Assembly (NCBI GenBank): GCA_012841625.1
Contig: DUUI01000007.1
Location: forward strand, 1-36,612
DNA length: 36,612 nt
DNA from: Erysipelothrix sp.
GTDB lineage: Bacteria > Bacillota_I > Bacilli_A > Erysipelotrichales > Erysipelotrichaceae
Reading direction: 5' to 3'
The position numbers and the translations under genes are program-made. This document shows, piece after piece, positions 1-36,612 of this stretch. The stretch's first letter is position 1, and the number at the start of each line of letters is the position of its first letter. The notes under the pieces are model-generated. The model worked only from the letters and a program-made list of their open reading frames with translations. It did not search any database and was not told where the DNA came from.

Positions 1-240
1 AATGAATTTGATGGATTGTATATATCGGCTGATTCTCAACTCATTAAACCTCATGCTGAGGTGTATATAGACTTCTTAGAAACATTTGACTTAACAGCAA
101 CTGAGTCGCTGTTTATCGATGATAAGGAAATAAATATCCTAGGTGCTAAAAACCTAGGATTTAACGTTTATCATTATCAAAGTGATTTCGATGAATTCAT
201 CAGTTACTTAAATGAATTGATTTCATTTGAGATTAAATGA
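1..240 (+). CDS. HAD-superfamily hydrolase, C-terminal part (cut by window edge)
   Basis: The frame is open from base 1, so the N-terminus with the nucleophile Asp motif lies outside the window. What remains looks like the C-terminal half of a HAD subfamily IA phosphatase: a Lys-Pro pair (motif III, the conserved Lys) early in the fragment, then the acidic motif IV FIDD followed by the usual helix and a GF-N-V turn. The substrate cannot be told. The last 37 bp overlap the 3' end of the convergent Nudix gene. The family assignment is good; the specific function is unknown. Confidence 0.75.
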   Translation, partial: NEFDGLYISADSQLIKPHAEVYIDFLETFDLTATESLFIDDKEINILGAKNLGFNVYHYQSDFDEFISYLNELISFEIK

Positions 241-677
241 ACCACTTGATCAGGAATTCCATTTTCTTTAATATAGTCCATAATAAACTTAGGCTCAATC
301 AACCCATCTAATTGACTCCAAAAGAAGCTATTGCCATTTACAGTAGTTTCTTTTTTACTTAAAAATGGACTATCACTATTTAGTACGACATGATAAACAT
401 ATCCCAGTTCGTGATAAAAGATACCTAATGTTCTTTCTTTAAAAAATGATTCATAAGTGATACACAATCTGATGTCATGCGGGACTTCATCTAACTCTTC
501 TAGTAATTCTCTTTTTAAAGCATTAAGGCTGTCTTCAAACTGATGAATTCGACCTCCTATCAGATAATTATAAAAAGCATGATGATCATTAATAACTAAG
601 TATTTATGGTTATGTTCGATGATTGCCGCAACTCTCACATTTAATCGCTTCTTGTCATTTGTAAAACTTAAATCCAT
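204..677 (-). CDS. Nudix hydrolase
   Basis: A 157-aa protein with a clear Nudix box: G42-x5-E48-x7-R56-E57-x2-E60-E61, the Mg2+-binding signature of enzymes that hydrolyse nucleoside diphosphates linked to another moiety. The N-terminal strand (RVAAII) and a late FFWSQL motif fit the single-domain Nudix fold. Substrate specificity cannot be read from the sequence. The 3' end overlaps the HAD gene tail-to-tail. I see no strong Shine-Dalgarno; a possible -10 (TATGGT) lies about 30 bp upstream of the ATG. Confidence 0.85.
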   Translation of the reverse strand: MDLSFTNDKKRLNVRVAAIIEHNHKYLVINDHHAFYNYLIGGRIHQFEDSLNALKRELLEELDEVPHDIRLCITYESFFKERTLGIFYHELGYVYHVVLNSDSPFLSKKETTVNGNSFFWSQLDGLIEPKFIMDYIKENGIPDQVVHLISNEINSFK

Positions 678-727
678 ACTATCCGTTCTCTCTAACCATA
701 TTTATTAAAAGTATGACCCACTCAACT

Positions 728-1345
728 TCAAAATAAGTCATCCCCAATTTCAGATTTTAGTTGTTGTAAATATTGAATCATAAAATCATGTCTTTCTTGG
801 GCTAATTTCTTGCCAGTCTCAGTAAACATCAAATCTTTAATTTTTAACAACTTATCATAAAAATGAAACAAAATCGGTCTTTGTGAATCTCTGTATTCCT
901 GAATCGTTTTAGCTTCTTGATATTTCTGTTTATTGTATAAAACGCTTCCATACATCATTGTCCGAGCAATACCAATCGCACCAATTGCATCTAAACGATC
1001 AGCATCTGACACAATCTGTCCTATTTTAGATAATTGTGGTTGATTAAAGCCCCCCTTAAATCCAAAGTTCTGCAGGTCCAGTATTAATGTTTCAATTTCT
1101 TCTTCTTTTAAATTTAAGTCTTTAATTAACTCTCTAAACTCAAGCTCTATATTAACTGTATTATTGAACTTTTCATCATATAAATCATGAACCAATGCTA
1201 AGATTGTGACAAGTTTATTAGACTCTTGTTCAACTTGATTAATTTTTAAAGCATTTTCTAAAACTCGCTCTATATGGGTAAAGTCATGTCCTTTAGAATA
1301 GTTTTCATATTTTAATTTCACTTTCTCATAAAACTCAGACATCAT
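728..1345 (-). CDS. HD-domain phosphohydrolase (YedJ-like)
   Basis: A 205-aa metal-dependent phosphohydrolase of the HD superfamily. It has the N-terminal G-H-D-F-x-H segment (H20, H24), the HD doublet H53-D54 and a later S-D-A-D-R-L-D segment (D114, D116), the pattern of the uncharacterised YedJ group. Its substrate is unknown. It is the last gene of a ptsI / membrane-protein / HD run; its start overlaps the 3' end of the membrane gene by 11 bp, which suggests translational coupling. Two adjacent ATG codons begin the frame, so the start could be either. Confidence 0.8.
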   Translation of the reverse strand: MMSEFYEKVKLKYENYSKGHDFTHIERVLENALKINQVEQESNKLVTILALVHDLYDEKFNNTVNIELEFRELIKDLNLKEEEIETLILDLQNFGFKGGFNQPQLSKIGQIVSDADRLDAIGAIGIARTMMYGSVLYNKQKYQEAKTIQEYRDSQRPILFHFYDKLLKIKDLMFTETGKKLAQERHDFMIQYLQQLKSEIGDDLF

Positions 1346-1859
1346 TCATCCCCGCAATTACATATGAAGTTCTTATCCAAATTATAATCAAAGAAACAAT
1401 AACGATGGTATTAGCAACTGTGTAACTAAACACATCATAAGCAGCCATTGGAGCCAATATCGAGACCAATAATTGAATAATTTTAATAATAAATACTTCT
1501 AAATGTAGATAATTGTTTATCTCATTTAAGTTGGAAAGATAATACACCAAGACAAACAAGACTTCTGCAGTCATTAAGACTTGAATATTCAGAAGTAATA
1601 CCTTAAGTATAGTTGGAGGCCACACAAAAAATTGATACACCCAAAGTGTCACCATAGCCATCGCAACAGCGCCTAACCACGTCAGTATTACCCCTTTTTC
1701 CATTCTTCTTTTTTTAACTTGAGTATAAAAAAATGACATTGGTAACAATACGACTGCCACAAATAAGACTAAAAGAGGGAGGTCCTTTAATATCCAAATT
1801 AAAAGACCTCCAATTATTAATCCAACAATACTCAATAAAACAAAAACTCTATTGAACAT
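1335..1859 (-). CDS. Hypothetical multi-pass membrane protein
   Basis: A 174-aa hydrophobic protein with about five predicted membrane spans and a short basic stretch (KKRR) after the second span. I do not recognise a family. It starts two bases after the ptsI stop with no convincing Shine-Dalgarno of its own, and its end overlaps the HD gene, so it is probably translated by coupling in a ptsI operon. Length and reading frame are well supported by the tight packing; function is unknown. Confidence 0.65.
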   Translation of the reverse strand: MFNRVFVLLSIVGLIIGGLLIWILKDLPLLVLFVAVVLLPMSFFYTQVKKRRMEKGVILTWLGAVAMAMVTLWVYQFFVWPPTILKVLLLNIQVLMTAEVLFVLVYYLSNLNEINNYLHLEVFIIKIIQLLVSILAPMAAYDVFSYTVANTIVIVSLIIIWIRTSYVIAGMNDV

Positions 1860-1861
1860 AT

Positions 1862-3571
1862 TTATTGTGCATCCGCAATCGCTTCGTCAATTAAAGCAAT
1901 TACCTCTGCCTCAGTTCCACACTCCAATGCCTTAGCAGCTAATCCTTGCATTTCTGTATAATCTAAGCTTGTAAGCATTTTACGAGCTGGAAGAATTGAT
2001 GTTGCTGACATAGAGAACTCATCCAAACCAAGTCCTAATAAGACCGGAACCGCCTTAGCTTCTCCTGCCATTTCCCCACACATACCACACCATTTTCCTT
2101 CAGCATGAGCACCATCGATAGCCATCTTAATTAAACGAAGAATGGATGGATTATAAGGTTGGTACAGATATGAAACCTTTTGGTTCATTCTATCTGCAGC
2201 CATTGTATATTGTATTAAATCATTAGTTCCAATTGAGAAGAAATCTGCTTCCTTAGCAAGATTACGAGCATTCACAGCTGCTGCAGGGATTTCAATCATA
2301 ATCCCAACTTGAATAGAATCACTGACTTGTACTCCTTCTTTGGTAAGATTATCTTTTTCATCCATTAGAATTGCTTTGGCTTCCCTAAACTCTTCCAATG
2401 TCGCAACCATTGGGAACATAATCGCTAGATTTCCATAAACACTGGCTCTTAATAATGCACGAAGCTGTGTTCTAAAGATGTCTGTACGATCTAAACATAA
2501 ACGAATCGCTCTGTAACCTAGGAATGGATTCATTTCTTCTGGGAATTTTAGGTAGGATAATTCCTTATCTCCACCAATATCAAGTGTTCTAATGACAACC
2601 AGTTTTTGGTCCATTGACTCAAGAACTGATTTATATGCTTCATATTGTTCATCTTCAGTAGGTAAGCTCGTTGCATCCATATATAAGAATTCAGTACGAT
2701 ATAAACCGATGCCATCGCCACCATTCTCTAAAACACCCTCAACATCTTTAGGTGTTCCGATATTTCCAGATAACTCAACTTCATGTCCATCCTTAGATTT
2801 TGAAGGAGCATCCTTTAATGTCTTTAATGATTCACGATATTCTGCGTATTCAACTTCTTTTTGTCCATATAAATTCATTTGTTCATCCGTAGGATTAACA
2901 ATAACTACACCTTCTAAAGCATCAAGAACTAGCATATCACCATGTTTAACTTCATCTAAAACTCCAGTAATACCAACAACCGCTGGAATCTCAAGTGAGC
3001 GAGCCATGATTGCTGAGTGAGAGGTTCTGCCACCTATTTCAGTCGCAAATCCTTTTATAAACTGTTTATCTAATTGTGCAGTATCACTCGGTGTTAAATC
3101 ATGCGCAACAACAATTACCTGTTCATTTATTAGTGATAAATCAGGAACAGCAACGCCCAATGTATGAGCCAATAAACGATAGGTAACATCTTTAATATCT
3201 GCCGCTCTTTCTCTGAAGTATTCATCATCCATGCTCTCAAACATAGAAACAAACATTGTTTTAACTTGATCCACAGCACTACTAGCACTTTCACCAGAAT
3301 CAATTAAACCCTTAATTTGATCATGAAGTTCAGGATCAGTTGTTACAGCTAGATGAGCATCAAAGATAGCAAGTTCATCATCTGATAAACGTCCCACTGC
3401 TTTTACTTTAACTAATTCTATATCTTTTTGAGTTCTTTGTAGGGCTGATTCGAAAAGGTAGATTTCATCTTCTACACTTCCTTTTTCATGAGTTACCTCA
3501 AGAACTGGTTTTTGTAACTTATAAACTTTACTTGTCGCTACTCCTGATGATGCAGCTATTCCTTTTAACAT
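1862..3571 (-). CDS. ptsI: PTS enzyme I (phosphoenolpyruvate-protein phosphotransferase)
   Basis: A 569-aa cytoplasmic enzyme that takes phosphate from PEP onto a histidine and passes it to HPr, starting the sugar phosphotransferase cascade. The active-site histidine is H185 in GGRTSHSAI. The N-terminal HPr-binding helical domain, the phosphohistidine swivel domain and the C-terminal PEP-binding barrel (GIGLYRTEF, and the MIEIPAA and GTNDLIQYT motifs) are all present at normal length. The ATG has a good GGAGG. ptsH is not adjacent. The first of three genes; an extended -10 promoter lies immediately upstream. Confidence 0.97.
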
Positions 3572-3599
3572 TATTCTTCTTCCTCCATTAGTTTAGTAA

Positions 3600-3628
3600 A
3601 TTATATCATCTTCTATAAACCTAAACAA
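3600..3628 (-). promoter_or_regulatory. Promoter of ptsI
   Basis: On the minus strand TTGTTT (3623-3628) is followed after 17 bp by TATAAT (3600-3605), preceded by TGA, giving an extended -10. The predicted start of transcription is about 20 nt before the ptsI ATG, leaving room for its GGAGG. The -35 lies in the 3' end of the upstream small gene. Confidence 0.7.
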
Positions 3629-3903
3629 TTAAGAAATGTAGACATTGACTCATTCTTAATTCTGTAATAGGTGCTTTTGGAAAAATACTCCAAATACCAT
3701 AGCTTGTCCTTCTTTACTAAAAAATCATTTTCAAAGATTAATCTGCCCTCTACACTTAGACGATCCAATGCCTCATTTATCAAATTATTCAAATTTTGTC
3801 CCCCTTCTTGAACCATTAAATCATGCTTTTGTCGTAATGTGAGTCTCAACAGATATTCAATGACAATCTGCTTTTCTTTAAAATCCATACTCATTATATA
3901 CAT
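3613..3903 (-). CDS. Small unknown protein, possible HTH (MG284/MPN403-like)
   Basis: A 96-aa soluble, charged protein. I do not recognise a firm family. The C-terminal segment W-Y-L-E-Y-F-S-K-S-T-Y-Y-R-I-K resembles the recognition helix of sigma region-4/ArpU-like helix-turn-helix proteins and the short MG284/MPN403 proteins of Mollicutes, but this is only a pattern impression. Three in-frame Met codons (residues 1, 4 and 6) leave the start uncertain and no good Shine-Dalgarno is seen. It sits between the opp terminator and ptsI. Confidence 0.55.
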   Translation of the reverse strand: MYIMSMDFKEKQIVIEYLLRLTLRQKHDLMVQEGGQNLNNLINEALDRLSVEGRLIFENDFLVKKDKLWYLEYFSKSTYYRIKNESMSTFLNCLGL

Positions 3904-3920
3904 AATATCGGACTTTACCT

Positions 3921-3946
3921 AAAAAGAAAAGCACTCCTTAGAGTGC
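3921..3946 (-). terminator. Terminator of the oppBCDF operon
   Basis: On the minus strand GCACTC-TAAG-GAGTGC forms a perfect 6-bp hairpin (3931-3946) followed by a T-rich run (3921-3930). The loop contains the TAA stop codon of the preceding 69-aa gene. Confidence 0.85.
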
Positions 3947-4147
3947 ATTTGTAAATATAAGAAATAGTATTATAACTCCCCAAATCGCTAATAAGACTAG
4001 CAAGACAGTAGGTAGTAGTGTTTTTATAGCGCTCCAGATTAATAACCATTCATCTTTTCTACTAAGATTTAAGTCTTGAACCTTGCGGCGCATTTCATCA
4101 TATTCTTCTTCAGTATATTTGTCAGAGGGTTTCTTAAACAGATTCAT
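3938..4147 (-). CDS. Small single-span membrane protein after oppF
   Basis: A 69-aa protein with a charged N-terminal half (about 38 residues, amphipathic, rich in Glu/Arg/Lys) and one strong C-terminal membrane span (about residues 43-66). No family recognised. It overlaps the end of oppF by 14 bp and is the last gene before the operon terminator, so it is co-translated with the peptide transporter; a small accessory or stabilising subunit of the Opp complex is a plausible inference. Its stop codon lies in the loop of the terminator hairpin. Confidence 0.6.
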   Translation of the reverse strand: MNLFKKPSDKYTEEEYDEMRRKVQDLNLSRKDEWLLIWSAIKTLLPTVLLVLLAIWGVIILFLIFTNAL

Positions 4148-5696
4148 CTGAAATCGGCTCTAATAAGTGGCAAGCTACTTCATGTCCAGGACGAGCTTCT
4201 CTAAGAGCTGGCTCAACTTCAAAACATTGGTCAAACGCATATTTGCAACGTGTGTTGAAGTTACATCCTTTAGGAGGTCTAACCGCTGAAGGAATATCTC
4301 CCTCAAGAATTTGAAGTTCACTGACACCCTGCGCAATATCAGTTCTTGGAATAGCTTGAAGTAACGCTTGAGTATATGGATGCAGAGGAGTTTCAAAGAT
4401 ATTGTCAGATTCAGTAAGTTCAACAATATGACCTAAGTACATCACCGCAACACGATCAGAAATATATTTAACAACTGAAAGGTCATGTGTAATAAATAAA
4501 TAGGTTAAGCTAAACTCTTCTTTTAAATCTTGAAGTAAGTTAATGATTTGAGACTGAATTGAAACGTCTAACGCAGAAACAGCCTCATCACAAACAATGA
4601 AACGTGGACGCAGTGCCAATGCACGAGCAATCCCGATTCTTTGTCTTTGCCCACCAGAGAACTGGTGAGGGTAACGGTGGATAAAGTATGGAGCAAGTCC
4701 ACATTCACCCATAATATCTTGAATATACTCTTGGTAACCAGGAGAACGAGGTGATTCAAACAATCCGTGGGCAACAACACCTTCACCGATAATTTGTCCA
4801 ACCGTCATTCGTGGGTTTAAAGAAGAATAAGGGTCTTGGAAAATAATTTGTAAGTCTGCACGTAAACGACGCATTTCACTTGTTTCAAGTTTAGATAGGT
4901 CGATACCTGTATTGCGAATTGCTTCAAACTCATCATAACGATCATTGCCTCTGGCTTCATTACGTAAAACTTCAAGGTCTGCTTCACGTTCTTTAATGAT
5001 TTTTTCAAGGTCTAATTCACGTTGACTGATTTCGCTGATTTTCCTATCAATTTGAGCTAGTTTCTTAGCATTCTTAGGATTCGTTTTAGATGTTTCTAAT
5101 TCCTGAACCTCAACACGCTTATCCGCTAGTTCAACTTGGCGATCATACAAAGCAATTAAGGATGATGATACTTTTCTTAAATCTTTATGAGTAACTAATC
5201 CACCCACAATTCTAAATATATTGCGGTATTTGTTATGAATATCTCTAAGTTTTAGAGTCACACGCTCTTGTGCTTGTGCTTGCTCTAATTCAGTGTTACT
5301 AGGTGACAGTAATCTTTCTTCCAACGCTCTAAGTTCTTTTTCAGCCTTTAAGAAATCAGGATACTGTCTGGACAGAGACTGCATCACCTCTTTGGCATAA
5401 CGAGGCGCAATCTCAGCTAATGTATTGCCATAGTATAGCGTCGATCCATCTGTTTGTTCATAAAGTTGAACAATAGTACGACCTAATGTCGATTTACCAC
5501 AACCAGATTCACCAACTAAACCAAGGGTTTCACCTTTATATATATTCAAAGTAACGTTTTCATTCGCATGAACATATTCTTGTTGACGAGAAAACATTGA
5601 CTTTTTCTTAATCGGGAAATATTTCTTTAAATTTCGAATCGAAATTAGAACATCTTGATCTTTACTACTCGACGGCGTCAGGATTGAAGTGCTCAT
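4134..5696 (-). CDS. oppF: Oligopeptide ABC transporter ATPase OppF with coiled-coil insertion
   Basis: One of the two cytoplasmic ATPases of the Opp importer. Walker A GESGCGKST is at residues 62-70, the Q-loop FQDP at about 286, the signature FSGGQ at 346-350, Walker B ending in DE at 370-371, and the OppD/F C-terminal Cys-containing region (C-N-F-N-T-R-C) is present. At 520 aa it is about 190 residues longer than usual. The extra sequence lies at about 95-272, between Walker A and the Q-loop, and is highly charged and heptad-like (112-250), i.e. a coiled-coil hairpin. Long OppF proteins are known in Mollicutes. The start overlaps oppD by 32 bp. Confidence 0.93.
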   Translation of the reverse strand: MSTSILTPSSSKDQDVLISIRNLKKYFPIKKKSMFSRQQEYVHANENVTLNIYKGETLGLVGESGCGKSTLGRTIVQLYEQTDGSTLYYGNTLAEIAPRYAKEVMQSLSRQYPDFLKAEKELRALEERLLSPSNTELEQAQAQERVTLKLRDIHNKYRNIFRIVGGLVTHKDLRKVSSSLIALYDRQVELADKRVEVQELETSKTNPKNAKKLAQIDRKISEISQRELDLEKIIKEREADLEVLRNEARGNDRYDEFEAIRNTGIDLSKLETSEMRRLRADLQIIFQDPYSSLNPRMTVGQIIGEGVVAHGLFESPRSPGYQEYIQDIMGECGLAPYFIHRYPHQFSGGQRQRIGIARALALRPRFIVCDEAVSALDVSIQSQIINLLQDLKEEFSLTYLFITHDLSVVKYISDRVAVMYLGHIVELTESDNIFETPLHPYTQALLQAIPRTDIAQGVSELQILEGDIPSAVRPPKGCNFNTRCKYAFDQCFEVEPALREARPGHEVACHLLEPISDESV

Positions 5697-6684
5697 TTAC
5701 TGTACGTTCTCCTTTCTTAGGATAGAAACAACGAATTTGTTGCTTCTCATTTACGTATTCTAATTCAGGCATGATTGCTCTACATTTATCTGTTGCGTAT
5801 TTACAACGATCCGCAAAACGGCAGCCTTCTGGTAAGTTCAGTGGATGAGGAACTGCTCCAGGAATCGCATCTAAGCGGTCTCCTCGATCAGAGGTTAATG
5901 AAGGAATTGATTCTAACAATCCCTCAGTGTATGGATGTTGATATTCACTCTTGTCTCCAAAAATATAATCAACTGGCGCATTTTCAACAACTTGCCCACA
6001 ATACATAACCGCAACATCATCAGCCATTTGGTTGATAACTCCTAAGTCATGAGTAATAAACATGATAGCTGTTCCTGTTTCAGCCTTTAACTCATTCATT
6101 AATTTCAGAATTTGAGCTTGAATAGTAACATCTAAAGCAGTTGTTGGTTCATCCGCAATTAATAAACGCGGACGACAAGCAAGTGCCATCGCAATCATAA
6201 CCCGTTGGTTCATACCACCTGATAATTCAAATGGGTATTGTTTAACAACAACTTCAGGGTTAGGGATTTTAACCATTGACAATAATTCAACGGCACGTTG
6301 AGCTGCTTGTTTCTTTGTCATATCTTGGTGAAGAATCAGTACTTCAGATAATTGACGCTCAACTGTAAATACAGGGTTCAATGAAGTCATTGGTTCTTGG
6401 AAGATAATTGATATATCATTTCCACGAATATCCTGTAATTGTTTTTCTGATTTAGTTGAAATAACCTCACCATCAAACACTATTTCACCGTGATGGATTT
6501 TTTGGTTATGTTCAAACAGTTTTAGGATAGACATAGCTGTTTGAGATTTACCAGAACCTGATTCTCCAACAACACCTAATGTCTTTCCATTCTCTATCGA
6601 TAACGATACTCCATCAACTGCACGAATAATTCCGCGCCGAGTTGTAAAGTATGTATGTAAATCTTTAATTTCTAATAATGGCAT
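5665..6684 (-). CDS. oppD: Oligopeptide ABC transporter ATPase OppD
   Basis: A 339-aa ATPase of normal length, partner of OppF on the cytoplasmic face of the peptide importer. Walker A GESGSGKSQ is at residues 40-48; the signature ELSGGMNQR, the Walker B LLIADEP and the H-loop ITHD are present. The C-terminal OppD/DppD domain with its cysteine pattern (CRFADRCKYATDKC) suggests the usual site near the NBD dimer interface. It follows oppC by 11 bp. Confidence 0.95.
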   Translation of the reverse strand: MPLLEIKDLHTYFTTRRGIIRAVDGVSLSIENGKTLGVVGESGSGKSQTAMSILKLFEHNQKIHHGEIVFDGEVISTKSEKQLQDIRGNDISIIFQEPMTSLNPVFTVERQLSEVLILHQDMTKKQAAQRAVELLSMVKIPNPEVVVKQYPFELSGGMNQRVMIAMALACRPRLLIADEPTTALDVTIQAQILKLMNELKAETGTAIMFITHDLGVINQMADDVAVMYCGQVVENAPVDYIFGDKSEYQHPYTEGLLESIPSLTSDRGDRLDAIPGAVPHPLNLPEGCRFADRCKYATDKCRAIMPELEYVNEKQQIRCFYPKKGERTVNEHFNPDAVE

Positions 6685-6695
6685 AGAATGACCTC

Positions 6696-8585
6696 CTACT
6701 TCTCATTTGATTTCGGATCAAGTGCATCTCGAAGTCCGTCGCCAACTAAGTTAATTGATAATGCGGTGATAAAGACCATAAAGCCTGGGAAGACCCATCT
6801 CCACCAGTAATCCTCAATGACTGTCGCACTTTGAGCATCACTCAACATATTACCCCATGATGGGAATGGATAAGGAACACCAAACCCAAGGAAGGATAAA
6901 CCTGCTTCAATTAATAACGAACTTGCGTAACCTAAGGTAACTTGAACGATAATAATATTCAAAACATTAGGTAAGATATGCTTAAGTACAATATTCTTTT
7001 CTCTAATACCAAGAGCTCTGGCTGCCATAACGAAGTCTTTCTCACGTTCCGCAAGAATCTGTCCACGAACCAGACGAGAAATTCCTGGCCAACCAGTGAA
7101 CCCTAAGATTAACATAACCATAATCATTCGTTGTGTTGGCGGATAGCCTGCTGGCAGCATCGCAGATAATGTAATGACAAGTGGATAGAATGGGAATGAA
7201 CCAATAATCTCTCCAGCTCTCATCAATAAGTTGTCAATACGGCCTCCGTAGAAACCAGCAACCATACCGACTAAAGTACCTATAATAACTTGTAATAAGA
7301 TGGCAAGTGCACCGACAGTTAAGGATACACGTCCGCCATGGACTAAACGAGTAAATAAATCACGACCATATTCATCAGAACCTAGTATGAATCCGTTATT
7401 TCCCCAAGCCTCAACATCACCCTCTTCAGTGATTACATAGGATTGGAAGAAATCAGCAAAAATAACACTTCCATCAGAAACAGATTCAGGATAAACAGTT
7501 TGATTATAGTTATTGTCACCCCAAGAGACAACAGAACCATCCTCTAATAAAGCCGTCATGTGTTCACGACCACCCGCAATATCTACAACCTTTTGTCCAA
7601 AATCAGGAATTCTCATAACAGGTGCATTACTGGCTCCCCATCCATGAAGAGTTCCATCTTCATCAACAACAAAGGCGTTTCTAAACGTTATTGCGATTTT
7701 ACTGACTTTGTTAGTGCCTTCTCTAAATTCCTCAGGCATATAGCGGTTATGAACATTACCAGCGGCCCCAAAGACTCTAATTGTTCCATCCTCAAGAAGT
7801 GTAATTGCGGCAGTCGGTGAAATATCAAGATCAACAGCAAAACCATCAATTCCATCAGGAACTCTGTCTAATCTGTTGTTTGTAGTTGCGCCCCAGACTT
7901 TAATGTATCCATCATCAGTAATGAAGTACGACATTAAGTCAGCAGCACCAATAGACTTGATTCCTTGCTCTAAAAGTAAGGCTGGATTGTCCTCAAACAT
8001 TTCAGGCGGACAACCTCCGATAGGTGGACATGAAATATAACCACCAGAAGTGTCTTCAGCCTCCGCCAGCATTCTTTCAACGCCCGCTTGACCAAAGGTG
8101 TTATAGCCCCACCCATGAATTTCATTATCTTCGGTTAAGATAAGAATATGTCTATCACCTGCAGCTATATCAACGATATTCTCACTCTCAAGAATGTCAA
8201 GAATTCGCTGCGGTGGTGTTAAAACGTTATTGTTATTAACGCCCCAATAATAAATATCTCCTTCATCATCAAGTGCCACTGAAAAAGTAATTCCAGAAGC
8301 AATCTTAACAATATTTTTATTTTCGATTTCATTTGGATAGTCCAAATAACCAAAACCAGGACTAATATCGCGTAGAACTGGTTGGTCAAAATAAGGTTTA
8401 TGTTCACTAAGTGAAGAACCAATAAAGACAAATAAGAAAATAGAAATGAATGCAACTAACCCTGTAATTGCGAGCTTGTTACGAAAGAAGTTCTTCGCAG
8501 TCGCTTGCATAGGTGTATCAAATTTCTCAAATTCTTCTTGTTTCTTTTGTCCGTTTCGTAAATCTTTTTCTTTGTTTTCTGACAT
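6696..8585 (-). CDS. oppC: Peptide ABC transporter permease OppC with inserted RCC1-like propeller
   Basis: A 629-aa permease, about twice the usual ~300. Residues 1-60 are a cytoplasmic tail and TM1 (about 38-58). Residues 402-629 are a complete OppC core: the G-S-D-E-Y-G-R-D entry motif, four further spans and the EAA coupling loop (about 520-540). Between them, residues about 90-397 form seven units, each ending in a W-G or F-G motif (at about 114, 159, 231, 272, 316, 355 and 394) after a D/E-D/E-G turn, the RCC1 beta-propeller pattern. The insert would be extracytoplasmic. A CPPIGGC loop (C186, C192) lies in unit 2. The frame is continuous and base use matches the neighbours. The Shine-Dalgarno is AAGGGGG. 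Confidence 0.93.
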   Translation of the reverse strand: MSENKEKDLRNGQKKQEEFEKFDTPMQATAKNFFRNKLAITGLVAFISIFLFVFIGSSLSEHKPYFDQPVLRDISPGFGYLDYPNEIENKNIVKIASGITFSVALDDEGDIYYWGVNNNNVLTPPQRILDILESENIVDIAAGDRHILILTEDNEIHGWGYNTFGQAGVERMLAEAEDTSGGYISCPPIGGCPPEMFEDNPALLLEQGIKSIGAADLMSYFITDDGYIKVWGATTNNRLDRVPDGIDGFAVDLDISPTAAITLLEDGTIRVFGAAGNVHNRYMPEEFREGTNKVSKIAITFRNAFVVDEDGTLHGWGASNAPVMRIPDFGQKVVDIAGGREHMTALLEDGSVVSWGDNNYNQTVYPESVSDGSVIFADFFQSYVITEEGDVEAWGNNGFILGSDEYGRDLFTRLVHGGRVSLTVGALAILLQVIIGTLVGMVAGFYGGRIDNLLMRAGEIIGSFPFYPLVITLSAMLPAGYPPTQRMIMVMLILGFTGWPGISRLVRGQILAEREKDFVMAARALGIREKNIVLKHILPNVLNIIIVQVTLGYASSLLIEAGLSFLGFGVPYPFPSWGNMLSDAQSATVIEDYWWRWVFPGFMVFITALSINLVGDGLRDALDPKSNEK

Positions 8586-8599
8586 GATACTACCCCCTT

Positions 8600-9598
8600 C
8601 TAATCTAAGCGAATGCGTGGGTCAACCAAAGCATAGCCGACATCCATCACCATATTTGCTGATAATGCAATCAATGTATAGAACATATTCATAGCTAATA
8701 CAACATCATAGTCTTTGTTAATAACACCAGTAATTAAGTAGTTGCCTATACCCTCAAATGAGAACATTCTCTCAGTAATGGCAGCCCCACCAAACATACC
8801 AGCAATACCCCAAGCTACAACTGTAACAACAGGAATTAAAGCATTTCTAAAAGCGTGTGAATAAACAACTTTTCTTTCGCTAACTCCTTTAGAGCGAGCG
8901 GTTCTTATATAATCTTGAGACAATGATTCAATCATTGCATTACGCACATAACGTGACGTTGAAGCAAATGAACCAATGGTCAAAGTAATTGTTGGTAAAA
9001 CTAAAATTCTGGCCCATTCCAAGAAATAAGCAATGTCACCATTTTCACCCCTAAAGATTGATGTTGGAGGCATACTTGCTGATGGGAACCAGCCCAATTT
9101 TTGAGCAAAAACAAATATTAAAATCATAGCAATAAAGAAGGTCGGGAGTGAATACCCAATCATAGACATTACTTGCCAGAATCGATCATATAGTTTTCCT
9201 TGTCTTACTGCTGATTTTATACCTATTACAATCGATATTAAAAACGCTAAAATGGTTGATCCTATATTAAGAATCAAACTATTTCGTAATGGATTAGCAA
9301 CCACATCCACAACTGGTCTTACATATTGTGTGGAATTACCAAAGTTTCCTTGTAATGTTCTTTGAGCCCATCTCACATACTGAACCGGAATTGGTTGATC
9401 ATACCCCAATCTCGCGGCTGTTTCTGCGTAAACTCTATCAAAAATAACTGGGTCGTTATATGTCCCAGTTTCATCAATTGGCATGTGACGAAGTACTGGG
9501 TCTCCTGGCATTGCTTTAAGCATTCCAAATAATACAATCGAAATAATGAATACAACAGGAATTAAAGCAATTAATCGTTTAACTATATATTTTAACAT
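8600..9598 (-). CDS. oppB: Peptide ABC transporter permease OppB
   Basis: A 332-aa inner-membrane permease of the Opp importer: TM1 at the N-terminus, a long extracytoplasmic loop (GDPVLRHM and onward) and five more spans with the EAA loop (IRTARSKGVSERKV). I place the start at the ATG of MLKYIVKRL, the normal OppB N-terminus. A longer in-frame GTG at 9646 would read through the Shine-Dalgarno and is rejected. The nearest strong Shine-Dalgarno (AAAGGAGGG, 9631-9639) is separated from this ATG by a perfect hairpin at 9606-9629. Confidence 0.92.
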   Translation of the reverse strand: MLKYIVKRLIALIPVVFIISIVLFGMLKAMPGDPVLRHMPIDETGTYNDPVIFDRVYAETAARLGYDQPIPVQYVRWAQRTLQGNFGNSTQYVRPVVDVVANPLRNSLILNIGSTILAFLISIVIGIKSAVRQGKLYDRFWQVMSMIGYSLPTFFIAMILIFVFAQKLGWFPSASMPPTSIFRGENGDIAYFLEWARILVLPTITLTIGSFASTSRYVRNAMIESLSQDYIRTARSKGVSERKVVYSHAFRNALIPVVTVVAWGIAGMFGGAAITERMFSFEGIGNYLITGVINKDYDVVLAMNMFYTLIALSANMVMDVGYALVDPRIRLD

Positions 9599-9626
9599 AC
9601 TGTTCCATATGTTCCTTATAGAACAT
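9579..9626 (-). CDS. Possible 15-codon leader ORF overlapping the oppB start
   Basis: An ATG at 9626 sits five bases after a perfect AGGAGG and opens a 15-codon frame that stops inside the first codons of oppB, in another frame. It may be translated and couple to oppB, or the Shine-Dalgarno may serve oppB through the hairpin at 9606-9629. No conservation is visible from one sequence, so this is tentative. Confidence 0.3.
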   Translation of the reverse strand: MFYKEHMEQYVKIYS

Positions 9627-9629
9627 ATG
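9606..9629 (-). promoter_or_regulatory. Perfect hairpin between Shine-Dalgarno and oppB ATG
   Basis: CATATGTTC-TATAAG-GAACATATG is a perfect 9-bp inverted repeat with a 6-nt loop on the minus strand. It lies between AAAGGAGGG (9631-9639) and the oppB ATG (9598). If the RNA hairpin forms, the distance from Shine-Dalgarno to ATG falls from 32 nt to about 9 nt, an efficient spacing. Confidence 0.6.
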
Positions 9630-9704
9630 ACCCTCCTTTCAAACACTCATTATTACTCGATAAATTGGACAAGAATCAATTTACCCAGTAATATTGCTTG
9701 TTAT

Positions 9705-9732
9705 ATTATACAAAAATAAAACACAAAATCAA
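9705..9732 (-). promoter_or_regulatory. Promoter of oppBCDF
   Basis: On the minus strand TTGATT (9727-9732) is followed after 16 bp by TATAAT (9705-9710), directly downstream of the oppA terminator. It gives a leader of about 100 nt before oppB. oppBCDF can therefore be transcribed separately from oppA. Confidence 0.7.
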
Positions 9733-9739
9733 GGTGACT

Positions 9740-9783
9740 TTGATTAAAAGAAATAGAAAGGGAATAGGGTAGGACCTATTCCC
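9740..9783 (-). terminator. Terminator after oppA
   Basis: On the minus strand GGGAATAGG and CCTATTCCC pair perfectly over 9 bp (9760-9783, 6-nt loop), followed by a T-rich tract. It lies between oppA and oppB and would let the binding protein be made in excess over the membrane complex. Confidence 0.85.
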
Positions 9784-9811
9784 CTGTAATACTAAGTTTT
9801 ACTAACTAAGA

Positions 9812-12001
9812 TTAACGTTCAATTGAAACATCATTGATGTCATATTGCCATGGCCAATCTGGAGTTGTATCTAAACCTTTAACCGCATAAGATGCGATAT
9901 CGAAGTATTCGTTAGAATATAGAGGAATACCAGGTAGATTGTCATTAAACCATAATTGCCATTCTAACCATGCATCTAAGAACGCATCAGTATCTGCTGG
10001 ATCTATTCTACGCATAGATGCTGTAATTTCGTCAACTACAGGATCATCTAATTGGTTAGTGTTAGTTGTAGTATTTAAAAGATCTGAGTGGAATCCATAG
10101 TTATATGGATCATAAGTAGGAGTGAATCCTGAACCAAGTGTAAATGCTTGGTAAGTTCTGTTCTCTGGTGCAGTTTGGAAACCATAGTAGAAGTCTTGTA
10201 GTAATGTGTCAAAGTCAATTAAATCTCCAACCCATCTTAGTCCAGCAAGACGTCCATTAGGAACCATTTCACCAACAACAACGTTAAGAACTGCTTCTGA
10301 TGCACCACCGTGGAATACTTCTAGCGGAGTACCTTCAGCATTATGACGCCAGTAACTGTAGTCTTCACCATCAGTTTCAACTGCTTCAGCAGCTTTAACA
10401 GCGTCCCATGGAGTCGTTCCATCTGCTTCGAAAACATATGGAGACTCATCTAATAATTCGTTAGCACGGTCAACGTCTAATGTGTATGCAGTTCCTCTTT
10501 CTTCAATTAAGTCAAGGAATTCATCACCTTTAGCAGCATAAGTCCATTGTGATAATCCATAATGTCCTTGTCCAACGATACCAAATCCACCAGAGACTCC
10601 ATCAACTAATTTTTGACGGTCAATTAGGAATGCGATCGCTTGACGTACTTCTTTATGATTAACAGGTTCAGCATCTACTGTAAAGTCAAGAACACCATAT
10701 CCATTACGAGGATAAGAATAAAGAATTGTCTTTCCTTCTTCTTCAGCTTCTAAAGCCTTGTCAATCTTTCCGATTTCAATTACACCTGGAGCCAAGTCAG
10801 CTTCACCATTGATAACCATATCAACGTCAACTTCTTCGTTAACTCCTCTAACAGAAACTCTTTCAACTGAAGGAGTTCTTCCTTGGAAGTTTCCAACGTA
10901 GTTAGGGTTTCTTTCAACCAATGCATTTTGGTTTTCAAATAATACAAACTGGTAAGGTCCAGTCACGACATCTGGTGCAAATAAGTAAGTACTTGCGATG
11001 TCATAAGCTCCTGATTGTAGAAGTAATTTAGCAGCATCTACGTTTTCGCCAGCTTCAGCAGCAGCGATTTCGTCATTGATGACAGCGATTTGCTCTTCAA
11101 GAGCAGCAATTGCTTCTAAATCTGCAGAATCATCATATTCTGCATCTTCTTCAACTGCTTCAGCAATAGCTTCATTGATTGCATCAATTTGTGCTTGAAG
11201 ATCAGCTTTACGATTGTTTGCTCCTTCAACATAAGCAGCGATATCTTCATCTGATAATGTGTGATCAGCAGCAACTACTAATGATGATCCATCTTCACCA
11301 ATGTCTAGCCCTGGAGCGAAACGGAACATTGGAGTTGGGGATGCAGATACATATAGAACTTCATAGAAGTATGGAAGTTCGTCTGCAGCGATTGTTAATT
11401 CGAATGTCATGTCGTCTACTAATCTAACACCTGGGAATGAATCAGATTCGCCAGCGTAGTATTCAGTTTTACCAACTAAACCTTGACCAGTTGTTGATGC
11501 CATTGTAGCACCAGCTCTTAGCCATTCAGGTGAAGCAGCAAATAATAGTCCAAATACATAGTCTTTAGCAGTAATTGCTTCGCCAGTGTTATATGTTAGA
11601 CCTTCGTTGATAGTGAAAGCATAAGTTTTACTACCATCTTCGTTTTCTGTAACTACTTCTTCTGCAACAGCTGTTTCGTTAAGGACGAATTGTCCACCTT
11701 CATCTGTTACATAAGTTCCATAGTCATAGATTAGGTCACGAACCATCTTGTCATAAGATGAGTTTGTGAATCCTGCTAAGAAGTGTCCAGTTAAGTTAGC
11801 ACCAACTACTACACGTAGTTCGTTACCAGCATCTGAACCAGGTGCTGGTTCTTCTTCTGGATCCTCAGGCTCTTCTTCGCCTGGATCTTCTTCGCCTGGT
11901 TCTACTGTTGGAGGTTCTTCGGTAGGTTCATCAGTTGATGCACAGCCTACGACTAAGAATAAAGCCAACAAGAGAGCCAAGAGAGTTTTTAAATATTTCA
12001 T
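9812..12001 (-). CDS. oppA: Oligopeptide-binding lipoprotein OppA with coiled-coil insertion
   Basis: A 729-aa extracytoplasmic substrate-binding protein of family SBP_bac_5. A signal peptide ends in the lipobox L-V-V-G-C20, so it is lipid-anchored at Cys20. Residues 21-58 are a Glu/Pro-rich acidic linker with repeated E-E-P/P-G-E-E units. The binding domain shows the typical N-T-G-E-A-I-T-A-K-D-Y segment and the R-x-A-I-A-F-L-I-D-R motif. An Ala/Glu-rich segment at about 262-318 (alternating D-L-x-A-x-I and E-E-Q-I-A) looks like a short coiled-coil hairpin not typical of the family. First gene of the opp locus; Shine-Dalgarno AAGGAGG. Confidence 0.93.
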   Translation of the reverse strand: MKYLKTLLALLLALFLVVGCASTDEPTEEPPTVEPGEEDPGEEEPEDPEEEPAPGSDAGNELRVVVGANLTGHFLAGFTNSSYDKMVRDLIYDYGTYVTDEGGQFVLNETAVAEEVVTENEDGSKTYAFTINEGLTYNTGEAITAKDYVFGLLFAASPEWLRAGATMASTTGQGLVGKTEYYAGESDSFPGVRLVDDMTFELTIAADELPYFYEVLYVSASPTPMFRFAPGLDIGEDGSSLVVAADHTLSDEDIAAYVEGANNRKADLQAQIDAINEAIAEAVEEDAEYDDSADLEAIAALEEQIAVINDEIAAAEAGENVDAAKLLLQSGAYDIASTYLFAPDVVTGPYQFVLFENQNALVERNPNYVGNFQGRTPSVERVSVRGVNEEVDVDMVINGEADLAPGVIEIGKIDKALEAEEEGKTILYSYPRNGYGVLDFTVDAEPVNHKEVRQAIAFLIDRQKLVDGVSGGFGIVGQGHYGLSQWTYAAKGDEFLDLIEERGTAYTLDVDRANELLDESPYVFEADGTTPWDAVKAAEAVETDGEDYSYWRHNAEGTPLEVFHGGASEAVLNVVVGEMVPNGRLAGLRWVGDLIDFDTLLQDFYYGFQTAPENRTYQAFTLGSGFTPTYDPYNYGFHSDLLNTTTNTNQLDDPVVDEITASMRRIDPADTDAFLDAWLEWQLWFNDNLPGIPLYSNEYFDIASYAVKGLDTTPDWPWQYDINDVSIER

Positions 12002-12023
12002 ATCTGTCCTCCTTGTATGAAAA

Positions 12024-12039
12024 TACAGTTGTTCTGTAT
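12024..12039 (-). promoter_or_regulatory. 5' hairpin of the oppA mRNA
   Basis: Minus-strand ATACAG-N5-CTGTAT forms a 6-bp stem that begins at or very near the predicted transcription start. A 5'-terminal stem of this kind commonly protects mRNA from decay, which would suit an abundant binding protein. Inference only. Confidence 0.4.
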
Positions 12040-12045
12040 GGGTAC

Positions 12046-12074
12046 ATTATAATGATGCTTTTTTCAGATGTCAA
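12046..12074 (-). promoter_or_regulatory. Consensus sigma-A promoter of oppA
   Basis: On the minus strand TTGACA (12069-12074) is followed by exactly 17 bp and TATAAT (12046-12051), a perfect match to the housekeeping consensus. It predicts very strong expression of oppA, with a start about 38 nt before the ATG. Confidence 0.9.
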
Positions 12075-12075
12075 A

Positions 12076-12120
12076 TGAAAATGTAATATTTTCAAATGAA
12101 TTTTTATGAAAATATTTTCA
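12076..12120. promoter_or_regulatory. Two TGAAAAT/ATTTTCA inverted repeats upstream of the oppA promoter
   Basis: TGAAAAT-N5-ATTTTCA (12076-12094) and the 14-bp perfect palindrome TGAAAATATTTTCA (12107-12120) lie just upstream of the oppA -35. They could be operators or an AT-rich UP-like element. The half-sites do not have the CodY spacing (AATTTTC-W-GAAAATT), so no regulator is named. Confidence 0.4.
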
Positions 12121-12124
12121 CAAA

Positions 12125-12811
12125 TTATTTATTTTCATTAAACAGTCTTGAATCCTGAAAGATTTTCAGCATCTCATTATCAAGAGTATGAATCTTCTGA
12201 GCCACCAGTTTCAGTCGCAACAATAAATCTTCACGATCACTGTTTTCCAATCGCTTATACCTTATATCATGCTCAAGGCTAGCCCAAAAATCCATCGCAA
12301 TAGTTCTAAGTTGAACCTCAACTCGTACATATTTCTTACCAATCGTTAAGAAAACAGGAACCTCTAACACAATATGAACACTTCGGTATCCATTCTCTTT
12401 TGGTGATTTAATATAATCACTCAACCTTATTAAACGGATATCATCTTGTGACATTAACAATTCACTGACTAAATACACATCATCAACATAAGGACAAACA
12501 ACTCTGACTCCTGCAATATCATCCAAATGCTCCATTGCGCTTGCCATTGATACTTCTAAGTTTCTTTGTTTAAGCTTAGCAACGATACTGTGAGGCTCTT
12601 TAATACGGGATTCAGTGTGATGAATTGGCTTATGGTCAAACCTTAATTGAAACTCACCTTCTAAATTTTTTAATTTTGTATTTATTTCTCTTAAAGCCGC
12701 TTCATAAAGTTGTTTAAACTCCATGAAACTTTTCATCTGTAAGGTCATAAAAGGATCTTCATAATTAAAAGCCATATTTTTTAAAATATCTAATGGCGAA
12801 TTATTTACCAT
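12125..12811 (-). CDS. Small alarmone synthetase (GTP pyrophosphokinase, RelQ/YjbM-like)
   Basis: A 228-aa single-domain RelA/SpoT synthetase that makes (p)ppGpp from ATP and GTP/GDP, with no hydrolase or regulatory domains. It shows D-I-A-G-V-R-V (G-loop strand), S-P-K-E-N-G-Y-R-S-V-H (nucleotide-binding turn) and V-E-V-Q-L-R-T-I-A-M-D-F-W-A-S-L-E-H, the core catalytic motifs. The length and C-terminal helix fit RelQ more than RelP, though not decisively. AGGAG lies seven bases before the ATG. It follows lepB by 27 bp, probably as one operon, and ends just before the oppA promoter region. Confidence 0.9.
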   Translation of the reverse strand: MVNNSPLDILKNMAFNYEDPFMTLQMKSFMEFKQLYEAALREINTKLKNLEGEFQLRFDHKPIHHTESRIKEPHSIVAKLKQRNLEVSMASAMEHLDDIAGVRVVCPYVDDVYLVSELLMSQDDIRLIRLSDYIKSPKENGYRSVHIVLEVPVFLTIGKKYVRVEVQLRTIAMDFWASLEHDIRYKRLENSDREDLLLRLKLVAQKIHTLDNEMLKIFQDSRLFNENK

Positions 12812-12838
12812 GCTTAAACTCCTATTCTATATGTGACA

Positions 12839-13357
12839 TTAATTTTCTAAATAAATAACCCAGAACCCTTTCGATAATATCTCATCCTCATGTAAAGGAC
12901 CAAAATATCGGGAGTCCTGTGAACGAGGACGATTATCTCCCATAACGAAATATTCATCTTTACCTAATTGTACCTTATTAATTGGGTATGTGAAAGGTAG
13001 TTTTGAACTCCGATCGACTTGTTTTCTATATTCTGTCTCTAAAAAGGGCTCGCTTACTGGTTTATTGTTTATATAAAGTTGATTATTCTTATATTCAAGT
13101 GTTTCATTAGGCAATCCAATAATCCGTTTAATAATGAGTTCTCCCTGTTGCTCAACAATAACAACATCAAAACGCTCGTATCCAAAATGCTTACCTGCTA
13201 TAAAAGAGACTCCGACTTCATGATCCTTTAAATTAGGATACATTGAATCCCCCACAATTCGCACAGGCATAATAACCCACTCAAAAATAAAGATAATAAA
13301 AAGGGCTAACAGAACAAAATTTTTCGCAAGTTTGTATGAGAAAGATTTTCTTTGCAC
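12839..13357 (-). CDS. lepB: Signal peptidase I
   Basis: A 172-aa type I signal peptidase that cleaves exported proteins after translocation. It has one N-terminal membrane span (about residues 14-30), the nucleophile Ser38 in G-D-S-M-Y-P, the general-base Lys77 in I-K-R-I-I-G-L-P and the box E motif M-G-D-N-R-P-R-S-x-D-S-R-x-F-G. The start is GTG, supported by AAGGGGG seven bases upstream. The length is normal for the Bacillus-type enzyme. Upstream of the alarmone synthetase gene. Confidence 0.95.
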   Translation of the reverse strand: MQRKSFSYKLAKNFVLLALFIIFIFEWVIMPVRIVGDSMYPNLKDHEVGVSFIAGKHFGYERFDVVIVEQQGELIIKRIIGLPNETLEYKNNQLYINNKPVSEPFLETEYRKQVDRSSKLPFTYPINKVQLGKDEYFVMGDNRPRSQDSRYFGPLHEDEILSKGFWVIYLEN

Positions 13358-13384
13358 CGTTATGCCCCCTTCTATTCTACCCTT

Positions 13385-13432
13385 ATTATAGTATACACCA
13401 AGAGTAGATTTATTTGAGTGACAGTTCTGTCA
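13385..13432 (-). promoter_or_regulatory. Possible lepB promoter region with a palindrome
   Basis: The minus strand has TATAAT (13385-13390) and an overlapping TATACT (13390-13395) before lepB, without a good -35. Upstream lies the inverted repeat TGACAG-TT-CTGTCA (13419-13432), an operator candidate or a weak hairpin after the AI-2E permease gene. No T-tract follows it. Confidence 0.4.
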
Positions 13433-13434
13433 TA

Positions 13435-14640
13435 TTAGATTGTATGATCATCTTGTGAGCCATCTTTTTTGGGAAATAAATAGCCCATTTTTCGCTGCTC
13501 AAGCTGCGTCACATCTATGTTTCTTTTCTCTAAACGTCGATTGACCCACATTGTAAATAGCGCAAATAATACAGACGCCAGTGGAACCATAACAATCATT
13601 CCTACCACGCCCCAAAGACTTGCGCCAATTGTCACAGCCACTAATACCCAAATCGCAGGTAGACCTATTTGATTACCAACTACTCTAGGATAAATAATAT
13701 TGCCATCAATTTGTTGAATGATTGTTGCCATCACCATAAAAAGTAAGGCTTGGCTGATTGATTGACTGGCAATTAATAAGGCAGCAACAACAGTCCCAAT
13801 TAATGCCCCAAAATATGGAATAAGCGCCGCAAAACCTAGGAAGACCGAAATTACGATTCGATATGGGAATCCAAAAATTGTCATCGTGACAAAGAATAAA
13901 CCACCATTGATAAAACCTTCTAAAACTTGACCCACTAAGAACTGACTAAAGACATGATTAGTAAAGGTCCAAAAGTCTAGTATATAATTTGCTTTATCAA
14001 CTGGCATAATAGCAAATAATACTTTCTTAATTTGATGCTTCAAACTTTCTTTGGCTAATAATAAATAAATCGCAAAGACTACACCAACTACAACATTAAA
14101 GATTGTACCAATGGTTGAGTTTAATAGGCCAAAGATAAGCCCAACGATGCCAGACATCGAACCAGAAAAACCTTCCATGAATCGCTCTAACATATTATTA
14201 AAGCTCGCTTCAATACTACCCATTTGATCAGAAATTGCTGGGTAACGCTCAAGGAAGTCTATTACTTGCTCTGCTAAATTATTTAGAATATTAGGCAGTG
14301 TGCTTGCCAAATCACTTAATGCTCCAATAAAGGCTGGAACAACTAAAAATACAACAAACACGACTAGACCAATTACTATAACAAGTGCAAGGATAATTGA
14401 AATCATCCTTGCAACTTTTTCATTGATCGATGTCTTCTCTAATAAGAGATGTTCAATCTTTTTCATCGGGACATTAATTATAAAGGCAATGACGCCACCG
14501 ATAATAAAAGGAATGAGCAAATTAAAAATAAATTCGAATGTCTGCGGAATTACATGTAAATTATTTAATAAAAAATTAAAAGCGATAACCCCACACAACA
14601 ATAGTAAGAGGTTTCGCAATGTTTGCTTATCAAGCTTCAC
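13435..14640 (-). CDS. AI-2E family (PerM/YtvI) membrane transporter
   Basis: A 401-aa protein with about eight membrane spans arranged as in the AI-2E/PerM family: two N-terminal spans, a large hydrophilic region with amphipathic helices (about 95-160), then a C-terminal block with the conserved P-Y-F-G-A-L-I-G and D-G-N-I-I-Y-P-R-V-V-G motifs. Members export small molecules or exchange cations and protons; the substrate here is unknown. The start ATG overlaps the stop of the preceding small acidic gene (ATGA), so the two are coupled. Confidence 0.9.
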   Translation of the reverse strand: MKLDKQTLRNLLLLLCGVIAFNFLLNNLHVIPQTFEFIFNLLIPFIIGGVIAFIINVPMKKIEHLLLEKTSINEKVARMISIILALVIVIGLVVFVVFLVVPAFIGALSDLASTLPNILNNLAEQVIDFLERYPAISDQMGSIEASFNNMLERFMEGFSGSMSGIVGLIFGLLNSTIGTIFNVVVGVVFAIYLLLAKESLKHQIKKVLFAIMPVDKANYILDFWTFTNHVFSQFLVGQVLEGFINGGLFFVTMTIFGFPYRIVISVFLGFAALIPYFGALIGTVVAALLIASQSISQALLFMVMATIIQQIDGNIIYPRVVGNQIGLPAIWVLVAVTIGASLWGVVGMIVMVPLASVLFALFTMWVNRRLEKRNIDVTQLEQRKMGYLFPKKDGSQDDHTI

Positions 14641-14879
14641 TTGGATTCTTGTTCGTCATGGAACCTTTTTGGTTCTGGTCCATCGTAATCATCCTGTACA
14701 GGATACTCTTTAAGTGTTTCTGTTTTTTCAGCTTGATTCATTTCAAATTCATCCACATCACCAACTTCATCAGTTTGTTCCCCGACTGAAGCCTCTATTT
14801 CATTGAGTGGATTTGGCAGTTCTCTTTTTTCTTTAAGTGTTTCTGGATTATTTCCAGGAAGTTTAATTTTTTCTGGCAT
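14637..14879 (-). CDS. Small acidic hydrophilic protein of unknown function
   Basis: An 80-aa protein with no hydrophobic segment, rich in Glu, Asp, Lys and Pro, and probably disordered. It contains two similar L-K-E-K/L-K-E-Y stretches. No family recognised. It has a good Shine-Dalgarno (AGGAGG, 8-nt spacing) and a clear promoter, and overlaps the AI-2E transporter gene by 4 bp. Coupled expression with the transporter suggests a linked role, but none can be assigned. Confidence 0.6.
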   Translation of the reverse strand: MPEKIKLPGNNPETLKEKRELPNPLNEIEASVGEQTDEVGDVDEFEMNQAEKTETLKEYPVQDDYDGPEPKRFHDEQESK

Positions 14880-14899
14880 ATATCTTACCTCCTAAATCT

Positions 14900-14929
14900 A
14901 TTATATGCTAAATAATCAGATTTAAGCAA
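14900..14929 (-). promoter_or_regulatory. Promoter of the small acidic protein / AI-2E transporter operon
   Basis: On the minus strand TTGCTT (14924-14929), 18-bp spacer, TATAAT (14900-14905). It is divergent from the riboswitch promoter. Confidence 0.7.
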
Positions 14930-14937
14930 TTTAAACA

Positions 14938-14966
14938 TTGACTTCACTGGTTTTTTTCTATAAACT
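14938..14966 (+). promoter_or_regulatory. Promoter of the purine riboswitch / NCS2 permease unit
   Basis: TTGACT (14938-14943) is followed by TATAAA at 14959 (15-bp spacer) or TAAACT at 14961 (17 bp). Transcription would start about 10-15 nt before the aptamer. Confidence 0.5.
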
Positions 14967-14984
14967 AACAATGTATTGAAAACA

Positions 14985-15060
14985 CCAAGATTTTAATCCA
15001 CAAAATATGGTTGTGGAGTTTCTACCAGGTTGCCGTAAATAACCTGACAAACAAGGTTGA
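14985..15060 (+). ncRNA. Purine riboswitch aptamer (guanine type)
   Basis: The conserved purine aptamer core is visible: P2 CCACAA/TTGTGG (14998-15003, 15011-15016) with loop AATATGG, the J2/3 sequence GTTTCTACC (15018-15026), and P3 AGGTT/AACCT with loop GCCGTAAAT. The specificity base at position 74 (15048) is C, which pairs with guanine/hypoxanthine/xanthine-type ligands. The adjacent position 75 is A and position 21 is T, swapping the usual A21-U75 pair. Helix P1 is otherwise short and irregular. It controls the downstream NCS2 purine permease. Confidence 0.88.
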
Positions 15061-15065
15061 AACAT

Positions 15066-15091
15066 AGTCGGTTTCTACCCGGCTTTTTTTA
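15066..15091 (+). terminator. Riboswitch expression-platform terminator
   Basis: GTCGG-N7-CCGGC followed by seven T residues lies between the aptamer and the permease Shine-Dalgarno. Its 5' flank (GTTGAAAC, from about 15056) can instead pair with GTTTCTAC (15071-15078), an alternative antiterminator, as expected for ligand-induced termination. Confidence 0.7.
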
Positions 15092-15132
15092 TTTTCTTGG
15101 CACGACAATACGGGAAAAGGAGATAGAAAGAA

Positions 15133-16503
15133 ATGGAACGATTTTTTAAGTTGAAAGAGAACAACACAAAAGTCTCTACCGAAGTCTTAGCCGGACTTAC
15201 CACGTTTTTTACCATGGCATATATTTTGTTTGTTAACCCAAATACATTGGAACAAGCAGGAATCCCTTGGAACGCCGTCTTCTTGGCAACAATCTTTGCT
15301 TCAGCTGTAGGTACACTGGTTATGGGGTTATTTGCGAATGTCCCATATGCCTTAGCACCAGGAATGGGTTTAAACACATTCTTTACCTTCAGTGTTGTAA
15401 TCGTTGCTGGATATCACTGGACTGAAGCATTAGCAATGGTCTTTATCTGTGGTGTTATTAACATCTTAATAACCGTCACACGGATTCGTAAACAAATTAT
15501 TGCCTCAATTCCACCATCACTTCAAAATGCTATTGGTGGAGGAATCGGAATCTTCGTTGCTTATATCGGTCTTATTAATGCTGAACTAGTCTTACCAGCT
15601 GCTGCCGTACCAATGCTTAGTGATTTCTCAAGCATGGGTCCAATCTTAACTATGATTGGTTTAATTATTATTGTTGCCTTATTATTACTTAAAGTAAAAG
15701 GTGCAATTCTAATTGGTATCGTCGCAACAACTTTATTAGGAATCCCACTAGGGGTTGTTGACTTAAGTGCTGTTCAATTTACAACTGATTATTCAGTCGT
15801 ATGGTCTGACTTTATGTCAGTCTTTGGCCAAGCCTTTAATGGATTGGGCTCATTATTTTCTGATCCGTCACGTTATCTACAAATCTTTATGATGATCTTT
15901 GCTTTCTCATTAGCAGATACCTTCGATACAATCGGTACCTTCATCGGAACTGGACGTCGTACAGGAATCTTCTCTGATGAAGACATTAAGAAACTTGAAA
16001 CTTCAAAAGGATTTGACTCTAAAATGGATAAAGCACTCTTTGCGGATGCAATCGGAACTTCTGTAGGTGCTATCCTAGGAACATCAAACACAACGACTTA
16101 TGTTGAATCAGCAGCCGGAATCGAAGCCGGTGGACGTACAGGCTTAACAGCTGTAACTGTTGCTGTTTGTTTCTTATTAAGTTCATTCTTAGCTCCAGTT
16201 GCGGGTCTTGTGCCAGGCGCAGCGACAGCTCCAGCTTTAATCATTGTTGGGGTTATGATGCTGGCTGCTTTCTCGGATGTTAACTGGACTGATTTAGAAG
16301 AAGCCATTCCTGCATTCTTTGCTGGAATCGTTATGGCTCTTGCTTATAGTATTTCAACAGGTATCGCATTAGGATTTATTTTCTACATTATTGTTAAAGT
16401 AGTTAAAGGTAAAACCAGCGAACTACACCCTATCTTATGGGTCTCAACTGCCTTATTTGTTCTAGACTTTGTTCTCAAAGCTTGGACGAATTGGGGAATG
16501 TAA
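15133..16503 (+). CDS. NCS2/AzgA-type purine permease (PbuG-like)
   Basis: A 456-aa membrane transporter for hypoxanthine/guanine-type bases, by family and by its guanine-type riboswitch. The N-terminus F-F-K-L-K-E-N-N-T-K-V-S-T-E-V-L-A-G-L-T-T-F is typical of the AzgA/PbuG group, followed by A-P-G-M-G-L-N-T-F-F, D-x-F-D-T-I-G-T and the T-S-N-T-T-T-Y-V-E-S-A-A-G-I segment of the substrate-binding region. Twelve or more spans are expected. AAGGAG is ten bases before the ATG. A strong terminator follows. Confidence 0.92.
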   Translation: MERFFKLKENNTKVSTEVLAGLTTFFTMAYILFVNPNTLEQAGIPWNAVFLATIFASAVGTLVMGLFANVPYALAPGMGLNTFFTFSVVIVAGYHWTEALAMVFICGVINILITVTRIRKQIIASIPPSLQNAIGGGIGIFVAYIGLINAELVLPAAAVPMLSDFSSMGPILTMIGLIIIVALLLLKVKGAILIGIVATTLLGIPLGVVDLSAVQFTTDYSVVWSDFMSVFGQAFNGLGSLFSDPSRYLQIFMMIFAFSLADTFDTIGTFIGTGRRTGIFSDEDIKKLETSKGFDSKMDKALFADAIGTSVGAILGTSNTTTYVESAAGIEAGGRTGLTAVTVAVCFLLSSFLAPVAGLVPGAATAPALIIVGVMMLAAFSDVNWTDLEEAIPAFFAGIVMALAYSISTGIALGFIFYIIVKVVKGKTSELHPILWVSTALFVLDFVLKAWTNWGM

Positions 16504-16508
16504 TTATT

Positions 16509-16533
16509 AGCTCTCACTTATGAGAGCTTTTTT
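16509..16533 (+). terminator. Terminator of the purine permease gene
   Basis: AGCTCTCA-CTTA-TGAGAGCT is a perfect 8-bp hairpin followed by six T residues. Confidence 0.92.
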
Positions 16534-16535
16534 AA

Positions 16536-16551
16536 TGCTATAATTAAAGTA
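16536..16551 (+). promoter_or_regulatory. Extended -10 promoter giving a leaderless oxidoreductase mRNA
   Basis: TGCTATAAT (16536-16544) is an extended -10. Exactly six bases separate TATAAT from the ATG, so transcription is predicted to start at the A of the start codon. No Shine-Dalgarno is present. Confidence 0.65.
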
Positions 16552-17513
16552 TGAAAAAACTTAGATATGGCATTATCAGTGCCTCCAGTATTGTTTCCCG
16601 ATTTATAAGCGCTGTTAAAGAAACAAACCATTCAGAAGTACTCGCAATTGCTTCATTAAGTAATAAAGCCGACAGCATCGCCCAGCAGTTTGGCATCTCT
16701 AAGGTGTATCATTCCTATATGGATCTCTATAATGATCCGGAAATCGATATTGTTTATATTGCCAATATCAATGAACTACACATCGATGAAATTAGAAATG
16801 GATTAAACCATGGCAAACATGTGCTGTGTGAAAAACCAATGGTTCTTCATCCCGATGAAGTGACTGAGGTATTTAATCTGGCCAAAGAAAAGAATCTTTT
16901 CTTAATGGAGGCTCAGAAAGCTCCCTTCTTACCTGTTTCACAGCATATTAAGAAAATCATTGATGAACAACAACTTGGCAAACTGCTCAAGGTATCAATT
17001 AATAATGGCTATGGTGGCCGTCATCCAGAGGGCCATTGGATGCATCAAGCACATCAAGGTGGAGTCTGGATTCCTTCGGCTAACTATGCCTTAGAATATC
17101 TACATGTCCTTCTTGATGATTCTCCTATTGAGGCTAATGCTTTACTTAGTACTTATTCCAAAGAAAAGACTATTGATGAAGCAATTGTTTCACTTCGTTA
17201 TCCAAATGATATATTAGCTCAAGTATCAATAACAACAAGAGTCTTAACAGGTGATTTAACTCATTTCTATTTTGAGGATGGATGGGTTGAGGTTTACCAA
17301 AACTGGAAAGCACGATATTTTACAGTGCACCCTCATGAAGGCGATGTTCAGCGGTATGATTATCCAGTTGAGCATGAATTAGTGTATGAAGTTGAGCATG
17401 TTCATGACATGATTTCACAAAATAAAATCACTTCCGATGTTATAACACCTGAAGTGACCTATGACTGTGTTTCACTAGTTTATGAAATTTACCTACTGTC
17501 TCAAGAAGATTGA
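16551..17513 (+). CDS. Gfo/Idh/MocA family oxidoreductase
   Basis: A 320-aa NAD(P)-dependent oxidoreductase. The N-terminal Rossmann strand is R-Y-G-I-I-S-A-S-S-I, with Ser/Ala where most members have GxGxxA, and the cofactor-site motif C-E-K-P-M is intact. The C-terminal half is the family substrate domain, with H-P-E-G-H-W and G-G-V-W-I-P-S-A where a GG-x2-D segment is usual. The substrate (a sugar or cyclic polyol derivative) is unknown. The N-terminus begins just where the family begins, so the ATG is secure although it has no Shine-Dalgarno. It overlaps the DUF1801 gene by 13 bp, tail to tail. Confidence 0.88.
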   Translation: MKKLRYGIISASSIVSRFISAVKETNHSEVLAIASLSNKADSIAQQFGISKVYHSYMDLYNDPEIDIVYIANINELHIDEIRNGLNHGKHVLCEKPMVLHPDEVTEVFNLAKEKNLFLMEAQKAPFLPVSQHIKKIIDEQQLGKLLKVSINNGYGGRHPEGHWMHQAHQGGVWIPSANYALEYLHVLLDDSPIEANALLSTYSKEKTIDEAIVSLRYPNDILAQVSITTRVLTGDLTHFYFEDGWVEVYQNWKARYFTVHPHEGDVQRYDYPVEHELVYEVEHVHDMISQNKITSDVITPEVTYDCVSLVYEIYLLSQED

Positions 17514-17851
17514 TTTTCATTTATTCTAAACTTTAAAAGTTTTAGGACTAATTTTTTATCAAGGGGTTTATCCAAGGGAAGCTGGATGGCCCCTTTTGAG
17601 TATTTAATCCCTCTTTGATCAAGTTCCTCTTTCATATACTCAACACCACTTGGTCCTGGATAAAGCCCAATATGATTTTTCCCAACAGCAAAATGTATCA
17701 GATTTCCATTTAAAACAAAAGTAGGCATGCCCCATTTAATGTCTTGAGTTGTTTCTTTGGGGACATTACTTAAAATGAATTCATATACTTCAAACAGCTT
17801 ATCTTGTTTGTTTTCATCGCACGCTTTTATATACTTTTCTATTTTAGTCAT
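17501..17851 (-). CDS. DUF1801 domain protein
   Basis: A small soluble protein of the DUF1801 (YdhG/SufE-like fold) family, recognised from D-I-K-W-G-M-P-T-F-V, the I-H-F-A-V-G-K-N-H-I-G-L-Y strand and the K-G-A-I-Q-L-P-L-D-K-P-L element. Some relatives are proposed iron chaperones; the function here is unknown. Of three clustered Met codons I choose the third (17851), because AAAGG lies nine bases before it while it abuts the first ATG at 17860. It overlaps the convergent oxidoreductase gene. Confidence 0.82.
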   Translation of the reverse strand: MTKIEKYIKACDENKQDKLFEVYEFILSNVPKETTQDIKWGMPTFVLNGNLIHFAVGKNHIGLYPGPSGVEYMKEELDQRGIKYSKGAIQLPLDKPLDKKLVLKLLKFRINENQSS

Positions 17852-17875
17852 TTTCATCATCCTTTTCTTAAACTC

Positions 17876-17906
17876 ATTATAAAGTTAAGACCGTATTTGA
17901 TACAAT
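17876..17906. promoter_or_regulatory. Overlapping divergent promoters (DUF1801 / DUF438)
   Basis: Minus strand: TTGTAT (17900-17905), 18-bp spacer, TATAAT (17876-17881), serving DUF1801. Plus strand: TGATACAAT (extended -10, 17898-17906), serving the DUF438 gene. The -35 of one overlaps the -10 of the other, so the two would compete for polymerase. Confidence 0.6.
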
Positions 17907-17937
17907 AGAATTAATCATGAAAAAGGAGAAATTAATT

Positions 17938-19110
17938 ATGGATAAGACACAAAGAATTATTGAATACATATTAAAACTAAACGATAACCCCGAAAACCCT
18001 TCAGAATTATTTCAGCAATATAAAGATGATTTGCTGAATGTTGAATCTCATGAAGCTTTTGATGTGTTTAGAGAAGTCCAAAAAGAACACTATTCTGAAG
18101 TTGAAATTATCAGCTTCTTAGATAAAATTGTTCATATATTCTACAATAATTTGAAAAAGAATCAACTTGATTTTGAAACAACACACCCTTTCATAAAAGA
18201 ATTAGCTCAGGAGAATCGTGTCTTAGAACAAAAATTCAGTGACATGCGGCCACTGATGAGGCAACTTGAAACTCCAAGTATTAAGACTGAAATGATTAGT
18301 AAGCTTAAAGAATTAAAAGACTTTTTTCCTCATTATGAAAAGAAAGAAAATTTACTCTTCCCACTTCTTGAAAGTGTTCATGATCGTTATGAAGGGTCAG
18401 CCATTATGTGGGCCTTGCATAATCAAGTCAAAGAAGACATTGATCACTCTATAATGCTGTGTCAATCCGAAACAGCAAGCCATCAGGACATCATTGAACG
18501 TATCTCACAACTTTTCTTTAATATGTTAGGGTTAATTCAAAAAGAGGAATATATTCTATATCCAAACGCAATTGAACAACTTACAACACAGCAACTTGAT
18601 ACTTTATTAAAACAAAGCAAAGAGTATCCTGGTGTCTTTAAATTAAAAGATGCTCAAATCATTGATGATGAGCACCATGTCAGTTTCTCTGATGACTTAA
18701 TTCATTTTCCAACCGGTGTTTTACGTTTAGATGAAGTCTTTATGATTTTCGACACTTTGGAACTTGATATGACATATGTCGATGAGCATAATAAAGTCAG
18801 ATATTTCACCCGTCCTAAGGATCGTATTTTCCCACGCTCTAAGGCTGTTATTGGGCGTGATGTCAAAAACTGTCATCCTCCTCAGTCGGTCGATATTGTT
18901 ATGGAAATTGTTGACAAGTTTAGAAACAATAAGGAAGATAAGGCATCCTTCTGGATTGATTTTAGAGGCCGCAAAGTTCTAATTGAGTACTTTGCTTTAA
19001 GAGATGCACAAAATAAATACAGAGGAGTTTTGGAAGTCTCCTCTGATATTACTGAAATTCAAAAAATTACTGGGCAACAACGTTTGGCTCAATATAAGTC
19101 GTCTAAATAA
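17938..19110 (+). CDS. DUF438 / hemerythrin-like / PAS protein
   Basis: A 390-aa soluble protein in three parts: an N-terminal DUF438 helical domain (about residues 1-75), a hemerythrin-like four-helix region with H-Y-E-K-K-E and E-E-Y-I-L-Y-P candidate metal ligands (about 90-205), and a C-terminal PAS-like domain with the family-specific G-R-D-V-K-N-C-H-P-P and F-W-I-D-F-R-G-R motifs. It probably senses oxygen, redox state or a metal-bound ligand; the CHPP motif could bind haem. No output domain is attached. The ATG at 17938 has AGGAG nine bases upstream and is preferred to the earlier ATG at 17917. Confidence 0.85.
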   Translation: MDKTQRIIEYILKLNDNPENPSELFQQYKDDLLNVESHEAFDVFREVQKEHYSEVEIISFLDKIVHIFYNNLKKNQLDFETTHPFIKELAQENRVLEQKFSDMRPLMRQLETPSIKTEMISKLKELKDFFPHYEKKENLLFPLLESVHDRYEGSAIMWALHNQVKEDIDHSIMLCQSETASHQDIIERISQLFFNMLGLIQKEEYILYPNAIEQLTTQQLDTLLKQSKEYPGVFKLKDAQIIDDEHHVSFSDDLIHFPTGVLRLDEVFMIFDTLELDMTYVDEHNKVRYFTRPKDRIFPRSKAVIGRDVKNCHPPQSVDIVMEIVDKFRNNKEDKASFWIDFRGRKVLIEYFALRDAQNKYRGVLEVSSDITEIQKITGQQRLAQYKSSK

Positions 19111-20215
19111 TATCGCTCAATTGTGTAAATTTCATATTGTGGCTACTGGCTATTGGTTCATAGACTAAATGCCCACCATATGTATTTACACCATTATAAA
19201 TTGCTTCATTTTCTTTAACAGAACGCATAATCCCTTTATTCGCAATCTCTAAAGCAAAAGGAAGTGTTGCGTAATTTAAAGCAAGGCTGGCTGAGCGAGG
19301 TACTGCTCCAGGCATATTGGCTACACAATAATGAACAACCCCTTCCTCTATATAGATTGGGTCATGATGCGTTGTTGGTCTAGTTGTTTCTGCACATCCA
19401 CCTTGGTCAACTGAAACATCGACCATCACTGTACCTGGTTCCATCTTCTTTAAAATGTCTCGAGTAATTAAAACTGGGGCTGATGCACCAACCACTAAGG
19501 CTGAAAGAATCAGTAAGTCTGCTTTGATGGCTGTTTGTTCAATATTTTCTGGCGTCGCCATTAAGACCTGTAACCGTTCAGGATAATCTTGAGCAATCGA
19601 TTGAAGTTGCTCAACATTATTCCCAATTACTGTTATATGAGCACCCATTCCATAAGCCATGTAAATAGCGTTTCGAGCTACATTCCCTGCTCCAACAATC
19701 ATAACTTCGGCTGGATGACTGCCATCGACACCTGATAATAAAACACCCTTACCACCAAAGGTTCTTTCTAAATATTTTGCTCCTTGTTGAGTCGCTAATC
19801 TACCAGCAATAACACTCATCGGTTTTAATAAAGGAAGGCCTTGGCCAGGATATTGAACTGTCTCATATGCAATTGATGTCACTTTCTTATCAAGAAGTGC
19901 TTGAGTTAATTCTTTATCTGCCGCTAAATGTAAATAGGTAAACAACATTGCGCCTTCCTTAAGGTCTTTGTATTCCGATTTAATCGGTTCCTTAACCTTA
20001 ATCATTAAATCTGCTTGTTGCCATACCACTGACGCATTGTTTACAACAGATGCACCATAATCTTTATACATCTGGTCACTAAAGCCGCTTCCTAAACCGG
20101 CATCTTTTTCAATAAGTACTTCATGGCCATGTTCAATATACGTTTTAGCACTTTCTGGTGAGATACCTACTCGGTATTCATCATCTTTTATTTCTTTCAC
20201 GCATCCTATAATCAT
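19103..20215 (-). CDS. ald: Alanine dehydrogenase
   Basis: A 370-aa enzyme converting L-alanine to pyruvate and ammonia with a nicotinamide cofactor. Catalytic and substrate residues are present: R15, K75 (I-K-V-K-E-P) and H96 (Y-L-H-L-A), plus the D-V-S-V-D-Q-G-G motif. The Rossmann motif is G175-A-G177-N-V-A180 (third Gly replaced), and the acidic residue that usually ends beta-2 (Asp198) is Gly198 (V-I-G-N-N), suggesting altered cofactor choice. Shine-Dalgarno AAAGGAG. It overlaps the DUF438 gene by 8 bp at the 3' end. Single-gene unit divergent from the PTS IIC gene. Confidence 0.95.
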   Translation of the reverse strand: MIIGCVKEIKDDEYRVGISPESAKTYIEHGHEVLIEKDAGLGSGFSDQMYKDYGASVVNNASVVWQQADLMIKVKEPIKSEYKDLKEGAMLFTYLHLAADKELTQALLDKKVTSIAYETVQYPGQGLPLLKPMSVIAGRLATQQGAKYLERTFGGKGVLLSGVDGSHPAEVMIVGAGNVARNAIYMAYGMGAHITVIGNNVEQLQSIAQDYPERLQVLMATPENIEQTAIKADLLILSALVVGASAPVLITRDILKKMEPGTVMVDVSVDQGGCAETTRPTTHHDPIYIEEGVVHYCVANMPGAVPRSASLALNYATLPFALEIANKGIMRSVKENEAIYNGVNTYGGHLVYEPIASSHNMKFTQLSDII

Positions 20216-20244
20216 TTAACTTTTCTCCTTTATTTGTTTATAAT
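20216..20244 (+). promoter_or_regulatory. Candidate promoter of the PTS IIC-like gene
   Basis: TTAACT (20216-20221), 17-bp spacer, TATAAT (20239-20244). The same TTATAA core reads as TATAAA on the other strand and may serve ald, but no -35 is clear for it. Confidence 0.45.
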
Positions 20245-20268
20245 GTATGGTATTAGTAGAGGTATTCT

Positions 20269-21294
20269 ATGGTAAAAATTAGAGATTACATCATCAAAGT
20301 TTTAAACGGAATGGCTTGGGGCCTTTTCGCTAGTTTATTAATCGGTTTAATTATACGACAAATCGGTGTCTTTAGTGGCGTTGAATCCATCATAATTTTC
20401 GGAACTTTTGCCCAAAGGCTAATGGGACCCGCGATTGCGGTTGGTGTTGGCTATGCATTAGGTGCATCTCCACTTGTCTTAGTGTCCTTAGTTTCGGTTG
20501 GAGCAATTGGTGCTGGAACCTTTGTTATGACTGGTGACACTGTTTCAGTCGTTACTGGTGAACCTGTTGGGGCGCTTATTGCGGCATGGGCTGCAGCTGA
20601 GGTCGGTAACCAGGTCAGCGGTAAAACCAAAGTTGATATTGTTTTAGTTCCTTTTGTGACAATTATCGCCGGTGGCTTTGTTGGGCTTGTTGTTAGTCCC
20701 TACATTGTTGCCTTTATGACTGCCTTAGGTGAAGTCATTAATAATGCGACACAGCTTCATCCATTTACAATGGGGATCGTTATCTCTGTGTTAATGGGAA
20801 TGATTTTAACGCTCCCAATCAGTTCAGCAGCTCTTGCTATTTCACTAAATCTTTCTGGATTAGCAGCAGGTGCAGCGACGGTTGGATGTGCAGCCAATAT
20901 GGTTGGTTTTGCGGTGGCTAGCTTTAAGGAAAATGGATGGGGCGGATTGATTGCACAAGGTTTAGGTACCTCAATGCTTCAAATATCCAATATCGTCAAG
21001 AAACCAATTATTTGGTTACCTGTGATTATCACATCAGCAATCCTTGGTCCTATATCTACAGTCGTTTTGAAAATGACTTCAAATGCCTTAGGGGCAGGTA
21101 TGGGAACCAGTGGACTTGTTGGACAAGTCGCCATGATTGAGGTCATGGGGGCAACTCCTACGGTCTTTTTACAAATTGCTTTCATGCACTTTATATTGCC
21201 AGGAATTCTTGCTTCAGCAATTGCTTCTTCAATGAGAAAACTGGGATGGATTCATTCAGGTGATATGAAATTACCGAACCCCTCTAAAAAGTGA
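20269..21294 (+). CDS. PTS_EIIC_2 family membrane protein (PfoR-like)
   Basis: A 341-aa, Gly/Ala-rich polytopic protein with about nine spans. It resembles the PfoR/PTS_EIIC_2 family: A-V-G-V-G-Y-A-L-G-A-S-P-L-V, M-G-M-I-L-T-L-P-I-S-S-A-A and G-C-A-A-N-M-V-G-F-A. Proteins of this family lack the cytoplasmic IIA/IIB domains of ordinary PTS permeases and are of uncertain function; PfoR itself was linked to toxin regulation in Clostridium. No IIA or IIB gene is adjacent. The 3' end overlaps the VOR gamma gene by 24 bp. Confidence 0.85.
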   Translation: MVKIRDYIIKVLNGMAWGLFASLLIGLIIRQIGVFSGVESIIIFGTFAQRLMGPAIAVGVGYALGASPLVLVSLVSVGAIGAGTFVMTGDTVSVVTGEPVGALIAAWAAAEVGNQVSGKTKVDIVLVPFVTIIAGGFVGLVVSPYIVAFMTALGEVINNATQLHPFTMGIVISVLMGMILTLPISSAALAISLNLSGLAAGAATVGCAANMVGFAVASFKENGWGGLIAQGLGTSMLQISNIVKKPIIWLPVIITSAILGPISTVVLKMTSNALGAGMGTSGLVGQVAMIEVMGATPTVFLQIAFMHFILPGILASAIASSMRKLGWIHSGDMKLPNPSKK

Positions 21295-21777
21295 CACACC
21301 TGACTCATATGATTTAATATTTGATTCTAGGGCAGATCCTGTATACTGCCCTTTTATTAAGTTTAAAAGTGTTTCATGTTGTAAGACTTTAGTTATTTCA
21401 TTAAATGCACCAAGCATCACCATATTGGTTCTTAAATCTTGTTTTGTTTCTACTTTAAATAATCCACCATCTTGACTATCAAATAATTGATAATTGATAA
21501 AGATATTACCTGAATCAATAACATCTGGTTGAAACTTAACATAGGATGGTTCATTTAAGGCTAATAAATCAGTAGGATGATTAATAATAGGTGAAATTAT
21601 CGGATCATCTGATATTACTACATGACAATTAGCTGTTCCGCCTCGCATTTCAGGACCATAGGAAGGAAGCCATGAACTATGCTTGTTTTCCTTCATCGCA
21701 CCTTCAGCTAACAGTTTTCCAATAGACATAACACCTTGTCCACCAAAACCAGCAATTACTATTTCTCTAGTCGACAT
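21271..21777 (-). CDS. 2-oxoacid:ferredoxin oxidoreductase, gamma subunit
   Basis: A 168-aa gamma (PorG/KorC-type) subunit of the CoA-acylating 2-oxoacid:ferredoxin oxidoreductase. The N-terminal G-F-G-G-Q-G-V-M-S-I-G motif and P-S-Y-G-P-E-M-R-G-G-T segment are diagnostic. It is the last gene of a delta-alpha-beta-gamma set and overlaps the beta gene by 11 bp. Normal length for a separately encoded gamma. Confidence 0.93.
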   Translation of the reverse strand: MSTREIVIAGFGGQGVMSIGKLLAEGAMKENKHSSWLPSYGPEMRGGTANCHVVISDDPIISPIINHPTDLLALNEPSYVKFQPDVIDSGNIFINYQLFDSQDGGLFKVETKQDLRTNMVMLGAFNEITKVLQHETLLNLIKGQYTGSALESNIKSYESGVSLFRGVR

Positions 21778-22498
21778 CTTTATAGACTCCTAATGGATAC
21801 ATTGGAACCATATTGTCTTTGACCCACTGTAACGATTCAATAGCTGTCATCCCCCAATTGGTTGGACATGTCGATAATACTTCAATCATCGTAAAGCCTT
21901 TTTGATCTATTTGATATTGGAAGGCTTTTTTAATTGCACGTTTGGCTTTAGCAATGGAAGGTGAATCAACAACAGTGACTCGTTCGATATACGCCACTTG
22001 ATCCATTGTCGCAATCATTTCAGACATTTTGATTGGATATCCTTGGCGCCCATCAGGTGAGGTTGTAGTTACTTGCGACGGAAGTGAGGTTGGTGCCATT
22101 TGACCACCCGTCATTCCGTAAATAGCATTATTAACAAAAATGGTTGTAATGTTCTCATTTCTCATTGCGGCATGAATAATTTCAGCTGTTCCGATGGCTG
22201 CTAAATCTCCATCACCTTGATACGTAAAGACAATGCTTTCTGGTAAAGCACGCTTAATCCCAGTCGCCACTGCTGGAGCTCGGCCATGGGCTGCTTCTTG
22301 CATGTCACAGGCAAAATATTCATACGCAAATACTGAACAGCCAACCGGCGCAACGCCGATGGTGTCTCCTAATACACCTAGTTCAACAAGCACTTCAGCG
22401 ACTAATTTGTGGATGATTCCGTGTGTGCATCCTGGACAATAATGGGTTGGGACATCGGTGAGTCCTTTAGATCTTGTGTAGACTAATGTTTCAGACAT
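21767..22498 (-). CDS. 2-oxoacid:ferredoxin oxidoreductase, beta (TPP-binding) subunit
   Basis: A 243-aa subunit carrying thiamine diphosphate and a proximal [4Fe-4S] site. It has Y-C-P-G-C-T-H-G-I-I-H at the N-terminus, G-R-A-P-A-V-A-T-G and the TPP-Mg2+ motif G-D-G-D-L-A-A-I-G through N-N-A-I-Y-G-M-T-G-G-Q-M. The best match by overall layout is the VOR/KOR class. It overlaps the alpha gene by 8 bp and gamma by 11 bp, so the complex is co-translated. Confidence 0.94.
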   Translation of the reverse strand: MSETLVYTRSKGLTDVPTHYCPGCTHGIIHKLVAEVLVELGVLGDTIGVAPVGCSVFAYEYFACDMQEAAHGRAPAVATGIKRALPESIVFTYQGDGDLAAIGTAEIIHAAMRNENITTIFVNNAIYGMTGGQMAPTSLPSQVTTTSPDGRQGYPIKMSEMIATMDQVAYIERVTVVDSPSIAKAKRAIKKAFQYQIDQKGFTMIEVLSTCPTNWGMTAIESLQWVKDNMVPMYPLGVYKDVD

Positions 22499-23552
22499 AT
22501 TGATCCCCTTTCACTGTTTCAACAATTTCATCAGGCGTCATAATTACGCCTCCAACTTTGCCTAAGAATTTGATTGGTTTTTTGCCTTGAACACCTATTT
22601 TAACATCATCCAAAAGTTGACCTAAAGAGAGTTCAAGACAAACAACTTCTTTCACACTGTCTTGACTAATGACTTCTGTTAATGCGTCATAAGGAAATGG
22701 CCAAATACTGACTGGCCTAAAGAGGCCTGCTTTGATGCCTTCTTTTTCAAGTTGTTTAATTGCTGCTTGAGCAATCCTTGCGACTGTTCCATAGGCAACA
22801 AAGACAACTTCCGCATCTTCTGTATTGACGAGTTCATAGCGTTGAATATCTCTGGTAATTCGTTGATGTTTTTCTTCTAAGATTAAATTGTGTTTTTCAC
22901 TTTCTTTGGCTTCAATAAACAGTGAGGTGACGATATTATGATCACGTTTATTTTTGGTGCCATTAGTAGCCCATTCTTTTTCAGGAAGAGGTTTATCAGG
23001 AATCTCTGGCCAAGAAACAGGTTCCATCATTTGACCAATCATACCATCCGCTAAAACCATAACCGGAATTCGATACATATCTGCTAAATCAAAAGCTTCA
23101 ATTGTCATATCGACTGCTTCCTGAATTGAGTTAGGAGCTAAGACGATTGTTCTATAGTCACCATTTCCGCCTCCTCTTGTGGCTTGGAAATAATCTGACT
23201 GGGCCGGTTGAATAGTGCCTAGTCCTGGCCCACCTCGCATAATACTGACAATGACACATGGTAATTGAGCAGCTGCGATATATGAAATTCCTTCTTGTTT
23301 TAAACTCATGCCTGGAGATGATGAAGAAGTCATGACTCTTGCTCCGGCTCCAGCGGCTCCGTAGACCATATTAATGGCTGCGATTTCTGACTCACTTTGA
23401 ACAAATACACCGCCTCGTTTTGGTAAATGTTTAGCCATATACTCAGGTATTTCTGATTGCGGCGTTATTGGGTAGCCGAAATAACATTGAACCTTGGCTC
23501 TGATGGCTGCTTCGGCAATGGCTTCATTGCCTTTCCATAATTCTTTACTCAT
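22491..23552 (-). CDS. vorB: 2-oxoacid:ferredoxin oxidoreductase, alpha subunit (VorB-type)
   Basis: A 353-aa alpha subunit that binds the pyrophosphate end of TPP and the CoA/2-oxoacid. The motifs G-Y-P-I-T-P-Q-S-E-I-P-E-Y, S-E-S-E-I-A-A-I-N-M, T-S-S-S-S-P-G-M-S-L-K and R-G-G-P-G-L-G-T-I-Q-P-A-Q-S-D-Y are those of the enzyme annotated as 3-methyl-2-oxobutanoate dehydrogenase VorB. VOR oxidises branched-chain 2-oxoacids to acyl-CoA; the leucine dehydrogenase next door supports this over a 2-oxoglutarate substrate. Confidence 0.92.
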   Translation of the reverse strand: MSKELWKGNEAIAEAAIRAKVQCYFGYPITPQSEIPEYMAKHLPKRGGVFVQSESEIAAINMVYGAAGAGARVMTSSSSPGMSLKQEGISYIAAAQLPCVIVSIMRGGPGLGTIQPAQSDYFQATRGGGNGDYRTIVLAPNSIQEAVDMTIEAFDLADMYRIPVMVLADGMIGQMMEPVSWPEIPDKPLPEKEWATNGTKNKRDHNIVTSLFIEAKESEKHNLILEEKHQRITRDIQRYELVNTEDAEVVFVAYGTVARIAQAAIKQLEKEGIKAGLFRPVSIWPFPYDALTEVISQDSVKEVVCLELSLGQLLDDVKIGVQGKKPIKFLGKVGGVIMTPDEIVETVKGDQYV

Positions 23553-23770
23553 ACTCTATTTATCCTTTTCACTGTAATAACTGAATCTGGGCAGATTCGT
23601 GCACATTGTCCACACGCAATACACCCTTCCATGTTGTTGATGGTGGCTGGGTTATAACCTTTATGGTTTGTTGTGGTTTTATCTAAGAAGATAATATTGG
23701 TTGGGCAAATATGAACACAGAGTCCACAGCCTTTACAATAATACTGATCAAATGTAGTGATTCCTTTCAT
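23549..23770 (-). CDS. 2-oxoacid:ferredoxin oxidoreductase, delta (2x[4Fe-4S]) subunit
   Basis: A 73-aa ferredoxin-like subunit with two CxxCxxCxxxCP motifs (C12, C15, C18, C22 and C50, C53, C56, C60), passing electrons from the TPP subunit to free ferredoxin. It starts directly after the stop of the NTPase gene (TAA followed by ATG) and overlaps the alpha gene by 4 bp. Confidence 0.95.
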   Translation of the reverse strand: MKGITTFDQYYCKGCGLCVHICPTNIIFLDKTTTNHKGYNPATINNMEGCIACGQCARICPDSVITVKRINRV

Positions 23771-24406
23771 TTATACCTCCCATGGTTTCTTTAAATAAAT
23801 ATTAATGTCAAATCTGTTTTCAATTTCTAAGTCGATATCCTTCTTTATAACATTGTAGATAAGCGGGTAATCCATCGACTTTGCTAACTGATATCCTTTT
23901 AGGATATCTTCTTTTGTTGTGTCTGCCATTAGATGCGTCGTATTCACTACACCTGTGACTTTTTGTTTAGATGAGTGCTCTAATCGATGAATTAAATCTA
24001 AAACCTTTTCTTTGGTGTTGGATTCTCTTCGATTAGCATTAACACAGACCCAAAAGTCAAAGTCATTCTCTTCAAGTTGATCTTTCAAGTAGCCAAGGAT
24101 TCTAGCTCCTTCTTCATCGCCTCCTAGATCGAGTATTTTAAAACTTTCTTTATCATTGAACATTGAAAACACTTCCCCTGAGACAGCTGGCAAATCCATC
24201 TGTCCTTCAAATGAAGTGCTTATAACGTGGACATTGTTTTCTTTTAAAACACTCTGTGCTTCGACAGATCTAAAGTAGGGATTAATGATGTCTAAATCAG
24301 CTAGTTGAACTTTGTAACCTAAATAACTCAAATGAAGTGCTAAATTAATTGAGAATTCGGACTTACCTGAGCCATAGGTTCCAGATACCAGAATTGTTCT
24401 TTTCAT
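23771..24406 (-). CDS. P-loop NTPase associated with the VOR operon
   Basis: A 211-aa MinD/ParA/CobQ-like NTPase. The P-loop G9-T-Y-G12-S-G14-K15-S16 follows the first strand, then a D-L-D-I-I-N-P-Y-F-R switch segment and D-L-G-G-D. It has no membrane-targeting helix that I can see. Its place as first gene, abutting the VOR delta subunit, suggests a role in assembly of the oxidoreductase, for example in cluster or cofactor insertion; this is inference. The N-terminus begins exactly at the fold start, and the ATG lies six bases after a -10, so the mRNA is probably leaderless. Confidence 0.82.
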   Translation of the reverse strand: MKRTILVSGTYGSGKSEFSINLALHLSYLGYKVQLADLDIINPYFRSVEAQSVLKENNVHVISTSFEGQMDLPAVSGEVFSMFNDKESFKILDLGGDEEGARILGYLKDQLEENDFDFWVCVNANRRESNTKEKVLDLIHRLEHSSKQKVTGVVNTTHLMADTTKEDILKGYQLAKSMDYPLIYNVIKKDIDLEIENRFDINIYLKKPWEV

Positions 24407-24412
24407 AATTTA

Positions 24413-24421
24413 AATATACCA
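24413..24421 (-). promoter_or_regulatory. Extended -10 promoter giving a leaderless NTPase/VOR operon mRNA
   Basis: On the minus strand TGGTATATT (24413-24421) is an extended -10. Six bases separate TATATT from the ATG at 24406, so transcription should start at the start codon. No Shine-Dalgarno is present. Confidence 0.55.
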
Positions 24422-24448
24422 TAATATTTTTCGTAAAGATAGTAAAAA

Positions 24449-24462
24449 TGTAAGCGCTTTTA
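24449..24462 (+). promoter_or_regulatory. CcpA (cre) box at the leucine dehydrogenase promoter
   Basis: TGTAAGCGCTTTTA matches the cre consensus (TGWAANCGNTNWCA) at all but one position. It lies just upstream of the TATAAT, where bound CcpA would block polymerase, and is also about 45-55 bp from the divergent NTPase/VOR promoter. Confidence 0.75.
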
Positions 24463-24465
24463 GGT

Positions 24466-24471
24466 TATAAT
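24466..24471 (+). promoter_or_regulatory. -10 element of the leucine dehydrogenase gene
   Basis: TATAAT, 29 bp before the ATG, with AAAGGAAA as Shine-Dalgarno. No good -35 is seen at 16-18 bp upstream, where the cre box and an A-rich stretch lie. Confidence 0.65.
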
Positions 24472-24500
24472 AGAAAAGAGGAAACAGAAAGGAAAATCTA

Positions 24501-25574
24501 ATGAATATTTTTGAATTAATGAGTGAGCATGATTATGAACAAGTTATTTATTTCTCAGACAATGAAACCGGCTTAAAGGGGATTACTGTGATTCATAACA
24601 CAGTCCTTGGTCCTTCGTTAGGAGGAGCTCGTTTATGGAATTACGAAAGTGAAGAGGAAGCACTTCGTGATTGTCTAAGACTTGCCAGAGGGATGACTTA
24701 TAAATCAGCATGCGCAGGATTAAACTTAGGCGGAGGCAAAACGGTATTAATTGGTGATGCTAATACAGTTAAAAGCGAGGCATACTTTAGAGCCTTTGGT
24801 CGCTATATCAACGGAATGGGAGGCCGCTATATTACTGCTGAAGATGTGAATACATCAACTAAGGACATGAATTACATCCATATGGAAACAAATCATGTAG
24901 TAGGACTTGAGGGTAAATCAGGAAACCCTTCTCCTTTTACTGCTTTAGGAGCCTTCTATGGAATTAAGGCGACATTAAAACACAAATTTGATAATGATGA
25001 AATTAGTGATTACTCATACGCTATTCAAGGCGTCGGCCAAACTGGTTTCAATTTAGTTAAATTATTAGTTGAGCATAAGGCACAAAAGATTCTGTACACC
25101 GATATCAATCAGAAGAATATTGAACAAGTAAAGGAAGCTTACCCTGAACTTGAATTTGTTGAGCCTGAGAAATTCTTTGGATCTGATGTTGATGTCCTGG
25201 TACCTTGTGCATTGGGTGGTGTCTTAAATGATGAATCAATTCCTCAAATAACTGCTAAATGTATTGCGGGAACATCTAATAATGTCTTATTGGATGAAAA
25301 GAAGCATGCTCAAATGTTGAGAGATAAAGACATCTTAATTGCACCTGACTTTGTTATTAATGCTGGCGGAGTTATTAATGTATATCATGAAATACAAGGC
25401 TATCGAAAAGATGCTGTTATTTCAGAGGTTAAATTAATTTATGATCGCTTGCTTGAAATCTATCAGATTGCCGATGAACAAGATATCACAACATTACAAG
25501 CAGCCAAAGTATTTGCTAAGAATCGTATTAATTCAATCAAAAATGTAAAAGTGAAATACAACGAACCACGATAA
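24501..25574 (+). CDS. Leucine (branched-chain amino acid) dehydrogenase
   Basis: A 357-aa Glu/Leu/Phe/Val dehydrogenase that oxidatively deaminates leucine, valine or isoleucine to the 2-oxoacid with NAD+. The glycine-rich segment G-L-N-L-G-G-G-K80 and Lys68 (M-T-Y-K) are the catalytic lysines at canonical positions for leucine dehydrogenase. The Rossmann motif G-V-G-Q-T-G and Asp of Y-T-D-I-N fit NAD+. The P-C-A-L-G-G-V-L-N and A-P-D-F-V-I-N-A-G-G-V-I-N motifs are intact. Its product is the substrate of the divergent VOR operon. Probably under catabolite control through the cre box. Confidence 0.94.
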   Translation: MNIFELMSEHDYEQVIYFSDNETGLKGITVIHNTVLGPSLGGARLWNYESEEEALRDCLRLARGMTYKSACAGLNLGGGKTVLIGDANTVKSEAYFRAFGRYINGMGGRYITAEDVNTSTKDMNYIHMETNHVVGLEGKSGNPSPFTALGAFYGIKATLKHKFDNDEISDYSYAIQGVGQTGFNLVKLLVEHKAQKILYTDINQKNIEQVKEAYPELEFVEPEKFFGSDVDVLVPCALGGVLNDESIPQITAKCIAGTSNNVLLDEKKHAQMLRDKDILIAPDFVINAGGVINVYHEIQGYRKDAVISEVKLIYDRLLEIYQIADEQDITTLQAAKVFAKNRINSIKNVKVKYNEPR

Positions 25575-25580
25575 ATAAGA

Positions 25581-25618
25581 AAAAAATCGAAGATGACTAA
25601 GATCTTCGATTTTCTTTA
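25581..25618. terminator. Bidirectional terminator shared by convergent genes
   Basis: A perfect 12-bp stem (AAAATCGAAGAT / ATCTTCGATTTT, loop of 7) flanked by A-rich and T-rich tracts. It ends leucine dehydrogenase on the plus strand and the permease-prefix gene on the minus strand. The minus-strand gene's TAG stop (25597-25599) lies in the loop. Confidence 0.92.
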
Positions 25619-26694
25619 TAATCAATAATTGAGGCGATTAAGCCATATAAGACACTGGCGATAGGCCAGACAATCCATGAAATATGCCAATCATTGGTTA
25701 GAAAACTCCATAATAAATAAATTATAACAGCTAATGACCAATAGACTTGGGTTACTATTTGTGATAGATCTTTTTTCTTGCTCTTTAATGAGAAATCATC
25801 TTTTTGTAGCAACATAGGTGCTGCGTGATTAATTGCGTTATTGTAAATTAAGTTAAAGACACCTGCAGCAACCATGATGATTGTTAGACCAAGGGCTACC
25901 GTTGATCTTGTTGCTATGGCGAAATCAAAATAATAAATTATAAAACCGTAGACAACCAATAGTGGAACATAGACCATTAGTAGTTTTATGTTCTTAAACA
26001 ATATCAAGAATACTAGTAACAGAGCCATTGATAAATAAATGAATAGATTTGAGTCGATGACATCAGACATAATGAGAGGTATTGCGCTTAGAATAAATAG
26101 CACAACGCTTAATCCTAAACTACGCTGATAATTTGGTCTGTCCTGTTTTTCTAAATCTGTGATATATATTTTGGCTGAGTCTTCTAACTTAAATGGTTCT
26201 TCTCGGATATACTCAAATTCACTAACTCCTGTTGAAGCTGTGATAAATGTTAGAACTGCTAAACTGACAACTGTGATAATTGTGAATAAACCGATTCCTG
26301 AAGCAACATTTTCTGAAAGGGTTTCTGGTGAGTGTTCAGCAATTGCTATTGATACAAACAGTGACACTGTTGATAGAATAATAGCCAGAACGCCCCACGC
26401 AATCTTCGGGAAAAAGATTTGATACCTTTCGACGACAGTTTTTGATTCAGATAATGTGACTAAAGGAAGTCCTTCAACATTTTCAGAAATACCCAGTGAT
26501 TCTGAGACCTCGTTCAGATTTCCAAATTCAGTGATGACTTGTCCAACTGCTTCATTTTCTGATAAACCTTCTGCTTTTAATTCATGATATTTATCTTCCA
26601 TCATTGATAATAATTCTTCTTTTGCTTTTAATACTTTAGGGCTTGTGCCTAATCCGCTAAACATTGATTCTAAATAACTTCTAATTGATTCCAT
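25597..26694 (-). CDS. Permease-prefix domain membrane protein
   Basis: A 365-aa protein: an N-terminal helical permease-prefix-like domain (residues 1-75, with L-S-E-N-E-A-V-G-Q-V-I-T-E-F-G), then about eight membrane spans from residue 95 to the end. It overlaps the PadR gene stop by one base (TAATG), so the two are coupled. Such pairs are common in Bacillota, where the PadR protein regulates the membrane protein, often in response to membrane-active compounds. The exact activity is unknown. Confidence 0.75.
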   Translation of the reverse strand: MESIRSYLESMFSGLGTSPKVLKAKEELLSMMEDKYHELKAEGLSENEAVGQVITEFGNLNEVSESLGISENVEGLPLVTLSESKTVVERYQIFFPKIAWGVLAIILSTVSLFVSIAIAEHSPETLSENVASGIGLFTIITVVSLAVLTFITASTGVSEFEYIREEPFKLEDSAKIYITDLEKQDRPNYQRSLGLSVVLFILSAIPLIMSDVIDSNLFIYLSMALLLVFLILFKNIKLLMVYVPLLVVYGFIIYYFDFAIATRSTVALGLTIIMVAAGVFNLIYNNAINHAAPMLLQKDDFSLKSKKKDLSQIVTQVYWSLAVIIYLLWSFLTNDWHISWIVWPIASVLYGLIASIIDYKENRRS

Positions 26695-27026
26695 TATTTC
26701 CCCTCCGTGAGTATGAATTGTTCAACAACTTCTTTGGTAATTTCCCATTCAGATACTTTTTCTTGATACAAGTTTTTACCTGACTGGGTAATTTTGTAAT
26801 ACGTTCTTGCTTTTCCAGTCTCTTGTTTTGAACTGTAGGAAGATAGATAGCCATCAGCCTCAAGACGTTTCAGAGCAGAATACAAGGTCGTTTCTTTAAT
26901 AATATACATTTCGTTTGCCAATGATCTAATTTGCTTTGAGATCTCATATCCGTATGAATCTTCATCATATAAGACTGATAAAATCATGATGTCAATAACG
27001 CCTCGGATAATATCACTGCTAATCAT
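26694..27026 (-). CDS. PadR-family transcriptional regulator
   Basis: A 110-aa winged-helix repressor: R-G-V-I-D-I-M-I-L-S-V-L at the start, L-Y-S-A-L-K-R-L-E-A-D-G-Y-L (recognition helix) and the wing R-T-Y-Y-K-I-T-Q-S-G-K, followed by a C-terminal dimerisation helix. Shine-Dalgarno GGAGG. Tandem repeats and a perfect palindrome lie over its promoter, indicating autoregulation. It heads an operon with the downstream permease-prefix gene. Confidence 0.92.
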   Translation of the reverse strand: MISSDIIRGVIDIMILSVLYDEDSYGYEISKQIRSLANEMYIIKETTLYSALKRLEADGYLSSYSSKQETGKARTYYKITQSGKNLYQEKVSEWEITKEVVEQFILTEGK

Positions 27027-27036
27027 TTTCCACCTC

Positions 27037-27097
27037 CTATGCCTGACATACTATGTCTGACATAGTAAATGTAACATAGTATACTACGTCTGGTCAA
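27037..27097 (-). promoter_or_regulatory. PadR promoter with tandem operator repeats
   Basis: On the minus strand: TTGACC (27092-27097), 18-bp spacer, TACATT (27068-27073). On the plus strand CTATGCCTGACATA (27037-27050) and CTATGTCTGACATA (27051-27064) are direct tandem copies differing at one base, and a third degenerate copy CTACGTCTGGTCAA (27084-27097) covers the -35. The second copy also lies in the 17-bp palindrome ACTATGTCTGACATAGT (27050-27066). This is the likely PadR autorepression site. Confidence 0.75.
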
Positions 27098-27103
27098 GTA
27101 TAA

Positions 27104-27649
27104 CTATCTAAAAAGATTTAAAATTATACCTAAAGCTGCTCCGATCGGTATTAAAACCATTAAATCAATGTTCTTAAAGGCCTTTAAACCAAAGCCTACA
27201 ATAAATGCGATGGCTGCAACAAGACTAAAACTTCCCTCAGGAAAAATTGAGGATTGAAACATTGTTATAGCTGCAATCGCAATAAGGCCTATAATTCCTG
27301 GTCTAAGTCCCTTAAGTATTTTATTTATAAATGGTATCTCACGGTTACCAAAAATAAAGTATGAGAAAATCATCATGATAATAAATTGTGGGGTAATATT
27401 GCCTAAAGTTGCGACGATGGCACCAAGTAAGCCACCCACTTTTGTTCCAACAAAGGTTGCTGAGTTAATGGCGATGGGGCCTGGGGTCATTTGAGAAATG
27501 GATACAACATCTGTCATTTCTAAAATAGTTAGCCACCCTTCTTGTTCAACGACATATCTTTGAATCAATGGTAAAACAGCATAGCCACCACCAAAAGCAA
27601 ACAATCCAATTTGGGTGAAGATTAAATACAGTTTAATTAAAACAGACAT
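27104..27649 (-). CDS. Chromate transporter, CHR half-size subunit (second gene)
   Basis: A 181-aa half-length member of the chromate ion transporter family, with F-A-F-G-G-G-Y-A-V-L-P, Q-M-T-P-G-P-I-A-I-N-S-A and T-L-G-N-I-T-P-Q. Full-length CHR proteins contain two such halves; here they are separate genes that overlap by one base, expected to form a heterodimer that exports chromate or another oxyanion. The actual substrate is not certain. Confidence 0.88.
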   Translation of the reverse strand: MSVLIKLYLIFTQIGLFAFGGGYAVLPLIQRYVVEQEGWLTILEMTDVVSISQMTPGPIAINSATFVGTKVGGLLGAIVATLGNITPQFIIMMIFSYFIFGNREIPFINKILKGLRPGIIGLIAIAAITMFQSSIFPEGSFSLVAAIAFIVGFGLKAFKNIDLMVLIPIGAALGIILNLFR

Positions 27650-28212
27650 TATTTAACCTCCTTCTCATCGAATAGTGTAAACACAACTAATCCAATTAGT
27701 GCTAATGTAATGATGATAAGAACTGTGTGTATTTGAAAGAAATATGAGCTTGTAAATGCACCTATCATTAATAATGATGAAAATATCTTATGATCTTTGA
27801 GTGCTTGTTTTGCCATTTGAAATACAGTAATAAATAAAACAGCACTAATGACTCCAGCCATTCCTTCTAAGGCAGATTTAACCCAGAAGTTTGTTTTGAA
27901 GGCATCATAAAAAAAGAAAACGATTGTAATGATGACCAAGGGTGGAAGGACTGAGGCCACTAGAGAAGTGATGGCTCCCTTAAAGCCTTTGACCCGATAC
28001 CCTGTTAATAATGAGGTTGAGATGGCCATAGCTCCTGGTCCTGATTGAGCGAGTGTTACAATATTTAACATCTCTTCTTCATCTATTAATTTCTTTTTGT
28101 GTATAAACTCATCCCTAATAACGGGCACTATGGTATAGCCACCGCCAAAGGTAATTGCATTTATTTTTAAAAAAGTAAAGAATAGATCTGAATATGAAAT
28201 TTCTTTTTTCAT
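27649..28212 (-). CDS. Chromate transporter, CHR half-size subunit (first gene)
   Basis: A 187-aa half-length CHR protein: I-T-F-G-G-G-Y-T-I-V-P, A-Q-S-G-P-G-A-M-A-I-S-T-S and six or so spans. Partner of the following half-size gene. Shine-Dalgarno AAAGGAAAATAAA before the ATG. Upstream is the DUF454 gene, 30 bp away, possibly in the same operon. Confidence 0.88.
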   Translation of the reverse strand: MKKEISYSDLFFTFLKINAITFGGGYTIVPVIRDEFIHKKKLIDEEEMLNIVTLAQSGPGAMAISTSLLTGYRVKGFKGAITSLVASVLPPLVIITIVFFFYDAFKTNFWVKSALEGMAGVISAVLFITVFQMAKQALKDHKIFSSLLMIGAFTSSYFFQIHTVLIIITLALIGLVVFTLFDEKEVK

Positions 28213-28242
28213 TTTATTTTCCTTTCATTATTCATTATGAAC

Positions 28243-28623
28243 TTACTGTTCAAGGTTATCTTTTGTTTTAACGCGAAAAGTAAAATAAAGAAGATGAAAT
28301 AGCCAAATAATGAAGAGCAACCATAGAACCCATTGAATATTCTTAGAGAAGAAAGCACCAATTGATAATGTCATCGTAATCACTATCATAATTTTAATTT
28401 TGGAGCCTTTGGTTAAACCTTCACCGTTTAAATAACTCTCTAGAGATTGTTTGTATAACGTTGTGCTCATAAACCAATTAACCATTTTATCTGAACTTTT
28501 TGAGTAAAGAATAAATGTTAATAATAAAAAAGGAAAGGATGGAAAAAGTGGTATGACAAAAGCGATGACTCCTATTGTTAAACTGATGGTTCCTAAAATT
28601 AAGTAGCTCATTTTTTTAAACAT
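28243..28623 (-). CDS. DUF454 (YbaN-like) membrane protein
   Basis: A 126-aa inner-membrane protein of the DUF454/YbaN family. It shows the typical N-terminal L-I-L-G-T-I-S-L-T-I-G-V-I-A, I-P-L-F-P-S-F-P-F-L-L and a second hydrophobic pair at the C-terminus. Function is unknown in the family. It has no Shine-Dalgarno but a -10 six bases before the ATG, predicting a leaderless mRNA. Confidence 0.85.
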   Translation of the reverse strand: MFKKMSYLILGTISLTIGVIAFVIPLFPSFPFLLLTFILYSKSSDKMVNWFMSTTLYKQSLESYLNGEGLTKGSKIKIMIVITMTLSIGAFFSKNIQWVLWLLFIIWLFHLLYFTFRVKTKDNLEQ

Positions 28624-28629
28624 GCTTAT

Positions 28630-28638
28630 AATATATCA
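28630..28638 (-). promoter_or_regulatory. Extended -10 promoter giving a leaderless DUF454 mRNA
   Basis: On the minus strand TGATATATT (28630-28638), then six bases, then the ATG at 28623. No Shine-Dalgarno. Confidence 0.6.
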
Positions 28639-28645
28639 TAAATTG

Positions 28646-28672
28646 AAAAGTGCTAGATTAACCAGCACTTTT
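28646..28672. terminator. Bidirectional-type terminator after the ABC-F gene
   Basis: AAAAGTGCT and AGCACTTTT form a perfect 9-bp stem with a 9-nt loop. It lies just after the ABC-F gene stop and before the DUF454 promoter on the minus strand. Confidence 0.88.
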
Positions 28673-28676
28673 ATAT

Positions 28677-30560
28677 CTAAGCCATTATCTCTTCAAGCTC
28701 TTCTAATTCTTCAGAGGTTTTGGTCCATTCTTCAACCAAATGAGCTATTTGATTATGTGTGTCATCGATTTGTTTGTTTAATTCATCCATTTTCTCAAAA
28801 TCATGATAATAGTCAGGTTCATATCTCAATTCACGAAGGTCTTCAAGGTCTTCTTCTGCTTGCGTTATATCTTCTAAAAGCTTCTCTGCTTGTTTGGATA
28901 ATTTTCTTCTAATTTGAGACATCTCAAAATCAGATAGTTCATTATCACTTTTTGGTTTCGCTTTCTTAAAGAGAGACCTTTGTTTTTCTTCTAATACTTT
29001 AAGCACATCAAGTTCTTCAACTTGAACTTTCTTATCTTCAATTTTCATGATAGAGTTTGACAGCTTTTGAATAAAATACCGGTCATGGCTGACAAACATA
29101 ATTGTTCCATCATAATTAAGAAGTGATGCCTCAAGCGCTTCTTTGCTTTCGATGTCTAGATGATTGGTGGGTTCATCTAAAATTAGGAAGTTTGCGCGTT
29201 TAAGCATAAGTTTACACAAGGCAAGTCTTACCTTTTCACCCCCGCTTAAGACAGCGACTGATTTAAAGACATCATCGCCTTTGAATAAAAAAGTTCCTAG
29301 GACTGTTCTAATTTCTGTTTTATTTAAGGATGGATACTCATCCCACAATTCCTCAAGCACTGTTTTGGTTTCGTCAAATTGATCTAAGTTTTGTTCAAAG
29401 TAGCCTATCTCAATTTGGTGCCCCAGCAACATCTCGCCACTTAGAAACGGCACCAACCCAACGATTGATTTAAGTAAGGTAGATTTGCCTGTTCCATTAT
29501 CACCAATTATGGCCATTCTCATTTGACGTCTTAATTTGAGCGATATTTCGAATAAAACATCATCATAACCAACTTCACATTTCTCAAGTTGTAGGACTTG
29601 TTTACCACCTCTTACTTTGCTGGTGAAGTTAGCCTTAAAAGCAGCTTGTGTTTCGCTTGGCTTTTCGATTTTATCCATTCGATCTAAATACTTCTGTTTG
29701 CTTTTGGCGAAGGATGCTTTGGATGCTTTATATCTAAACTTTTCAATTTGAGCTTCTAGTCGATCAATCTCTTTTTGTTGGTATTGATACAGTTGTTCTT
29801 GTTTTGCTTCAAATTCTTTCTTTTGATTAATATAGGATGAGTAATTACCTTTGAATCGAGTTGCTTGTTTATTGTTAATCTCAACAACAGTGTCACATAC
29901 TCTATCTAAAAATAATCGGTCGTGAGATGTTAATACAATCGCTGAATCCATTTGTTTTAGATAATTCTCAAGCCACTCTATCGTGCTGATATCTAAATGG
30001 TTAGTAGGTTCGTCTAAAAGTAGAACATCAGGCTTACTTAAAAACATTTTTATAAAACCAAGACGAGTCTTCTGGCCACCTGAGAAGGTATTTATTGTTT
30101 TAAATAAATCATCTTCCTCAAAACCAAATGAATAAAGCAAGCTTTTTTTCTCGGCTTCTACAGTATACCCATCCAGCATTTCGAACTGCTGTTGAAGATT
30201 TGCTAGTTTTGTCAATAATGCTTCAGTTGATTGAGTCTTTAGTTCTTGTGTAACTTCTTTTATTTGATTCTCGACATTTCTTACTTTTTTAAATACTTTT
30301 TCAAGTTCTTGGTTCAATGTAATTGATTCATCTTCAAAAGCCATTTGTTGTAAGTATCCAATGGTTAGGTTTTGTTTCTTATGATACTGACCACCATCGA
30401 TTGATACCTGGTTGGCAATAATATTCATCAAAGTTGTTTTACCCGAGCCATTTCTTCCAACTAATGCTATTTTTTCTTTACCCTTAATTTCAAATTGGAG
30501 ATTATCAAAAATATCTTGCACACCAAATGATTTTCTAATGGATGATAACTGTAAAATCAT
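28677..30560 (-). CDS. ABC-F family ATPase (YdiF-like)
   Basis: A 627-aa soluble protein with two ABC domains and no membrane segment. Walker A sites are G-R-N-G-S-G-K-T-T (residues 35-43) and G-D-N-G-T-G-K-S-T; the signatures are F-S-G-G-Q-K-T-R and L-S-G-G-E-K-V-R, and both Walker B segments read L-D-E-P-T-N-H-L-D-I. A charged linker joins the domains and the last about 90 residues are a coiled-coil. It acts on the ribosome E site or on RNA/translation stress; length and tail fit the YdiF subgroup. It overlaps the preceding gene by 4 bp (ATGA). Confidence 0.92.
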   Translation of the reverse strand: MILQLSSIRKSFGVQDIFDNLQFEIKGKEKIALVGRNGSGKTTLMNIIANQVSIDGGQYHKKQNLTIGYLQQMAFEDESITLNQELEKVFKKVRNVENQIKEVTQELKTQSTEALLTKLANLQQQFEMLDGYTVEAEKKSLLYSFGFEEDDLFKTINTFSGGQKTRLGFIKMFLSKPDVLLLDEPTNHLDISTIEWLENYLKQMDSAIVLTSHDRLFLDRVCDTVVEINNKQATRFKGNYSSYINQKKEFEAKQEQLYQYQQKEIDRLEAQIEKFRYKASKASFAKSKQKYLDRMDKIEKPSETQAAFKANFTSKVRGGKQVLQLEKCEVGYDDVLFEISLKLRRQMRMAIIGDNGTGKSTLLKSIVGLVPFLSGEMLLGHQIEIGYFEQNLDQFDETKTVLEELWDEYPSLNKTEIRTVLGTFLFKGDDVFKSVAVLSGGEKVRLALCKLMLKRANFLILDEPTNHLDIESKEALEASLLNYDGTIMFVSHDRYFIQKLSNSIMKIEDKKVQVEELDVLKVLEEKQRSLFKKAKPKSDNELSDFEMSQIRRKLSKQAEKLLEDITQAEEDLEDLRELRYEPDYYHDFEKMDELNKQIDDTHNQIAHLVEEWTKTSEELEELEEIMA

Positions 30561-31876
30561 GGCTCAATCCCTATAAAGGCTAATATGCCATTAGCTGTGG
30601 CTTCTACCATCTGATCGTAGTTTTGTCTGTAAGTTTCTAAGAAATCCCAATTGCTTCCCATTAAAACATTTAATGAAACGGTATGGACTCCATATCTGTT
30701 GCCGATCGCAAAACCGTTGAGTCTTTGCGATAAATTTGAAAACTCTCCTGCAGAAAGTGCATAGCCGCCTGATTCACGGATTAAATTACTTGAGTCGAGG
30801 CCTTCCATTAGTTGGTTATAGAACACTCCGTGTTGATTTCCAATGCCTTCAAAGATTGGTAAATCAAAGGCATCAAATTGTCGAATGAGTTGTTCTTGGA
30901 AATTTAATGAAACACTTTGACTGCCATAAGCTGAAGTTCCGCTTAAATTTCTATCTTCTACTGATTCATAATACAATTCAACCATTAATTTTGCTTTTGA
31001 ATCCATCGCCGCAAAGACTCTGCCTGTATCGCCATAGGTGTTAACAACTAGATCTTTATCAGGTCTGGTTAATTTAACGACTAGGCCTTTGGCTTCAAGT
31101 TTTTGTTTAACATCTGTGGCGAATTTATATGTTTCATCTGAGCCTATAAAACCGTCTACTTCTAATCCCTTGTCAACTGGTCCGAAATCTTGAGAGTTGT
31201 AGGCTGGATCTAAAACAACATCGACAATCTCTGGATTTTTGGTAGTTTCTTTTACTTCTAGAAATAGTTCATAATCCCTTAAAAGCGGTCCTTGAGTATA
31301 GATGTCTGTGAATAGTCTATTATTGGCGATAAAGTGTACATCATGCCTTTTGCTGTCACGTGTAATGGTTGTAAAATGTTCATCTATGTTTGTAGGATAA
31401 ACAAGTCGAAAGGCATTGAGGTTTTCTTGAATGATTACTTCATAAAAACCTACTGGCAAATCAGCTAAAGGAACATTAGTGTCTAGATTTTCATTCATCA
31501 AAAAAGAATGGATGGTGTCTGTGCACAAATCTCTAAATTGAATCGTTTTTCCAACAAATTCATCTTGAGTCCCTTGTTGGTACTTATTCTTGAAGACCGA
31601 AAAACTTTCTCCATAAAATAAATAATCTTGAAATGTCACTGTCTGTAAGACATCGCGACTTTGTATTTTCTCTTGTTGTTCTTGAGGAGTAAAGTCACAA
31701 ATTGAATAAGACCTGTAAATTGCTTCTTGGGTTGGATCATGTTTGAAGAATAATTGGTAAATAACTACAACCAAAAGAGCGATTATCGATAAAAAAACAA
31801 CAAGAAGAATTAACCTCTGCTTGTGTTTTTTGTTTTCTTTTTCTGGTGGTAAATATTGGGGTGAAATGGAAACCAT
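30557..31876 (-). CDS. Membrane-anchored protein with degenerate amidase_3 domain
   Basis: A 439-aa protein with an N-terminal basic stretch, one membrane span (about residues 22-43) and a large extracytoplasmic part. From about 215 on it resembles N-acetylmuramoyl-L-alanine amidase (Amidase_3): V-V-L-D-P-A-Y, then L-E-A-K-G-L-V-V-K-L-T-R-P-D-K-D. The zinc His of DPGH is Tyr226, the second His (S-I-H-A-N-A) is replaced in V-E-L-Y-Y-E-S near 299-305, and the catalytic Glu region reads S-L-N-V-L-M. Only the middle Glu (E248) seems kept. A catalytically dead relative is likely. Shine-Dalgarno AAAGGAG. Confidence 0.65.
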   Translation of the reverse strand: MVSISPQYLPPEKENKKHKQRLILLVVFLSIIALLVVVIYQLFFKHDPTQEAIYRSYSICDFTPQEQQEKIQSRDVLQTVTFQDYLFYGESFSVFKNKYQQGTQDEFVGKTIQFRDLCTDTIHSFLMNENLDTNVPLADLPVGFYEVIIQENLNAFRLVYPTNIDEHFTTITRDSKRHDVHFIANNRLFTDIYTQGPLLRDYELFLEVKETTKNPEIVDVVLDPAYNSQDFGPVDKGLEVDGFIGSDETYKFATDVKQKLEAKGLVVKLTRPDKDLVVNTYGDTGRVFAAMDSKAKLMVELYYESVEDRNLSGTSAYGSQSVSLNFQEQLIRQFDAFDLPIFEGIGNQHGVFYNQLMEGLDSSNLIRESGGYALSAGEFSNLSQRLNGFAIGNRYGVHTVSLNVLMGSNWDFLETYRQNYDQMVEATANGILAFIGIEP

Positions 31877-31889
31877 CTCAACAACTCCT

Positions 31890-33272
31890 TTAAAAGTCTA
31901 AGTTACGCGGTGTTCTTGCGAATGGAATAACGTCTCTGATGTTTTGGATTGATGTAATATACATTAGAAGACGCTCAAATCCAACGCCAAAGCCACCATG
32001 TTTAGTGCCGCCGAAGCGACGTAGGTCTAAATACCATTCTAAACCAGTTTCTTCGATATTCATTTCTTGCATGCGACGTACTAAATAATCAAGTCGTTCT
32101 TCACGTTGTGAGCCTCCTACAAGTTCACCAACATGTGGGACTAATAGATCACAGGCTGCGACTGTTTTTTCATCGTCATTTAATCTCATATAGAAAGCCT
32201 TAATGTCTTTTGGATAATCTTTTACAAAGACAGGGCCGTTTGCTATTTCTTCTGATAAATAACGTTCATGTTCGGTTTGAATATCGATTCCCCATGAAAC
32301 TGGATAATCAAATTCTTTATTTGACTTTAATAAATAATCAATTGCTTCTGTATAAGTCATTCGCTTGAACTCAGATTTCAACAAAGTGTTTAATCGCTCA
32401 AGAAGTGTGTTGTCAATTCGCTCGTTAAAGAATTTCATTTCTTCTGGTGCGTTTTGTAAGACATAATCAATGCAATATTTTATTAAATCTTCAATTAAGT
32501 TCATGACATCTTCTAAATCAGCAAAGGCGATTTCAGGCTCAATCATCCAAAACTCACTCGCATGTCTAGTAGTGTTGGAATTTTCGGCTCTGAAAGTTGG
32601 GCCAAATGTATAGACATCTCTAAAGGCCATCGCAAATGCTTCAGCTTGAAGCTGGCCTGACACTGTTAGTGATGCATGTTTTCCAAAGAAATCTTTTTCG
32701 TATTTATCGTCTTTTCTTGTGGTTACAGTGAAGACCTCACCGGCTCCTTCAGCATCGTTGCTGGTAATTATTGGTGAGTGGACATAAACAAAGCCTTGAT
32801 TTTGGAAAAACTCATGTATCGCCATTGATAGGACTGAGCGGACTCTAAACATCGCATTAAAGGTGTTAGTGCGTGGTCTTAAGTGAGCAATTTCTCTTAA
32901 ATACTCAAATCCATGGCGCTTCTTTTGTAAGGGATAGCTTGCGTCACTTGAGCCTTCCAACACAACTTCATTTACGAGAATTTCAAATGGTTGCTTTGAA
33001 TCAGGGGTCAGTTTGAATTGACCTGCTACGGTGATAGCTGTTCCTACTAAATACTTAGCAACCTCGTCAAAATTTGTCAAATTAGAATCATAGACACATT
33101 GTATATTTTTAAAATATGTACCGTCGTTTAATTCAATAAAACCAATGTTTTTGGAATGACGGTTCGTTCTTATCCAACCTTGTACTTCTATATAATCAAG
33201 CGAATCTAGCTCGATTTTTTGAGGTGATTGAATTAATTCATATAATTCTCTAACACTGACAAAATGACTCAT
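31890..33272 (-). CDS. asnS: Asparagine-tRNA ligase
   Basis: A 460-aa class IIb aminoacyl-tRNA synthetase that charges tRNA-Asn. It has an N-terminal OB-fold ([11 protein letters not shown]), motif 2 with [11 protein letters not shown], and motif 3 [15 protein letters not shown]-type features favour Asn over Asp: the specific E-N-S and [10 protein letters not shown] segments. AGGAGAAATTATAA precedes the ATG. It lies between rex and the amidase-like gene, with a 12-bp gap from rex. Confidence 0.96.
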
Positions 33273-33284
33273 TTATAATTTCTC

Positions 33285-33917
33285 CTAATCTAAATTGTTT
33301 GATTGAAATACTAATTCTTGGATAGCTGATACGATATCCACTTGTTTGATTATAACACCTTTTGGTGCTAATACATGTTCATGAGAAAAGTCAACAAATC
33401 CTTTAATACCAGCTTCAACTAAGCGATCAACGATATCTTGAACATTTTCAGGCACAGTGATAATTGCGACTCGGCAATGTTTAGGCATTTTTTCTTCTAA
33501 TTCATCGATATGATAAATCGGAATGTCGTTAATAATACCTACCTTGCTTGGATCAGAATCAAATCCACAAACGATTTCGCCTACGACTTGTCCCCATCTG
33601 TTGTAGTTAAGTAATGCTTTTCCTAAGTTACCGACGCCGACCATAATAATTTCTTCTTCATAATGTGTTCCTAAAAGATCGTCAAAGATATTTACGATGT
33701 GGTCTACATCATATCCATATCCCTGTTTCCCTAAGGATCCGATGAAGCTAAAATCTCTTCTGATGGTTGTGGCTTGAATATCACAATACTCGGCAAGTTC
33801 TTTGGATAAAATTCTGGTTACTCCGTTGGATTGTAGTTTACGTAAAGCTTTTAGATAAATTGGATATCTTTTCATTGTAGCTTTAGGTACACTTATTTTT
33901 TGACTTGTTTGTTTCAT
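33285..33917 (-). CDS. rex: Redox-sensing transcriptional repressor Rex
   Basis: A 210-aa NADH/NAD+-sensing repressor of fermentation and anaerobic genes. An N-terminal winged helix (R-Y-P-I-Y-L-K-A-L-R and the D-I-Q-A-T-T-I-R-R-D-F recognition segment) is followed by a Rossmann domain with G-V-G-N-L-G-K-A-L-L and C-G-F-D. Full length. It has its own promoter and a Shine-Dalgarno (GAGGT). Candidate targets here would be the NAD-linked amino-acid dehydrogenases, but I see no convincing Rex box at them. Confidence 0.96.
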   Translation of the reverse strand: MKQTSQKISVPKATMKRYPIYLKALRKLQSNGVTRILSKELAEYCDIQATTIRRDFSFIGSLGKQGYGYDVDHIVNIFDDLLGTHYEEEIIMVGVGNLGKALLNYNRWGQVVGEIVCGFDSDPSKVGIINDIPIYHIDELEEKMPKHCRVAIITVPENVQDIVDRLVEAGIKGFVDFSHEHVLAPKGVIIKQVDIVSAIQELVFQSNNLD

Positions 33918-33942
33918 TTGATTACCTCACATTTTCTAGTTA

Positions 33943-33951
33943 AGTATATCA
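33943..33951 (-). promoter_or_regulatory. Extended -10 promoter of rex
   Basis: On the minus strand TGATATACT (33943-33951) is an extended -10 about 25 bp before the rex ATG. No good -35 is seen. The partial symmetric sequence around TTCACA and TTGTGA nearby is too widely spaced for a Rex operator. Confidence 0.5.
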
Positions 33952-33979
33952 CAAGGAAATCAGTTTGTGTGAAAATATG

Positions 33980-34987
33980 CTACATTAATTCACTAGTTGA
34001 TGATGCACCTAATTCTAAAGAACTAAATCTCCCATATCTATAATTCATTGCGGCAGCAACTCCAATCATAGCAGCGTTGTCTGTGCAGCACCATAGTGGT
34101 GGTATTGTTAATTTAATTGAATCAAATTCTTGGACTAAACTTGTTATAAGTTCACGTAACCTTGAATTTGCGGCAACCCCACCCGCTAACAGGACATGTT
34201 TGGGATTTTTATCTTGAATGACTTCTTTTGTTTTGTCTAATAATTGTTCAAGCGCTCTTTCTTGAAATGCGACAGCAATATCCTCAACAATTATCTCTCG
34301 ACCTGCTTTTTGTTCTCTTTCAACTAATTGAATAATTGATGATTTTATACCTGAGAATGAAAACTCATCATCATTAGCTGGTTTGATTTTTGAGAGTTGA
34401 TAATGTGCTTTCCCTTGTTTGGCAAGCTTATCAATAATAGGGCCACCTGGATAGCCTATCCCTAAGACTCGAGCAACTTTATCATATGCTTCACCAACTG
34501 CATCGTCAGCTGTTTGTGCGATGACTTCAAATTGATGTTCTTTTTCCATCCACACAAGTTCACTGTGTCCGCCACTAACAACTAAGGCTAGTGCTGGATA
34601 CTGGATTTCTTCAACTAATCGATTGGCATAAATATGTCCCATAATGTGGTGCACACCAATTAATGGTTTGTTGTATAACCAAGCCAATGTTTTTGCTGCT
34701 TGTAAACCTACATGAAGCGATCCAATTAAGCCTGGTCCATATGTAACACCTATGGCTGTTAAGTCATGTGGCTCTACATTTGCTTCTTTAAGTGCTTGTT
34801 TTAAGATGTATGTAATTTTCTCAACATGAATTCTGCTGGCAACTTCTGGTAATACGCCACCAAATTCTTGGTGCTCTTTGATTTGCGAATAAAGAACATT
34901 TGAAAGAACTTCCGTTTCATTTTTAATTACTGCAACTGCTGTTTCATCACAACTTGTCTCTATTGCTAGTATTAAACTTTCTTTCAT
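33980..34987 (-). CDS. tsaD: tRNA t6A37 threonylcarbamoyltransferase TsaD
   Basis: A 335-aa ASKHA-fold enzyme that transfers the threonylcarbamoyl group to adenosine 37 of ANN-decoding tRNAs. It has A-I-E-T-S-C-D-E-T-A-V-A-V at the N-terminus, the metal-binding pair in H-H-I-M-G-H-I-Y and G-H-S-E-L, G-Y-P-G-G-P and the C-terminal A-G-G-V-A-A-N. Normal length. In a cluster with tsaE, tsaB and rimI, which together supply the TsaBDE complex; tsaC is not in the window. Confidence 0.97.
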   Translation of the reverse strand: MKESLILAIETSCDETAVAVIKNETEVLSNVLYSQIKEHQEFGGVLPEVASRIHVEKITYILKQALKEANVEPHDLTAIGVTYGPGLIGSLHVGLQAAKTLAWLYNKPLIGVHHIMGHIYANRLVEEIQYPALALVVSGGHSELVWMEKEHQFEVIAQTADDAVGEAYDKVARVLGIGYPGGPIIDKLAKQGKAHYQLSKIKPANDDEFSFSGIKSSIIQLVEREQKAGREIIVEDIAVAFQERALEQLLDKTKEVIQDKNPKHVLLAGGVAANSRLRELITSLVQEFDSIKLTIPPLWCCTDNAAMIGVAAAMNYRYGRFSSLELGASSTSELM

Positions 34988-34991
34988 ACTG

Positions 34992-35432
34992 TCAGCTCCA
35001 TTCTAAAATCATTTCATCGCCATCTTGGTCTCCGTAATAACCAATTCGTCTTCTGGTTTTTTTGAATCCAAGAGAGGTGTATAGGTGATATGCTGGATAG
35101 TTGGTTGTTGCTACTTCTAAAATCATTCTTTTACAACCCTGTGTTTTAGCTATTTCAATTAATTGTCTAAGTAAGATTTTTCCTAGTCCTTGATTTTGGT
35201 AGGACTCTTTTATCCCTATTGTCATTAAATGGGCATCTTCCTCAATGCACTGAATGCCTGCGTAGCCGATTAATTCATCGTTGTTGGTGAACTTATAATA
35301 ATGGGCTAATGGATTTATTTCAATTTCAAATTCATATTCTTCTTGTGTAAAAGGTTGGTTGAATAATACTGGCTCAAGCTGCATGATATCAGGGATATCT
35401 TGTGTTGTGCATGGGCTAAATTCAATTGCCAT
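34992..35432 (-). CDS. rimI: Ribosomal-protein-alanine N-acetyltransferase (RimI-like GNAT)
   Basis: A 146-aa GNAT acetyltransferase. The acetyl-CoA loop is Q-N-Q-G-L-G-K-I-L-L and it ends in the RimI-type A-Y-H-L-Y-T-S-L-G-F-K-K-T-R-R-R-I-G-Y-Y. Placed between tsaB and tsaD, the standard location of rimI. I choose the ATG at 35432 because the family starts there; a GTG at 35438, five bases after AGGA, is an alternative. Overlaps tsaB by about 11 bp. Confidence 0.88.
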   Translation of the reverse strand: MAIEFSPCTTQDIPDIMQLEPVLFNQPFTQEEYEFEIEINPLAHYYKFTNNDELIGYAGIQCIEEDAHLMTIGIKESYQNQGLGKILLRQLIEIAKTQGCKRMILEVATTNYPAYHLYTSLGFKKTRRRIGYYGDQDGDEMILEWS

Positions 35433-36012
35433 AGTCACTGTTATCCTTTAAATATAGAGGTACTAGTGCATCTACATCGTTGACTTTCTTCCATAAATGC
35501 TTGTTTGCCAGTATATTGTCGATGATACTAAATTGAGACGATTCTTTATCAATTAGATGTGCATCACCAAAAATTTCTGCTTCTTCTATATTAATGTCTT
35601 TGATTTCAATCACTTGAGGATTTAGGGTTACTACTTCGTTTTCGATTTGAGCGATATAGGCTCTTTTGCTTCTAGCGTCCATAATCGCAAAACCTTTTTT
35701 GATTGATGGGTGTATATACGCAAATAGTGTGTTTATTGTGTATAGTTCGCAGTTAATCATTGAGCAGATGACTTTTGCGATGGTCATTGCTATTCTTAAT
35801 CCGGTAAAACTTCCAGGCCCTTCTGTGATTATTACGCGTTTTATGGTTTGTGGGTCTATGTTGTTTTTCTTGAATATTTCATCTAGCTTGGGCATGGTTA
35901 ACTCAGATTGTTTTCTGTTTGCTTCAATCTCAATTTTGTCTATTAAGATAGAGTCTTTTGTTATTCCTATGTTTAATCCGATATAAGATGTATCTAAGAT
36001 GAGTTCTATCAT
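35422..36012 (-). CDS. tsaB: tRNA t6A biosynthesis protein TsaB
   Basis: A 196-aa inactive ASKHA-fold scaffold of the TsaBDE complex. The diagnostic G-P-G-S-F-T-G-L-R-I-A motif is present, with the N-terminal L-I-L-D-T-S strand. Slightly short (typical 220-240), with a divergent C-terminal half. Overlaps tsaE by 4 bp at its start and the rimI frame at its end. Confidence 0.92.
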   Translation of the reverse strand: MIELILDTSYIGLNIGITKDSILIDKIEIEANRKQSELTMPKLDEIFKKNNIDPQTIKRVIITEGPGSFTGLRIAMTIAKVICSMINCELYTINTLFAYIHPSIKKGFAIMDARSKRAYIAQIENEVVTLNPQVIEIKDINIEEAEIFGDAHLIDKESSQFSIIDNILANKHLWKKVNDVDALVPLYLKDNSDYGN

Positions 36013-36440
36013 TGGATTGCCTCCAGTAACTGGGTGTCTTTAAAATCAAATATGATTTCTCTGGTGTTTTCATCTATTGTATTTATGGTGATTTTGTTGA
36101 AGTATAAATCAGATTCATAATAATATTCTGGCCACTCAATAACCTTTACGACTTCATCATGTGGGTAGTCTTCAAAGCCTAGATCTTGTTTTAATCCTTC
36201 TAATCGATAGGCATCAATATGAATCAGTGGGATTCTTCCTTCGTACTCTTTCATTATAACAAAGGTTGGACTGTTTACTTTCTGTGTAACATCAAGTCCT
36301 AAGGCAAGTCCTTGAACAAAGGTTGTTTTGCCTGCACCTAGATTGCCAAAAAGAAGGATCGTTGTTCCTTTTGTTAATGATAATCCTAGTTCTTTGGCTA
36401 GTGCTTGTGTTTCTTCTTTTGATTTCGTTATAATTTTCAT
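36009..36440 (-). CDS. tsaE: tRNA t6A biosynthesis ATPase TsaE
   Basis: A 143-aa P-loop ATPase that drives TsaBD turnover. Walker A F-G-N-L-G-A-G-K-T-T is at residues 31-40 and the segment I-H-I-D-A-Y-R-L-E is diagnostic of the family. Usual length. No Shine-Dalgarno or clear promoter is visible in the 20 bp between its start and the 5S terminator, so its promoter may overlap the terminator or it may rely on read-through from the rRNA operon. Confidence 0.93.
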   Translation of the reverse strand: MKIITKSKEETQALAKELGLSLTKGTTILLFGNLGAGKTTFVQGLALGLDVTQKVNSPTFVIMKEYEGRIPLIHIDAYRLEGLKQDLGFEDYPHDEVVKVIEWPEYYYESDLYFNKITINTIDENTREIIFDFKDTQLLEAIQ

Positions 36441-36457
36441 ATGTGTGTACTTTTCTA

Positions 36458-36489
36458 ATAAAAAAGAGACTCAACGAGGAGTCCCTTTT
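36458..36489 (-). terminator. Terminator after the 5S rRNA
   Basis: On the minus strand AAAAGGGACTC and GAGTCTCTTTT form an 11-bp stem (one G-U pair) with a 6-nt loop, followed by a T-rich tract. It ends the rRNA operon before tsaE. Confidence 0.9.
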
Positions 36490-36493
36490 ATCA

Positions 36494-36600
36494 CCTGGCA
36501 ACTTGCTATCTTGACTCAACGAGCTATTTTCACCGTAAAAGTGCTTAACGACTGTGTTCGAGATGGGAACAGGTGTGACCACTTTGCTATTGCCACCAGA
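36494..36600 (-). rRNA. rrf: 5S ribosomal RNA
   Basis: The minus strand reads CTGGTGGCAATAGCAAAG, GGTCACACCTGTTCCCAT, CGAACACAGTCGTTAAG and ends TTGCCAGGT, the conserved 5S core. The terminal stem CTGGTGGC/GTTGCCAG closes. Length is about 107 nt. It is the last gene of an rRNA operon whose 23S and 16S lie beyond the right edge. Confidence 0.95.
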
Positions 36601-36612
36601 TAGGTGAAGGAT

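Follow-up and report, generated by a model that had tools for sequence, protein, structure and literature searches.

The window analyzed here is the whole stretch of 36,612 nucleotides at positions 1 to 36,612 of the Erysipelothrix contig DUUI01000007.1. It contains an opp operon in the order oppA-oppB-oppC-oppD-oppF, with all genes on the minus strand, in which oppC encodes a protein of 629 aa that combines a complete permease with an RCC1-type insert. The genes of the operon are the following:

9812-12001, minus strand: oppA, lipoprotein of the SBP_bac_5 family, 729 aa (Pfam; AlphaFold2 model with pLDDT 84)
8600-9646, minus strand: oppB, permease partner of ordinary length, 348 aa (Pfam and alignment)
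6696-8585, minus strand: oppC with the RCC1 insert, whole gene, 629 aa
5665-6684, minus strand: oppD, 339 aa (Pfam)
4134-5696, minus strand: oppF with an internal insert, 520 aa (Pfam)

The oppC frame begins with ATG and is open and intact over its entire length, as claimed in the preliminary description. The same description had proposed that this OppC carries a complete set of seven RCC1-type units between the first transmembrane segment (TM1) and the permease core; Pfam, AlphaFold2, Foldseek, and an HMM of a single blade all agree with this layout, which comprises three parts:

8382-8516, minus strand: OppC_N domain with TM1, residues 24-68 (Pfam PF12911; AlphaFold2 places the helices of the TM1 region at residues 25-35 and 37-59)
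7389-8360, minus strand: RCC1-like insert, predicted seven-bladed propeller, residues 76-399
6699-7388, minus strand: OppC permease core with BPD_transp_1, residues 400-629 (Pfam PF00528; Foldseek match to 8z21_B)

The Pfam matches to the permease are OppC_N at residues 24-68 (E = 1.8e-8; 34.6 bits against a cut-off of 23.9) and BPD_transp_1 at residues 436-625 (E = 2.1e-26; 93.2 bits against 26.4), and those to the insert are RCC1_2 (E = 1.6e-36; 123.6 bits against 22) and RCC1 (E = 6.7e-8; 33.4 bits against 21.7), with repeats of the RCC1 family covering residues ~88 to 398. The insert, originally delimited at residues 90-397, is real but is better bounded at ~76-399 because residues 77-78 and 398-399 also make short strands, which flank the propeller in the AlphaFold2 model. 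Alignment places it in the TM1-TM2 loop and leaves the permease core and the coupling motif unaltered; the extracytoplasmic location of this loop follows from the known topology of OppC and DppC (PMC12136057).

Judging from the AlphaFold2 model and the Foldseek comparison, the permease is predicted to fold like the OppC-type permeases of type I importers. In the Foldseek search, the core matched E. coli OppC (8z21_B; 42% identity, TMt 0.71), as well as DppC (8z1v_B) and an M. tuberculosis protein (8j5q_C), and phmmer against the PDB retrieved E. coli OppC with residues 397-626 (E = 1.5e-52). Among the NCBIfam models, the permease appears closest to the Opp4 type: the best match is Opp4C (NF045476; 326.9 bits, residues 376-625 only), which does not reach the equivalog cut-off of 350 bits and so indicates the nearest model, with membership not assigned.

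The AlphaFold2 model of the 629-aa OppC was built with 30 homologues and has a mean pLDDT of 84 and a pTM of 0.78, with most propeller blocks at pLDDT 82-96. In this model, the insert consists of exactly seven blades of three strands each:

8241-8312, minus strand: core strands of blade 1, residues 92-115 (AlphaFold2, DSSP; RCC1_2 at 8229-8312)
8106-8177, minus strand: core strands of blade 2, residues 137-160 (AlphaFold2; RCC1_2 at 8088-8177)
7962-8105, minus strand: long loop between blades 2 and 3, residues 161-208 (low confidence, poorest at ~171-200)
7890-7961, minus strand: core strands of blade 3, residues 209-232 (AlphaFold2)
7767-7838, minus strand: core strands of blade 4, residues 250-273 (AlphaFold2)
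7635-7706, minus strand: core strands of blade 5, residues 294-317 (RCC1_2 at 7629-7706, below the cut-off)
7518-7589, minus strand: core strands of blade 6, residues 333-356 (RCC1_2 at 7500-7589)
7401-7472, minus strand: core strands of blade 7, residues 372-395 (AlphaFold2)

Blade 7 passes straight into the permease entry WGNNGFILGSDEYGRD. The loop between blades 2 and 3 is the sole poorly predicted part of the propeller, and its extra length is present, among the aligned sequences, only in the window and in a relative from the same genus. The N-terminal residues of the insert (the 77-78 region) probably take part in ring closure in the model. The segment GYLDYPNEI ahead of blade 1 is similar to the outer-strand segments between the other blades and, on this sequence resemblance, probably supplies the outer strand that is absent from blade 7, closing the ring.

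Foldseek matched the insert best to BLIP-II chains (TMt 0.82-0.83, 24-26% identity), followed by UVR8 and other RCC1 propellers, and phmmer against the PDB likewise retrieved UVR8, HERC2, and BLIP-II. Thus, the insert is predicted to close as a seven-bladed ring, with the modeled units, the structural similarity to closed propellers, and the blade HMM all pointing the same way, and the expectation of a closed propeller in the structure prediction is borne out. Chance repeats are rejected by Pfam, Foldseek, and AlphaFold2. Ran guanine-nucleotide exchange activity is not expected for an extracytoplasmic bacterial domain.

To examine the distribution of this architecture, insert sequences of eight genomes were aligned and used as the query. 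A full-length RCC1-OppC is encoded in 53 of the 316 genomes of the order, at 54 places, all within the family to which the window belongs, and an evenly drawn sample of the class yielded more cases in families f6, f11, f17, and f22. Named carriers include Erysipelothrix inopinata (complete chromosome), E. tonsillarum, E. urinaevulpis, Longicatena caecimuris, Dielma fastidiosa, and Peloplasma aerotolerans; those among metagenome-assembled genomes (MAGs) are assigned to Erysipelotrichaceae, Acholeplasmataceae, Oscillospiraceae, and other Bacillota. More than 50 independent genomes, the complete E. inopinata chromosome among them, share this architecture, which rules out an assembly join or chimera. 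Within the window's genome, RCC1-OppC is the sole protein in which a profile search detected RCC1_2 repeats (PF13540); PF00415 is a poor probe for these repeats, and a search of the same genome with this profile returned nothing at E 0.001. At two other loci (L040:4163-5944 and L041:5525-7270), proteins of ~590 aa are encoded beside cysS-like genes. The L040 protein combines RCC1 repeats with a helix-turn-helix at its N-terminus and a probable TM segment, and the two could possibly be one-component membrane regulators with an outside propeller.

In a tree of 59 sequences constructed from the permease core alone, with the insert excluded, all 35 RCC1-OppCs tested fall on one side of a branch with support of 98/95, so that, by this sequence-based phylogeny, RCC1-OppC is one clade with a single origin; no member of this clade was seen to have lost the propeller. 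The nearest sequences without RCC1 repeats are ordinary OppCs of ~300-335 aa from the same family, along with two OppCs whose TM1-TM2 loop accommodates a different insert of ~200 aa that matches nothing in Pfam (L038:7651-9345 in genome G015 and L039:7769-9319 in genome G005). The blade HMM recognizes seven units in the window and in nearly all members of the clade, and the few members with five or six recognized units are divergent or broken up by big loops. Two RCC1-OppCs of Acholeplasmataceae (L110:7677-10034, 785 aa, and L111:5583-9017, 1144 aa) owe their extra length to large inserts between propeller blades, partly coiled-coil-like, which implies that parts of the propeller surface are unconstrained. 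The insert evolves ~2.5 times faster than the permease core, and its identity to the window sequence is 34-47% even in near relatives.

The genes oppA, oppB, oppD, and oppF surround the RCC1-oppC gene in the loci that were read wherever the flanks were long enough and the ORFs resolved. In the window, the opp operon is adjoined by ptsI (1862-3571), a neighbor that it shares with a sizable fraction of the RCC1-OppC operons and with a non-RCC1 relative (L045). The OppF of the window contains an insert of ~150-180 aa between the Walker A region and the Q-loop (~4947-5426). OppFs of similar length are encoded in the non-RCC1 relatives L042, L045, and L047, and the insert is missing in L043 and in L096, the latter being an RCC1 operon. 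Its presence does not follow the RCC1 operons, so the OppF insert is independent of the propeller and a link between the two is rejected.

Two regions of additional sequence can be delineated in the OppA of the window:

11042-11269, minus strand: helical hairpin insert of OppA, residues ~245-320, restricted to close relatives
10322-10447, minus strand: lobe-2 extension of OppA, residues ~519-560, co-segregating with RCC1-OppC

The hairpin, two helices predicted by AlphaFold2 with high confidence, accounts for most of the extra length of the 729-aa protein. It is common to the window and near relatives such as L079 and is lacking in most RCC1-OppC operons, in which OppA has ~590-620 aa. The proposed coupling of the propeller to a long OppA is therefore abandoned, and of the suggestion that the OppC insertion is conserved in a clade together with an OppA insertion, the clade stands, whereas the hairpin is not clade-wide. 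The lobe-2 extension, assigned to this lobe (domain III of such binding proteins; PMC11192437) by its place in the alignment with solved OppAs, behaves differently. The segment between the "LLD" helix and the next strand is 45-76 aa long in 40 distinct RCC1 operons compared to 21-43 aa in 22 non-RCC1 operons, although the non-RCC1 OppAs in this comparison are mostly distant and the gap at its narrowest is 43 vs 45 aa; in the four nearest sister operons without RCC1, the segment is 34-35 aa long. In the window, the extension holds a confidently predicted helix (534-547). Because the RCC1 clade has a single origin, the association of this extension with the propeller amounts to one evolutionary event. 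In a separate observation, the OppA of genome G020 (L042:4277-6019) resembles a natural circular permutant in which the usual C-terminal segment (36-156) precedes the usual N-terminal part (160-579), with the lipoprotein signal intact.

The best explanation, to which we assign about an even chance of being correct, is that the propeller is an extracytoplasmic platform for docking or clamping OppA in the oligopeptide ABC importer OppABCDF. The two ends of the propeller come together at blade 7, close to the membrane, which places the domain, held by a short stalk, at the rim of the translocation pathway. We infer that, as a fixed platform, the propeller would touch lobe 2 of OppA, keep the binding protein oriented, and help to wall off the outward-facing cavity during peptide hand-over, comparable to the engagement of MalE by MalF-P2 and to the role proposed for AmiC ECD2. 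In an AlphaFold model of the pneumococcal Ami importer, residues 64-99 (TM1-TM2) of the OppC-type subunit AmiD contact lobe 2 of the oligopeptide-binding protein, and the OppB-type subunit AmiC clamps this protein with two extracellular domains (PMC11192437); in DppABCDF, a scoop motif on the OppB side seals the cavity (PMC12136057), and MalF-P2 directly contacts MalE (PMC3150292). The propeller stands where lobe 2 of OppA is expected, which makes docking or clamping the simplest reading. Moreover, with a sole RCC1 protein detected in the genome and opp genes as its neighbors, the partner of the propeller most simply lies inside the Opp complex. The lobe-2 extension of OppA and the retention of seven units in a divergent clade also favor docking, as does a mild bias of conservation toward the AB loops of blades 1, 2, and 7, which lie beside the attachment and are better conserved than the other AB loops; stronger face-specific conservation is rejected. 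Several results count against docking: the conserved positions of the propeller are mostly structural, the insert evolves faster than the core, the big loops of L110 and L111 point to unconstrained surface, and the OppA extension represents one event. In addition, the mirror-tree analysis detected no OppA-specific co-evolution with the insert (partial correlation -0.01, or 0.08 after thinning), the only clearly non-zero partial correlation being with OppD (0.33).

The lack of an OppA-specific signal would also be compatible with a surface adaptor that attaches to a target beyond the Opp complex (a cell-wall polymer, a secreted or surface protease, another lipoprotein, or a host or community protein) and brings the importer near a peptide source, a reading that we consider unlikely but deserving of attention. 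RCC1-type propellers are generic protein-binding scaffolds, the closest structural match, BLIP-II, is itself a secreted protein-binding propeller, and the insert diverges faster than OppA and bears lineage-specific loops. However, no partner was found, no extra gene other than ptsI (in part of the clade) recurs beside the operon in the loci read, and a domain on a short stalk should lie near OppA. A bolder version, in which the propeller would act as an independent extracellular receptor that captures an outside partner or ligand and couples binding to peptide uptake, is in our estimate distinctly improbable; if true, Opp would be a surface receptor-transporter and not simply an importer. We are equally skeptical that the propeller handles the substrate directly, binding or gating peptides on a second surface at the mouth of the channel and filtering them by length or sequence: the position at the lip of the pathway would suit this role and propeller centers commonly bind ligands, but the conservation analysis did not bring out a cluster of conserved non-structural positions such as ligand pockets typically show, and OppA already provides specificity. 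Least probable of all is a nearly neutral ornament, acquired by a single ancestor whose loop tolerated it and kept because it folds, a notion that fits the single origin, the unrelated ~200-aa inserts of G015 and G005, and the huge loops of L110 and L111, but not the retention of seven units across several families despite the drop in insert identity to 34-47%, with no loss seen within the clade.

Opp/Dpp peptide importers are among the best-studied ABC transporters, and the protein described here shares with type I peptide importers the OppC_N and BPD_transp_1 domains and the oppABCDF operon. Its core is similar to those of E. coli OppC (8z21_B), DppC (8z1v), and M. tuberculosis Rv1282c (8j5q), with 32-42% identity and TMt up to 0.73; however, the known OppC and DppC structures have ~290-300 aa and a short TM1-TM2 loop, in place of which a propeller of ~320 aa is found here. 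NCBIfam has no model for the fused RCC1-OppC: the best one, Opp4C, resembles the permease part, below the cut-off, and the propeller falls outside it. No published description of RCC1-OppC was found in the open-access literature that was searched, and as far as this literature and NCBIfam go, the earlier statement that no peptide importer of this build has been described holds.

None of the individual parts is new, and there are precedents for a large permease domain that engages the binding protein. BLIP-II is, like the insert, a bacterial extracellular seven-bladed RCC1-like propeller, but it is a free secreted beta-lactamase inhibitor, whereas the propeller here is an internal domain of a membrane permease, and nothing in this analysis suggests a role in beta-lactamase binding. 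The P2 domain of MalF in the maltose importer (MalF residues 91-271) belongs to a different transporter subfamily and differs in fold and loop. It nevertheless provides a parallel, as it is the extracytoplasmic part of a permease subunit and touches the binding protein of that importer (PMC3150292). Streptococcal AmiC (498 aa, with ECD1 and ECD2) offers another parallel, this time within the peptide importers: residues 31-278 of this permease make up a large part outside the cell that is proposed to act as a clamp on the binding protein (PMC11192437). AmiC is, however, the OppB-side subunit, and its domains are not described as RCC1 propellers. In a whole clade that extends over Erysipelotrichales, Acholeplasmataceae, and Clostridia-type MAGs, the outer face of the permease bears a propeller, with culturable carriers in Dielma, Longicatena, Peloplasma, and Erysipelothrix and with OppA as a directly testable partner. 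Set beside MalF-P2 and AmiC, this clade is a natural experiment in the ways in which binding proteins are held by their permeases.
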